A stretch of DNA of 64,000 bases from Syntrophomonadaceae bacterium (GTDB taxonomy: Bacteria; Bacillota; Syntrophomonadia; Syntrophomonadales; Syntrophomonadaceae), in contig JAAYCK010000098.1 in assembly GCA_012729835.1 (NCBI GenBank), positions 1 through 64,000 on the forward strand, read 5' to 3'. Shown here piece after piece: positions 1-64,000 of this stretch (its first letter is position 1; each line of letters opens with the position of its first letter). A program made the position numbers and the translations under genes. Under the pieces are notes generated by a model that did not search any database, was not told where the DNA came from, and was given only the letters and a program-made list of their open reading frames with translations.

Positions 1-78
1 ACCGAACACGGCAGTTAAGCTCTCCAGCGCCGATGGTACTGCATTTCAGATGTGGGAGAGTAGGACGTCGCCAGGAAT
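1..78 (+). rRNA. rrf: 5S ribosomal RNA, 3' portion (5' end outside window)
   Basis: Typical 5S 3' half: CCGAACACGGCAGTTAAGCTC...GATGGTACTGC...GTGGGAGAGTAGGACGTCGCCAGGA; followed by a terminator. Confidence 0.93.
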
Positions 79-87
79 TATATTTTA

Positions 88-124
88 TTAGGACCCGGTC
101 TAACCGGGTCCTAATACTTTTTCT
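88..124 (+). terminator. Rho-independent terminator of rRNA operon
   Basis: TTAGGACCCGGT-cta-ACCGGGTCCTAA perfect 12-bp stem, then T-rich tract. Confidence 0.9.
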
Positions 125-405
125 GAAAGCGAGTCACTCGTTAATCAATAATTAGTTATTGTAGATACCATCATATATCAATAGAGTCGGCCAAAGGGCC
201 CAAAATGATACAAAAGACAAAGGTAGAAAACTGCTCGTCAGGAAGAGTGGAGATTGCAGAAAACATATAGCCGCTAAACGCTTGACCACTTGGTCTGACT
301 GTAGCGTTATGAGATAATAATGTATTATCGAGTTTATTTACTTGGCCAATATTATGAGATACAGCATCTGGGAAAACAGTCGAGGGTATGATCGGAGGAT
401 CAATA

Positions 406-1584
406 ATGTATGACTTTGATGAATTGGTGGAGCGAAGAGGGACCAATTGTTTTAAATGGGATGATGTAAAGGACGGTGATTTGCTGCCCATGTGGGTGGC
501 TGACATGGATTTCAAATCGCCGCCGGCCGTAATTGAGGCGCTGGAAGCCAGAGCCCGGCACGGAGTATTTGGCTATTCAGGCTGCTGGAACACTTGGTAC
601 CAGGTGTTGCTGGATTGGATGAAAAAGCGTTATGGTTGGGAAGCCCGGCGCGAGTGGATAGATAACAGTCCCGGGGTGGTAGCTTCTCTTAGTATGTTGG
701 TCAGAGCATATACCCATCCCGGTGATCAGGTTATTATCCAGACCCCGGTCTACTCGCCGTTCTACTCCGTGGTGCGCAGCAATGGATGTCAGTTAATCAG
801 GAATCCACTAATTATGGAAGACGGCAAATATCGGATGGATCTTGATAGCCTGCGGCCAAGGATTACTTCACGGACCAGGGCCATTATACTATGCAGTCCG
901 CATAATCCGGGAGGACGGGTGTGGAGTAGTGATGAGCTGAAGAAGTTGGGAGAGTTCTGCCTGGAGCGGGATATAGTAATGATAAGTGATGAGATACACT
1001 GCGATCTTATTTTCCCAGAGTACCGGCATAACGTGCTGGCTGCCTTATCTCCGGAACTGGAGCAGAATTCGGCGATCGTGAATGCCCCCAGTAAAACCTT
1101 CAATATTGCGGGTATCCAGGCTGCCAGTACCATCATTCCTAATGAAAAGCTGCGTAACGCCTATCGGCATGTCCTTAACAACAGCGGCATTGATATACCA
1201 AATGTATTTGCCGTTACCGCTATGGAAGCCGCCTACACCCATGGCGAAGCGTGGCTCGAGGAGCTAATGATTTATGTGCAGGCCAACTATCGCCTGGTCA
1301 GGTCTTTCATTCAAGAAAGGATTCCGCAAATCAAGGTGATGGAATCTGAGGGTACGTTTTTAGTCTGGCTGGATTGCCGGGACCTGGGTATGGATGATCA
1401 CGAATTGGAGACCTTTTTCCGGGAGCAGGCCAGGCTGATCCTGTCGCCGGGGCATATTTTCGGAGAAGAAGGCCGGGGATTCCAACGTATGAACATCGGC
1501 TGTCCGCGGTCATTGGTGCAGGAAGCCTTGCTGCGCCTGGAGAGCGCGATGAAGAGAATGCAAAGCAAGGGGTGGGGTCAGTGA
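406..1584 (+). CDS. PatB/MalY family PLP-dependent aminotransferase / C-S lyase
   Basis: MYDFDELVERRGTNCFKWD..LPMWVADMDFKSPPAV, SPHNPGGRVW, SDEIHCDL, SKTFNIAG; start set to ATG 406 after GGAGGA. Confidence 0.9.
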   Translation: MYDFDELVERRGTNCFKWDDVKDGDLLPMWVADMDFKSPPAVIEALEARARHGVFGYSGCWNTWYQVLLDWMKKRYGWEARREWIDNSPGVVASLSMLVRAYTHPGDQVIIQTPVYSPFYSVVRSNGCQLIRNPLIMEDGKYRMDLDSLRPRITSRTRAIILCSPHNPGGRVWSSDELKKLGEFCLERDIVMISDEIHCDLIFPEYRHNVLAALSPELEQNSAIVNAPSKTFNIAGIQAASTIIPNEKLRNAYRHVLNNSGIDIPNVFAVTAMEAAYTHGEAWLEELMIYVQANYRLVRSFIQERIPQIKVMESEGTFLVWLDCRDLGMDDHELETFFREQARLILSPGHIFGEEGRGFQRMNIGCPRSLVQEALLRLESAMKRMQSKGWGQ

Positions 1585-2036
1585 TAACCTACATTTCTGG
1601 ACAGGATGAATTATTGGATGCGGTCGAACCATTGTGGTGGAAATTGGTGGAACACCACAAAATGCGTTCGGAACATTTCCGCCAAGAGTTTGAGGCTATT
1701 AATTTCGATATACGGAAAAGGATGCTGGAGGATAAGGCCAGGGACGGCCTGGTTTGGGTAGAAATTGCCCAGGATTATGCCAGCCAGAAGGCAGTTGGTT
1801 ATTGTATCAGCAGCATTAATCGCTATAAACAGGGGGAACTGGAGTCCATTTATGTTGAGAATGAATTCAGGGGAAAGGGAATCGGAGAGAATCTGGTGAA
1901 GCGGTCCCTTAACTGGATGGATGAGCAAGGCTCCTCGGGTAAGACTTTAGTGGTAGCTAAAGGCAACGAAGAAGTATTGGGTTTCTATGCACGATTTGGA
2001 TTCCTACCCCGGCAGATACTCTTAAAACAGACCTGA
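1581..2036 (+). CDS. GNAT family N-acetyltransferase
   Basis: LESIYVENEFRGKGIGENLVKRSLNWM acetyl-CoA binding motif; GTG start. Confidence 0.82.
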   Translation: MITYISGQDELLDAVEPLWWKLVEHHKMRSEHFRQEFEAINFDIRKRMLEDKARDGLVWVEIAQDYASQKAVGYCISSINRYKQGELESIYVENEFRGKGIGENLVKRSLNWMDEQGSSGKTLVVAKGNEEVLGFYARFGFLPRQILLKQT

Positions 2037-2273
2037 TCAGCATAGCAGGTATTACTAGTTCATCTCCACTTTGATCTCGTTAGACTTGACACTTCGCCAG
2101 CATTGAACAGGGATACTGCCATATTGAGAAGTTGACCAATCTGGAGATGCTCCCGCCATTTGGTTTCACCTTCTTTTGTTTCCCGGTTAAGATCAAGGGG
2201 GCATCGGGAGGATGGATACGGGCGGTAGCCCAGCTGGAAGATTAGAATAGCAATAATATTCAATACTACATGG

Positions 2274-2314
2274 AGATAACCGCCTAAGCTGAAAGCAGAC
2301 GGTTATCTTTTTTT
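2274..2314 (+). terminator. Rho-independent terminator
   Basis: AGATAACCG ... CGGTTATCT stem followed by T6. Confidence 0.75.
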
Positions 2315-2354
2315 GATGCCGCGAATGAATAACGAGAGGCGGATGGTCGGGATG

Positions 2355-2573
2355 AAAGAAAGGTTATTTGAAAAAATGGATGGGGGCAGGATCGAATATG
2401 TCGATAAGGCGGTTGACGCAGTGGGTATAACCTGGAAACCACATCCCATCTACGCGGGTGTCAGCCTTAAAACCCTTATCGATTTCGAAGAGGCAGGCGG
2501 CAGATTTAGCTCTTTGTTGGTCAGGTTGCAGGCAGGCAGCGAGATCGGGGAACACATCCATGACACACTATAG
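2355..2573 (+). pseudogene. Truncated cupin-domain protein (N-terminal part only)
   Basis: WKPHPIYAGVSLKTLI..GGRFSSLLVRLQAGSEIGEHIHD then stop; the second half of the cupin barrel is missing. Confidence 0.55.
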
Positions 2574-2582
2574 GAGAGACAA

Positions 2583-3392
2583 TTATATAGCAAAATCTTT
2601 TCGTTGGTAAAGCAGATAAGTCAGAGCTATAGCTGCCAGGTTGATTACTATTATTAACAGTAAGTAATTACTGGCTATGTTCTCATGGATCAGGATGTCC
2701 ACCGCGTCCACATATTTAAACGGACTCAAGAATTTAAGGAAATCCAAACGGGCAGATAAAGCTGAGGCTATACCCAAGAAATAGGTGATTAGTACCACAG
2801 CCAGGGCTGCGGGAGTAAGTGGGCGGTTGCCCCGGGCTAAAGCCGATAACAGATATCCGATGGAGGCAAAGGTCAGATGCAATAAAAACGAGCCTGCGGA
2901 AAGCAGAAGGAATACCTTTAGACTGAAATCCTGAGTCTTTACTGCCACCAGAGTTATATACATGATAAATGTAATCAGTAGATTAAATATAAGAACCAGG
3001 ATCACAATTGCCAGGAGTTTTGCGCTTACTATCTTCCACCGGCTGATCGGTCGTGATAAAAGAAATTCAATGGTTTTTTCGCTTTCTTCCTTGGCAAGCA
3101 TGGCTGAAGACAATAATATAGCATAGATGCTGCCGAATAGAGTGACGGTAGTATACTGGTTGGCAGCGTAGTACCCGAGGAGATCAGTCATGGATATCTT
3201 CTCCAGGCCAAAAGCCAGCAACACCCCGCGCGGCAGGCTGCTCATCACTTTCTCCAGAGTTGCGGCTTGTCGGGCTAGAGAGGGGAAGAAAACCATGACC
3301 AGAATACCCAGGCCAGCCAGAATCATTGTCCAAATGATTAAATTGCTTATATTGATCCGGAGCTCTCTTGGCAGGATGTTCATATCATTCAT
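2583..3392 (-). CDS. ABC-2 type transporter permease
   Basis: Multi-TM protein; EESEKTIEFLLSRPISRWKIVSAKL; overlaps upstream ATPase gene. Confidence 0.85.
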   Translation of the reverse strand: MNDMNILPRELRINISNLIIWTMILAGLGILVMVFFPSLARQAATLEKVMSSLPRGVLLAFGLEKISMTDLLGYYAANQYTTVTLFGSIYAILLSSAMLAKEESEKTIEFLLSRPISRWKIVSAKLLAIVILVLIFNLLITFIMYITLVAVKTQDFSLKVFLLLSAGSFLLHLTFASIGYLLSALARGNRPLTPAALAVVLITYFLGIASALSARLDFLKFLSPFKYVDAVDILIHENIASNYLLLIIVINLAAIALTYLLYQRKDFAI

Positions 3393-4266
3393 CCTCATTC
3401 CTGTAGTAATGCAGAAAAACCTCTTCCAAAGATGGCTCTTCGATAAGTACATTGTTAATCGGAGACTTAGCCAGCACCTCTAATAAGCTTTTGCTTTTTC
3501 CGTTAAACATAAATTTATGATGAGTCCCGACCCTTTGACTGTTGGCTATTCCAGGCAGGGTTAGTGATGGGATATTTTCTGACTCGTATTCAAGGGTAAT
3601 GGTTTTGATTAATGTTCGGCGCAGATCGTCCACATTTTCTACGGCAATGATCCGGCCCTGTTTTATGATTGCTACCTGGCTGCATAGCTTTTGTACCTCT
3701 CCCAGGGCATGAGAAGAGAAGAAGATGGTCGCTCGTTCATTTTCTTCTTTGATCACTTCAAAGAAGATGTTCTGCATTAGCGGATCGAGACCGCTGGTGG
3801 CTTCATCCAGAATTAGCAGGCGGGGCTGATGCAGGAGAGCTTGTATGATGGCGACTTTTCGCTTATTGCCAAAGGAGAGCTGATCGATGCGTTTGGCGGG
3901 GTCCAGATCGAAGCGCTCGACCAGGTGGCTTAGCCTCCTGGTAGGATGGCCGGGATAGAATGAGGCGCTGTATTTTAGTAAAGCCTGTACAGTCATATCT
4001 CCGTAGTAATTGACCTCCGCTGGAACATAACCGGTTATCAGGCGAATTTCACGAGACTGTTTGATGATATCCATCCCCAGAATTTGCCCCGATCCCCGGC
4101 TGGGCCAAATGAGATTCAAGAGGGTGCGGATGGTGGTTGATTTGCCAGCGCCGTTGGGACCGATAAAACCGAAGATCAGGCCTTCTTCCACCGTCAGATC
4201 CAGGTCTACGATACCTGGCTGGCGGCCATAGTATTTAGTAAGCTTACGGGTCTCTATCGCCTTCAA
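3385..4266 (-). CDS. ABC transporter ATP-binding protein
   Basis: Walker A GPNGAGKST, Walker B LLILDEATSGLDP, signature LSFGNKRK. Confidence 0.95.
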   Translation of the reverse strand: MKAIETRKLTKYYGRQPGIVDLDLTVEEGLIFGFIGPNGAGKSTTIRTLLNLIWPSRGSGQILGMDIIKQSREIRLITGYVPAEVNYYGDMTVQALLKYSASFYPGHPTRRLSHLVERFDLDPAKRIDQLSFGNKRKVAIIQALLHQPRLLILDEATSGLDPLMQNIFFEVIKEENERATIFFSSHALGEVQKLCSQVAIIKQGRIIAVENVDDLRRTLIKTITLEYESENIPSLTLPGIANSQRVGTHHKFMFNGKSKSLLEVLAKSPINNVLIEEPSLEEVFLHYYRNEDE

Positions 4267-4430
4267 TACAGGGAGCCTCCCGATTTTTATCCTTATGGCT
4301 TATTATTGAGGTAAAGAGAGGAAGCTATACGTTGGCAAGGATAAAAGTTCTAGTCGCACAAGATAGGCGAGAAAATAGGAAATATAGTATAATCATGGAA
4401 ACAAAGTGGGGAATATGGAGGGGAATAAAA

Positions 4431-4940
4431 GTGAATATGTCCTATAAAGGGTGGTTATCTGTTGCTCTGAAGGTAGTAGGAGTTCTCACCCTGGTTAACG
4501 GAATCGTCCAGGCGATCGTTACCTGGGGGAGCGCACCGGCGGTCGGGGGTATGATACCGCCTCTTGCCTTCTTGAGCAGTATGGTCGTTCCTATTGTAAT
4601 GATGGGCGCCGGACTATATCTGATCATGGGGACCCATGGTCTGGTGGAGAGAATCTCTATCGAGGAAGATGAAAATGCGTTTGCCAGTTGGTTTATGCTG
4701 GCCATGAAGGTGCTTGGTGTGGTATTAATCGTGGAAGCCTTGCCCTACGCGTGCCGGATAGTCTCCAATGCTATTCAGATATATAGTATCAGTCCGGCAT
4801 GGAGCACCGAGATGCAGAATCGGTTCATTTTTGAAAATCTCTTATCCACCCTGGTTAAAGCAGCTCTTGGCTGCTATTTGCTGGTTGGCGGCAAGTGGGT
4901 CCAGCAGCTGGCTTTCCCACCGGTGAAAGAAATGGAATAG
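4431..4940 (+). CDS. Hypothetical membrane protein
   Basis: Several hydrophobic segments; RBS-like GGAGGGG upstream of GTG/ATG. Confidence 0.65.
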   Translation: MNMSYKGWLSVALKVVGVLTLVNGIVQAIVTWGSAPAVGGMIPPLAFLSSMVVPIVMMGAGLYLIMGTHGLVERISIEEDENAFASWFMLAMKVLGVVLIVEALPYACRIVSNAIQIYSISPAWSTEMQNRFIFENLLSTLVKAALGCYLLVGGKWVQQLAFPPVKEME

Positions 4941-4942
4941 AT

Positions 4943-4965
4943 AACCGGAGGCCAGGCCTCCGGTT
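4943..4965. terminator. Inverted repeat between convergent genes, possible terminator
   Basis: AACCGGAGGCC-a-GGCCTCCGGTT, 11-bp arms; T-tract weak on both sides. Confidence 0.5.
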
Positions 4966-5000
4966 AAACTTATCAAAAAAGTAGCAGACCAAGTAGTATA

Positions 5001-6755
5001 CTATATGCTGAATCCTGGCAGCTTGAGGTCGTACTTTTTTAGTACACTGAGCAGACGGTTATTGCTGAGGGCTGGTTTAATCTCTACGCTGCGGGCTTTT
5101 CCGGCTAATTGATCCAATTTGCGGATGAATTTCAACATGATTTTATCCGAGGAAAAGGTCAGCTCTTCAATATTTATGCGTATGTTCTGATACCAGCCGG
5201 GGACATTGCAGTAAAGGGTTTTGAAGGTCTCACTCAGGGCAAAGTCATTCAGGTAGCCCTTAAGGTTCACGATAAAGGTCCCTTCCTGCTCAGTCATTTC
5301 AATATCGATCAACTTCTCGCTGGAGAGGTATTTTAACTTGCGCAGCTTGAAGGTTCCGATGCTTTTGGAAAGGCTTTTGCGCCAGCCCGGTAGTACATCC
5401 GCGCGGGATATATTCTGCAGATACTTGTAGTACCAGCGATTATCCTGATCCCAGCGCCGGGAGAGCCAATAGCCCACAGCCCGAAAGGCAACGGACTGGA
5501 AGCCGGTAATTCTTATATTCTGCAGTATGCTGCCAAAGGTATAGAAACGCTTGAAGGCGGATATGGTAGCGGTCTGCAGTTCATAGGGAGTCATCAAGGC
5601 CGGCTGGAACACTACATGATGAGCATCATAAAGATTCCAGTCCCGGGAGAGCAGGCGGTCGGCCTCAGCCAGTTCGTCAAAGGTGCGTGAGCCTGGCAGC
5701 GGGGTCAGGATCATGAACTGAACAGTATCGATACGGTTACGGCGGGCAAAGGCCAGGGTATCTTCGATGGTCTCCACGGTATCATTATCAGCACCAAAGA
5801 CGAACATCCCATGCACCATTATGCCAAAGTCATGAAATCGCTTGATGCAGAACTCGATATCCTCTACATCCTGTTTCTTGTTGAAACTCTGCAGAGTCTT
5901 GGGGTTTATCGACTCCAGTCCGACAAAAACGGTGCGGCATCCGCTATCCCGCATCAGTTTTAACAGCTCTTCATCACGTGCGGCATCAGTCCTAACCTGG
6001 GCGCACCACCAGGAAGGCCGGATATTCCTCTCTATCATCTGCTGCATCAATTCTTTGGACCGGCGCGGGTTGGCAGTAAAGTTATCATCAATAAAGAAGA
6101 CCTTTTTGCCTTTGTAGGGCACCAGTTCCTCCAGGACCGACTCGGTTTCCAGGCAGCGATATTTCCGCCCGAACATGGAGGTCACACTGCAGAAGGTGCA
6201 GTCAAAAGGACAGCCACGGGAAGTTGCAACGGGGTAGGTACTCATCTTCAAGCCCTTGAATAGCGAAAGGTCAGGAAAGGGAACCCGGTTGATGTCCACC
6301 CAGTCGGGACGGGGATTATGGACGATCCCGTCTTCGCCGCGATATGATACGCCAGGTATGTCCGACAGGGATTTGCCTTGCTCGATACAATCAACCAGAT
6401 CCATAAAGGTGAGATCGGCCTCGCCACGACAAACATAATCGCAATGCTCCAGGGCCTCATCTGCCAGAAAAGTTACATGCGCGCCGCCCATTATGACCGG
6501 TTTGCCCTGGCTGCGTGCGAAATCAGCCAGGTGATAGGCCTCCACTACTGTTGAAGTAGTAGTGGATATCGCCACCAGGTCAGCGTTGCTGATATGAGAT
6601 AGACTGATATCCCGGCGTGAACCCATAATCAATTCGACCTGATGGCCGGCATTTTTTAGCAGGGTCCCCAGAATGGGCAGCCCTAAACGTGGCATGTTGA
6701 CGGTGCTGAATACATGCTTACCCGGGGACTTGGGTTCTATCATGATTACTTTCAT
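5001..6755 (-). CDS. B12-binding domain radical SAM protein with C-terminal STAS-like region
   Basis: SRGCPFDCTFCSV radical SAM CxxxCxxC; N-terminal cobalamin-binding-like fold (PKSPGKHVFS..MPRLGLPILGTLL); GLESINPKTL. Confidence 0.88.
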   Translation of the reverse strand: MKVIMIEPKSPGKHVFSTVNMPRLGLPILGTLLKNAGHQVELIMGSRRDISLSHISNADLVAISTTTSTVVEAYHLADFARSQGKPVIMGGAHVTFLADEALEHCDYVCRGEADLTFMDLVDCIEQGKSLSDIPGVSYRGEDGIVHNPRPDWVDINRVPFPDLSLFKGLKMSTYPVATSRGCPFDCTFCSVTSMFGRKYRCLETESVLEELVPYKGKKVFFIDDNFTANPRRSKELMQQMIERNIRPSWWCAQVRTDAARDEELLKLMRDSGCRTVFVGLESINPKTLQSFNKKQDVEDIEFCIKRFHDFGIMVHGMFVFGADNDTVETIEDTLAFARRNRIDTVQFMILTPLPGSRTFDELAEADRLLSRDWNLYDAHHVVFQPALMTPYELQTATISAFKRFYTFGSILQNIRITGFQSVAFRAVGYWLSRRWDQDNRWYYKYLQNISRADVLPGWRKSLSKSIGTFKLRKLKYLSSEKLIDIEMTEQEGTFIVNLKGYLNDFALSETFKTLYCNVPGWYQNIRINIEELTFSSDKIMLKFIRKLDQLAGKARSVEIKPALSNNRLLSVLKKYDLKLPGFSI

Positions 6756-6919
6756 TTTATGTTAGCTCCCTTCGTTAACGCTTTATACCAAGTGGCAACA
6801 CATAGTATTTAAAACTATGTGAAGCATAATACAATACTATTACATGGGTTTATGAATTGCAATAGTTAACTTTTTTTGTTTTAATCAAATATAAGAACCT
6901 TTGAAACGGAGGCATTTTA

Positions 6920-7543
6920 ATGTTCAACCACAATGAACTGAGCCGGATCATCGATGAGGTCTTGTTGTTCGAGGAGGTACCCTTGAACGATATCCCGGAT
7001 ATCGACCTGTACGTAGACCAGGTCAACGCCTTTATCGATAAGAAGTTGGCCCATCTGAAACGGCATGATAAAGACAAGTTGCTGACCAAGACCATGATCA
7101 ACAACTATACCAAGGCTGGATTGCTCATGCCCCCCAATAAGAAAAAATACAGCCGGGAGCATATTGCCCTGCTGATCCTGGTTTATAGTTCCAAGCATAT
7201 TTTATCCATAAATGATATTTCTATGTTGTTTGGACCGCTGTTAAACCCGGGAGAGGGCAAGGCCGGATACAGCGCCAAGGGTATCGCCGCTTCTGTCGAC
7301 CAGATCTATAGCCTGACCCAGGCTATTAATCATGATCATTCTACGGATTTTAATTCGCTGTGTGCCAGCAAGATGGAAAGCATACAGAAGATGGCCGCGG
7401 ACATGGGCTGTGGAGATCTGGAACAGGTAGAATGGTTTCTCATGGTGATGTTCCTGGTATCCCAGGCAGCATTGCAGAAGCGCCTGGCCGAGAAGATAAT
7501 AGATGAGTATTTTAAGAAAGAGGGTCCCCACAAGGGTAAGTAA
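6920..7543 (+). CDS. DUF1836-type HTH-containing protein
   Basis: LLTKTMINNYTKAGLLMPPNKKKYSREHIALLILVYSSKHILSINDI pattern; RBS ACGGAGGC. Confidence 0.7.
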   Translation: MFNHNELSRIIDEVLLFEEVPLNDIPDIDLYVDQVNAFIDKKLAHLKRHDKDKLLTKTMINNYTKAGLLMPPNKKKYSREHIALLILVYSSKHILSINDISMLFGPLLNPGEGKAGYSAKGIAASVDQIYSLTQAINHDHSTDFNSLCASKMESIQKMAADMGCGDLEQVEWFLMVMFLVSQAALQKRLAEKIIDEYFKKEGPHKGK

Positions 7544-7546
7544 TGG

Positions 7547-8620
7547 TCATGCTTCGGATTTGTCTTTGGAAGCAAATCGGGAAAAACCCATAGCGACAAA
7601 GGCAAGTAGAGCAGTTGCACTAACAAATACAAGAAAATAGGTCCATTTAGGTAGGGCCGGAGTAGCCAGCTTGGCTTTCTTTGGCGCGGGCTCTTCCTGT
7701 ACTTCGTTAATCGAGGGTGAATGGCTCAAACCATAATCCAACAGTTCGGCGGAGTCTTTCCATACTCCGTCCTGCGTGGAGTTTAATACTACGGCATAAG
7801 CCTGGGCTTGCTTCCGGTGTGCTGAGGATACCAGACAATAACCGGCTTCATCGGTGTGACCGGTTTTGATACCGGCAGCATCAGCCATGAAAAAGGGACT
7901 GTTTTTATCCAGCAGCTTGTTAGTATTGACCCAAACCACAGCCTGGCCGGTGGCTTTATCGCTCCTGCCGGCCGGGGAATAAGACGGGGTAGCTACTACC
8001 TCCCGGAGGAAGGGGTCTTTCATCGCCGTCATGGTGATCAACATAAGATCCCGTGCGGTGGAATAATGTTCTGGTTCAGGCAGGCCATGAGGATTGATAA
8101 AATGCGAATTCTTGGCGCCCAACTCCTGGGCGCGCTGATTCATCATCCAGCTGAATTCACCCAGGGCTTCCTGCTCGCTCATCGTTAAATCCGGATTGGC
8201 TTTTCTGGCCAGGTTAACCGCAATAGTCATGGCGGCGTCATTACCTGATCGCAGCAATAGACCATACAGCAAATCCCGCATAGTGATGGATTCTCCCGGC
8301 ACCAGACCACACCTGCCCGATGCGGCCGGGACCATATTAACCTCCGGCCCTGCAGTCACCGTCTGATTAAGGTTACAGTTCTCCACCGCCAGCAACGCAG
8401 TCAGGATTTTGGTAGTACTAGCCGGATACATCCGGTCCTGTTCGTTTTTCTTGTATAATATATGCCCGGCCTGATCCGCAACCATAGCCGCCTGGGACTC
8501 GATAAATGGAGCAGACGACTGGTTTGCTCCGGCAGTATCTGCAGCTAAGGGAACTCCCACTGCCGACAACAGGAGTGCGACCAGCACGAGTCCAACCCCG
8601 ATATTTCTGCTCTTGAGCAT
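7547..8620 (-). CDS. D-alanyl-D-alanine carboxypeptidase (DacF/PBP5 family)
   Basis: Signal peptide; SxxK in PASTTKILT, SGN in LRSGNDAA, KTG in GIKTGHTDEAGYC; C-terminal TM. Confidence 0.93.
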   Translation of the reverse strand: MLKSRNIGVGLVLVALLLSAVGVPLAADTAGANQSSAPFIESQAAMVADQAGHILYKKNEQDRMYPASTTKILTALLAVENCNLNQTVTAGPEVNMVPAASGRCGLVPGESITMRDLLYGLLLRSGNDAAMTIAVNLARKANPDLTMSEQEALGEFSWMMNQRAQELGAKNSHFINPHGLPEPEHYSTARDLMLITMTAMKDPFLREVVATPSYSPAGRSDKATGQAVVWVNTNKLLDKNSPFFMADAAGIKTGHTDEAGYCLVSSAHRKQAQAYAVVLNSTQDGVWKDSAELLDYGLSHSPSINEVQEEPAPKKAKLATPALPKWTYFLVFVSATALLAFVAMGFSRFASKDKSEA

Positions 8621-8817
8621 TAGTGCTTCCTCCCCAATCTGGTACAAACCATATCCTGCTCATTTTACCACTCCAGCTGATTTCTTGTATAGAGATACAT
8701 GATGAGAGGCGCCGCTTTGGTTTATTTTCGATAATTCTTGACTAAAGCAGGAGAAACTATGACACTAGACGTATTACTATAGCAAAACATACAGTTTTCA
8801 ACGATATGGAGGAGAAT

Positions 8818-9714
8818 ATGGAAAAGCCGAAGCGATGGACAGATTATTCGGAGGATGAGATCCTGCAGGCCAATATCGAAAAATATGATCAGGAGCATAT
8901 CATCAGCTTCTATCAAGATTTTGAGGAGCCCCGCTATTCATACATAGAATACGAAATCATTTTCAAGGCAGTGCTCGACCATCTAGCCGCCAAACTCGAC
9001 CGGCCGGTAAGCGCAGTAGATATGTGCGGCGGTGCAGGCAAGGCAGCCTTTGTCCTAAAGGGTTGTGACCCGGCTTGTCAAGCCACCCTGGTCGACTGTT
9101 CGGACAAGATGCTGGATATAGCACGCGACCGCATCCAGAGACAGAAGATTGAGGGTATCGACGTGGTCCTGGGAGATGCCTTCTCCTTTCTAAATCAGGA
9201 AAAGAAATATGATCTTATTGTTTTCTCATCGGCAGTCCATCATTTTAAAGAACCGGTAAAACTTCTCCAGACCGCGGCGGGATGCCTGACCGAACAGGGG
9301 TTGATCGTAACTATTGCTGATCCTACCACCCTTACCAAGTCCAGACGCTATAAGTTTTTCGAATTTATGCTCAGCAATTCCGATATAAAAAAGATGAAGC
9401 TGAAGCGCATGTTTAAACCGAAGACCGATGAGATAGAAGACGAGGACTTTGATCTGGCAGAGTACCAGACCTTCACCGGGATAAACGATGTCAAGCTGGC
9501 CGGGGAGTTGAAGGAGGTCGGTCTGCACCCTGTGGTGCACCTGCGCTATCCTGCCGGTGAACCCTATATGACCAAGATCATGCCATGGATCGGCCTGTGC
9601 TGGGCTTTCAGCATGATCATCAGTCCTCAGGCCCCGCAGGACAACCAGCTGGAGATCCAGCGCCTGAAGCAGACTATCAAACAGGAGATGCCCTTCCGGT
9701 TTAAGTATTTGTAG
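8818..9714 (+). CDS. Class I SAM-dependent methyltransferase
   Basis: VDMCGGAGKAAFVL..ATLVDCSDKMLDIARDRI..VVLGDAFSF; RBS GGAGGAG before ATG 8818. Confidence 0.85.
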   Translation: MEKPKRWTDYSEDEILQANIEKYDQEHIISFYQDFEEPRYSYIEYEIIFKAVLDHLAAKLDRPVSAVDMCGGAGKAAFVLKGCDPACQATLVDCSDKMLDIARDRIQRQKIEGIDVVLGDAFSFLNQEKKYDLIVFSSAVHHFKEPVKLLQTAAGCLTEQGLIVTIADPTTLTKSRRYKFFEFMLSNSDIKKMKLKRMFKPKTDEIEDEDFDLAEYQTFTGINDVKLAGELKEVGLHPVVHLRYPAGEPYMTKIMPWIGLCWAFSMIISPQAPQDNQLEIQRLKQTIKQEMPFRFKYL

Positions 9715-9749
9715 AAACAAGAGCTGCCCCATTCTTTGAAAGATCGCTA

Positions 9750-9778
9750 TTGACAAAAATTAGATGGCCGGTTAAATT
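9750..9778 (+). promoter_or_regulatory. Sigma-A-like promoter of trp operon
   Basis: TTGACA (9750-9755), 17-nt spacer, TAAATT (9773-9778). Confidence 0.7.
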
Positions 9779-9800
9779 AATAATAGACAATTCTATATGA

Positions 9801-9842
9801 CGAGATGAGATTAGATGAGTAGAGGAGAACGAGACGAGATGA
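9801..9842 (+). promoter_or_regulatory. Putative TRAP (MtrB) RNA-binding site in trp leader
   Basis: Nine GAG/TAG triplets mostly spaced by 2-3 nt: 9801, 9806, 9811, 9816, 9821, 9824, 9830, 9835, 9840. Confidence 0.85.
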
Positions 9843-9861
9843 GCAGGTTGAAGTCATTTCT

Positions 9862-9890
9862 GACCAGCACATTATCGTGTGCTGGTTTTT
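9862..9890 (+). terminator. trp leader attenuator (intrinsic terminator)
   Basis: ACCAGCACA-TTATCG-TGTGCTGGT 9-bp stem followed by T-run. Confidence 0.85.
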
Positions 9891-10165
9891 CAATTTTCAC
9901 AAGGCAAAATTATCAGCGAGGAGAGGGAAGCCTATCTTCCTTCAGGACCGGATATGCTTCCGGCTGCTTTTCCATGCCGGTAAATACTCAATCATTCTGC
10001 AATAGCACCACTGCCAGCCAGGGACTGCGCCGATGGCGTAGTTTATCTTCTATCTAACGCTTCTTTTTATTTTTTCACACGAACAATTTTATGAGTCATC
10101 CTGGTCGTTTCTGTGCTGATGCGGCCATTGATCACTTTATTTTTCATGAGAAAGGACTATTTATC

Positions 10166-11188
10166 ATGTTCGATTATTATCTTAAAACCGTGGTAGGGGG
10201 AGAATCCCTGAATCAGAATGAAGCCTACGAGACAGCCCGTATGCTGCTCCATGACAATATACCTGAAGTAAAGGCGGCGGCTTTCCTCACGGCCATGCGT
10301 ACCCGCAAGGAAAGGGCTTCTGAGCTTTCTGGGTTTGCGCAGGCTCTGTATGAAGAAGCCGTGACGGTAGAGAGTGATTCGGAATTATTGGATACCTGCG
10401 GTACCGGTGGTGATGGTCTGGGGACCTTCAACATATCCACTACCGCTGCCATTGTTGTGGCCAGTTGCGGGGTATCCGTCGCCAAACACGGCAACCGTGC
10501 GGTTACCGGCAGCGTGGGCAGTGCCGATGTATTAGAGACCCTGGGCGTCAATATCGAACTGAGTCCGGATGAGGCCTGCAGTATGCTGGATAAGGTGGGG
10601 ATTACTTTCCTGTTTGCTCCCCATTATCATCCTATTATGAAGGCAGTTGGCCCGCTGCGGCGTTCGTTGGGGGTAACCACTATCTTTAATTTCCTGGGCC
10701 CGTTAATCAACCCCTTTTCTTTGAGTTATCAGGTAATGGGGATATTCGATCCTGACCTGCAGGAGGCGATCGCTACTACCCTGACCTGTCTGGGGCGCAA
10801 GCGGGCTCTGGTGGTATACGGCGAAAACGGCATGGATGAAATAAACCCGGCTGGTATTACCGAGATCTATGACACTAGCCTCCTGGGGAAGCAGCAGTAT
10901 CGCCTGGACCCGCTTGAGCTGGGTTTGGAACTGTACCCGTTGGAGTCCATAAAAGGCGGAGACCGCGAGACCAATGCCCGCATCCTGCAAGGGGTTTTAT
11001 CCGGCGAATCCGGGCCTTACCGGCAAGCGGTGCTGCTGAATGCGGCCGCCGCACTGATGGCAGCCGGAAGAACTGCCGCCCTCGGGGAAGGAATGGTGGT
11101 GGCCGCCGAGGCCATCGATTCAGGCAAATCCATTCGGACCTTGCGCAACATGGTCAGCTACAGCCGGGATAGGGTTTTGGTGAATTAA
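10166..11188 (+). CDS. trpD: Anthranilate phosphoribosyltransferase
   Basis: DTCGTGGDGLGTFNISTTAAIV, KHGNRAVTGSVGSADVLE. Confidence 0.96.
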   Translation: MFDYYLKTVVGGESLNQNEAYETARMLLHDNIPEVKAAAFLTAMRTRKERASELSGFAQALYEEAVTVESDSELLDTCGTGGDGLGTFNISTTAAIVVASCGVSVAKHGNRAVTGSVGSADVLETLGVNIELSPDEACSMLDKVGITFLFAPHYHPIMKAVGPLRRSLGVTTIFNFLGPLINPFSLSYQVMGIFDPDLQEAIATTLTCLGRKRALVVYGENGMDEINPAGITEIYDTSLLGKQQYRLDPLELGLELYPLESIKGGDRETNARILQGVLSGESGPYRQAVLLNAAAALMAAGRTAALGEGMVVAAEAIDSGKSIRTLRNMVSYSRDRVLVN

Positions 11189-11354
11189 AGCCCGAGAGAA
11201 TTTTACACAGATGGACACAGTTTTTTAATAATGCCAGGTCATAATAATACTTTTTGATTTCATAATTGCTTGTGCCTGGTCGATGGGTTGGTTTAAAGGG
11301 ATTTCCATAAAAGCGTTATTTATTAAAGGATAGGAAGAAGAATAGGGTGGTTTT

Positions 11355-12134
11355 GTGTTGGAGCGGATTGCGGCGGCTAAACGCGAGGAAATAAAAGAAC
11401 TAAAAGCCAAACTGGACATAACCGGGATAACTTCCCGGGTGGACGCTATCGACCCGCGCCCCTTTTTACAACGGGCAGACGGTCATATGGCGGTTATTGC
11501 CGAGGTAAAAAAGGCTTCGCCGATCAAGGGTTTGTTGTGTGCTGATTTCGATCCGATCAGCCTGGCCGGCTCCTATCAGAAAAACGGTGCCGGGGCGCTA
11601 TCGGTCATCACCGATAGCGGATTTTTTCAGGGCGATAAGGACTACCTGATTAGGGTTAAATCGATGATTGATCTGCCGGTCTTGCGAAAGGATTTTATCA
11701 TTGATGCCGTTCAATTATATGAATCAGTATTGCTTCGGGCAGACATCGTCCTGCTTATTGCGGCCATGCACGATTACGAAAGCCTGCTGAGTCTCAGTGA
11801 AAAGGCCCGCGAACTGGGACTATACACCCTGCTGGAGGTGCATGACCGGGACGAACAGCACCTAGCGCATGATCTTCCGGTGCAGATGGTGGGTATCAAT
11901 AACCGTGATCTCAAGGATTTTACGGTAAGCCTTAGTACCAGTTTACACTTGATCGATGGGATGCCGCCCGGGGTCATCCGGGTAAGTGAGAGCGGCATCA
12001 GCAGCCAGCATGATCTCAGTACTCTGCAAAGGGCAGGATTTCATGCCGCCCTGATCGGTGAAGCGCTGGTATCAGCTGCCGATCCCGGATTGCGGCTGCG
12101 GGAGATTCTGCAACAGCACAGGGAGGTGTCCTAA
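11355..12134 (+). CDS. trpC: Indole-3-glycerol phosphate synthase
   Basis: IAEVKKASPIKG, LRKDFIIDAVQLYES, GINNRDLKDF, SESGI. Confidence 0.96.
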   Translation: MLERIAAAKREEIKELKAKLDITGITSRVDAIDPRPFLQRADGHMAVIAEVKKASPIKGLLCADFDPISLAGSYQKNGAGALSVITDSGFFQGDKDYLIRVKSMIDLPVLRKDFIIDAVQLYESVLLRADIVLLIAAMHDYESLLSLSEKARELGLYTLLEVHDRDEQHLAHDLPVQMVGINNRDLKDFTVSLSTSLHLIDGMPPGVIRVSESGISSQHDLSTLQRAGFHAALIGEALVSAADPGLRLREILQQHREVS

Positions 12135-12761
12135 ATGACTTTGGTCAAATTCTGCGGTATAACCCGCGTGGAAGAAGCCTTGATGGCTCAGCGCCTGGGG
12201 GCCTGGGCCATCGGAGAGGTCTTTGCCCCCTCCCGGCGCCAGATAGATGCGGAGCAGGCGGCGGCTATTAATTATTCCCTGGATGGAAGCATCGCTAAGA
12301 TCGGTGTATTTGTCGATGAGGATCTGGCGAAGGTTTTGGATATCGTACGCTACTGTGCCCTGGATATGGTGCAGCTGCATGGGGAGGAGCCGCCGGAGTA
12401 CCTTGATGAACTGCCAGTACCGGCTATCAAAGTATTCTGCCTTTCCGGAGCGGTAGACGAAAAAGAAATCAGACGATGGCGACCGTGGGCTTACGCTTTT
12501 GACACTTATAGCCGGGCGGAATACCGCGGAGGCAACGGGCACAGCTTTAACTGGGAGTGGCTGGAATCAATCCGGGGTCATGAAAGAATGATACTGGCAG
12601 GTGGATTGAATCCGCAAAATGTTGGCCCCGCCATCAGAAAAATAAAACCGCTGGCGGTAGACGTATCCAGCGGGGTAGAGTATGCGAGCGGGGGCAAGGA
12701 CCCCCAACAGATGGAGCAATTTTTCAAGCAAGTAAGGGAGGCTGACAGGTATGAATCCTGA
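12135..12761 (+). CDS. trpF: Phosphoribosylanthranilate isomerase
   Basis: [44 protein letters not shown]. Confidence 0.95.
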
Positions 12762-13935
12762 TAATAGAGGATACTATGGCAGATACGGCGGACGTTTCGT
12801 TCCCGAGACCCTGATCCCCGCTGTGGAAGGGATTGAGAAAGCCTATCGTGAACTGCAGGCCGATCCGGCATTTCACGAGGAGTTCAGCTATTATATGCAG
12901 AACTATGTAGGCCGTGAATCGCCCTTGTATTATGCCAGGCGTTTAAGTAACGAATTGGGAGGAGCCCGCATTTACCTGAAACGCGAAGACCTCAACCATA
13001 CCGGATCTCACAAGATCAACAACACCATCGGTCAGGCCCTGCTGGCCCGCCGGATGGGCAAGAAAAGGCTTATTGCCGAAACTGGAGCCGGCCAACATGG
13101 GGTGGCTACCGCAACGGCAGCAGCAGTACTGGGCATGGCATGTACTGTCTATATGGGTGCCAAGGATGTGGAGAGGCAGCGCCTCAATGTATTTCGCATG
13201 AAGATGCTGGGAGCCGAGGTCTGCGAGGTAAAAAAAGGCAGCGAGACTTTGAAGGATGCGACCAATGAGGCCTTCCGCGATTTTATCGCCAGCTTCGAAT
13301 ACTCACATATGTGTATCGGCTCGGTGGTGGGCCCGCATCCCTATCCCATGATAGTACGTGATTTTCAGTCAATAATCGGGAAGGAATTAAGGGAGCAATT
13401 TCAAGCCCTTGAGGGTCGTCTCCCCGATATCATCCTGGCCTGCGTCGGTGGCGGCAGCAATTCCATGGGCGTGTTCTATCCCTTTCTGGAGGATGAGGTA
13501 GACCTGATTGGCATTGAGGCGGGGGGCAAGAGTGACTTGCCTGGTGAGCACTGCATCACCCTCTCACAGGGTACCGATGGAGTGCTGCATGGAGCATTCA
13601 GCCGTTTGCTGCAGGACGAACATGGCCAGATCTTGGATACCCATTCGATTTCCGCCGGCCTGGACTACCCCGGAGTAGGTCCGGAACATGCCAGTCTGCG
13701 GGAGAGTAAGCGAGTTCGCTACGTCAGTGTCAATGATGAGGAAGCCCTGTCGGCCTTCCTGAGACTAAGCCAGATCGAGGGGATCATCCCGGCCCTGGAG
13801 AGTGCCCACGCCGTGGCGTACGCTATGAAAATCGCCCCCGGTCTGCACCCGGATACGGCTTTGGTAGTAAACCTGTCCGGCCGGGGCGACAAGGATGTAG
13901 AACAGGTGGCCCAGTTATTGGAGAGTGGGAGGTAA
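12751..13935 (+). CDS. trpB: Tryptophan synthase beta chain
   Basis: [48 protein letters not shown]; 11-nt overlap with trpF. Confidence 0.98.
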
Positions 13936-13940
13936 TAACG

Positions 13941-14732
13941 ATGGGAAGTTTACGCGACAATCTAAAGTCACTGCAAGACAAAGGTGATACTGCGGTGATC
14001 TCATTTATAATGGCCGCTCTGCCCGATGAAAATCTTTGCCTGGATTGTATTCGGGCTCTGGAACAAGGCGGGTGCGATGTACTGGAATTAGGGGTTCCAT
14101 TTACCGATCCTCTGGCTGACGGTGAGGTGATCGAACGTTTTCATCACCGGGGGACGGAGCAAGGGCTCAATCTGAGCAAATGTCTCGATTTTGCAGGCAA
14201 GGTGGCGAAGGTAAGTACAATGCCGCTGGTACTTTTCTGTTATTATAACCCCATTTATAAAATGGGCTGGGATAAATTCGTAGCCGAGGCTTCCTCCCTC
14301 GGGATTCAGGGGCTTATCGTGCCGGATGTACCGCTGGATGAAATGGAACTGCTCCAGTGCGATGCCATCGAACCAATTCCCATGGTGGCTCCCAGCAGCA
14401 GCGATGAACGTATGCAAAAGGCGGCTGAGCAAGACCCGAGCTTCATCTACTGTGTTTCTGTCCGCGGCGTGACCGGCGTCAGAGGAGAACTACCTGAACA
14501 GGAGATTAGGGAATACCTGGGACGGGTGAGGAGTTTCAGTACTGCCCCACTGGCGCTGGGTTTCGGCATCTCGAGGCCGGAACAGGTGAAAATATTCCGG
14601 GGTTCAGCCAACGCGGTAGTTGTTGGCAGCCATCTGGCTCGGACCATTGAGGAATACTCGTCCCGGCCCCACCTGCTGCCAGGTGAATTGGAGAAGATCA
14701 TACGGGGTTTGAAACAAGCCGGTCTGTCCTGA
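13941..14732 (+). CDS. trpA: Tryptophan synthase alpha chain
   Basis: VLELGVPFTDPLADGEVIE, LVLFCYYNPIY, GLIVPDVPLDE, GFGISRPEQV. Confidence 0.96.
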   Translation: MGSLRDNLKSLQDKGDTAVISFIMAALPDENLCLDCIRALEQGGCDVLELGVPFTDPLADGEVIERFHHRGTEQGLNLSKCLDFAGKVAKVSTMPLVLFCYYNPIYKMGWDKFVAEASSLGIQGLIVPDVPLDEMELLQCDAIEPIPMVAPSSSDERMQKAAEQDPSFIYCVSVRGVTGVRGELPEQEIREYLGRVRSFSTAPLALGFGISRPEQVKIFRGSANAVVVGSHLARTIEEYSSRPHLLPGELEKIIRGLKQAGLS

Positions 14733-14755
14733 AAAAAACAAGGAGGATTCCAAAC

Positions 14756-15592
14756 ATGCCTTTTATCCTGGCAGCCAAACATGATGATATACAAGATTCT
14801 GTGATAAGAGTAAAGACCGGACAAGGTGAACTTGCGATAGGCGAAGGTAGCTGCACCATGATTGCCGGGCCTTGTGCCGTGGAGTCCCGCGAGGCTTATT
14901 TAGAGATAGCTCTATTGCTTATGGAAACCGGTGTGAATCTGCTGCGCGGGGGCGCTTTCAAACCCCGGACCTCTCCCTATTCTTTTTCCGGTCTCGGGTT
15001 AGAAGGCCTGAAGATCCTGGCTGAAGCACGCGAGATTACGGGCTTGCCGGTGGTGACCGAGGTACTGGATCCTCGTGACCTGGATAATGTAGCGTGTTAC
15101 AGCGATCTGGTGCAGGTGGGAAGTCGCAATATGCAGAATTTCACCCTGCTCAAGGAAGTCGGCCGCTGCAGCCGGCCGGTAATACTAAAACGTGGACTGG
15201 CCTCGACTATTGAGGAATGGCTGCTGGCTGCAGAGTATATACTTAATGCCGGCAATGATCAGGTTATCCTTTGCGAGCGGGGTATCCGGACCTTTGAACA
15301 GATGACTCGTAACACGATCGATATTGGAGCAGTAGCCCTGATCAAGGAATTGTCTCATTTACCGGTTCTAGTCGATCCCAGTCATGCTACCGGTCGTCGT
15401 TCCCTGGTGGCACCGGTAGCCCGGGCAGCTATAGCCGCCGGAGCCGATGGGTTAATGATAGAGGTACACCAGCGGCCGGATGAAGCCTTATCGGATGGGG
15501 CACAGTCACTCACGCCCCAGGGGTTTGCCGTCTTGGCCAGGGATATTGGCCGCCTGGCTTGCCTGAGCGGGAAGGAGTTTACGGCAAATTAA
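14756..15592 (+). CDS. aroF: 3-deoxy-7-phosphoheptulonate (DAHP) synthase
   Basis: MIAGPCAVESREAYLEIA, RGGAFKPRTSPYSFSGLG, LILKRG-like VILKRGLAST, VDPSHATGRR. Confidence 0.95.
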   Translation: MPFILAAKHDDIQDSVIRVKTGQGELAIGEGSCTMIAGPCAVESREAYLEIALLLMETGVNLLRGGAFKPRTSPYSFSGLGLEGLKILAEAREITGLPVVTEVLDPRDLDNVACYSDLVQVGSRNMQNFTLLKEVGRCSRPVILKRGLASTIEEWLLAAEYILNAGNDQVILCERGIRTFEQMTRNTIDIGAVALIKELSHLPVLVDPSHATGRRSLVAPVARAAIAAGADGLMIEVHQRPDEALSDGAQSLTPQGFAVLARDIGRLACLSGKEFTAN

Positions 15593-15670
15593 TTACGGTG
15601 GTCTTAATGGCTCGCATGATCTAATTTGCTTTCGTAAGGGATCTTTTTTCCCGGGACCATAGGCGAATAC

Positions 15671-15796
15671 TGTAGGGGCGGATTCTATATCCGCCCGTGC
15701 CCATCCCGGATTGTAATAGGGTGGATATGGCCGCTCCTTGCCATCCGTGGCACCGCGGCACTAGTCCATCCCTGGACGTCGGAATCCGCCCCTACA
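15671..15796. repeat. 126-bp MITE-like element with 15-bp perfect terminal inverted repeats
   Basis: TGTAGGGGCGGATTC (15671-15685) and GAATCCGCCCCTACA (15782-15796); left end also holds GGGCGGAT-tctat-ATCCGCCC. Confidence 0.8.
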
Positions 15797-15825
15797 TCTC
15801 AAAATATTAAGGAGCGTTAGCTATT

Positions 15826-17985
15826 ATGAATAGGCTTAACCACGAATCATCTGAGTTCAGCTCCCTGAATTATACAAGCCAGGGGAGTATAGATATAGAG
15901 CGCCGGGTAGAGAGTATCCAGGTGCAGGGGGCATGTAATCACATCCTGGATAACATAGACAGCTGCCGGGGAGCCCTGTTTTCCAGCAGCTATGAATACC
16001 CTGGCCGCTATACTCAATGGGACATCGGATTTGTAAATCCGTGTCTGGAGTTGCGTAGCCAGGGACAGGATTTCACGGTTTCCGCCTTGAGCGTACGAGG
16101 TCAGTCTCTCTTAGGAATCATCAACAGTAAGCTATCAGAACTCTCTGAACTCGAATATTTGGTATCTGGAGCAGACAGCATACAAGGCCGGGTACGCAAA
16201 TCTGATTCCTTTTTTGTTGAGGAAATGCGCAGCCGGCAGCCTACTATTTTTACGGTTATTAGAGCGGTAAAGGAGCTGTTTGCTTCATCAGAAGATCGCT
16301 TTCTCGGGCTTTACGGAGCATTTGGTTATGATCTGGTTTTTCAGTTTGAACCAATGGAGCTTTGTCTGGAAAGGGAGGCCGATCAGGCCGATCTGGTGCT
16401 ATATCTGCCTGATGAGTTGGTGGTAGTGAACCACCGGATGGAGAGAGCTTATCGCCTAAGCTACAGTTTCCCGGGGCTTCCGGTGAGTGGAGATTTAAAT
16501 GAGCCAGTTGAACTGGCTGGCGACCTCAGGACACCCGGTGACCCGGTACTGCCCCAACACCAGTATGGACGCTACGCCAGCATCGCCCGGGATGCTCTGG
16601 ATTACTTTGCCCGGGGGGATCTCTTTGAGGTGGTGCCTTCCCAGACTATCTATGAAAGATGTTTAATCCCACCTTCACAGGTATTCAAGTCGCTTAAGAA
16701 GATAAACCCCAGCCCATATGGATTTATTATCAATCTGGGCAATGAGCATCTGGTTGGTGCTTCACCCGAAATGTATGTAAGAGTAGAGGGCCGCCGGGTT
16801 GAGACCTGTCCGATCTCTGGAACGATCAAGCGGGGAAAGGATGCTATCGAAGATTCGGTAAGGATAAGGGAACTGCTGAATTCTTTCAAGGACGAGGCTG
16901 AATTGACGATGTGTACTGACGTAGATCGCAATGATAAATCCCGGGTCTGCCAACCCGGCTCGGTAAGGGTAATTGGCCGCCGCCAGATCGAGATGTATTC
17001 TCATCTTATTCATACGGTCGACCATGTAGAAGGGATGCTGTGTTCCGAGTTTGATTCACTCGATGCTTTTCTGAGTCATATGTGGGCTGTCACTGTCACC
17101 GGGGCTCCGAAACGGGCGGCTATCAGGTGGCTGGAACATAATGAAGACTCGGCCCGGGGCTGGTATGGCGGAGCGGTAGGTTTTCTTAGTTTTAATGGTG
17201 ATCTTAATACTGGGCTTACCTTAAGGACTATCCGCATTAAAAACGCTGTCGCCCAGGTACGGGTGGGAGCTACCTTGTTATATGACTCAATACCGGAGAG
17301 CGAAGAGGCCGAGACCTATCTAAAGGCCGCAGCCATGCTGAAAGCCCTGCGGGTGGTCGGGGAGGAAGCGGAGCCGCTTAGTTCAGGAGAACAACGAGGC
17401 CAGGGTAAAAAGTTACTATTGGTGGATCACGAAGATTCCTTTGTCCATACCCTGGCCAATTATTTTAGGCAGACCGGAGCTCAGGTTCAGGTGCTGCGGG
17501 GACCGCTGGCCCGTTGCGTGCTCGAAGCTGGCGAGAACTTTGATCTGGTTATTCTTTCACCGGGTCCAGGGCGGCCTGATGAATTTGCCCTGAAACAGAC
17601 TATTGAGCTTTGTCTGCATCGCAGCATTCCGATTTTTGGCGTATGTTTGGGTTTACAGGGATTGGTCGAATACTTTGGCGGCAGCCTGGGGCAATTAGAC
17701 TATCCTCAACACGGAAAGACCAGCAGGGTCAGGATATGCGGAGAGGGACCTATTTGGCAGCATCTGCCGCAGGAGTTCACGGTGGGACGTTACCATTCAT
17801 TGTATGCCAGTTCGCTGCCCGATTGCCTGACGGCCAGTGCTGTTTCCGAGGACGGGGTGGTCATGGCGGTAGAACACGTCGACATGCCAGTGGCCGCGGT
17901 ACAATTTCATCCGGAATCAATCATGACTGCCAGTGATAATAACGGTTTGCGCCTAATCGGCAATATCGTGGAATATCTAAGCTAA
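15826..17985 (+). CDS. trpE(G): Anthranilate synthase, fused component I-II (TrpE-TrpG)
   Basis: TrpE part: FEVVPSQTIYER, GASPEMYVRVEGRRVETCPISGTIKRG, DEAELTMCTDVDRND; glutaminase part: GVCLGLQGLVEYFGG, VQFHPESI. Confidence 0.94.
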   Translation: MNRLNHESSEFSSLNYTSQGSIDIERRVESIQVQGACNHILDNIDSCRGALFSSSYEYPGRYTQWDIGFVNPCLELRSQGQDFTVSALSVRGQSLLGIINSKLSELSELEYLVSGADSIQGRVRKSDSFFVEEMRSRQPTIFTVIRAVKELFASSEDRFLGLYGAFGYDLVFQFEPMELCLEREADQADLVLYLPDELVVVNHRMERAYRLSYSFPGLPVSGDLNEPVELAGDLRTPGDPVLPQHQYGRYASIARDALDYFARGDLFEVVPSQTIYERCLIPPSQVFKSLKKINPSPYGFIINLGNEHLVGASPEMYVRVEGRRVETCPISGTIKRGKDAIEDSVRIRELLNSFKDEAELTMCTDVDRNDKSRVCQPGSVRVIGRRQIEMYSHLIHTVDHVEGMLCSEFDSLDAFLSHMWAVTVTGAPKRAAIRWLEHNEDSARGWYGGAVGFLSFNGDLNTGLTLRTIRIKNAVAQVRVGATLLYDSIPESEEAETYLKAAAMLKALRVVGEEAEPLSSGEQRGQGKKLLLVDHEDSFVHTLANYFRQTGAQVQVLRGPLARCVLEAGENFDLVILSPGPGRPDEFALKQTIELCLHRSIPIFGVCLGLQGLVEYFGGSLGQLDYPQHGKTSRVRICGEGPIWQHLPQEFTVGRYHSLYASSLPDCLTASAVSEDGVVMAVEHVDMPVAAVQFHPESIMTASDNNGLRLIGNIVEYLS

Positions 17986-18046
17986 GATACAGGAAAGTGG
18001 GTTATACTTGAAGCATGTCATAATATAGCAATAGAGGTATGGATAA

Positions 18047-18625
18047 ATGCTTACAGGGATGATCTGCTTTTCGCAGCCGCTTAGCATTGATATCTTGGTT
18101 AAGAATGAAGTGGCTAGGCTGGCTAATCCTTTTCTGGATGTTTTCTTTCAAACCATTACTGACCTGGGCTCACCAACCGGTCTGGTCTTGTGTACTGCTG
18201 TCATCGTACTTGGCTTGATCTATGCAGGCAGAAAGCGCGAGAGTGTGTTTCTGGGATTTGCCATGCTGGTAGGATGGGGTGTAATGCATGAAATCAAAAA
18301 TCTCGTCACCCGGCCGCGGCCAGCGGGTGAACACCTGACCTATGCGACCGGGTTTAGTTTTCCCAGCGGCCATGCCATGCTCTCGCTTATTGTTTATGGA
18401 TTTTTAGTTTATCTGTTACTGGTTTCAGGGCGGGTAACAAGGAAGACAGCGGCGATAGTAAGCGCAGCGCTGCTGATTTTTTTGATTGGCTTCAGCCGTA
18501 TCTACTTAAATGTGCATTATGCCAGTGATGTGGTCGGCGGCTTTTTGATCGGTGGATTATTGCTTTTTTCCGCCATCCGCCTTATGAACTGGAGCCGGGG
18601 ACGCTGGTTTGACTCCTGGGAATAG
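18047..18625 (+). CDS. PAP2 family phosphatase
   Basis: KNLVTRPRPAGEHL, FSFPSGHAM, SRIYLNVHYASDVVGG. Confidence 0.92.
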   Translation: MLTGMICFSQPLSIDILVKNEVARLANPFLDVFFQTITDLGSPTGLVLCTAVIVLGLIYAGRKRESVFLGFAMLVGWGVMHEIKNLVTRPRPAGEHLTYATGFSFPSGHAMLSLIVYGFLVYLLLVSGRVTRKTAAIVSAALLIFLIGFSRIYLNVHYASDVVGGFLIGGLLLFSAIRLMNWSRGRWFDSWE

Positions 18626-18628
18626 TCC

Positions 18629-19048
18629 TTACTTACGGCGGTTTTTCTTCTGCATACGACGCTCCTTTTTACCTTCCGGGGAGAACAGTATCTCCTGGCG
18701 GGCTTGTTGTTTGCGACCGCCGATGTGATTATGTTCTTTTCCCCGGGCCACGATCAGGGTGTGCCCGTCATCATAGCTCAAGGCGACCGGCAGATTTGAT
18801 TCACCGTAGACTAACATATAACCGAACTCCGCCAGCAGGCTCTCATTTTTAAGCCAGCGGCGGATTTCTTTTTTAATTACCGAAAAACTACGTTCGCTGT
18901 GCAAGCCCTTACCGTGGTTGATATCAAGCACATCGACCCCGTGTTCCAGACACCAACGCAGATTATTTTGTGATTTTATCAGAGCCTCGTCCAAGGCCAG
19001 ACCGTGCAGATCCAGAGTCTCGGTTTTCACAAGAATACTATCCTCCAA
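18629..19048 (-). CDS. Smr domain-containing protein
   Basis: LDLHGLALDEAL ... LDINHGKGLHSERSF. Confidence 0.75.
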   Translation of the reverse strand: MEDSILVKTETLDLHGLALDEALIKSQNNLRWCLEHGVDVLDINHGKGLHSERSFSVIKKEIRRWLKNESLLAEFGYMLVYGESNLPVALSYDDGHTLIVARGKEHNHIGGRKQQARQEILFSPEGKKERRMQKKNRRK

Positions 19049-19243
19049 GTGGGACTACCATCCCAAGTTGTATATTCGCATTATACTATAAATATGGTAC
19101 GGAAAACGGAGCAATTGCATACAATTTATAGGTTAAGTGCTATAATATGAAAAAATGAATGCAGGGATATACTGGATGAAAGGGTAGGATTATAGTAATA
19201 TTAAGATAACTATTCAAACACTATATTAGAAATAGAAATTTGT

Positions 19244-22200
19244 TTGTTTAAGGTTTTGGGGGGTTATTTCAGGGTGAGTGAGAGAAGGGGAGTTAACGAG
19301 AAGCAGGTAAGATACCTTAACGACCTGCTGGACAACATGAATGAAGTTTTCTACACCTACGACCTGGAAGGCAGACTAAACTATGTAAATAAAAAATGTC
19401 TGGAAACCATAGGATATCAGCCGGAGGAAATACTGGGTCGATATGGTTGGGATTTTATTCCCGAAAGATACCGAGATATATTTCGTGATGCAACGATAGA
19501 ACGATTGAAAAATCAGCCGATACAGGCCACCTACGTGGTTACTGTCCAGAGAAAAGACGGCTCGGAGCGCATCCTGCGCCTTAATGCATCACCTATAACC
19601 GATGGTGATGCAGTGATAGGCGAGATGGTACTGGCCGAGGACGAGACTGAACGCCGACAGGCGGAAAAGGCGCTGAAGCAGAACAATCTCCTCATGCAAA
19701 TGATGCAGGAGGAGTTGACGGCGGCCAATCAACAGTTAAAGGCTGCGGAGGAAGAGCTGATACAACAGTTGGATGAAGCCGAAAACAACAAGCTGGCTTT
19801 GGCCAGCGCCCATCAGAAGATGGAAGCCATATTCAACTTCCTGCCGGATCCCACCTTTTTTGTTAATGCCGATGGCGTAGTTACCATGTGGAATCGTGCT
19901 ATTGAAGACCTGACCGGGGTTAAGGTTAGAGAGATATTGGGTAAGGGTAATCGTGAGTATTCCCGGGTTTTTTATGGGAACCGGCGACCGATGTTAATCG
20001 ACCTGGCCCTGGAAGGCCGGGAAGTGGATATGGATGAAGAAATAATCGTTATAAGACATGGTGAGCGGGTATTAGAGACTGAATCGGTCATGCCCAACAA
20101 TGGGGATAACCTCCAGTATTTGAACGGCAAGAGTTCTCCTTTGTATGACCATAATGGGATACTGCTGGGAGCAATAGAATCTCTGCGCGATACGACGGAG
20201 AGTAAGAGGGCACAATGGGCGCTGCAGCAGAGTGAAGAGAAGTACCGCGGCATCCTGGAGAGTATAGAAGACGGGTATTTTGAAGTTGATCATCTCGGAC
20301 GCATGCAATTCTTTAATCCACACCTTATACATGTATTAGGTTACGAACCCGATGAACTATTAGGAAGCAGCTATCGGGTATTAATGGATGAGGAGAACTC
20401 ATCGAAGCTATTTGAAGCCTTCAATAAGGTATATACAACCGGTCAGCCGGTTAAGGAACTGGACTGGCAGGTGCCGCGTAAAGATGGTTCAAAACTGTTC
20501 GTGGAAACTACGGTACTGCCGATTAAAGAAGATAATAGGGTGGTTGGCTTCAGGGGAATCATCCACGACATAAGCGAGCGCAAAGCCGCCCAGGAAGCTC
20601 TAGCCAGATCAGAAAGCCTTTATCGTACCATCTTTGAGACAACGGGCACGGCTATGATAATAATCGATGATGACCGCACTATTTCCCTGATGAACACCGA
20701 GACGGAGAGGCTCTTGGGCTATACCAAGGAAGAGATCGAAGGGAAGATAAAATGGGATAGCGTGGTAGCTCCTGATGATTTGGAACGGATGACCGATTAC
20801 CATACCCTGCGCAGAATGTATGCGGGTCAAGCTCCCCGCAGTTATGAGTTCAAACTCATTTCCAAATTCGGACAGATCCATGATGTAGTATTAACGATTG
20901 CCATGATACCTGATTCTAACAAGAGTGTAGCCTCAATACAGGACATCACCGACCGCAAACGGGCCGATGAAGCTTTGCAGCTTAGTGAAGCACGCTATCG
21001 AGCAATTGTGGAGGATCAAACCGAATTGATCTGCCGTTACCTTCCGGATGGTACCATAATCTTTGTAAATGAAACCTATTGCCGCTATTTCGGCGGTTCT
21101 CGTGAAGAAATTATTGGCGGTAATTTTGTAGAGGTTTTCGCAGCTCAAGACCGGGAGATGATCAATCAGCAGATCCATGATCTCAGCCGATTGAATCCGG
21201 TAACCAATGGAGAGGTAATACTGCACCTGCCCGGAGGCCAGGAAAGGTGGCTGTCCTGGACTCATCGGGCTATATTCAACGAACATGGAGTGCTGCTGGA
21301 TTATCAGTCAGTGGGCAGAGATGTGACGGCCCGTAAACAAGCCGAGGAGCGCCTGCGCTATTTAAGTATTCACGATGCCTTGACCGGACTGTATAATCGT
21401 TTGTATTTCCAGGAAAAGATGAAGGTGATGGACAGTGCGGAGTATACCGGGGTCGGTCTCATCATGGCCGACGTCGATGGCTTGAAGATTGTTAATGATA
21501 CTCTGGGTCACGACCGCGGTGATAAATTACTTAGAGGAGCAGCCAGCCTTCTGGTGGATTGTTTCCGTAAGGGTGATATAGTAGCCCGGGTCGGCGGTGA
21601 TGAGTTTGCCATACTCATTCCCTTTACCAGCAAACAGGAAATGGATCAGGCTATCGAGCGTATCCGTAATAAGATAAAGGCTTATAACGAAACATACCCG
21701 GAAATGCACCTGTCGATATCCCTGGGTTACGCGATTAAAGAAAATCCGGCCTCTAACATAAGCAGCATATTTGAGGAAGCCGACAACAATATGTATCATG
21801 ATAAACTGCGCAGCAAGCTGAGCACCAGGGGCGCAATAATCCAAACCCTAATCAAAGCGCTGGAAACCAAGGACTTCATGACGGAAGGTCATGGTGAGCG
21901 TATGGAAAACCTGGTAATGAAGATGGCCAATGCACTTGAACTACCGGAAAGGACCGTCAACGAACTAAAGCTACTGGCACGTTTTCACGATATTGGCAAG
22001 GTTGGCGTGGACGATGGTATCCTATTCAAGAAAGGCCCGCTAGATCCAGAGGAGCTCCAGCAAATGCACCGGCATTGTGAGATAGGCAACCGTATCGCTT
22101 TTTCTGCTCCCGAGCTGGTTTTGGTGGCTGACTGGATACTGAAGCACCATGAATGGTGGAACGGAGAGGGTTACCCACTGGGACTCATCGGGGACGACAT

Positions 22201-22369
22201 ACCGCTGGAGTGTCGTATACTCGCCATAGCCGATGCCTACGATGCTATGACCAGCAACCGGCCCTACCGTGGCATGATGACCCATGAAAAGGTTATTGCT
22301 GAATTGCAGCGGGGGGCTGGCACCCAGTTTGATCCCCTGCTGGTAGAAAAGTTTATCCAGCTTTTATAG
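19244..22369 (+). CDS. Multi-PAS diguanylate cyclase / HD-GYP phosphodiesterase
   Basis: Repeated PAS/PAC segments; RKGDIVARVGGDEFAIL; FHDIGKVGVDD..HHEWWNGEGYPLGL. Start uncertain (19244 or 19274). Confidence 0.93.
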   Translation: MFKVLGGYFRVSERRGVNEKQVRYLNDLLDNMNEVFYTYDLEGRLNYVNKKCLETIGYQPEEILGRYGWDFIPERYRDIFRDATIERLKNQPIQATYVVTVQRKDGSERILRLNASPITDGDAVIGEMVLAEDETERRQAEKALKQNNLLMQMMQEELTAANQQLKAAEEELIQQLDEAENNKLALASAHQKMEAIFNFLPDPTFFVNADGVVTMWNRAIEDLTGVKVREILGKGNREYSRVFYGNRRPMLIDLALEGREVDMDEEIIVIRHGERVLETESVMPNNGDNLQYLNGKSSPLYDHNGILLGAIESLRDTTESKRAQWALQQSEEKYRGILESIEDGYFEVDHLGRMQFFNPHLIHVLGYEPDELLGSSYRVLMDEENSSKLFEAFNKVYTTGQPVKELDWQVPRKDGSKLFVETTVLPIKEDNRVVGFRGIIHDISERKAAQEALARSESLYRTIFETTGTAMIIIDDDRTISLMNTETERLLGYTKEEIEGKIKWDSVVAPDDLERMTDYHTLRRMYAGQAPRSYEFKLISKFGQIHDVVLTIAMIPDSNKSVASIQDITDRKRADEALQLSEARYRAIVEDQTELICRYLPDGTIIFVNETYCRYFGGSREEIIGGNFVEVFAAQDREMINQQIHDLSRLNPVTNGEVILHLPGGQERWLSWTHRAIFNEHGVLLDYQSVGRDVTARKQAEERLRYLSIHDALTGLYNRLYFQEKMKVMDSAEYTGVGLIMADVDGLKIVNDTLGHDRGDKLLRGAASLLVDCFRKGDIVARVGGDEFAILIPFTSKQEMDQAIERIRNKIKAYNETYPEMHLSISLGYAIKENPASNISSIFEEADNNMYHDKLRSKLSTRGAIIQTLIKALETKDFMTEGHGERMENLVMKMANALELPERTVNELKLLARFHDIGKVGVDDGILFKKGPLDPEELQQMHRHCEIGNRIAFSAPELVLVADWILKHHEWWNGEGYPLGLIGDDIPLECRILAIADAYDAMTSNRPYRGMMTHEKVIAELQRGAGTQFDPLLVEKFIQLL

Positions 22370-22405
22370 CAGTGAAATATTGCCTGGCAGCAAAACAGAT
22401 AAAGG

Positions 22406-22440
22406 TCCTGCCGCGATTGATTTCGTGGTAGGATATTTTT
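22406..22440 (+). terminator. Rho-independent terminator
   Basis: TCCTGCCGCGA-ttgatt-TCGTGGTAGGA (2 G-U pairs), then TATTTTTAT. Confidence 0.7.
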
Positions 22441-22529
22441 ATGGTCATACACTAAAATTACTTAGGTAACTTGAACCTGTAATCAATTCATGTACGTCTA
22501 ACATCATTTTATCAGGCAGGTATCTTAAT

Positions 22530-24617
22530 ATGTATATTCTTGAAGGAATGAACGAACAGCAGCGGGAGGCAGTTATGCACCGCGAAGGCCCATGTATGGT
22601 TTTAGCCGGGGCAGGCAGCGGCAAGACCCGGGTGCTTACCAGCAGAATAGCCAATTTGGTCGATGGAGGGGTGGCCGCCCATCAGATTTTAGCTATCACC
22701 TTCACTAACAAGGCGGCAGGAGAGATGCGTGAAAGGGTCAGCAAGCTGGTTACAGGTTATAATGGTCAGTGGATCCAGACCTTTCATGCCGCCTGCTATC
22801 GAATATTGCGCATGGATATCGATCGTCTCGGATATAAAAAGGATTTCACTATTGTTGACGATGCTGACAGCAAGGTCCTGGTAAAATCCCTTCTCAAGGA
22901 GGACGGTGACTATCAGACCCGGCCGGAGGAGATGCTTTATCTTTTTAAGCAGGCCAAAAACAGTCTGCAGGATTCAGAAGTCTATTTCCGCAACCTGGCC
23001 AGCCCGCAGTCCCTCAAGGAAAAACGCCAGCGCATATTCCGCCTATATAATGCCCGGCTAAAGGAATCCAATGCGCTGGATTTTGAAGATCTTATCGTAC
23101 TTTGCATCAAGGTTTTTCGCGATTGCCCCGATGTTTTGGAAAAATACCAGAACTGGTTTCACTATATACTAATTGATGAGTATCAGGATACTAACTATGC
23201 CCAATACATGTGGGCTCGTTTGTTAGCTGCGACGCATCACAACATTTTCGCAGTTGGAGATCCCGACCAGTCTATATATAGCTGGCGTGGGGCAGAGCCA
23301 CATAATATCAACCGATTTATGCAGGATTATCCCGACGCCAGGGTTATTAAACTGGAAGCTAATTATCGCTCCGGCCAGCACATATTGACTGCTGCCAACG
23401 CGGTGATCAAAAACAACCAGGAACGCCAGGAAAAGAAACTCTTTACTACCCGCGGCGACGGGAACCGGATAGTTCATTTCTGCGCTATTAATGGTTATCA
23501 AGAGGCGCGCTTTATAGCCAACACTATTGGAGAACTGGTGGCGGAAAAGGGAGCCAAGTACAGTGACTGTGCTATTTTCTATCGGACACATACCCAGTCG
23601 CGAGTCCTGGAGGAAGCCTTACTGGAGAAGGTTATACCTTATAGGATCGTAGGAGCCAAGCGGTTTTTTGAACGCAAGGAGATCAAAGACATCACGGCCT
23701 ATTTGCGTCTGGCGGTAAATCACAATGATTACCTGAGCTTTAAAAGGATCATTAATGTACCCCGGCGTGGGGTAGGGGACAAAACATTAGAGCGCATCGA
23801 AGAGCGGGCTCGGAATGAAGGTCTGGTTCTGATAGATGTACTGGCTGATCCGGTAGCCATCGGAGGGGTCAACAAAAAGACCACGGCAGCGCTGGAGGAA
23901 TTCTTTGGCATGATGCTGTATATTTCATCTTTGGTAGAGGCGGATATGCCGGTAACAGAAATATTGGATGAATTGCTGCAGGCCAGCCGCTATGTGGATG
24001 ATTTGATAGCCACTGATCCGGTAACAGCAGAGGCACGTATTGAAAACCTGGAGGAGCTGAAATCACTGGCGGCTGAATTCGAGAAGGCAGGCGGGAACGG
24101 ACTGGGCGAATTCCTGGCTCAGGTAACGCTGGTGCAGGAAAGCGACGAAGTCGATCATAGCGAAGCCGTCACTATGATGACCTACCATGGCGCCAAAGGA
24201 TTGGAGTTCCCCGTGGTGTTTATGACCGGTATGGAAGAAGGGGTGTTCCCCTCCTACCGCTGTGAAACCATCGACCAGTTGGAAGAAGAAAGGCGCTTGT
24301 GTTACGTGGGTATAACCCGGGCCATGGAAAGACTCTATCTGACTAATGCCCATACCAGGTTCCTTAATGGTTATGAGCGGGACAACCCCCCTTCCCGCTT
24401 CCTGGCGGAGATACCGGTGGAAGTATTGGCAACACCGCAGCAGGATGCCGCTCTGGATTCGACTCCGTCGGTGGGTGACCGGGTGCGGCACCGCAAATTC
24501 GGGGTTGGAGTGGTCATTGAATTATTGGAAGACGGCAATATAGCGGTTATCGACTTTGCCCATGCCGGAACCCGCATGCTGCGTTTAGACCTGGCTCCGA
24601 TGGAGAAAATAGGTTAA
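22530..24617 (+). CDS. pcrA: ATP-dependent DNA helicase PcrA/UvrD
   Basis: LAGAGSGKTRVLTSRIA, ILIDEYQDTNYAQ, VGDPDQSIYSWRGA, MTYHGAKGLEFPVVF. Confidence 0.95.
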   Translation: MYILEGMNEQQREAVMHREGPCMVLAGAGSGKTRVLTSRIANLVDGGVAAHQILAITFTNKAAGEMRERVSKLVTGYNGQWIQTFHAACYRILRMDIDRLGYKKDFTIVDDADSKVLVKSLLKEDGDYQTRPEEMLYLFKQAKNSLQDSEVYFRNLASPQSLKEKRQRIFRLYNARLKESNALDFEDLIVLCIKVFRDCPDVLEKYQNWFHYILIDEYQDTNYAQYMWARLLAATHHNIFAVGDPDQSIYSWRGAEPHNINRFMQDYPDARVIKLEANYRSGQHILTAANAVIKNNQERQEKKLFTTRGDGNRIVHFCAINGYQEARFIANTIGELVAEKGAKYSDCAIFYRTHTQSRVLEEALLEKVIPYRIVGAKRFFERKEIKDITAYLRLAVNHNDYLSFKRIINVPRRGVGDKTLERIEERARNEGLVLIDVLADPVAIGGVNKKTTAALEEFFGMMLYISSLVEADMPVTEILDELLQASRYVDDLIATDPVTAEARIENLEELKSLAAEFEKAGGNGLGEFLAQVTLVQESDEVDHSEAVTMMTYHGAKGLEFPVVFMTGMEEGVFPSYRCETIDQLEEERRLCYVGITRAMERLYLTNAHTRFLNGYERDNPPSRFLAEIPVEVLATPQQDAALDSTPSVGDRVRHRKFGVGVVIELLEDGNIAVIDFAHAGTRMLRLDLAPMEKIG

Positions 24618-24628
24618 GGGGTTGCGAA

Positions 24629-26999
<2,371 letters not shown>

Positions 27000-27116
27000 A
27001 ATAAACATTGCCCCCATGGGTGAGACTGGCCCAGATAATAACATCAGCCTGCCTGATTTCCTCTTCGATGACCGCCAGAAGAACACTAGAAATCCTCCAA
27101 TATTAGCCTGAAATCA

Positions 27117-27614
27117 CTATAACTCCATCCAGCCATAAGCAGTGATATTATTGGTAAGGCCATCCATCTCCAGGGGTATGGTTTCCAGCAGCATCCCACC
27201 GTGCTTCTCATAAAAACGCCGGTAAGGACTGCCGCTGAGTACCCACACCACCATGGAGCGGGTACCAGAGTCCTTGAAATGTTGTTGGACGGCGTTGAAG
27301 AGAGCAGTGCCGATACCCGAACGCTGGTAATTTTCATAGATATAGAAGGCATATAACTCACCATGGAAGACCGGGTCGGTTTCGCGAGACGGACCGGCTG
27401 CAGCAAAACCGATGATATTGCCCGCTTCGTCTTCAGCGGCATAAACAAATGCGCTGCCAAAGGCAAATTCCTGCCAGCTTGCTTCCTTACTGGCATAGGA
27501 GAGGTTGTCCAGGTAATCAGGGTCTATCAGACCCCGGTAAGCGCTTTTCCAGGTGTCGACCGTGACCTTGGCAATAGCCGGGATATCATCTTTGGTAGCT
27601 TCTCTTACCTTCAT
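27117..27614 (-). CDS. GNAT family N-acetyltransferase
   Basis: MKVREATKDDIPAIAKVTVDTWKSAYRGLI, YENYQRSGIGTALFNAV. Confidence 0.9.
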   Translation of the reverse strand: MKVREATKDDIPAIAKVTVDTWKSAYRGLIDPDYLDNLSYASKEASWQEFAFGSAFVYAAEDEAGNIIGFAAAGPSRETDPVFHGELYAFYIYENYQRSGIGTALFNAVQQHFKDSGTRSMVVWVLSGSPYRRFYEKHGGMLLETIPLEMDGLTNNITAYGWMEL

Positions 27615-27793
27615 AACAATGCTCCAATTGTATATGTTGCTATTGGATAATTATAGCATTAACAGCTGCGGTAGATGAACCTAAACTCGGGGTAGGTATC
27701 CGTAGATGATGCCAAATAGATTAGTTATATAGACTCCTTTTTGTTATAATAGTAGAATATTATTTTAAGCTCAATATTTGAGGAGGCATAGCA

Positions 27794-28078
27794 GTGGCCC
27801 TGACAATCAAGGAAGTGGAACATGTGGCCATGTTGGCCCGGCTTAGTCTGAGCCAGCAGGAGAAAGAGACCTTTGCCGTCCAGCTGGGGACTATTTTGGA
27901 ATATGCCAGTACGATCAACCAGCTGAATACTGACGGGGTTGAGCCCCTGGACCATATATTGCCGGTATTTAATGTTTTTCGCGAAGACCAGGTTGAACCT
28001 TCGGCACCTCGGGAAGAGATCCTTTCCAACGGCCCCCTGATTGAAGATGGGCAGTATCGAGTGCCCAAGATCTTGTAG
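27794..28078 (+). CDS. gatC: Asp-tRNA(Asn)/Glu-tRNA(Gln) amidotransferase subunit C
   Basis: EVEHVAMLARLSLSQQEKETFAVQL; upstream of gatAB. Confidence 0.95.
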   Translation: MALTIKEVEHVAMLARLSLSQQEKETFAVQLGTILEYASTINQLNTDGVEPLDHILPVFNVFREDQVEPSAPREEILSNGPLIEDGQYRVPKIL

Positions 28079-28093
28079 AAAGGCGGGCTGATC

Positions 28094-29548
28094 GTGGAAC
28101 TGTATGAATTGACTCTGCATGAGTTACTTACTCTGCATAATAATAAACAGGCTTCATCGGAAGAAATAGTAAACTCGATCTTTAAGCGGATTCACCAGGT
28201 CGAGGGCGATGTGAAGGCCTTTATCAGCCTGGATGAGGATACCGCCCGGCAAAAAGCCCGGGCGGCTGATAGCGAAAAGTGGCCGGGGAAGATCGCCGGG
28301 ATGCCTTTTGGTTTAAAGGACATCTTCTGTACCCGTGGTCTTAAGACTACCTGTGCTTCTCGCATGCTGGAGAATTTTGTTCCGACTTATGATTCCACTG
28401 CCGGGGCGAGATTAAATGCTGCCGGAGGTGTTTTAATAGGTAAGCTCAACATGGATGAGTTCGCCATGGGTTCTTCCACTGAGCAATCAGCCTTTTTCGC
28501 CACCCATAATCCCTGGGACCTTACACGGGTACCTGGTGGTTCTTCTGGAGGGTCAGCTGCAGCAGTATCGGCCGATGAGGTGCCATTTGCTCTGGGCACT
28601 GATACCGGCGGCTCGATTCGGCAGCCAGCAGCATTTTGTGGCGTGGTAGGTCTGAGGCCTACCTATGGTCGGGTTTCCCGTTGGGGAGTTATCGCCTACG
28701 CTTCCTCATTGGATCAGGTGGGCGTGTTTTCTAAAGACGTCGAGGACTGTGCTCTGGTAATGAATCTGATTGCCGGGCGGGACCCGCGGGATGCCACCAG
28801 CCTGGAGGTTGAAGTCCCCGATTATACCGCTTATCTTGATGCTGGTATCAAAGGAATGAAGATAGCCTGCCCCCGGGAGTATTTCGGCCAGGGGGTGGAT
28901 GCCGGAATTCAGGAGGCAGTAAAAAAGGCTCTGCAAAAATACGAGGAAGCAGGAGCGATCGTTGAGGAAGTTTCCCTGCCCCACAGCCAATATGCGCTGC
29001 CGGCCTATTACCTGGTAGCTACAGCGGAAGCCAGTGCGAACCTGGCGCGTTTTGACGGGGTTCGCTACGGGCTGCGTGATGGACAGGCGGACAATGTTAT
29101 CGATATGTTTTCTAACAGCCGCTCTCGGGGTTTTGGCTCGGAGGTAAAGAGACGAATCATGCTGGGTACCTATGCCCTGAGTTCAGGATACTATGATGCC
29201 TATTACCTGAAGGCATTGAAGGTGCGGCGTCTCATTTATGAGGATTTCCAGAAGGTATTCAATGAATTCGATCTGATAGTAGCTCCAACTACTCCGACTA
29301 CGGCTTTTAAGATTGGGGAGCAGATCGGCGATCCTTTGACACTGTATATGAATGATATCTTGACAGTGCCAGTCAACATGGCCGGTTTGCCTGGCATATC
29401 GATCCCCTGTGGGCTTCTTAACGGGCTGCCGGTTGGGATGCAATTGATCGGCAAACCCTTTGATGAAGGCACCCTTATCAAAGCAGCTTATGCTTATGAA
29501 GAAATAAGTGGGATAAGGTGCCTGAAACCGCAGCAGGGGGTGATATAG
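28094..29548 (+). CDS. gatA: Asp-tRNA(Asn)/Glu-tRNA(Gln) amidotransferase subunit A
   Basis: Amidase signature [36 protein letters not shown]. Confidence 0.97.
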
Positions 29549-30988
29549 ATGGGCAAGGACTATGAAGTAGTAATTGGCCTGGAAGTACATGCCGAGTTAA
29601 AGACAGACAGCAAGATATTCTGTGGCTGTTCCACCGCCTTCGGGGCTGAGCCCAATACCCAGGTTTGCCCGGTTTGTTCCGGGTTTCCGGGCATGCTGCC
29701 GGTCCTCAACCAGAAGGTTGTTGAGTTAGCCATCATTACCGGTCTGGCGCTCAACAGCAAAATACCGGATTATTGTAAGTTTGACCGCAAGAACTATTTC
29801 TACCCGGATCTGCCCAAGGCTTATCAGATATCGCAATTTGATCTGCCTATTTGCATGGGTGGATACCTGGATATAGAAATAGATGGCGATAAAAAGAGGA
29901 TAGGGATCACTCGGGCGCATATGGAAGAAGATGCCGGTAAGCTGGTGCACCAGGGGAATATTACCAGCACCACTTTTTCGCTGGTCGATCTGAACCGTTC
30001 CGGAGTTCCGCTATTAGAGATCGTATCAGAACCCGATATGAGAAGTGCTAGTGAAGCCAGGGCTTACCTGGAGAAATTGCGAGCGATACTTCTTTTTGCC
30101 GGAGTGTCCGACTGCAAAATGCAGGAAGGTTCTTTGCGCTGTGATGCTAATGTGTCGGTGCGGCCGGTAGGAGAGACCAGGCTCGGCGCCAGGGCTGAGA
30201 TAAAAAATCTCAACTCCTTCCGCTCCCTGGAGCGGGCTATCGAATTTGAAGCCCGGCGTCAGATTGAAGCGATTGAAGATGGTGAAGCGATAATCCAGGA
30301 GACGCGAACCTGGGATGAGGATAAACAGGCGACCCGTTCCATGCGCTCCAAGGAAGAGGCTCATGATTATCGATATTTCCCGGAGCCGGATCTGCCCCCG
30401 TTGCGTATCAGCCACGAATGGGTGGAAAGATTGCGGACTGTCATGCCGGAACTGCCGGATCAGGCGCAAATAAGATTGCAGGAAAGCTTTGGACTGCCGT
30501 CCTATGATGCGGCTATCCTTACCCTCACCCCTGAATCGCTGGCATTTTTCGATAAATGTGTTGAGCTTTATCCTCAGCCTAAGATGGTATCAAATTGGAT
30601 GATGGGCGAGTTATCGCGCTTGCTTAATCAAAATAATTTGGAAATAAGCGATTGCCGCTTCGGACCGGCTGAATTGGCAAGATTGCTTACCCTGATCGAC
30701 GAGGGGACTATCAGCGGCAAGATGGCCAAGGGCATCTTCGAAGATATGTTTGCCAGCGGCAAGCCGCCCGATCAGATTATTGCAGAAAAAGGCATGACCC
30801 AGATCTCCGATCAGGATACCCTGATCAAAGTTATCGATGAAGTCATTGCCGCCAACCCGACTGTTGTAGAGGATTACCGTAACGGCAAGGAGAAGGCACT
30901 GGGTTTCCTGGTGGGCCAGATAATGAAGGCTACCAAGGGTCAGGCTAATCCTGGTGTAGTGAACACTTTGTTGAAAGAGAGATTGTAA
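29549..30988 (+). CDS. gatB: Asp-tRNA(Asn)/Glu-tRNA(Gln) amidotransferase subunit B
   Basis: [39 protein letters not shown]. Confidence 0.97.
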
Positions 30989-31005
30989 AGGGAAGGGTGA
31001 CATAT

Positions 31006-32181
31006 ATGAGAATAACGGGAAGGGCCAATAAGGACTGGTTCTTAGAAGAAGGAGCAAAATTATATATAGTGGATACTACATTGCGTGATGGCGAACAGAC
31101 TGCCGGCGTAGTGTTTACTAATGATGAAAAGATTAAGATAGCTAAGTATCTTGATCAGATCGGGGTCGACCAGATCGAAGCCGGCATACCGGTTATGGGC
31201 GGTTTCGAAAAGGATTGTATCAAAGAGATTGTTAATCTGGGGCTGAAATCGAGCATAATGGCTTGGAATCGTGCGGTTATATCTGATATCCAAGAATCAA
31301 TTTCCTGTGGGGTGGATGCAGTAGCTATTTCGATTTCGACTTCAGATATACACATAGTGCATAAATTACAGACCACCCGTGAAGACGTTCTGAAGCGCAT
31401 GTCAGACGCCGTCAAGTACGCCAAAGACCGGGGGGTCTATGTTTCGGTCAATGCCGAGGATGCCTCGCGGACTGATATCGAGTTCCTTACTGAGTTTGCC
31501 CTGGTAGCCAAGCATGCCGGCGCCAACCGCCTGCGTTTCTGCGATACGGTTGGCACCCTCGATCCTCTGACAACCTTTCGCTACATTCGAACCCTGGTGG
31601 ATGCTGTAGGCATAGATGTGGAAATGCACACCCATAACGATTTTGGTATGGCAACTGCCAATTCACTGGCTGGGGTCTATGCGGGAGCCAACCACGTTGG
31701 AGTGACGGTGAACGGTTTGGGCGAAAGAGCCGGCAATTCGTGCCTGCAGGAAGTAATCATGGGCATCAAATATTTACTGAAGATGGAATTGCCATATAAT
31801 ACCACCATTTTCAAAGAGGTAGCCGAATACGTTGCGGTAGCATCCGGACGGGCCCTGCCGGTCAGCAAGCCGATCGTCGGTAATAATATCTTTGCCCATG
31901 AGTCAGGTATCCACGGCGATGGAGTATTGAAGAACCCGTTGACCTACGAGGTGTTCAGCCCGGAAGAGGTGGGTCTGGAACGGCAGATAGTTTTGGGCAA
32001 GCATTCGGGTTCGGCGGCAGTAAAGGCCAAATTCCATGAATATGGCATGGAACTTAGCAATGAGGACGCTGCCGAGTTACTGGCGCGGGTCAGGGATATG
32101 TCTATTGCCAAAAAGCGTTCCTTATTCGATAAAGAGCTGATCCTGATGTACGAAGACTTCCAGAAGGAACTGCAGGGTTAA
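31006..32181 (+). CDS. Homocitrate synthase / isopropylmalate synthase family protein (NifV-like; possible Re-citrate synthase)
   Basis: IVDTTLRDGEQTAGVVFT, MHTHNDFGMATANSLAGVYAGANHVGVTVNGLGERAGN, HESGIHGDG. Confidence 0.85.
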   Translation: MRITGRANKDWFLEEGAKLYIVDTTLRDGEQTAGVVFTNDEKIKIAKYLDQIGVDQIEAGIPVMGGFEKDCIKEIVNLGLKSSIMAWNRAVISDIQESISCGVDAVAISISTSDIHIVHKLQTTREDVLKRMSDAVKYAKDRGVYVSVNAEDASRTDIEFLTEFALVAKHAGANRLRFCDTVGTLDPLTTFRYIRTLVDAVGIDVEMHTHNDFGMATANSLAGVYAGANHVGVTVNGLGERAGNSCLQEVIMGIKYLLKMELPYNTTIFKEVAEYVAVASGRALPVSKPIVGNNIFAHESGIHGDGVLKNPLTYEVFSPEEVGLERQIVLGKHSGSAAVKAKFHEYGMELSNEDAAELLARVRDMSIAKKRSLFDKELILMYEDFQKELQG

Positions 32182-32379
32182 ATATAATCAATAATTCGCT
32201 CAGGTCATTAGCGCTGGTCATGCTTAAGATACTTCCGAAGGCGGACTGGCAGAACATTTTAAGAATCATGGCAGTTTAGTTTGATTAGACAGGAGATGGC
32301 ACCGGGGCTAAATTAATAAGCGTTCCCGGGTATAATCTTTCCCGGCAAAGTGTCGGTTTACATGCTTGGGGGGAGAAGC

Positions 32380-33090
32380 ATGAAGACTACCGTAACCAGA
32401 GTACCGCTCAGGCTGGCCAATAGTCATCTGGTCAGAGGCAAAAAGACTATAATCGTAGATACTGGTGATCCCGGATTCAGCCATGGACTTTACCGGGCCA
32501 TGCAGCGGGAAGGAATAAACCGGTCCGATATCAGCTTGATCTTTATTACTCATGGGCATATCGATCACTATGGCAGCGTGTTTGCCCTGAAAAAGGCACT
32601 GGATGTTCCGGTGGCGGTCCACCGTTTGGATCAGATCTATCTGGAGAAAGGTACCCAGGCTCCGCTCTATCCGTTGAACCGCCCAGCTGCTCTACTGAAA
32701 AGAGTTGGTCAGGGCATGCGGGTACGGCATAACAATTTCAAGGCTGATATTATTGTCGACGATCACTTAGATCTGCTGCGATTTGGGGTGGAAGGATTTA
32801 TATTACCTACCCCCGGCCATACCCTGGGTTCGGCTTCACTTATTCTGCCCGATAGCTGCGCCATAACCGGAGACCTCATTATACGGCGCCATTTCTTCCG
32901 AGGTCCGGCCGAGGCTTGCGTATTTCTGCATGATAAGGAAAAGTATCATAACAGCGTCAACTTGCTCAAACTCTGCGGCGTTAAGAAAATATACCCCGGC
33001 CATGGCGCTTCCATTGACATGGAACCTGTCTATGCCAGAGAAGAACGAATTAGACGCAGATCAACGCAGACTAAATATGATCAACGCTGA
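32380..33090 (+). CDS. MBL-fold metallo-hydrolase
   Basis: FITHGHIDHYGSV, PTPGHTLGSASLIL, TGDLI, YPGHG. Confidence 0.9.
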   Translation: MKTTVTRVPLRLANSHLVRGKKTIIVDTGDPGFSHGLYRAMQREGINRSDISLIFITHGHIDHYGSVFALKKALDVPVAVHRLDQIYLEKGTQAPLYPLNRPAALLKRVGQGMRVRHNNFKADIIVDDHLDLLRFGVEGFILPTPGHTLGSASLILPDSCAITGDLIIRRHFFRGPAEACVFLHDKEKYHNSVNLLKLCGVKKIYPGHGASIDMEPVYAREERIRRRSTQTKYDQR

Positions 33091-33154
33091 TTTGTTTTAT
33101 AAATATTCACCGAAGAAGCGGGTAAACAATAGAACTATATTGGGGCTAAACCTC

Positions 33155-33187
33155 GAAAAAAGAAGGATGCAGTTATGGCTGCATCCT
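33155..33187 (-). terminator. Terminator of the minus-strand histidine kinase gene
   Basis: AGGATGCAG-ttatgg-CTGCATCCT 9-bp stem; on minus strand followed by TCTTTTTT. Confidence 0.75.
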
Positions 33188-33231
33188 AAAATATTTTCTG
33201 AACTTATATCACCCAGAAGCATGGGGTTACA

Positions 33232-35073
33232 TTAACAAACCTTAGTATTAGCCTGTTCAAAAAGATACAGCAATTGTTGAGACAGCGCATGCAGTTTGCG
33301 CATAGATTTATCCCGGGCAGCTTGCTCGATTTCCCCGGCAACCCTCGATATCTCCATGAAGCCATACATCCCTGCCGTACCTTTTATATCATGGCCGATG
33401 TTCTGGACCATTTCGAGATTACGAAGCTCGATGGCAGATATCAAATCATCGATCATGCTCTGCAACATCTCTATAAGTTCAGGGATAAGGTCATTTATCA
33501 GCTGCTGAGCGGGATACAATGGGCGTTTTCGTGGCGATGCTGCCTGCTCCAGATGGCGTATTACTTCCTCTGTCAACTGTTCGGCCTTAAATGGCTTGGA
33601 GATATATGAGGTGCAACCGCAGGCCAGGCATTTTTCACGATCTCCGGTCATGGCATGGGCAGTCATAGCAATTATAGGGAGATGCTGGATGCGGGGATCC
33701 TGTCTAATGATCGCTGTGGTCTCATAACCATCCATAACCGGCATCTGCATGTCCATCAAGATCAGTTCAAAATCATAATCCTGGAGCAGCCGCAGGCAAT
33801 CCAGACCGTTCTCGGCGGTGGAAACCTGGAAACCGTAATTTTGCAGCATTTGCGAGACGATTTTTCGATTCAGTTCATTATCTTCCACCACGAGCAGATG
33901 CACCGGCTTGAAATCAAGTAGTTCGGCCAGTGCCGGCCTCAGTGATTGGAAGTCTTCCGTTGAGCATTCTTCACTCTGAGCTGTAGGCAGTTCGATGGGC
34001 AGACGAAAAGAGAAAAGCGAACCATTTCCCTCCGTGGCCTGTTCATATCTAATGCTGCCTCCCATCAGGTCTACCAGATTACGGCAAATGTATAGACCCA
34101 ATCCCGTACCGCCAAATCCCCGCGAAGCCGAATCATCGACCTGGGTAAATGGCTCAAAGATCGTCTCAGCTTTGTCATGCGGTATACCGATACCAGTATC
34201 AGCAACGCTAACCAGAAGTTCGGGATGCGAATCGGACATTTCCAGTGCCGCCTTCACCATAACTTCCCCGGTATTAGTAAACTTGATGGCATTGTGCAGG
34301 AGATTAAGCAGTATTTGCCGGAAATGTACGCTGTCGATCATAATGCGCTGAGGAATTTCTGGGCTGATCTGAGTCCTTATCTGCAAACCTTTTTCTCGGA
34401 TCAGTGGCATGACCATATTGACGGTCTGATTTATAAAATCCGGGAAGGCGCAAATTTCCGGCCGCATGGTAAGCGTTCCAATCTCAATTTTCGATACATC
34501 GAGAATTTGATTGATAATCTGGAGCAGTTGTTCGCCGCATTCCCTGATGGTGGCGAGTTTCTTGACCTGGGCCGAATCAAGGGTATCTACATCCAACAGG
34601 TCGACCGTACCAAGTATGCCTATCATCGGGGTGCGGATCTCATGACTCATATTGGCCAGGAATTGACTTTTGGCCATATTAGCAGCTTCCGCCTGTTGGC
34701 GGGTGTTAATGAGTTCAGTTATGTCAGTTGAGACAATCACCAATGAGCTGACCTGACTGCCGATTTTATGAGGATAGATACGATGGCGGAAATGACGGGC
34801 CTGTCCATCAATCAGCAAAGGATAGTCGCCTTGCCAGCTCTGGCCGTTGACTAATTGGGTCTGGATCGCCTGGGATTGTTCCTCCGAATATGAAAGGAGG
34901 GTCCTTAGCACTTCATCCAGGGTGGATGTCGAGGATAACCCGGGTATCATGGTTTTAGCCTGATGGTTGGCAAACTGGATCCTGCGGGTCTTGTTACCGA
35001 TGACCATTACGCTGTCCTGAATATCTTCCAGTACGTTTGTCTGATAGCTTAATTTTCGCGAATTATCACGCAT
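33232..35073 (-). CDS. Hybrid sensor histidine kinase (PAS-HisKA-HATPase-REC-HPT)
   Basis: FLANMSHEIRTPM, GFGGTGLGLYICRNLV, LILMDMQMPVMDGYE, NIGHDIKGTAGMYG. Confidence 0.95.
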   Translation of the reverse strand: MRDNSRKLSYQTNVLEDIQDSVMVIGNKTRRIQFANHQAKTMIPGLSSTSTLDEVLRTLLSYSEEQSQAIQTQLVNGQSWQGDYPLLIDGQARHFRHRIYPHKIGSQVSSLVIVSTDITELINTRQQAEAANMAKSQFLANMSHEIRTPMIGILGTVDLLDVDTLDSAQVKKLATIRECGEQLLQIINQILDVSKIEIGTLTMRPEICAFPDFINQTVNMVMPLIREKGLQIRTQISPEIPQRIMIDSVHFRQILLNLLHNAIKFTNTGEVMVKAALEMSDSHPELLVSVADTGIGIPHDKAETIFEPFTQVDDSASRGFGGTGLGLYICRNLVDLMGGSIRYEQATEGNGSLFSFRLPIELPTAQSEECSTEDFQSLRPALAELLDFKPVHLLVVEDNELNRKIVSQMLQNYGFQVSTAENGLDCLRLLQDYDFELILMDMQMPVMDGYETTAIIRQDPRIQHLPIIAMTAHAMTGDREKCLACGCTSYISKPFKAEQLTEEVIRHLEQAASPRKRPLYPAQQLINDLIPELIEMLQSMIDDLISAIELRNLEMVQNIGHDIKGTAGMYGFMEISRVAGEIEQAARDKSMRKLHALSQQLLYLFEQANTKVC

Positions 35074-35341
35074 CAGCTTGCACCTCCCGAAAAGACATAG
35101 AAATTGACATTAAATAACGATACACCTATAAGATACACGATGGATTTCGAGAAAAATGTCTGCTTATGGGTCGGTATAAAATTTTTATTGTGGCTTTTAT
35201 TGGCGAATTTTATGGTATTACAGGGATAAAGTGTGGTAAATTGGGAATAGAATGAATTGGATACGGTTTATCATCGTTTAAATGAGGATTTTGTCGCCGA
35301 TCGGGCAAATATTTTTAGAAAATCTTGACGGAGGGAGATAG

Positions 35342-36478
35342 ATGAGAAGAGTTTTCGTTATTGCAATGATTGTGATCTTGGCTATGCTTTGGTGGGGGGA
35401 TGCTCCGGACATTGTTCAGGCGACAGGGCAGGTGCCGATTCGCTTGGTGGTGAATGGAGAACAAATAAGCACCGACGTTGATCCGGTAATCGTAGATGAT
35501 AGTACCATGGTTCCGCTTCGAGTGATTGCAGATAACCTGGGCCGTCATGTATGGTGGGATAGTAATAACCGCAGGGTTATTGTTTCGAGCACCACCGGAG
35601 AAAACCATACATTGCCTTCCCGCGGAGGAAACAAAGGCAGGATCAGCATCGTGGTTGACGGAGCAGAGATTCCCTCGCAGGTGCCTCCTTTTATCCAGGA
35701 CGGGCGTACAATGGTACCCGTCCGGGTCATTGCCGAAGGTCTTGGCATGCTGGTTTCATGGGATCCGGAAGGGCGGTGCGTATTCATTGATGAGCCTGCC
35801 CCGAGCCAGCCGGAACAACCCAGCCCAACCGTAATCTCACCACCGGAGACAATGAATGTCAGTATTGATTCCATGGTGGACAATAACATAACTATCATGG
35901 GCACTGCTCAGGCCTCAGCAACTCAGATGAAGGCATTGCTTCTGGCAAAAAACCCCGAAGCTTCACCAGAAATTGTCGATCTTTATTTGGAGATTGGGGA
36001 ACAATATGGATTGCGCGGTGATATTGCATTTTGCCAGGCAGCCAAGGAGACCAGATGGTGGCAGTTTGGCGGACTGGTCCAGCTATTTCAAAACAATTAT
36101 TGTGGTCTAGGTGCTACTGGTGTGCCGGCTGACGGGACGGAGAGTCTGCTGGGTGCTGATCCTGCCAGGGTATCTTACCAGCCCGGTGTACATGGAGCTG
36201 TCTTTGCAACCCTGGCCGATGGGGTAGAAGCTCATATCCAGCATCTCTACGCTTATGCATGTAGGAAGCCGCTGCCTACTGGGAAAGTCCTGGTTGATCC
36301 GCGCTTTACCCGACCTACCCGGGGGTGTGCTGTCTACTGGTCCGACCTGGGCGGAAAATGGGCAGTTCCAGGCTATGACCCCAGCTATGCGAGCTTTGAG
36401 GAGGCGTATGCTGCCGGCAAGACTTATGGCCAAAGTATCCTTTATGATTATTATGCTCAGCTGTTTACCAATCCTTAA
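35342..36478 (+). CDS. Secreted protein with copper-amine-oxidase-N-like domain and glucosaminidase domain
   Basis: Signal peptide; IRLVVNGEQISTDVDPVIVDDSTMVPLRVIADNLG, GRTMVPVRVIAEGLG; C-terminal FCQAAKETRWWQFGG..QNNYCGLGATG. Confidence 0.85.
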   Translation: MRRVFVIAMIVILAMLWWGDAPDIVQATGQVPIRLVVNGEQISTDVDPVIVDDSTMVPLRVIADNLGRHVWWDSNNRRVIVSSTTGENHTLPSRGGNKGRISIVVDGAEIPSQVPPFIQDGRTMVPVRVIAEGLGMLVSWDPEGRCVFIDEPAPSQPEQPSPTVISPPETMNVSIDSMVDNNITIMGTAQASATQMKALLLAKNPEASPEIVDLYLEIGEQYGLRGDIAFCQAAKETRWWQFGGLVQLFQNNYCGLGATGVPADGTESLLGADPARVSYQPGVHGAVFATLADGVEAHIQHLYAYACRKPLPTGKVLVDPRFTRPTRGCAVYWSDLGGKWAVPGYDPSYASFEEAYAAGKTYGQSILYDYYAQLFTNP

Positions 36479-36863
36479 AGAAGGTCAAGGAATAATAAGG
36501 TATTACTCCCTAATTGTTTGATTTATCCAAATGTTTCCGCATTTTCTTATCTATAGTGACTATTTACGGGTTATTAAACTATCATATATAATATTATCAA
36601 CAAACTTAATATTCGGCTTCGTATTCTGTGGAGTTGGTCTATCTGTAGGGTTACTCATGACCGTTATATATAGAAATGTCCGGCCAAGATAGAGAGCAGG
36701 GCAAGGGGACAAGGGTAATTACCGTGCGGAACGGTTTATGGATACCAACATCGATCGCAGAATTGGCAACTAGATAACCATGAGACGTTTTTGAGGGGGT
36801 GATTATGTCTATTATGGCTCTGCCAATGCTGGTTATATAAATTAGAGAAGGAGGCCAGATTAA

Positions 36864-37910
36864 ATGGGATATCGCTATATAACTGACGATCAATACAATC
36901 GTCTGGTTGATTTTAAGGGCGCCCGTGAGTATCATCTGAAAAAAGACCGTGCCAAGAAAGATAAGAGGATGTCCTTAAGTGAAGCGGTAGGTCAATTTGT
37001 CCAGGACGGAGATATATTGGCCGAGACTGGATTTTCGTATGTTAGATCCCCTATTCAATCATATTTTGAAATAATTCGCCAGGGAAAAAAGAATTTGGTT
37101 AGTATTGGATCCCCCATGTCTAACACCTCTTACCTGATGTCCCTGGGACTCGTGAATGCTATTCATCTGTCATATATCGGGGTGGAGATGCGCGGCAATG
37201 ACAAGAACTTTGCCCGGGCTATAAAAACCGGTATGGCTGAAATAGTATCCATCTGGAGCCATGGCGCTATGGGTCTGGGCTTTAAGGCGGCTCAACTAGG
37301 TACGCCGTTCGTAGCTTCCAAGCAGTTACTTGGTTCCGATATGATCAAACAAAACCCCTATATCAAGGTAATAGACAACCCGCTTAATACTAAAGAAGAT
37401 CCGGTATGTCTGATACCAGCCCTTTTCCCGGATGTTTGCATTATCCATGTACAGAGAGCTGACCGCTTCGGCAATGCGGTTATTGAAGGGCCTGCAATAA
37501 ATGATATTGCCCTGGCAGCTGCCTGCCGCAAGGTAATAATTACGGCAGAACGTATCGTGCCGGAAATGACTATTAGAGACGCCAGTGATGCCGCCATCCC
37601 CTTCTGGTATGTTGATGCGGTTGTCGATCTTCCCTATGGTGCGCTGCCCGGATGCATGCCCGGTTACTATTACTGGTCTCGTGAGTGGTGGGAATGGCTG
37701 GTCCGTATCTGCACTCCCAAGCAAGAGGCGGTGGAAGAGTTCTTCCAAGAGTGGGTTCACGAAACTAAAGACCAATACGAATTCATTGATAAACTTGGCG
37801 GAATCCGCTTTATAGATCATGCCCGACGCCTGATGGAAGCTGCCCAGGCCAATATAGATGACTCCCAGGTCAGCTTTGCCTACCAGGAAGTTATTCCGAA
37901 GAGAGATTAG
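36864..37910 (+). CDS. CoA-transferase subunit A (glutaconate/3-oxoacid CoA-transferase family)
   Basis: CoA-transferase family I features: LIPALFPDVCIIHVQRADRFGNAVIEGP; adjacent subunit B. Confidence 0.87.
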   Translation: MGYRYITDDQYNRLVDFKGAREYHLKKDRAKKDKRMSLSEAVGQFVQDGDILAETGFSYVRSPIQSYFEIIRQGKKNLVSIGSPMSNTSYLMSLGLVNAIHLSYIGVEMRGNDKNFARAIKTGMAEIVSIWSHGAMGLGFKAAQLGTPFVASKQLLGSDMIKQNPYIKVIDNPLNTKEDPVCLIPALFPDVCIIHVQRADRFGNAVIEGPAINDIALAAACRKVIITAERIVPEMTIRDASDAAIPFWYVDAVVDLPYGALPGCMPGYYYWSREWWEWLVRICTPKQEAVEEFFQEWVHETKDQYEFIDKLGGIRFIDHARRLMEAAQANIDDSQVSFAYQEVIPKRD

Positions 37911-37927
37911 GAAGAAGGAGGGATAAT

Positions 37928-38710
37928 ATGAGCAACGTGGCACCAGCCAATCCGCTGGAAATGCTGGCCTATAATATCGCCCTGGAGATTGAGGACGACC
38001 AGATCGTTTATGTAGGAACCGGGTTGCCCATGGTGGGAGCCATGCTGGCAAAACTGACCCATGCTCCCAATATCACCATGGTCTATGAGAGTGGGGGGCA
38101 GGACCCGATAGCCGGAGATATGCCCTGGTCGGTCGGCTGTCCCTTCACTTTCCGTAAATCTCCAATGAGCATGGAAATGTCCATCTCTTTTGGCCAGAGT
38201 GCGATCGGATATGTTGACATCGCCTTCCAGGGCGGTGCGCAGATCGATATGTATGGCAATGTGAATACCTCGGTTATCGGTGAATATGGCGAGGGTTTGA
38301 AGGCTATCCTGCCCGGCAGCGGCGGCGGAAATGACATCGGCTCCCTGACGCAGAAGTCAGTATTGGTCGGCTTGATGACTCCGGACCGTTTCCCGGCGAA
38401 GGTAGATTTTGTAACCACCCCTGGTTGGCTCGATGGCGGCGACTCCCGCGTCAAAGCCGGTCTGATGGGCGGGCCGACCGCCGTGGTAACTCAGGTGGGG
38501 GTATTCGATTTTGAACCGGAAAGCAAGAGAATGCGGATCAAGTCTTTGAATCCGGGTATGACCGTGGAGATTGCACAGATGTGTGCAGCCTTTGAACTGC
38601 TGGTTCCAGATAATGTCAAGGTGGCTGACGCTCCCAGCGACGAGGTTTTAACCATACTGCGCGAACAGGTAGATCCGCGCAAGGTGTTCATCAAGATGCC
38701 GGGCATGTAA
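37928..38710 (+). CDS. CoA-transferase subunit B
   Basis: VYVGTGLPMVGAMLAKLTHAPNITMVYESGG, DIAFQGGAQIDMYGNVNTSVIG. Confidence 0.87.
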   Translation: MSNVAPANPLEMLAYNIALEIEDDQIVYVGTGLPMVGAMLAKLTHAPNITMVYESGGQDPIAGDMPWSVGCPFTFRKSPMSMEMSISFGQSAIGYVDIAFQGGAQIDMYGNVNTSVIGEYGEGLKAILPGSGGGNDIGSLTQKSVLVGLMTPDRFPAKVDFVTTPGWLDGGDSRVKAGLMGGPTAVVTQVGVFDFEPESKRMRIKSLNPGMTVEIAQMCAAFELLVPDNVKVADAPSDEVLTILREQVDPRKVFIKMPGM

Positions 38711-38733
38711 GGAAGTATCTTGTATATCGGGAT

Positions 38734-38766
38734 AAAAAAAGCAGGCCTTTTCGGCCTGCTTTTTTG
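38734..38766. terminator. Bidirectional terminator between convergent genes
   Basis: AAAAAAAGCAGGCC-ttttc-GGCCTGCTTTTTT. Confidence 0.92.
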
Positions 38767-38774
38767 TATACTGA

Positions 38775-39380
38775 TTAGTGTTCGCCGCCGCCTACAGGTC
38801 CGATCGGCCATACGACTTTGCCGTACATCTCGTTCAGGACCTGGGCAAGTGCAGTATAAACAGCGGAAAGGCCGCAGAATATACCCTCGTATCCGAGGAA
38901 GGCGCCGATTTCTATTCCGGCCTTTTCAGCGGAAAGCAGGAAGAAGAGCAGAGCCAGGGTGAAGAATACAACCTGCAGGGCTCGGTTGGCCTTCAGGGTA
39001 CCGATGAACATAACCAAGGTGAATAATCCCCACATAAAGAAGTAGGCAGACATTGCTCCGCCGGTTGGAGCCTCTACCGTGCCAGTTGCAGGCATCAACC
39101 AGATAAAGACCAATGAAAGCCAGAAAAATCCATAAGAAGTAAACGCTGTCGTGCCAAAGGTGTTATTTTTCTTCCACTCCATGATTCCGGCAATGATCTG
39201 AGCAAATGCGCCCATAAAGATACCCATACCGACAATCATAGTATTCAGCGGGAAAAATCCTGCATTGTGAATATTAAGCAGTACGGTAGTCAAACCAAAG
39301 CCCATTAACCCCAGGCATCCTGCGTTTGAGGTCACATCGTTGATATTGACTGATACTAAGCTAGGACTGTCTTTTGACAT
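38775..39380 (-). CDS. GPR1/FUN34/YaaH (acetate uptake transporter) family membrane protein
   Basis: Six-TM pattern; [50 protein letters not shown]. Confidence 0.88.
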
Positions 39381-39806
39381 TTGAATACCCCTCCCATAAA
39401 TAATTAATATCTCCTAAAGGAATAAAGTAATAGGTAAAATAACTCCTCCTTCCTGATTTATGTGATGCATTTTTGTCAACGCACTTAATATTCAACATGA
39501 TTTGTGAAAATCCTGTTGCCTTGTGACTTTTTTCTTTATTTTTGATTGTTAAGTTGGCGAAATAGTCCGAATACACGGCGAGATGTTCAAAAATTAACGT
39601 CAATCATTTATAATTATAAATCAAAGGATGTAATATCAGTGAACGGAGTAAAGGGTCGAGGATTCCGACAAAGAGAGTGGGGAGGTGAACTGCGGACTTT
39701 GTCTTAGGAAGATATATTTGTTTACTGAGATGAGCATACACCCCTATTTAATTCCGGTTATCCTGTTTAATGACAGGATGAAGTTTTCAAAACATTTAAG
39801 GAGGTT

Positions 39807-41645
39807 ATGATTATGGCATCCAATTTTCTTTTTTCCAACCGGGACCACAAGTTTATTCTGAAGGAATGGTTAGATACAGAGAAAGTCCTATCCTTCGATG
39901 CATTCAAGGACTATTACAGCGTGGAAGACGTTGATAATATTCTGGACCAGGCCCTTAAGGTAGCCAAGGAAGTGGCAGCCCCCACCCGGGACGATAACGA
40001 AAGTATACAGGCGCAGTTCAGTGACGGAAAAGTAACGGTTCCCCCCTCATTTAAGGATTTATACTGGTTCTTAAACGAGAATGGCTGGGGTTCCAGCAAT
40101 GAAGATGAGGAAGCGGAAGGACATCTGCCCCAGATTCTATTCCGCTGTTGCACCGAATATTTGGGTGGCGCCAATGCGGCATTTATGCCCTACGTGCTGG
40201 CTACCGCCGGTGCAGCCGGGTTGGTCGATCATTTCGGCAGCCCGGAAGTAAAAGCCCTCTTTAAAGAGAAGATGTATTCAGGTCAGTGGGCTGGAACTAT
40301 GTGTTTGACTGAACCCAATGCTGGTTCTGACGTGGGCGATTTGCTCAGCAAGGCCTATCCGACCGACCAGCCCGGCGTGTATAAGATCAAAGGTACCAAA
40401 TGCTTTATTACCGGCGGCCAGCAGGATATCACCGAGAACATCATCCACCTGGTACTGGCGCGGGTCGAAGGGGCCAAACCGGGAACCAAGGGCATTTCGC
40501 TGTTTGTGGTGCCCCGTGAACGAGTTGATGCCGATGGTAACTTGCTCGGCAGCAACGATGTAGCTTGTGTCGGCATCGAACACAAGATGGGCATCAAGGG
40601 GTCGGCTACCTGTGTTTTGTCTTTCGGCGAAAATAATGAGTGTTTGGGTTATGTCCTGGGCAATCCGCCGGATGCCGAGGGCAATGGTGAAGGAATGGCC
40701 CAGATGTTCCAGATGATGAACGGTGCTCGCATGGAGACCGGTCATGCAGCGCTGAGTGAGACCGCAGTAGCCTATTTTAACGCCGCCGCTTATGCTCAGG
40801 AGAGGATCCAGGGTCGCCCCATCACCAATCCTAAATCCGACCGGGTAGCCATCATCAAACATGAGGACCTGCGCCGTATGCTATTAGACCTAAAGGCTTA
40901 CACTGAGGCCATGCGCGCTCTGATCTTCAAGACCTACTGGTATTTCGATGTAGCCAACTATTCCAAGGATCCTGAAGAAATCAAGCGGGTCAAGGCGCGT
41001 ATGGAAGTCAATACACCCATTGTCAAGGCCTACTGCTCGGACAAGGCCTGGGAGCTCTGCGCTGAAGCTATGCAGTGTTTTGGCGGCAATGGTTATTCCG
41101 AAGAATACCCCATCGCTGAACTGGCACGCGACGTAAAGATCTACTCCATCTGGGAAGGCACCAATTACATCCAGTCCATGGATCTGATCGGCCGCAAGTG
41201 GATGATGGGCAAAGGTCAAGTCTTTGCTGAATGGTTGGCCGAAATCGAAACCTTTGCTGCCGACCAGGCAGCTGCTGCCGGATTAGACCGGGAGATGGCC
41301 ATTATAAAGCGGGCCGTTGACGCTTATAAAGAGATCCAGGCCACTATGGGCGGATTTGTCATGGGCGGCAATATGCCGATGCTGCCGCTTTATGCTACCC
41401 GCATACTGCATGCCACCGGCGAACTGATCTGCGGCAAGCTCTTGCTGGAACAGGCCCTGATTGCCCAGAAAAAGATCGACGAACTGGGCAAGGATCATTA
41501 TGACTATGCCTTCTACAATGGCAAGGTAAATGCTGCCAAGTATTTCGTTCGCAACATTGTCCCTAACGTATTCCGGACTCTGGAGGTAATCAAGGAAGGC
41601 GATACCTCGGTCCTGGATATTGAGGAAGCAGCACTCTTCATATAA
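39807..41645 (+). CDS. Acyl-CoA dehydrogenase (long ~600-aa type)
   Basis: MCLTEPNAGSDVGDLLSKA, GTKGISLFVVPR, MQCFGGNGYSEEYPIAELARDVKIYSIWEGTNYIQSMDL. Confidence 0.93.
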   Translation: MIMASNFLFSNRDHKFILKEWLDTEKVLSFDAFKDYYSVEDVDNILDQALKVAKEVAAPTRDDNESIQAQFSDGKVTVPPSFKDLYWFLNENGWGSSNEDEEAEGHLPQILFRCCTEYLGGANAAFMPYVLATAGAAGLVDHFGSPEVKALFKEKMYSGQWAGTMCLTEPNAGSDVGDLLSKAYPTDQPGVYKIKGTKCFITGGQQDITENIIHLVLARVEGAKPGTKGISLFVVPRERVDADGNLLGSNDVACVGIEHKMGIKGSATCVLSFGENNECLGYVLGNPPDAEGNGEGMAQMFQMMNGARMETGHAALSETAVAYFNAAAYAQERIQGRPITNPKSDRVAIIKHEDLRRMLLDLKAYTEAMRALIFKTYWYFDVANYSKDPEEIKRVKARMEVNTPIVKAYCSDKAWELCAEAMQCFGGNGYSEEYPIAELARDVKIYSIWEGTNYIQSMDLIGRKWMMGKGQVFAEWLAEIETFAADQAAAAGLDREMAIIKRAVDAYKEIQATMGGFVMGGNMPMLPLYATRILHATGELICGKLLLEQALIAQKKIDELGKDHYDYAFYNGKVNAAKYFVRNIVPNVFRTLEVIKEGDTSVLDIEEAALFI

Positions 41646-41716
41646 CGACAGCAAGATTCACAAATAGGATTCCAGCTGTAACGATCTCTACATCTATATA
41701 AAAACGCTCACAAATT

Positions 41717-41745
41717 AAAGCCATGGGCACATCCCATGGCTTTAT
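41717..41745 (+). terminator. Rho-independent terminator
   Basis: AAAGCCATGGG-cacat-CCCATGGCTTT. Confidence 0.8.
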
Positions 41746-42142
41746 TGTCCCTGCCTTAAATTATTGCGAATATTTAAACTTCTTATACAAAAAAGGATTT
41801 GCATCTATTTCATTAGAATATTACAGGTAATGAGTTTGATTGCTGGTCGAGTTCGTGGTTCGCCGGTGTAAGTTTTGGACTAATTCATATTATTTGGATA
41901 TGAATGGTTAAAAAATTGTTTTGCCGGGGGACTTATTGGTGTCTTCAGGGGGGGTGATTGAAGATCACAACAGCAACCTCAGGTTGCTATACTTGGTGTT
42001 GGAGACTATCTGCACCATGGGGAAGTTATAGTAGAGTAGAGTAGAGATTATTTAAATTTAAGGGGGGAGCTTCCCTAATCAGGATCGGATATCCTTTGAA
42101 CGTTTTAGGGGGTCTCCTTAAAAATGGAGGGAGAATAGAGAA

Positions 42143-43984
42143 ATGTCCGCTAATTTTGCATACAACAATATAAGAGATTTCGAATTCATTCTGCAGGAAT
42201 GGCTGCCATCTGAACAGATTTTTAACTATCCGGCTTTTGCTGATTACTATTCCAAGGACGATGTGAAGTCCGTTTTGGGCCCCATCCTTAAGATGTCTAA
42301 GGAAGTAATTGAGGCCACCAACGAAGACGGCGATTCTAATCCGGTTAAATTTGTCGATGGCAAGGCTACCTTACCGCCCAGCTTTGGCCCGCTCTTCCAT
42401 CAATTACAGGAAGAGGGCTGGGGCACCAGCAACATCGACGACTCCGAAGATGCCATGGTCCTGCCCCATATTCTGCATTCCATGGTCTGGGAAATGATCG
42501 CGGCTGCCAACCCCACCTTCGGTCCCTATATTATTCTGACCAGCGGTTCCGCCGGGCTGATCCAGAGCTTCGGCAGCGAACACGTAAAGAGCCTTTTCCT
42601 GCCCAAGATGATGGATGGCACTTGGGCCGGAACCATGTGTCTTACTGAACCTACTGCCGGTTCCGACGTAGGCGACATCCTCTCCAAGGCTTATCCGACT
42701 GACGATCCCCGCATCTTCAAGATCAAGGGCAGTAAGATATTTATCACTGGCGGTGACAATGACTTCACTGAGAATCTCATCCACCTGTACCTCGCCCGCG
42801 TAGAAGGCGCAAAACCCGGTACCAAAGGCATCTCCTTGTTCGTAGTTCCCAAGTATTGGGTCAATGATGACGGAAGTCTGGGCGAATTCAATGATGCTGT
42901 CACTGCTGGCTGCGAACACAAACTGGGTCAGCATGGTTCCTTTACCGCTGCCCTTACCTTTGGCGAAGAAAACAACTGCCGCGGCTGGCTGCTGGGCCAG
43001 GATCCCAGAGAGCATGACGGCGAAGGGCAGGGCATGGCAATGATGTTCCAGATGATGAACGAAGCTCGTATGGAGACTGGCCATGCCGCCCTCTCCTGTA
43101 TCGCCAATGCCTATTACAATGCCCGCGATTACTGTAAAGAACGCGTACAGGGCCGTCTCTTGACCAATCCCAAAGGCGACCGTGTAACCATCATAAATCA
43201 CGAAGACATCAAACGTGCTCTGCTTTGCGGCAAGGCTCATGTTGAAGCCATGCGTGCTATGATGTACAAGACCTATTTCGCCTTTGACCAGCGTCATCAT
43301 GATCCCGATCCGGAAGTTAAGGCCAAGGCCAATGACCTGATTGAAGTCACCACCCCGCTGTGCAAGGCCTATCCTTCCGATGAAGCCTGGTGGCTGATCG
43401 GTGAAGCCATCCAGTGCTACGGCGGCTACGGCTACTGCGAAGAGTACCCGGTAGCGCAGATCGCCCGCGACGTAAAGATCTACTCCATCTGGGAAGGCAC
43501 CAACTTCATCCAGGCCATGGACCTGGTCGGCCGCAAGTGGATGCTCAAGAAGGGTGCTGCTTTCGCCGCTTTCCTGCAGGAGATGAGAGACTTCTTTGAA
43601 GCCAACAAAGCAGTGGAAGGCTTCGAGAGAGAATTCGAGATCCTGGGCCAGGCCCTGGACGCCTACACCGGAATCCAGATGGCGATCGGTGGATATTTCG
43701 GCCAGAAGAAATATGGCTTCCTGCCGCTCTATGCCCGCCGTATCCTGACTGCTACCTCTCAGCTGTATTGCGGACGTTTGATCCTGGATCAGGCTCTGAT
43801 AGCTGATAAAAAGGCCAAAGAACTTGGCCCCGACCATTTCGATTATGCTTTCTACTTTGGTAAAGTGCAGGCGGCTCGCTACTATCTGAAGAACGTAGTG
43901 CCGAATGTTATGGCTACTGCCGGCATCGTCAAAGAAGCTGATTCCTCGGTTCTGGATATCCCCATCGAGGCATTCGAATACTAG
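42143..43984 (+). CDS. Acyl-CoA dehydrogenase (long ~600-aa type), paralogue of the upstream gene
   Basis: MCLTEPTAGSDVGDILSKAYPTDDP, GTKGISLFVVPK, IQCYGGYGYCEEYPVAQIARDVKIYSIWEGTNFIQAMDLVGRKWM. Confidence 0.93.
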   Translation: MSANFAYNNIRDFEFILQEWLPSEQIFNYPAFADYYSKDDVKSVLGPILKMSKEVIEATNEDGDSNPVKFVDGKATLPPSFGPLFHQLQEEGWGTSNIDDSEDAMVLPHILHSMVWEMIAAANPTFGPYIILTSGSAGLIQSFGSEHVKSLFLPKMMDGTWAGTMCLTEPTAGSDVGDILSKAYPTDDPRIFKIKGSKIFITGGDNDFTENLIHLYLARVEGAKPGTKGISLFVVPKYWVNDDGSLGEFNDAVTAGCEHKLGQHGSFTAALTFGEENNCRGWLLGQDPREHDGEGQGMAMMFQMMNEARMETGHAALSCIANAYYNARDYCKERVQGRLLTNPKGDRVTIINHEDIKRALLCGKAHVEAMRAMMYKTYFAFDQRHHDPDPEVKAKANDLIEVTTPLCKAYPSDEAWWLIGEAIQCYGGYGYCEEYPVAQIARDVKIYSIWEGTNFIQAMDLVGRKWMLKKGAAFAAFLQEMRDFFEANKAVEGFEREFEILGQALDAYTGIQMAIGGYFGQKKYGFLPLYARRILTATSQLYCGRLILDQALIADKKAKELGPDHFDYAFYFGKVQAARYYLKNVVPNVMATAGIVKEADSSVLDIPIEAFEY

Positions 43985-44001
43985 AATCTATTTGTACCTT
44001 G

Positions 44002-44032
44002 AAGCCTCCGCCATTTGGCGGGGGCTTTTTTA
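44002..44032 (+). terminator. Rho-independent terminator
   Basis: AAGCCTCCGCC-attt-GGCGGGGGCTT then T-run. Confidence 0.9.
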
Positions 44033-44119
44033 TGGAAAAAACCCGTAATATGTTATCACATATAAACATGTTCGCTTGAAAGCAAATAATAAGCAGTTGC
44101 TGGAATACTACTAAGAAAA

Positions 44120-44145
44120 AAAGCCGTCCTAATCTGGACGGCTTT
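44120..44145. terminator. Second hairpin; T-tract is stronger on the minus strand
   Basis: AAAGCCGTCC-taatct-GGACGGCTTT; preceded by A-run on plus strand (T-run on minus). Confidence 0.65.
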
Positions 44146-44374
44146 GCTCATATATTATTATCAGGCTATATATGAGCCATATAGGAAATGGGAAGGGAAA
44201 GTAGAGGTTGACAATAAAGCTGATTATCAAGTTAAGTGTCAAGATAAGTGAAACGGCCCTTATTTGGATGGTTGAGAAAAAGTTGTTAAGTTGCTTTGCT
44301 GCTATTTATTGAGGTTTAACTTTATTGGCTTACCTGATAACAGTTTATGAAGTTGGAGGAGGAATGGTGCCAAT

Positions 44375-44866
44375 ATGGTAGAACGAATTTATAAAATTGG
44401 TGAGATAGCTGAAATCCTAGGTATCGAGCAGCATACCCTGCGCTACCTGGAGAATACTCTTAAGTTAAGAATCAAGCGAAATGACAGGGGAGACCGCCTC
44501 TATACAGAATCTGACCTTGACAGTCTCAAGCTGGTTCTCAAGCTGAAGGAAAAGGGTCTTAATACTACAGCTATTCGCATGGCTTTGGAAAATAGTGAGG
44601 AGGTTGCTGTTAAAAACCTTCCGGCAGAAACTCATTCCCCAGGCGACCTGCTTGAGGTGGTCAACGTAGCCCGCAGGATCATAGAACAGAATGAAGAATT
44701 GCTCGAACAGAACCGCAGGTTGGAAGGACGGATGAGCAGGCTTGAGAGTAAGGTTGAGGCACGCAATCTGGAACGGGAAAAGAAGATCGATGAGTTCCTG
44801 GAACTCTGGCGTAATGAACAGCAGGACGGAAGAAAATCATGGCTATCCCGTATCCGAGGGAAATAG
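44375..44866 (+). CDS. MerR family transcriptional regulator
   Basis: IYKIGEIAEILGIEQHTLRYLENTLKLRIKRNDRGDRLYTESDLDSLKLVLKLKEKGL plus coiled-coil tail. Confidence 0.9.
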   Translation: MVERIYKIGEIAEILGIEQHTLRYLENTLKLRIKRNDRGDRLYTESDLDSLKLVLKLKEKGLNTTAIRMALENSEEVAVKNLPAETHSPGDLLEVVNVARRIIEQNEELLEQNRRLEGRMSRLESKVEARNLEREKKIDEFLELWRNEQQDGRKSWLSRIRGK

Positions 44867-44949
44867 GGGCTGAGCTAACCATAGCGCCATTAATGGCACC
44901 CTTATCAACTATAGAAGTGACACAAAATCATTTGGACCTTTTAAAACTA

Positions 44950-45040
44950 AATCTGTGCAAATCGGTGTGAATCTGTGGCAATAAAGTATCCCAATCTGTG
45001 TTAATCTGTGGTCATGTATCTGTGTCCATCTGTGTTAAAT
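44950..45040. repeat. Cluster of ATCTGTG(T/G)-type degenerate repeats
   Basis: AATCTGTGCAAATCGGTGTGAATCTGTGG...AATCTGTGTTAATCTGTGGTCATGTATCTGTGTCCATCTGTGTTAAAT. Confidence 0.75.
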
Positions 45041-45048
45041 AAAAAAAC

Positions 45049-46764
45049 CTACTTCCCTTCCAGGATTTGAATCAGGTAGAGCATCTTGTATAAGGCGGTA
45101 TTTTCCCAGGACTTATAAGCAGAGGATTCACTGATCTGTTGCAGATGTTGATCGAAGTCATTCTTAAGACGTTTATCGATTAAGGGGAAATCCTTCAACA
45201 GTGATAAAGCCGCCTGCTGATGGTTCGGCAGTTCATGCCGCCAGTCAAGTAAAGACTTAGTTTTCCCCCCGGTTATCTCACATCCGGTTAATTCAATACG
45301 TGATTGTTCCAGGTTCAAACATATTGTTACGTTTTCTCCAATTAGATTATTTTCATCCTCGGTTTCCAACAGGATCTCCTGCCCAAGGAATCTGTCCGGA
45401 GTAACATCGTTGGGGTCTTCTCCTTCGCTAATTTCATAAATACGGCAATGGAGATTTTCCGAGTCAGCGGCAAGATTATAATCCGATTGGAACGGGAAAG
45501 AAAAGATCGGATAGATCTGCTCCAGGTCTAATTCCAGGTTACTGGTATCAAACGGAATCTTCTCCAGGCAAAAGCTGTCCGACTCAGTAGCTTTTTTCTC
45601 GATATAGAAGTCAAAGGGGTAGATGTTCTTGATGGTGGTTTTAGCTGAGAACCCTTCATCGGACCAGTGGCAAAGTCCTCTTACCACGGCGCTATCCATT
45701 TCCCGCGGTGATATTATCATGACCCCTGGGCAGAGATGGGATATCATTTCTTTTACACCTCGGGTCAGTGAGGCACCTCCCAGCAAAAGGACATGGTCCA
45801 GCTCCCATTGGCCGTTCCGGTAAAAACCAAGCCTTTCAGCCTTAGTACGTACATTATTCAGAAAATAGTCGCGCAGACGGGTGAATATCGGTTCCATCTG
45901 TTTATCAAAAAATTCGGGTTCGAGATCAAGAACCAGTGATTGTCCCTGGCAAAAATCGGGGATATCACAGTGGAGGTAACCCTGTTGCCCCAGTTTGATC
46001 CTGGTATCTTCAGCCTTTTGCATTAAGCTGTTCAAGCGGTATCGTTCAAAGGCATCCAGATTCTTTTCCAGCATCAGATTATCTGGCATAACCATGCCGG
46101 TCTGCATGGTGAAGGCTGGGGAAAAAATATTATGGAGCACTCCGCGGTCCAGTTCCGAACCGGAAAAGGCATCATTTCCGATCTGAAATTGGGCCTCCAG
46201 CAGGATCTCTTTTCCCTGTCCGGACAGACTTAGAAAGCTGAAATCGGTAGTTCCGCCTCCGATATCGATACAGAGTATGTCACCAGTCAGGGCTTGGGCG
46301 GGGTGATTGTGGTTGTGCCCCAGGAGAGCCGCCACCGGCTCGGGCAGGAGGCGGATATTCGTGGTACCGGTGGCTGCCTGAGCCGCTTCGAGCAATAAAC
46401 GACGGGCGTGCAGACCGAAATAGTTGGGAACCGACAATACCAGGCTGCTGATTGCAGCACGTCGTGATGTGATATATTCATCGACCAGGAAGGAGAAGTA
46501 TTGGCTCATCAATTCCGGCAGGGCATAGGGACCTAAGTGAAATGAAGGGCCGCGCTTCAGCATCAGTTTGAAAAAACGCGCAGTGTGAGCTCCCGGTTCC
46601 TGCAGGCGCAGAGCCAGGCGGCCGAAGTATAATTTGTTGGTAGATGGCAGCCAGGTAGCTACACTGGGAACATTAATATCGCTGCCGGCCAGATTGATAA
46701 AACGACCATCTTGCAGGCAGCCCAACTTGGTGTATGAGGTTCCGAAATCTATTGCCAGATCCAT
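45049..46764 (-). CDS. Hsp70 family (DnaK-like) protein, non-canonical
   Basis: MDLAIDFGTSYTKLGCL; LLPEPVAALLGHNHN; DILCIDIGGGTTDFSFLSL; HVLLLGGASLTRGVKEMI. Confidence 0.88.
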   Translation of the reverse strand: MDLAIDFGTSYTKLGCLQDGRFINLAGSDINVPSVATWLPSTNKLYFGRLALRLQEPGAHTARFFKLMLKRGPSFHLGPYALPELMSQYFSFLVDEYITSRRAAISSLVLSVPNYFGLHARRLLLEAAQAATGTTNIRLLPEPVAALLGHNHNHPAQALTGDILCIDIGGGTTDFSFLSLSGQGKEILLEAQFQIGNDAFSGSELDRGVLHNIFSPAFTMQTGMVMPDNLMLEKNLDAFERYRLNSLMQKAEDTRIKLGQQGYLHCDIPDFCQGQSLVLDLEPEFFDKQMEPIFTRLRDYFLNNVRTKAERLGFYRNGQWELDHVLLLGGASLTRGVKEMISHLCPGVMIISPREMDSAVVRGLCHWSDEGFSAKTTIKNIYPFDFYIEKKATESDSFCLEKIPFDTSNLELDLEQIYPIFSFPFQSDYNLAADSENLHCRIYEISEGEDPNDVTPDRFLGQEILLETEDENNLIGENVTICLNLEQSRIELTGCEITGGKTKSLLDWRHELPNHQQAALSLLKDFPLIDKRLKNDFDQHLQQISESSAYKSWENTALYKMLYLIQILEGK

Positions 46765-46768
46765 ACAG

Positions 46769-48370
46769 CTAACCTTTCTGAGCTATGACCAGGTAAGGGA
46801 TTTCTTCTATAGTTTGGTCTTCTACCTTGATGAGGAATATATCTCCCTCTTCCAGGAGTACCAGATGATTTTTCTTGATATGAGGGGCGATGCGGGTTTC
46901 GATTTTATGCCGATCGAGCAGATCCAGATGATCCTGGGGGAATTCCTGGCCGACTTCCAACGGGATACGGTCGATCTTTATTTTTACATCTTTCCAGGTC
47001 CGGGCCAGATTGCGTGGATTGAGCAAGCGTTCCAGATCAGATTTTATATTGGACAGCAGGTTCTGATAATTATCCAGCATATTGATGATCTGCAACAGCT
47101 TGTCCTGAACCCGTCGGGCGTGACTATGTTTTTCATTGAGCAGCAGGAGCTGATCACGGGCAAAGAGCAGATCCAGTTCGACCCGATGTAAACGGGAAGC
47201 TAAAGGTGTTATAGCCATTATGGCCGGGGTGGTCAGTGCGCTGGTTATTATTGGCAGGGTCTCATCCAACAGGCCCTGAATGGTTTTACTGTGATATGAG
47301 AAATCCGGATCGCTGGTTGCAGAAAGGTTGAGGATAGCACTTTCCAGCCTGTCTATATGTTTTTTAACCGCCAGATCCAATTTGGTTAGCGCCTCAGGCG
47401 CTAGTTCCGGCAAGGCGTGGACAAAAGACAGGATGCTGCCCTGCTGTCCCGGCACATATAAAAGGATACGGTCAATCAGGGTAAGACTATGCTCCAGCCA
47501 AATGCAGAAATCCCATGCAGTCTTTCTGGCGGCATCATCATCGCAGACCTTGATATATTGAGCAAGCAGTTCTATATAAAGAGATATAGACCGGTGCAGG
47601 TTCTCATCATAGAGCTTCATTACTGGTTTCAAGCTCTTATCGGAGAGTAGCTGTTTCTGTTTATCGATTATTTCCTGAAGATTGCTCTCAGCTATGGTTT
47701 GGAAATCTGCTTCCTTGGTTTCCATACGTGCCAGAAGTTTGCGCTGATATTCCATATGCAGCAGCAAGCGATTGCAGGCGGCTGAAACCTCAGGATCTTC
47801 CAGGTCCAGGCCAGTAATAAAGTTGAGGACCGAATGGTCGAAGGCGATGGTTCCCAATAATAGATCCAGCAGTTTCTTATCCTGTTCGAGTTCACTAAGA
47901 TAATGCAGAAATGTTTGCAGTGAACTCAGGCCATCTCTCATTTTCTTCATGGTGTAGAGAAGTTCAACGGCATGGTGGTCCTGATCCCGTATCACGACGA
48001 GCAGTTCTTTGTTGGTCTCTTCACGGCTCTGTTTTAAAAGGGAGGATATCTTCTTAACCTGATTATAAAGTTGTGCATAGCGGCGAAGATTAGCCAGAAT
48101 ATCCTGATAAAGCGCTTCTTGTTGATGATGCAGATGCAGATTATTACTTATTAAATCACCGATTGATGCATGATAATAAGGAAAGAAGCGGTCGTGAAAA
48201 CTGCGATAATAGAAAGTGTTTATTTCATATAAATAACGGTCCCAACCTTCCAGGACCCCTTGGTCTGGGACTCTGGCGGCAGAGGCTGAGTTTATCTCGA
48301 GAAACAGCCTTTCCAACAGCGATTCCAGATGCTCGTCGATTTGATTAAAATAAAGATCGCGCTCCCCCAT
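46769..48370 (-). CDS. Hypothetical mostly helical protein in hsp70-like cluster
   Basis: 533-aa ORF, leucine-rich helical segments; 4 nt upstream of the hsp70-like gene; possible GrpE-like C-terminal beta region (inference). Confidence 0.7.
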   Translation of the reverse strand: MGERDLYFNQIDEHLESLLERLFLEINSASAARVPDQGVLEGWDRYLYEINTFYYRSFHDRFFPYYHASIGDLISNNLHLHHQQEALYQDILANLRRYAQLYNQVKKISSLLKQSREETNKELLVVIRDQDHHAVELLYTMKKMRDGLSSLQTFLHYLSELEQDKKLLDLLLGTIAFDHSVLNFITGLDLEDPEVSAACNRLLLHMEYQRKLLARMETKEADFQTIAESNLQEIIDKQKQLLSDKSLKPVMKLYDENLHRSISLYIELLAQYIKVCDDDAARKTAWDFCIWLEHSLTLIDRILLYVPGQQGSILSFVHALPELAPEALTKLDLAVKKHIDRLESAILNLSATSDPDFSYHSKTIQGLLDETLPIITSALTTPAIMAITPLASRLHRVELDLLFARDQLLLLNEKHSHARRVQDKLLQIINMLDNYQNLLSNIKSDLERLLNPRNLARTWKDVKIKIDRIPLEVGQEFPQDHLDLLDRHKIETRIAPHIKKNHLVLLEEGDIFLIKVEDQTIEEIPYLVIAQKG

Positions 48371-49845
48371 TACATTACCCCCGTAAAGTGTCCCAATAAA
48401 ATAGCTCTTCTGATATCCTCGCTCTTCTTCATGAACAGATCTGGCTTAGTAGCAAGTTCGGCCTTAAGCTTGTCTCCTTTGTTATCGTCGAGCCAGGGCT
48501 GGATGCGTTCTATCTCCTGACGGTGATGACGTTCAGCCAGAGGAATCAATTGATCTATGATCTGCTGATTGAGAAAACACTGGGTAGGAATCCATTTCCA
48601 GAGACCCATATAGGAGTTGAGCAAGTGGTTGGCTTCAGAGTGAGTCAGTTCAACGAGCCCCAGCTGCGCCAGCAGTCGTACCATTTCCATAATAGTAATG
48701 GCTTCGTGCGGCAGTGAGACTATCTTCTGTCGATAGGCTTGCTGCAATTGCTCTAAACGTTCATGGGTCAAGCCTTGCTGCACTTCCTCCATGCTGATAA
48801 GTTCAGGTTCTCCCGGGCAGTATCTCTTGATGGTCCCGGATTTTATAGCCAAATCATACACAATATCAGGTTGCTGACGGTATAAACCTGAATATACACT
48901 GGTAAACAGATCCAGGTAATATAGTGAACCTTCATCCGGATTAATCTGACTGAAGTCCCGCCGGAATATCTCACTCGCCAGTTCCATGGCCTGATGCGGA
49001 TGGTAGATTAAGGCGTAAACTGGAATAATGGTGCGCAATATCTTTTTGAATTGCTTGTGGATAGCCATATCCTCCACCATGTCCACCAGTCGGTTCTTTT
49101 CACGATAATCCTCATAGCTATCCAACAAAAAGGCCAGGGCATCCTCCAGCAGACCGCTGCGAAACATTAACTCGCCACACTGCAGTAAGACTTTGAAGCG
49201 TTCAGCGCTATAAGGTTCGCGGAAATAGGCCGGACCGCTTTTTTGCAGCAGTTCGACTGCCTGGCGCAGCAGGGCCAGCTTATCTCCAAAAATAGTGGGG
49301 TAAGGCAACCCTTTGCTGTTGTCTTTGATAATACCGTAGGTATGCTCGCCTCGCAGTGTTTGCAGGAAGTCCAGACGAGCCTGGATCATTTTGCGCAATC
49401 CAGCATTGGCCGTTCGAGGCAACAGATAGTTGCATGCCTCCAGACTAAATATATTGATTATGGGCTGGAAAGCAGATTGATATTCTTCACGATATATCCT
49501 AATCAGCCCCAATAAGTTTGAAGGTTGCGTCTTTATCTGGTCCAAATGCCAGGGGAGAAAAGAGAAAAAACCGCTTTTCAGCCATTCCGGGGCCTGGTTG
49601 AACCAATTTAAAATCGGAAGTTGATGTATGTTGTCAAATACAATGGCATAGAAGTGATTCTTTTGCCCGGAAAAATACAGGGAACGAAAGATGAAATCAA
49701 CCTCTTCTGTATCACGCAGTTGCAGCGGACCAGCAGTTGGCTCTGCTTCTCGTAATAGATGACGCAAATTGACCTCCTTTTCCCAATAGAGAAAGAGGTC
49801 TTCGTTCTGCGCTGTCTCGTAAAACTGATCCAATAATAGCTGCAT
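48370..49845 (-). CDS. Hypothetical helical-repeat-like protein in hsp70-like cluster
   Basis: 491-aa ORF; 1-nt start/stop overlap with downstream gene; TPR-like helical sequence (inference). Confidence 0.7.
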   Translation of the reverse strand: MQLLLDQFYETAQNEDLFLYWEKEVNLRHLLREAEPTAGPLQLRDTEEVDFIFRSLYFSGQKNHFYAIVFDNIHQLPILNWFNQAPEWLKSGFFSFLPWHLDQIKTQPSNLLGLIRIYREEYQSAFQPIINIFSLEACNYLLPRTANAGLRKMIQARLDFLQTLRGEHTYGIIKDNSKGLPYPTIFGDKLALLRQAVELLQKSGPAYFREPYSAERFKVLLQCGELMFRSGLLEDALAFLLDSYEDYREKNRLVDMVEDMAIHKQFKKILRTIIPVYALIYHPHQAMELASEIFRRDFSQINPDEGSLYYLDLFTSVYSGLYRQQPDIVYDLAIKSGTIKRYCPGEPELISMEEVQQGLTHERLEQLQQAYRQKIVSLPHEAITIMEMVRLLAQLGLVELTHSEANHLLNSYMGLWKWIPTQCFLNQQIIDQLIPLAERHHRQEIERIQPWLDDNKGDKLKAELATKPDLFMKKSEDIRRAILLGHFTGVM

Positions 49846-50340
49846 CTAGAATCCTCCGCCTTTATCATATAAGGTCAAGTTGAGCAGCCGGGCTGCGTTC
49901 TGGGCCTTGAGCTGGTTGGGTTCAGTTAAAAAGATATAGTAGTAAATAGATTTCTCTTTGTTGGTAAAAATTCCTCCCAGACAGTCGGGAGATACATATT
50001 GTATCCGGTCCTGGCTGGCCTTATTCCTGGTTAAGTAACGATAGCTTTGCAGACGGGTAATAAAGACAAAACGCCCCAATCGTTCAAAATGAGTGTTCAA
50101 TCCAATTTCTTTATATGGATTGCCTTCTTCATATTTATATACCAGGTCTGTTTCACGGGGACGCGGCAGAAGGTCTTGGTCGCCGGCTGGCTTATTAATG
50201 GCTTCCAATAATTGGTTAATAACAAGATGGGAATCAGCTTGTCTTAATAAATCAGACACCAACTGCTGGTATTCCTTAGGCAGTGCCGCCAAATCCTGAG
50301 TTGCCAGACTGTTACGCAGTTCCGGCCGTTTTATTAACAA
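49846..50340 (-). CDS. Hypothetical protein, first gene of hsp70-like cluster; N-terminus probably incomplete
   Basis: TTG-start ORF directly abutting next gene; frame is open upstream to about 50566 with protein-like sequence but no ATG/GTG. Confidence 0.55.
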   Translation of the reverse strand: MLIKRPELRNSLATQDLAALPKEYQQLVSDLLRQADSHLVINQLLEAINKPAGDQDLLPRPRETDLVYKYEEGNPYKEIGLNTHFERLGRFVFITRLQSYRYLTRNKASQDRIQYVSPDCLGGIFTNKEKSIYYYIFLTEPNQLKAQNAARLLNLTLYDKGGGF

Positions 50341-50714
50341 ATTGACCAGATCACTGAAATCCAGGGCACAGCCCGGTAACCAAATACAGTACTCCCGAAA
50401 GAGAGGTTCAGCATAATCATTATAAAAAAGAGCATAAGATTCCAGGGATGAGTGACGTATACCTTCATAGTATTCTACCAGACGGCGATATTCCTCACTA
50501 TCCAGGGGGGCGCTGCGGTTGATTTTTTTTAGGATACTGCGCGTCTTAATCCCACCCGGTCATCTTGTTCTTACAGAACATACCTTGCCACGCATAGGAA
50601 AAGAAATTCGGAAAAATGAAAGGCGCACTAAGGGACTTATTGCAGCGCACCTTTCTTGTATTGTATCGCAAACATGGGCTGTTTAACAGACAATGCCCGG
50701 GTCATGCCCCAATA

Positions 50715-50918
50715 TCACCCGGACGGCAGCGTGATATCAAAGATTATCTCGTCCTCCAAATGAATGAAATCCAAAACCACATTGTTTTCCATTAGAATAC
50801 TGACCTTGGTTTCAGTACAATAGAGAATCTTTTTTATCAAGCGACCCTCCAGATACCTTTGCAGTAATTGATAATCATCTCGGAGCATAGCGGAAACAGA
50901 TGCTGCCTGCATGAACAA
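50715..50918 (-). CDS. Small hypothetical protein (67 aa)
   Basis: MFMQAASVSAMLRDDYQLLQRYLEGRLIKKILYCTETKVSILMENN; RBS-like AGAGGTG upstream on minus strand. Confidence 0.5.
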   Translation of the reverse strand: MFMQAASVSAMLRDDYQLLQRYLEGRLIKKILYCTETKVSILMENNVVLDFIHLEDEIIFDITLPSG

Positions 50919-51014
50919 ATCACCTCTATATTACTATATAGAGTTTTGCTACCGAGGTTACCTTTGAAGCATTGGTGATTTTTTCATAATGCGGGCAGAT
51001 CACATCACGGTAGT

Positions 51015-51200
51015 GGGTCACCGGAAGTTGTTGCAAACACTTAGCTGAGAGTGGTCTTCGTACCTATAGAGGGGTTCTAATACGTATTTTCGTACAGGGT
51101 TCTACATGCTCTGAAGGGGATCACCGCAACTTTTTGGAAACACTTAGTTGGGAGTGGTCTTCGTTCATAAAGGCTGGTGCTAATACGTATTTTCGTACAG
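51015..51200 (+). repeat. Two gap-free direct copies of an 83-nt element upstream of CBS gene
   Basis: 51015-51097 and 51118-51200; 69/83 positions identical by hand alignment; both end CTAATACGTATTTTCGTACAG. Confidence 0.9.
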
Positions 51201-51232
51201 ATATGTTAAAATAATGTCAAGAGGTGGTTGTG

Positions 51233-51625
51233 ATGAAGGTTAAGGATATTATGATCAAAGAAGTTTTCGTCATTGATGATCGAAAACCGATAAGCTTGGC
51301 CCTGGCCTTAATGCACGAGAAAGGTATCAGACGTCTTCCGGTGCTGGCTGATGGTAAACTGGTAGGGATTATTGTCCAGCACGATATAGAAAAGGCCTAT
51401 AACCGCCCCGGAGTGATAGCCGAAACCCCGGTAGACTGGATCATGACCAAGCATCCTATTACGGTAAGTCCAGAGGATGACTTGATCGTTGCTGCCCGAA
51501 TTATGATCACCAATAAAATATGTGGGTTGCCGGTGATGGAGGGCAATAAGCTGGTAGGTATAGTGAGTGAGATCGATATACTCAAAATACTGGTTGATGT
51601 TCTAGAGAAAGGCGAGTCTCGATGA
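51233..51625 (+). CDS. Tandem CBS-domain protein
   Basis: VKDIMIKEVFVIDDRKPISLALALMHEKGIRRLPVLADGKLVGIIVQHDI; second CBS VDWIMTKHPITVSPEDDL..GLPVMEGNKLVGIVSEIDIL. Confidence 0.92.
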   Translation: MKVKDIMIKEVFVIDDRKPISLALALMHEKGIRRLPVLADGKLVGIIVQHDIEKAYNRPGVIAETPVDWIMTKHPITVSPEDDLIVAARIMITNKICGLPVMEGNKLVGIVSEIDILKILVDVLEKGESR

Positions 51626-51662
51626 AAGGTCTGCAGCTTCATTTGCTCAGGGCATTGAGCTA

Positions 51663-52283
51663 ATGAATAAAATGTTGGAAATCAGAATTCCTCGTTTCAA
51701 CATCCTCATATTCCCGCTGTTTTGCATATTATTAACTACTATCGTTTTTTTCAAAGAGTATTCTGTTTTTACCGACCCGCATGCTGCAATGAGAGTGTAT
51801 ATCAAAAGCGCTGCGCAGGGTAACACCGGTTACGGCTGCGATGGGTACTATGGCAATGAGATATCTTTTGAGGGCCTGGAACCCGGGGATCTGGTTCTGG
51901 GGGCTTATCCTGACTGTGCCTATGGCCATTATTCCCATGTGGGCATTTACTTGGGACGCGGTGAAGTTATGGAAGCCTTTGTAGATCTGGGAGTAAATGT
52001 TCAACCTCTGGAACACTATCGCCAGTATAATGAGATTTGTCTGCTGCGGGTAAACGCTCCCGAAGCTGTGAAAAAAGCGGCAGTGGCCAACGTTAAGAAA
52101 TACGAGGGGAGATTGTTTTATCCTCTGGCTTTTCGGCCGGGGGAGCGAATATTCAACTGCACTAAGATCATGTGGAAAGCGTACCTGCAAGCTGGTATTG
52201 ATTTGGCGCCTAACCCTGATCTATGGATAACCCCGGATACTTTCTTAAACAGTCCTCAAGTTTCGGTGATTAGAAATAACTAG
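51663..52283 (+). CDS. YiiX/NlpC-P60-like (permuted papain-fold) membrane-anchored protein
   Basis: N-terminal TM; GDLVLGAYPDCAYGHYSHVGIYLGRGEVMEAF..INCTK-type FNCTKIMWKAYLQAGID. Confidence 0.75.
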   Translation: MNKMLEIRIPRFNILIFPLFCILLTTIVFFKEYSVFTDPHAAMRVYIKSAAQGNTGYGCDGYYGNEISFEGLEPGDLVLGAYPDCAYGHYSHVGIYLGRGEVMEAFVDLGVNVQPLEHYRQYNEICLLRVNAPEAVKKAAVANVKKYEGRLFYPLAFRPGERIFNCTKIMWKAYLQAGIDLAPNPDLWITPDTFLNSPQVSVIRNN

Positions 52284-52412
52284 AGATGGGGTGAGGGCAT
52301 TTTCCGGAGGATTGCTCGACTGTATGTCATACAACTATCTGCCTGCATTGCACTTGCCCTGGCTATTTATTTTCCTGGTCTGGATCTGCTGTTATCTATA
52401 GCGTTTTGCCTG

Positions 52413-52742
52413 GTGGTAGGCGCTGAAGCCGTTATATATCGGGACGATGTATGGTGGCGTAATCTGCTGACAGTTCTGGTCTGGCAGCTGCCGGGCATTA
52501 TCCTGAGCCTTATGAGTATAATGCCAGCTGGTATGTGGGGTGAAGCCAATTATGGATTCTTCGTGCTTCAGTTCTGGTATACTCCGGTGGTACCCTTGCT
52601 TTCTTGTTTGTCAGATTATGCCTTCTACGGGAAACCCGTGTATTATTATCTGCTGCTTTGGATGCCAGTGATATTTGGATTATGTTACTTATTGTTAGTT
52701 TTTGCCGGCCGCAAGTTCAGTATTAGTCGCGCTGCACAATAA
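52413..52742 (+). CDS. Hypothetical membrane protein (true start probably upstream)
   Basis: Frame is open upstream with a hydrophobic segment LSACIALALAIYFPGLDLLLSIAFCLVVGAE. Confidence 0.55.
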   Translation: MVGAEAVIYRDDVWWRNLLTVLVWQLPGIILSLMSIMPAGMWGEANYGFFVLQFWYTPVVPLLSCLSDYAFYGKPVYYYLLLWMPVIFGLCYLLLVFAGRKFSISRAAQ

Positions 52743-52976
52743 AAAAAGCCAGCGTACCTCATGGCTTGGACGACTATCTGATTGATTGTCGTTTATAAAC
52801 CAGGATTTATTCTCTTAGTAGAGAGACCTGATTTGTACCTTCGGTATCGCTGACTCTAGACTTATTATCACCCGTTCAAATCATTATATACTGGGAAAAT
52901 ATTCTTGTTATTAAAAATAAAAAGCGTCCTAAAATGTTATACCTGATGGAATTTGATAAAAAAGGTGAGAATTCTA

Positions 52977-53735
52977 ATGGACAAGAAGAGATCTTTTCCC
53001 CTGATACTGCTGACCATTTTATTCATTTTTTCTTTATCAGTATTCTATCCGCGTACCGTATGGTCTTATCCGGGAGCTATCTATGACCATCCTGTTAAAG
53101 ACAAGGTGGTGGCCATTACCTTCGATGACGGGCCTATGCCGGTTTATACCACTCAAATACTGGATATCCTTGATCACTACCAAGCCAAGGCTACCTTTTT
53201 TATGATCGGGGAAAGGATGAAGGAATATCCGGGTATAGTAAAAGAGGTTAGTGAACATGGGCATGTGATAGCCAATCATACTTTTACCCATCCGGCTAAT
53301 TTGAGAACGCTGGATGATAGGCAAGTCCAATGGGAATTGAAGGCTGCTTCTGATGTATCGGAAAGCCTGACCGGTCAGCGTGTCTACCTCTTCCGTCCAC
53401 CGCGCGGCATCATGGATAAGCGTTTGATGCAAACTGTTCGTGAGGCGGGCTATGAGGTGATAATGTGGAGCATCTGTGCTGACAATAAAGCCGCGCCCAC
53501 TCCTGAGTTGATGGCCAAGCGAGTAAGTGATCAGATCAGACCTGGTCAGATAATTTTGTTACATGATGGAAGGGTACCGGAACGAAAAATGGATGTAGAG
53601 GCTACACGTCTGATTCTGGCCGATCTATCTGAAAAAGGATACCGCTTTGTTAGTGTTCCTGAACTCATTGATCTGGCGACTATGCCGAAACCACCAACGG
53701 TTTCCCATAAGAGCAGATGGCCGTTCAGGTTCTAA
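52977..53735 (+). CDS. Polysaccharide deacetylase family protein (NodB homology)
   Basis: VVAITFDDGPMPVYTTQILDIL, ATFFMIGERM, HVIANHTFTHPA, FRPPRG, ILLHDG. Confidence 0.94.
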   Translation: MDKKRSFPLILLTILFIFSLSVFYPRTVWSYPGAIYDHPVKDKVVAITFDDGPMPVYTTQILDILDHYQAKATFFMIGERMKEYPGIVKEVSEHGHVIANHTFTHPANLRTLDDRQVQWELKAASDVSESLTGQRVYLFRPPRGIMDKRLMQTVREAGYEVIMWSICADNKAAPTPELMAKRVSDQIRPGQIILLHDGRVPERKMDVEATRLILADLSEKGYRFVSVPELIDLATMPKPPTVSHKSRWPFRF

Positions 53736-53762
53736 TACAAGTCATATTGGAGGTAATGCTAA

Positions 53763-54236
53763 ATGATTAAGATCTCGCTGCCAGGTAGAGATCAAACCCT
53801 GGAATTGGACAATCTGTTGCTGGATCAAAACGGGACCATCACCGAAGATGGAATCCTGGTGCCGGGAGTTGCCGAACGGATAGCTAAACTACGAGATAGT
53901 CTTGACATTTATTTACTAACCGCGGATACCTTCGGGTCAGCTGCCATGGTGGCAGAAGAGCTAGAAATCAATCTGTTCAAGGTCAGTCCGGAACAGGGCG
54001 GCCCCGATAAAAAAGATTTCCTGGTGAATCTTGCTGCAATCAGGACCGCCGCTATTGGTAATGGCTTCAACGATGTTTTGATGCTGGAGGAAGCTGCTGT
54101 TTCCATAGCAGTTATTGGAGCGGAAGGATGTGCAGTAGCAGCCTTGCGCAAGGCCGACATCGTGGTCAATAACATCAACGATGCCTTAGATCTCTTTATC
54201 AATCCGTTAAGATTGGTGGCCACCCTTAGAGCTTAG
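53763..54236 (+). CDS. HAD-like soluble P-type-ATPase-related protein
   Basis: LDNLLLDQNGTITEDGILVPGV, LTADT, AIGNGFNDVLMLEEAAVSIAV. Confidence 0.8.
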   Translation: MIKISLPGRDQTLELDNLLLDQNGTITEDGILVPGVAERIAKLRDSLDIYLLTADTFGSAAMVAEELEINLFKVSPEQGGPDKKDFLVNLAAIRTAAIGNGFNDVLMLEEAAVSIAVIGAEGCAVAALRKADIVVNNINDALDLFINPLRLVATLRA

Positions 54237-54261
54237 GGGGAGGACGAATGCGGGGAACGGA

Positions 54262-54412
54262 TTAACCACAGATAGACACAGATAAAACACAGATTTTTTC
54301 TGAAGGGTTTTGATTATAAAAGATCTTCTATTTTTTATCGATAGAAGATCTTTTTATTAGGTGAGATATTCTGAAGTGTAATCGGTGTGCATCTGTGTTA
54401 ATCTGTGGCGAA
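54262..54412. repeat. 151-bp palindromic element: CACAGAT-type arms around a 14-bp perfect hairpin
   Basis: TTAACCACAGATAGACACAGAT... / ...GCATCTGTGTTAATCTGTGGCG; centre AAAAGATCTTCTAT-n9-ATAGAAGATCTTTT (54318-54354). Confidence 0.85.
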
Positions 54413-54748
54413 GATTATCCATGGGAGCCGCTCCCCAGGCTATTTTTAGAACATTCACAATGCACAACCAGTATATTATATTCCTGAAAAGCGAGTTGAT
54501 ATATGTATATTGTTTGCAGTATTCTTGAGCAATTAACATATTCTTAACACAAATATGACGCATTTTTATGTTAAAATTCCTTATTAAACAGTAGTAATTA
54601 ATCAGGACTGGTAGCGATAATCGAATTCTGCCAGGACAGCACTGCCCATCTCATGGCAGGATTGGCTTCAATAGACATACTTGATAAAAAATCAGGCACG
54701 TTTTTTGCGTGTTTAGGTTATATAATCTTGTTATGAAGGGGGGGTGTC

Positions 54749-55153
54749 ATGTCTGAACAAGTCGAAGGAGTCGTAATCGAGACCAATGGGGAGACATCCA
54801 AGATTCGGTGCAGCGTTCACAGCGATTGCGAGAACTGCGGCGTTTGTCCTGGCGCCGATGCCATGATCATTGAAGTGGACAGCGTTGAAGGAATCAAGCC
54901 GGGCGATAGTGTTTGGGTTGAAAACAATGAATCTAATATGGCCAGGGTTGCCTTCATGATTTATATCTTTCCCTTGCTGGTGGTGGGCAGTGGTATTATA
55001 CTGGGTTATTACCTGTCGCTCCGATTCATGATGTCACAGGCTTTATTAATGACCATCGGGGGACTTGTTTTTGGTGTGGCAGCAATTATGATAATTAAAC
55101 GTGTGGATAAAACATTACAATCTGTGAAACCAGTTATTAAGCCCATTAAATAG
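54749..55153 (+). CDS. rseC: SoxR-reducing system protein RseC family
   Basis: Cys cluster CSVHSDCENCGVC followed by two TM helices; directly upstream of rnfC. Confidence 0.88.
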   Translation: MSEQVEGVVIETNGETSKIRCSVHSDCENCGVCPGADAMIIEVDSVEGIKPGDSVWVENNESNMARVAFMIYIFPLLVVGSGIILGYYLSLRFMMSQALLMTIGGLVFGVAAIMIIKRVDKTLQSVKPVIKPIK

Positions 55154-55172
55154 ATGCGGAGGAGAGGTTGAG

Positions 55173-56489
55173 ATGCTTGGGAAAATCAAGTGGGGCATTC
55201 ATCCGGATACCCACAAATCACCAACTGAGGGCAAAGCGATCGAGAGCAACGAACTGCCAAACCGAGTGATTCTGCCCGTCCAACAGCATATTGGCGCACC
55301 CAGTGTACCAATTGTTAAAAAGGGGGATCTGGTCAAGAAGGGACAGTTGCTTGCTGAGGCCAAGGCTCCAGTTTCAAGTAATGTTCACGCAACGATTTCT
55401 GGCAAGGTGGTCGATGTTTCCGATCAACCTCATCCAGTTCTGGGTAAATGCCAGGCTATTGCCATTGAGAGTGACGGAGCAGATGAGTGGGCGGAAGGGG
55501 TCCTGATCGAACGAGACTGGCAGAAGCTTAATCCGGCAGAGATCTTGGAGATCATTAAGGAAGCTGGTATCGTGGGTTTGGGCGGTGCGACCTTCCCGAC
55601 CCATATCAAACTGGCTCCGCCCAGTGGCAGTAAAGTCGATACGCTAATCATAAATGCGGCGGAATGCGAACCGTATTTGACCGCGGATCATCGGATAATG
55701 CTTGAATATACTGAGCGTGTCATCACCGGTATCCAAATTATCCAAAAGGTACTGGGGGTAAGCAACGTTATTGTAGGCATCGAAGACAATAAGATGGATG
55801 CGGTCAAGGTGATGGCTCATGCGGCAGCCGGAACGGGAATCAAAGTGGCCGCCGTTCCTACCAGGTATCCGCAGGGTGCGGAAAAAACCTTGATAAAGAC
55901 TCTACTTAAGCGGGAAGTACCGTCGGGCAAACTTCCGCTGAGTATCGGCGTGGTCGTGCAGAACGTCGGAACCGCAGTGGCGATATGCGACGCGGTGAGA
56001 AACGGCATCCCGCTTATTGAGCGGGTGGTTACTGTCAGCGGCGGCGCGATCCAGGAACCCAAAAACCTTAAGCTCAGGATCGGAACCACCTTTGCCGAAG
56101 CAATTGCGCAGTGCGGAGGCTTGAAATCCCCTGCCAAAAAGCTTATTATGGGCGGACCGCTGATGGGAGCGGCTCAATATACGACAGATGTTCCGGTAAT
56201 CAAAGGTGCCAGCGGCATACTGGCTTTTGCCAGGGAAGAGGTCAACGATGGACCGGAATCACCATGCATTCGCTGCGGCTCGTGTCTTGATGCCTGCCCG
56301 ATGGGGCTGAACCCGAGTATGCTCAGTATTCTCGGTGAGCGGTCATTTGTGGAGGAAGCAGTGAATGAGTATCACCTCTTTGACTGCATGGAATGCGGAT
56401 GCTGCACCTATGTGTGTCCGGCTAAACGCAAAATAATCCATTACATTCGCTATTCCAAAAAAATGTCAGCCCAAAAGGGAGGGAAGTAG
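55173..56489 (+). CDS. rnfC: Electron transport complex subunit RnfC
   Basis: GGATFPTHIKL, two CxxCxxCxxxCP clusters CIRCGSCLDACP and CMECGCCTYVCP. Confidence 0.96.
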   Translation: MLGKIKWGIHPDTHKSPTEGKAIESNELPNRVILPVQQHIGAPSVPIVKKGDLVKKGQLLAEAKAPVSSNVHATISGKVVDVSDQPHPVLGKCQAIAIESDGADEWAEGVLIERDWQKLNPAEILEIIKEAGIVGLGGATFPTHIKLAPPSGSKVDTLIINAAECEPYLTADHRIMLEYTERVITGIQIIQKVLGVSNVIVGIEDNKMDAVKVMAHAAAGTGIKVAAVPTRYPQGAEKTLIKTLLKREVPSGKLPLSIGVVVQNVGTAVAICDAVRNGIPLIERVVTVSGGAIQEPKNLKLRIGTTFAEAIAQCGGLKSPAKKLIMGGPLMGAAQYTTDVPVIKGASGILAFAREEVNDGPESPCIRCGSCLDACPMGLNPSMLSILGERSFVEEAVNEYHLFDCMECGCCTYVCPAKRKIIHYIRYSKKMSAQKGGK

Positions 56490-56490
56490 A

Positions 56491-57591
56491 TTGAGCGACG
56501 ATATCCAAAAAGAGGTTGCCCCGGAAGAGGCGGTACAAAAGGAAGCTGTAAAAAAAGCGGCTGCAAAAAAGGAAGCTGTACCCAAGGAAGATGCAGCTAA
56601 CGAAGTTGAAACATTAGACTATATGATCGTGTCGTCATCCCCTCATCTATTTGATGATAATTCGATCAAGAAGATAATGTGGACCGTCAACCTGACCCTG
56701 GCACCGGCTGTGATCTTTTCAATATATTATTTCGGCCTGCAAGCTTTGATAACGCTTCTGGCGGGAAGTTTATCAGCGGTGGCCTTTGAAGCGGCCAGCC
56801 AGAAGATAATGAAAAAGAAGATCACCATAGACGACGGCAGTGCATTCTTATGCGGATTGCTGCTGGCCATGTGCCTGCCTCCCGCGGTGCCGATTTTTGT
56901 GCCGATCGTGGGATCGTTTATCGCCATTGTAGTAGCTAAACACTCCATGGGGGGCCTGGGCTACAATATCTTTAACCCGGCACATATCGGCCGAGCGGCC
57001 TTGATGGTTTCCTGGCCGGTCTTAATGACCTCCTGGACCACAATAACCACGGCGGCAGATGTTACCACCAGTGCCACCCCGCTGAATATTTTGAAGCTGC
57101 AGGGTTATGAAGCGGTGGTAAACACCTTCGGTAGTCAGACCGAGCTGTATAAGGCTCTGTTTTTAGGGCTGCGCAACGGATCAATCGGCGAGACTTGCGT
57201 GGTCCTGCTGACCCTGGGCGGTCTGTTCTTGATCTATAAACGCATAATCGATTGGGTAGTACCGGTGACCATGATCGGAACCGTAGGAGTCCTCACCTGG
57301 ATGTTCGGCGGTACCAATGGAATTTTGTCGGGTGATCCCCTATTTCATATGATGGCGGGCGGCCTTATTATCGGTGCCTTCTTTATGGCCACCGATATGG
57401 TCACCACTCCTATCACCAGGAAAGGCAAGGTAATCTTTGCCGCCGGTGCCGGTATCATCACCGTGCTCATCAGGCTGCTTGGAGGATATCCCGAAGGCGT
57501 ATGCTATTCCATCCTGTTGATGAACTGCGTAACGCCTTTGATTGATCGCTATATTCAGCCTACTCTGTACGGAAGGGGGGAGATCGGGTAA
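56491..57591 (+). CDS. rnfD: Electron transport complex subunit RnfD
   Basis: Multi-TM; GGLGYNIFNPAHIGRAALMVSWP; ATDMVTTPITRKGK; K/A/E-rich N-terminal extension; TTG start. Confidence 0.94.
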   Translation: MSDDIQKEVAPEEAVQKEAVKKAAAKKEAVPKEDAANEVETLDYMIVSSSPHLFDDNSIKKIMWTVNLTLAPAVIFSIYYFGLQALITLLAGSLSAVAFEAASQKIMKKKITIDDGSAFLCGLLLAMCLPPAVPIFVPIVGSFIAIVVAKHSMGGLGYNIFNPAHIGRAALMVSWPVLMTSWTTITTAADVTTSATPLNILKLQGYEAVVNTFGSQTELYKALFLGLRNGSIGETCVVLLTLGGLFLIYKRIIDWVVPVTMIGTVGVLTWMFGGTNGILSGDPLFHMMAGGLIIGAFFMATDMVTTPITRKGKVIFAAGAGIITVLIRLLGGYPEGVCYSILLMNCVTPLIDRYIQPTLYGRGEIG

Positions 57592-58148
57592 TGTCTGCGG
57601 AACATAATGATAACAACAACAGTATATTGAAAATCGCATTGAATCTGGCCTTTGCCTGTATTCTTTCCGGAATAATCATCGGGCTGGTATATTTCTTTAC
57701 CGCCGATATAGCCAAACAAAAACAGATCGAGCTGCAAAACCTGGCTCTCCAAAGCCTGGTACAGGGAGCGGATAAATATACACCTATTGCAGGAAAGCCG
57801 GGCTGTTATACAGCCACCAAGGCCGGTGATCTGATCGCCTACATCGTTCCGGCGGAAAGCAAGGGTTATGCTGGTGCGGTCAAGCTCCTGGTAGCGGTAT
57901 CACCGGACAATAAGGTTCTCAAATACACCATAATTGAATCAAAAGAGACCCCGGGTCTGGGAGATAAAGCCGCTAAATCACCCTTCATCGACCAGTTCCC
58001 CGGCAAGAACGCCGGAGAGCTTACGGTAGACAAGGATGGCGGGACCATCCAGGCGATCAGCGGTGCCACTATTACCTCGCGGGCAGTGACTAAGGCGGTA
58101 AAGCTTGCCGTCGAAGAAGCAGCCACTATTACGAAGGGAGGAAAATAG
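57591..58148 (+). CDS. rnfG: Electron transport complex subunit RnfG
   Basis: FMN-binding SGATITSRAV; ETPGLGDK. Confidence 0.95.
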   Translation: MSAEHNDNNNSILKIALNLAFACILSGIIIGLVYFFTADIAKQKQIELQNLALQSLVQGADKYTPIAGKPGCYTATKAGDLIAYIVPAESKGYAGAVKLLVAVSPDNKVLKYTIIESKETPGLGDKAAKSPFIDQFPGKNAGELTVDKDGGTIQAISGATITSRAVTKAVKLAVEEAATITKGGK

Positions 58149-58149
58149 G

Positions 58150-58776
58150 ATGAAAAGATATTGGGACATCTTTTCCAAGGGTCTGGTCCTGGAAAATCCA
58201 ATCTTCGTATTGGCCTTGAGTCTGTGCCCGGCGCTGGCGGTCACTACTTCGGTAGTAAACGCGCTAACGATGGGACTCACGGTTACCTTTGTCATATCCA
58301 TGAATAATCTGATCGTCTCAATTTTCCGCAATTGGGTCAATCCCAAGGTAAGGGTGCCGATCTATATAACCTCCATCGCGACCATCGTAACCGTGGCCGA
58401 ATTGCTCTTAAAAGCCTTCGCGCCGTTGCTCTATAAAGAGTTGGGCATATATCTTTCCCTGGTGGTGGTATTTGCCATCATTTTAGCCCGGGCCGAGGTA
58501 TTCGCCTCCAAGAACCGCCCAGTGCCTTCATTCATAGATGGCTTCGGGATGGGAGCTGGTTTTACGCTGGCTATGCTTATAGTGGGCGTAATACGCGAAT
58601 TGTTTGGGAACGGCACCATATTGGGTTACACAGTGCTGGGCAGCTGGTATCCGCCGGCTCTGATCTTTATTATGGCTCCGGGGGCCTTTATCCTGATCGG
58701 TTATCTGGTAGGCGCCTGGAATATCTGGAGCGCACGAATTGAGAAAGCCAAAGGCGAAAGAGGTGAGACGATATGA
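58150..58776 (+). CDS. rnfE: Electron transport complex subunit RnfE
   Basis: FSKGLVLENPIFVLALSLCPALAVTTSVVNALTMG. Confidence 0.96.
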   Translation: MKRYWDIFSKGLVLENPIFVLALSLCPALAVTTSVVNALTMGLTVTFVISMNNLIVSIFRNWVNPKVRVPIYITSIATIVTVAELLLKAFAPLLYKELGIYLSLVVVFAIILARAEVFASKNRPVPSFIDGFGMGAGFTLAMLIVGVIRELFGNGTILGYTVLGSWYPPALIFIMAPGAFILIGYLVGAWNIWSARIEKAKGERGETI

Positions 58777-59351
58777 GCGAATATTTACTGCTTTTCATGG
58801 GCGCAGTGGTCATAAACAACTTTGTTTTGACACGCTTCCTGGGTTTATGCATTTTCTTTGGCGTCTCCAAAAACTATGACGCTTCAGCCGGGATGGGCAT
58901 GGCAGTAACCGCGGTTATTACGATCAGTTCTGTTTTTGCCTGGTTGGCTTACAATTATATTCTTGTACCATTGAATGTTACCTTCTTGACCACGATCGTA
59001 TTCGTTCTCCTGATCGCCAGTTTTGTACAGATGCTGGAGATGATAGTCAAGAAGTACACCCCGAATCTGCACAAGATGTGGGGTATTTACCTGCTGCTAA
59101 TCGCCACCAACTGCGTAGTGCTTGGTGTGCCGCTATTAAATGTTGAGTCCGGCTTCAACCTGGCCAAGAGCGTAGTCAACGCCTTTGGTTCCGGCGTCGG
59201 TTTTGCCCTGGCCATTGTGTTGATGGCCAGTTGCCGTGAGAAATTGCGACTCGCCAATGTCCCCAAATCACTGGACGGATTGGGAGTGGCCTTTATTATT
59301 GCCGGATGTCTGGCATTATCGTTTTTGGGTTTCTCCGGAATGATCAAATAG
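58773..59351 (+). CDS. rnfA: Electron transport complex subunit RnfA
   Basis: MGAVVINNFVLTRFLGLCIFFGVSK; 4-nt overlap with rnfE. Confidence 0.97.
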   Translation: MSEYLLLFMGAVVINNFVLTRFLGLCIFFGVSKNYDASAGMGMAVTAVITISSVFAWLAYNYILVPLNVTFLTTIVFVLLIASFVQMLEMIVKKYTPNLHKMWGIYLLLIATNCVVLGVPLLNVESGFNLAKSVVNAFGSGVGFALAIVLMASCREKLRLANVPKSLDGLGVAFIIAGCLALSFLGFSGMIK

Positions 59352-59370
59352 AAAGGAGGACTAGGATAAC

Positions 59371-60207
59371 ATGAGTGCTATTTTAACGATTACTGTCATT
59401 ATGGCCGGGGTAGGCTTATTCTTTGGTCTGGTTCTGGCCGCCGCGAATAAGAAATTTGCCGTTGAAATGAATCCATTGATTCATATAGTAGAAGATATAT
59501 TACCCAAGGGGCAGTGCGGGGCGTGTGGTTTTGCCGGATGTGCAGCCTACGCCGAGGCAGTGGTGCTGGATCCCAAGGTTGAACCCAATCTGTGTATCCC
59601 CGGTAAAAAAATAATTGCAGATGAGGTAGCTAGACTAACTGGGAAGGCGGCTGCCGAGATTGAGCCCCGTTTCGCCTTTGTCAAATGCGCAGAACCGATA
59701 ACTACTGCCAAAAAGAAATATGTCTATGACGGCATTAGCGACTGTGCAGCTGCTTTTATTCTGCAGAATGGGCCCAAGGTATGCGAATATGGCTGCATTG
59801 GGTTGGGGAACTGTGTAAGAGCGTGTGTATTCGATGCCATGGTAATGAATGATCAGGGACTGCCAGTGGTAAACAAGGATAATTGTACCGGCTGCGGCGC
59901 CTGTGCTACCGCCTGCCCGAAGGGCGTTATAGCGATGATCAATCCGGATGCCCCGGTGGCCATATATTGTAACTCCAACGAGAAAGGTGCCCAGGTACGA
60001 AAAAACTGCAAGATTGCCTGCATTGGCTGCGGGATCTGCGCTAAGCAGTGCCCTTATGACGCTATCAAGATGGTAAATAACCTGGCGGTGGTAGATTCTA
60101 GCATCTGCCTGGAGAAATGTACGGAAATAGTCTGTTTAGCCAAATGTCCTACCAATGCGATCAAGACCTATAAGGTCCCTCCGCTGGAGATGACTCAGGC
60201 GGTCTGA
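59371..60207 (+). CDS. rnfB: Electron transport complex subunit RnfB
   Basis: PKGQCGACGFAGCAAYAEAV, CTGCGACATACP, CIGCGICAKQCP. Confidence 0.96.
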   Translation: MSAILTITVIMAGVGLFFGLVLAAANKKFAVEMNPLIHIVEDILPKGQCGACGFAGCAAYAEAVVLDPKVEPNLCIPGKKIIADEVARLTGKAAAEIEPRFAFVKCAEPITTAKKKYVYDGISDCAAAFILQNGPKVCEYGCIGLGNCVRACVFDAMVMNDQGLPVVNKDNCTGCGACATACPKGVIAMINPDAPVAIYCNSNEKGAQVRKNCKIACIGCGICAKQCPYDAIKMVNNLAVVDSSICLEKCTEIVCLAKCPTNAIKTYKVPPLEMTQAV

Positions 60208-60265
60208 TCGTAATAAATAGTAATACACCATAACAGGAGAGACTAATATAAAGGTTGGATACGAA

Positions 60266-61303
60266 ATGAAAAAAGCATTCTACGTATTGTTGATCTTAAT
60301 TATATTAGTCTCTTTCGCTGGCTGTGGTTTGAGAAAATCCCAACCAGTGCAGGTGCAGGAATTTGCGCTGGGAACTATGATTAATCAGCAGGTGTACGGA
60401 GCTAATGCGCAGAAGGCGGCTGATGAAGTTTCCGCCAGAATAAAAACGCTGGATGCCTTGTGGACTATCAACCAGCCCGGCGGAGATATCAATAAGCTTA
60501 ACCGCCATGCTGGCCAGGGCTATATCAAATTGCAGCCGGAAACCATTGATATCTTGACCAGGGCCCGACGGATTTCGGATTTGAGCGGCGGGACTGCATT
60601 CGATATAACGGTAGCTCCGCTGGTTAAAGCCTGGGGTATCGGGACCGATCATGCCAGGATACCATCAGATGAAGCTATAAAACGGCTAGTTGGGCTGGTG
60701 GATTACCGTGATGTTCAGGTCGATCAAGCAAGCGGTTCGGCCAGTCTGGCCAGGGCCGGTCAAATGGTGGATCTGGGCGGTATCGCCAAGGGATATATCG
60801 GAGACCTGGTCAGGGATATATACAAGAAAAACGGGGTTACTTCAGCCTTTGCCAATCTGGGTGGTAATGTTGTCGTATTGGGCAGCAAACCTGACGGGAA
60901 CCCCTGGAAGGTTGGCATCCAAAATCCCCGCAGTCAAAACGGCCAAATCGTCGGGGTAGTCGATGTTATCGATAAAGCGGTGGTTACCTCCGGCGACTAT
61001 CAACGCTATTTTATCAAAAACGGCAAGCGCTATTGTCATATACTGAACCCGAAAACGGGTTATCCTCCCGACAGCGGCTTAATGAGCGTGACCATTATCG
61101 CCGCATCTTCTACTGATGCCGATGGAATGTCCAAAGCCTATGTATTAGGTCTTGACCAGGGAATCGAACTGATCCGCCATTATGGCAAGGCCGAAGCCAT
61201 TTTTATCACCAACGATAAGAAGATATACGTAACGCCAGGGCTAAACGGGAAATTTCACCTGGAGGATGCATCTAATGAATACACCTATGTTCAAATCAGG
61301 TGA
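60266..61303 (+). CDS. apbE: FAD:protein FMN transferase (ApbE family lipoprotein)
   Basis: Lipobox LVSFAGCG; MVDLGGIAKGYIGD; VTSGDYQRYF; HILNPKTGYP. Confidence 0.95.
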   Translation: MKKAFYVLLILIILVSFAGCGLRKSQPVQVQEFALGTMINQQVYGANAQKAADEVSARIKTLDALWTINQPGGDINKLNRHAGQGYIKLQPETIDILTRARRISDLSGGTAFDITVAPLVKAWGIGTDHARIPSDEAIKRLVGLVDYRDVQVDQASGSASLARAGQMVDLGGIAKGYIGDLVRDIYKKNGVTSAFANLGGNVVVLGSKPDGNPWKVGIQNPRSQNGQIVGVVDVIDKAVVTSGDYQRYFIKNGKRYCHILNPKTGYPPDSGLMSVTIIAASSTDADGMSKAYVLGLDQGIELIRHYGKAEAIFITNDKKIYVTPGLNGKFHLEDASNEYTYVQIR

Positions 61304-61664
61304 TAAAATATTGATACTTGCTTTGGCGGTAATAGCCGCTGCCTTTATGATCTGGAATGCAATGGAAGCCGACACCACTAAGAACCTTACCGCTGTCATT
61401 ACCCAGGACAGTAAGCTGGTCGAAAAAATCGACCTAAGAAGTATTGATAAGCCGTTGTATATTAATTTGCACGAAGAGGGCATTCATCAGACTATCCTGG
61501 CGGAAAAGGGCAGGATTAGATTCTTGAAATCTGATTGTCCCAATAAAACTTGTGTTAAAACCGGCTGGCTGACCCGGTCAGGAACCAGAGCAGTTTGTCT
61601 TCCTTCCCGGGTAAGCATCACCATGGTCGGTGACAACAAGCAGGTTGACGTTCTGACCTACTGA
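61275..61664 (+). CDS. NusG domain II-containing protein
   Basis: TM anchor; RIRFLKSDCPNKTCVKTGWLTRSGTRAVCLPSRVSI. Confidence 0.9.
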   Translation: MNTPMFKSGDKILILALAVIAAAFMIWNAMEADTTKNLTAVITQDSKLVEKIDLRSIDKPLYINLHEEGIHQTILAEKGRIRFLKSDCPNKTCVKTGWLTRSGTRAVCLPSRVSITMVGDNKQVDVLTY

Positions 61665-61744
61665 GGGGATTGCCAGCGCTGATGGTCCAGTTTGTGGCAT
61701 ACTATAGATTCCTGAACCGGGGCATTGTCAAAAGGATAAGAGTT

Positions 61745-62260
61745 ATGAATAAGAAAAAAGATGCCATTATCATAATCTTGATTTGTAATGCGATATTGAT
61801 CTCATTACTGGAGCTGATCATCCCCGTTCCCATTCCTGTTCCCGGGGTCAAACTGGGATTGGCGAGTATTATCACCATAATAGCAATAGCCTTTTTAGAT
61901 TTTAAAGATGTCATGACTATCGTTATACTGAGATGTCTGGTAGTAGCGATCCTGAGCAAAGGTATCACGGTCCTGCCCTTCAGCCTGACCGGGGGGGTGT
62001 TGAGTGCTACGGCCATGTGGCTGCTTTATCGAAAGCTGGCGCGATGGTTCAGCATCAAGGGCATCAGCGTGGTAGGTGCCATAGTCCACAATACTGCCCA
62101 ATTGGGAGTGGCCTCATTGATATTGGGTGAGTCGGTCATTTTTTATTATATTCCAATACTTCTGATATCTGCGGTGGTAACCGGGTTAATAACCGGTACT
62201 ATCGGTGAATTGACCATAGGTGAAATACAAAAAAGAGGCATTTTCAAGGAAATCATCTAG
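61745..62260 (+). CDS. Gx transporter family / heptaprenyl diphosphate synthase component I-like membrane protein
   Basis: LELIIPVPIPVPGVKLGLASIITIIAI; GGVLSATAMWLLYR; VGAIVHNTAQLGVAS. Confidence 0.88.
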   Translation: MNKKKDAIIIILICNAILISLLELIIPVPIPVPGVKLGLASIITIIAIAFLDFKDVMTIVILRCLVVAILSKGITVLPFSLTGGVLSATAMWLLYRKLARWFSIKGISVVGAIVHNTAQLGVASLILGESVIFYYIPILLISAVVTGLITGTIGELTIGEIQKRGIFKEII

Positions 62261-62272
62261 ACATTCCGGGAT

Positions 62273-63028
62273 GTGAATCGATTGTATGAAAAACCAGCCG
62301 TTTCAGAAAATAGATATGTTAAGCTCGATGCGGGGATAAAGACCGTTTTGACCATTTTACTCGCCGTTGCCGTGGGTTTCTGTGACAACCGGTTGGAACT
62401 GGTGTATTTTTCGATATATCTGGCAGTGATCACTGTCCTATTGGGAAGTGATCTGCGCTTCATTCTGAAAAACCTGACCGCCTATGGCATTTTCATCTTA
62501 TTTCCTTACCTCTGCGGCTTGTTGCTCTCCATGCTGCTGCAACAATTCTTGCCTGGACCAACTTATGCTTATCACTTCGCGGCCACCATTATAAGGTTGA
62601 TCAAGATATTCTTTATCTGGTACATCTGTAGTCTGTACTTTTTTACCACACCACTGCAAGTGATCATGGAAATATTCTATATTATCCTTTTCCCCTTAAG
62701 TTATTTGGGACTTCCCACGGCTAAATACCTGAGCATGGTAATGCTCGTAATGAACCAATTGACCAGTTCAGCCGGCCAGTTCAAACAGGACATTATGGAA
62801 CAGGTACGAATCATAATAAAGAATGATTCGCTTGGTTTTACGGAAAAACTAAAGGCATTATCCAATATTCTGGCTGTTTTCATCGCCAATTCCTTGCAGC
62901 ATAGCGATGAGATTCAGGAACAGGTAGACCTGACCCGGGCCAGCGATTACCACTACAAATTAAGAATTTCCCCAAATGAGATCCTGGCGGTGCTTAGTTT
63001 TGTCATCTTATCGATCTTCATTGCTTAA
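62273..63028 (+). CDS. EcfT/CbiQ-like energy-coupling transmembrane protein
   Basis: KLDAGIKTVLTILLAVAVGFCDNRLEL; multi-TM; follows the Gx-family gene. Confidence 0.7.
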   Translation: MNRLYEKPAVSENRYVKLDAGIKTVLTILLAVAVGFCDNRLELVYFSIYLAVITVLLGSDLRFILKNLTAYGIFILFPYLCGLLLSMLLQQFLPGPTYAYHFAATIIRLIKIFFIWYICSLYFFTTPLQVIMEIFYIILFPLSYLGLPTAKYLSMVMLVMNQLTSSAGQFKQDIMEQVRIIIKNDSLGFTEKLKALSNILAVFIANSLQHSDEIQEQVDLTRASDYHYKLRISPNEILAVLSFVILSIFIA

Positions 63029-63111
63029 CTAACCTACCCACCGAGGAGAGATGGACAAGGATAGCGGTCAATGTTACAATTATCCTTATATTGAATAATA
63101 GTCATCGGTCA

Positions 63112-63198
63112 GCGCGAAGTCGATGAAAATCGGATGCGCGGGGTAAGATATTCTAAGTCACAAGTGATAGGAATATTTTTCTATGAGAACCGGCTTAC
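63112..63198 (+). promoter_or_regulatory. Candidate structured RNA leader upstream of ArsB/NhaD-type permease
   Basis: GCGC..CGAT-GAAA-ATCG..GCGC hairpin; GTAAG-ATATTC...GAATAT...CTTAC nested stems; followed by terminator. Confidence 0.45.
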
Positions 63199-63202
63199 TT
63201 GG

Positions 63203-63238
63203 GTGGGTAGCCATTTGTTTGTGGCTGCTCACTTTTTT
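63203..63238 (+). terminator. Intrinsic terminator in leader of the permease gene
   Basis: GTGGGTAGCCA-n8-TGGCTGCTCAC (G-U pairs) then T6. Confidence 0.72.
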
Positions 63239-63307
63239 ATTGTTTTGAGAGATGCAGGTTGAGCCTATAGATGAAGAACCATATTTGGAACATAAAGAGG
63301 GGTTGTT

Positions 63308-64000
63308 ATGTTTTACTGGATTTCTATTATTTTGTTTGTAGCGGCCTACGCCTTGATTATTGCGGACAAGATCCATCGCACTATAGTGATATGGGTGGCG
63401 GCTGCTCTTGCCCTGATCTTAGGAGTGATCACTCAGGAACAAGCAGTTCAGGAAGCTATTGATTTTAATACACTCTGGCTCTTAATCGGAATGATGGTGA
63501 TCGTGAGCATAACCCGCAAAAGCGGGGTATTTGAATATTTGGCTATCAAGGCTGCCCGTACATCGGGAGGAAAACCGATCTACATCCTGGTTGCAATGGT
63601 GTTCGTTACTGCCGTCCTCTCAGCCCTGCTGGATAATGTGACGACGGTATTGCTAATAGTACCGGTAACCATTGCAATTACTGACCGGCTGGATATTAAC
63701 CCCATGCCCTTTTTCATCTCGGAAATCCTGGCTTCCAATGTTGGCGGGACTGCTACTCTAATTGGTGACCCGCCCAACATCATGATCGGCAGCGCTACCG
63801 GGCTGGGTTTTATGGACTTCCTACTTAACCTGAGCTTGCCAGCCTTCATCATCCTTATAGTTACCACTGCCTGTCTGGTAGTTATCTATCGAGGCGATAT
63901 GCAAGTAGCTCCCGAAAAACAGCAAAACATAATGGGATTAAACCCGGTGGACTACATTAAGGAATGGGCTATTTTAAAGAAATCTTTATTGGTTCTAGGT
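63308..64000 (+). CDS. ArsB/NhaD-family anion/cation permease, 3' truncated by window
   Basis: MFYWISIILFVAAYALIIADKIHRTIVIWVAAALALILG..ILASNVGGTATLIGDPPNIMIGSATG; RBS AGAGGGG. Confidence 0.88.
   Translation, partial: MFYWISIILFVAAYALIIADKIHRTIVIWVAAALALILGVITQEQAVQEAIDFNTLWLLIGMMVIVSITRKSGVFEYLAIKAARTSGGKPIYILVAMVFVTAVLSALLDNVTTVLLIVPVTIAITDRLDINPMPFFISEILASNVGGTATLIGDPPNIMIGSATGLGFMDFLLNLSLPAFIILIVTTACLVVIYRGDMQVAPEKQQNIMGLNPVDYIKEWAILKKSLLVLG

Follow-up and report, generated by a model that had tools for sequence, protein, structure and literature searches.

The trpDCFBA-aro-trpEG operon of this Syntrophomonadaceae bacterium is, judging from sequence comparison, very probably controlled by a TRAP-dependent transcription attenuator that has been inherited from the start of trpE, while trpE and trpG themselves have been lost from the front of the operon. 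The leader has been studied within the window, i.e., the whole analysed DNA stretch of 64,000 nucleotides, and its parts and the operon genes all lie on the plus strand. The original prediction of a TRAP-type attenuator in front of the trp operon has thereby gained support from an intact TRAP gene, an array of triplets above chance expectation and competing RNA structures. The finding would place TRAP regulation outside Bacillus in a compact arrangement, with a single TRAP site that is expected to act on one gene twice, at translation initiation and through premature termination. In addition, it offers a traceable case of a regulator that outlives its own gene, with the trpE attenuator remaining after the replacement by trpEG, and related genomes supply a comparative series of Bacillus-like leaders, intragenic leaders, fossil leaders with two sites and fossil leaders with one.

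Architecture of the Leader

The leader begins with a sigma-70-type promoter (9750–9778), in which TTGACA (9750–9755) and TAAATT (9773–9778) are separated by a 17-nt spacer; it has been recovered as predicted, both by direct reading and by scan, and agrees with the consensus at 10 of 12 positions. Transcription is inferred to start at about 9785, leaving ∼17 nt before the first triplet of the predicted TRAP-binding array. The array (9802–9843) has been identified from the sequence and by triplet scans and consists of nine non-overlapping GAG/TAG (KAG) triplets starting at 9802, 9807, 9812, 9817, 9822, 9825, 9831, 9836, and 9841. The triplets at 9822 and 9825 abut, and consequently at most eight of the nine can be used at legal spacing. 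The irregular spacing arises because the array encloses, near its centre, GAGGAG (9822–9827), which is the Shine-Dalgarno sequence of a short ORF and, in relatives, of trpE; the array is conserved in all Syntrophomonadales leaders read.

Two mutually exclusive structures follow. The antiterminator (9838–9873) has its arms at 9838–9849 and 9862–9873 and overlaps both the array and the terminator, with pairing between 9838–9841 and 9870–9873, 9843–9844 and 9867–9868, and 9846–9852 and 9858–9865. The intrinsic terminator, comprising hairpin and T-run (9862–9890), has a 9-bp core (9863–9871/9878–9886) followed by TTTTT upstream of Trp-biosynthesis genes, and the terminator scan has reported it at 9862–9887 with 11 pairs. 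All three elements had been predicted and are present, with a displacement of one base: the nine triplets had been placed at 9801–9842 and the antiterminator at 9837–9848/9861–9872, each one base too low.

The array exceeds what is expected by chance. Its longest chain of triplets at exact period numbers five, against at most four in any of 200 Markov-randomised versions of the window, and its loose chain numbers eight, against at most seven in these versions; the second-ranking site of the real sequence reaches a chain of five. Across the 3.13 Mb genome, five triplets at an exact 5-nt period occur at only two places, the trp leader and the start of trpB2, both of which adjoin Trp-biosynthesis genes. 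Together with the presence of mtrB, this restriction to two sites makes TRAP attenuation of the operon a well-supported reading of the sequence. The trpB2 site lies outside the window (L069:1501-1532; G000:C141:9090-9121), where about seven triplets overlap the Shine-Dalgarno sequence and start codon of a TrpB-like gene, and a TRAP-like site at this position is found in at least seven relatives as well. Elsewhere in the window, TAGTAGAGTAGAGTAGAG occurs at 42029–42046, ∼100 nt 5′ of an acyl-CoA-dehydrogenase-like gene (42143), and probably represents no TRAP site but a simple repeat.

TRAP and Anti-TRAP

The gene on whose presence the original prediction hinged, mtrB, is intact in the genome (G000:C89:13617), located between dnaE- and pfkA-like genes (neighbours named by reading the sequence). 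Its 78-aa product, TRAP, scores 137.8 bits with Pfam TrpBP and 139.4 against an NCBIfam equivalog cut-off of 117. The residues aligned to T25, T30, K37, D39, Q47, T49, H51, S53, K56, and R58 of B. subtilis TRAP, which make contact with Trp and RNA, are all identical. Anti-TRAP (RtpA), which had been proposed for the same search, has no match in this genome and nothing above the cut-off among 60 relatives, with the B. subtilis control being detected. The sub-threshold matches have been rejected: they are short and fall nearly all in frames of ∼400 aa resembling the DnaJ zinc domain, which the anti-TRAP query itself resembles.

Folding and Covariation of the Proposed RNA Switch

The pairs of the terminator are kept in 144 of 144 cells from 18 genomes, with two double changes. 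For the antiterminator, 84% of cells are kept and ten carry double changes, compared with a shuffled mean of 3.7 and none of 500 shuffles reaching ten, counts that are inflated by the relatedness of the sequences; the antiterminator also clearly exceeds versions slid along the leader in pairing and covariation score. In folding calculations, the antiterminator has a probability of 0.85–0.99 as long as the 3′ end of the growing transcript lies between 9874 and 9882, and it loses once the right terminator arm has been transcribed. At equilibrium the free leader already prefers the terminator (0.78–0.83), and the switch must therefore be kinetic. The proposed comparison of folds with and without the array blocked has come out as expected for attenuation, in that holding the array unpaired in silico raises the terminator probability from ∼0.8 to 1.0. 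Within these models, the folding behaviour is what TRAP attenuation needs. The folding of the whole leader relative to shuffles (z −0.92) is not exceptional, and whole-leader stability is uninformative as evidence.

In the mechanism that we infer, which extends to the binding of TRAP, the response to tryptophan, in vivo termination and any effect of translating the short ORF, plentiful tryptophan would lead Trp-loaded TRAP to wrap the array (9802–9843) on the nascent RNA. Bound TRAP would block the antiterminator as well as the Shine-Dalgarno sequence and ATG of the ORF, and the hairpin at 9863–9886 would then terminate transcription ∼280 nt 5′ of trpD. With scarce tryptophan, TRAP would be off, the antiterminator would form first and readthrough would result, and readthrough may be aided by a ribosome that initiates at 9839 and masks the terminator. 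One may also suppose that this last contribution is the main one, such that ribosomes translating the ORF keep the terminator within it from acting, TRAP acts by covering the Shine-Dalgarno sequence and ATG, and the RNA antiterminator is secondary. The positions of Shine-Dalgarno sequence and ATG in the array and of the terminator in the ORF, found throughout the order, would agree with such ribosome exclusion, but the antiterminator has been preserved through compensatory changes, the spacing between Shine-Dalgarno sequence and ATG is long (11 nt), and the ORF is disrupted in the congener G001, whose operon presumably still works. We regard ribosome exclusion as the principal mechanism as unlikely.

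Probable Origin of the Leader From the Start of trpE

The original prediction had stated that no Trp-rich leader peptide exists, which is literally correct but overlooked an in-frame ORF of 72 codons (9839–10057) that takes its ATG from the last TRAP triplet, passes through the terminator and has one Trp codon near its end. An ORF running from the last-triplet ATG through the terminator is present in most attenuator-type relatives. In all 12 examined Syntrophomonadales relatives that keep trpE as the first gene, the ATG of full-length trpE lies within the array: the array includes the Shine-Dalgarno sequence and supplies the ATG through its last triplet, and codons 8–17 harbour the terminator, whose T-run ends at codon 16–17. 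Several of these relatives have no alternative start bearing a Shine-Dalgarno sequence. As ATG, frame and terminator position equal those of the trpE start in relatives, the window ORF is best read as the 5′ stub, or fossil 5′ end, of the lost trpE. In L083, whose stub is the best preserved, the alignment with trpE spans 46 aa (E 1.8e-7) and extends past the terminator; in the window itself, the similarity of the stub to trpE is confined to the first ∼19 codons, with a non-significant E-value. Against Pfam the stub has given no match above cut-off, and a search for stub homologues elsewhere in the family has returned significant matches only to trp leaders and trpE starts. The conclusion that the attenuator was ancestrally built into the start of trpE, and that the window keeps the switch together with a trpE stub, is thus strongly supported by sequence comparison. 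In the ancestor, the element would have been the trpE translation start together with the opening 17 codons of that gene; later, trpE-trpG would have been lost from the front and a fused trpEG acquired at the end instead, with attenuator and stub remaining.

The alternative is an ordinary attenuator of the Bacillus type located in a 5′ UTR, in which the ORF at 9839–10057 would be an accident devoid of evolutionary or mechanistic significance. The frame is interrupted in the congener, no close relative is suited to a selection test of the window ORF, and dN/dS of the stub is near neutral in two genera (0.64–0.94 over the whole ORF in g21, 0.95 in g6), all of which would fit an accidental frame. 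Genera g9 and g13, however, show dN/dS of 0.28–0.50 over the whole ORF, and an accidental frame would leave unexplained both the coincidence with the trpE start in 12 of 12 trpE-first relatives, several of which lack any other start with a Shine-Dalgarno sequence, and the trpE homology beyond the terminator in one stub. We therefore consider the accidental-ORF explanation very unlikely and retain the origin from trpE. In the congener G001 (L032), one base is missing from the left arm of the terminator, which shifts the frame of the stub and weakens the arm.

All stub ORFs have their Trp codons grouped towards the C-terminus, and GL(E/K/R)RW is conserved in several. Such a cluster could point to an E. 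coli-type attenuator based on ribosome stalling at a leader peptide, or to a T-box. Yet the Trp codons lie far 3′ of the terminator, so that a ribosome stalled at them cannot decide whether it acts; the element is accounted for by mtrB and the array; and Rfam has given neither a T-box nor a Trp-leader match. We hold stalling or a T-box to be extremely improbable. The only Rfam match in the window is a 5S rRNA (1–76), truncated by the window edge, and a T-box or other known RNA family has accordingly been rejected as a candidate. In L033, L034, L035, L056, and L083, the 3′ ends of the stubs encode a C-terminal H-L-(S/G)-Y-V-x-N-H-(D/Y)-G-G-L-(E/K)-R-W with mostly synonymous differences and no clear relation to the C-termini of trpE or trpG. 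Taken with the dN/dS values and the broken frame in the congener, the terminal Trp codons suggest that the stub may have retained a peptide function in some genera only. A broader proposal would hold for the whole order: TRAP would act as combined translation repressor and terminator switch in the first codons of trpE, the ribosome would also suppress the terminator, and the stub, through its C-terminal Trp codons, would be a leader peptide adding tRNA-Trp sensing without anti-TRAP. Taken as a whole, we consider this proposal quite doubtful.

Comparison With Known TRAP Systems

The trpEDCFBA leader of B. subtilis has a TRAP attenuator with 11 triplets and a 5′ stem-loop, its terminator lies in a 203-nt UTR before trpE, and a remote hairpin regulates translation of trpE by sequestering its Shine-Dalgarno sequence (PMC3913778, PMC11255114). 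In common with it, the window system has a TRAP gene, a (G/U)AG array near the 5′ end, a trp operon as target, and an antiterminator that overlaps the last triplets and is mutually exclusive with the terminator. In the window, by contrast, an ORF has its Shine-Dalgarno sequence and ATG within the array, the terminator lies in coding sequence, there are nine triplets, of which no more than eight are usable, the first intact gene is trpD, no 5′ stem-loop before the array appears in the predicted folds, and anti-TRAP has not been found in the genome. The predicted match to the B. subtilis logic hence applies to the attenuator itself and is incomplete with respect to the ORF start in the array and the terminator inside the ORF, both inherited from the lost trpE.

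At trpG, trpP, and ycbK of B. subtilis, TRAP sites over the ribosome-binding site have been described as translation blocks only (PMC11255114). Predicted TRAP sites similarly cover the Shine-Dalgarno sequence and start codon of trpE and trpD in relatives and of trpB2 in this genome; unlike in those B. subtilis genes, a single TRAP site would here serve both the translation block and termination. In other orders of the same phylum, five clear cases (L127, L131, L132, L136, and L144) resemble the window in having a TRAP array followed by a terminator, but their trpE Shine-Dalgarno sequence and start codon come after the terminator, as in Bacillus. An earlier description of the intragenic trpE layout has not been found in a literature search covering few subscription papers.

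A second predicted TRAP site, with 5–10 triplets, covers the Shine-Dalgarno sequence of trpD in 25 of 27 genomes, with four triplets there in the congener and one in the window, where the site has been lost. Several relatives thus combine two predicted TRAP sites in a single leader, of which only the attenuator persists in the window.

Operon Genes and Replacement by trpEG

As predicted, the first intact structural gene is trpD (10166–11188) and not trpE. It is followed by trpC, trpF, trpB, and trpA (11355–14732; named by reading their translations, not by family search), a DAHP synthase (aro) gene (14756–15592) and, as the last gene, a fused trpEG (15826–17985; TrpE clade 3, 719 aa), which replaces the lost trpE-trpG. 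The fused TrpEG family TIGR01815 exceeds its cut-off in nine of 64 genomes scanned, all nine of them stub-type, and is absent from every trpE-first genome scanned. A tenth genome with trpEG is G001, where the gene is split into two frames; this split and the stub frameshift reflect either decay or assembly error. No other anthranilate synthase component I has been found in the window's genome among the matches listed. The best trpD tree needs two changes, and a tree with one stub-type clade is not rejected (p-AU 0.448), which is compatible with a single loss of trpE and does not prove it.

Between the DAHP synthase gene and trpEG, an inverted repeat, GTAGGGGCGGATTC...GAATCCGCCCCTAC, occupies 15672–15795 and is possibly a small mobile palindromic element that sits where trpEG entered the operon. 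The contig L061 (PWLF01000118.1), labelled Bacteroidales, carries TRAP arrays and a trpD 58% identical to that of the window, and is probably a mis-binned Syntrophomonadales contig.
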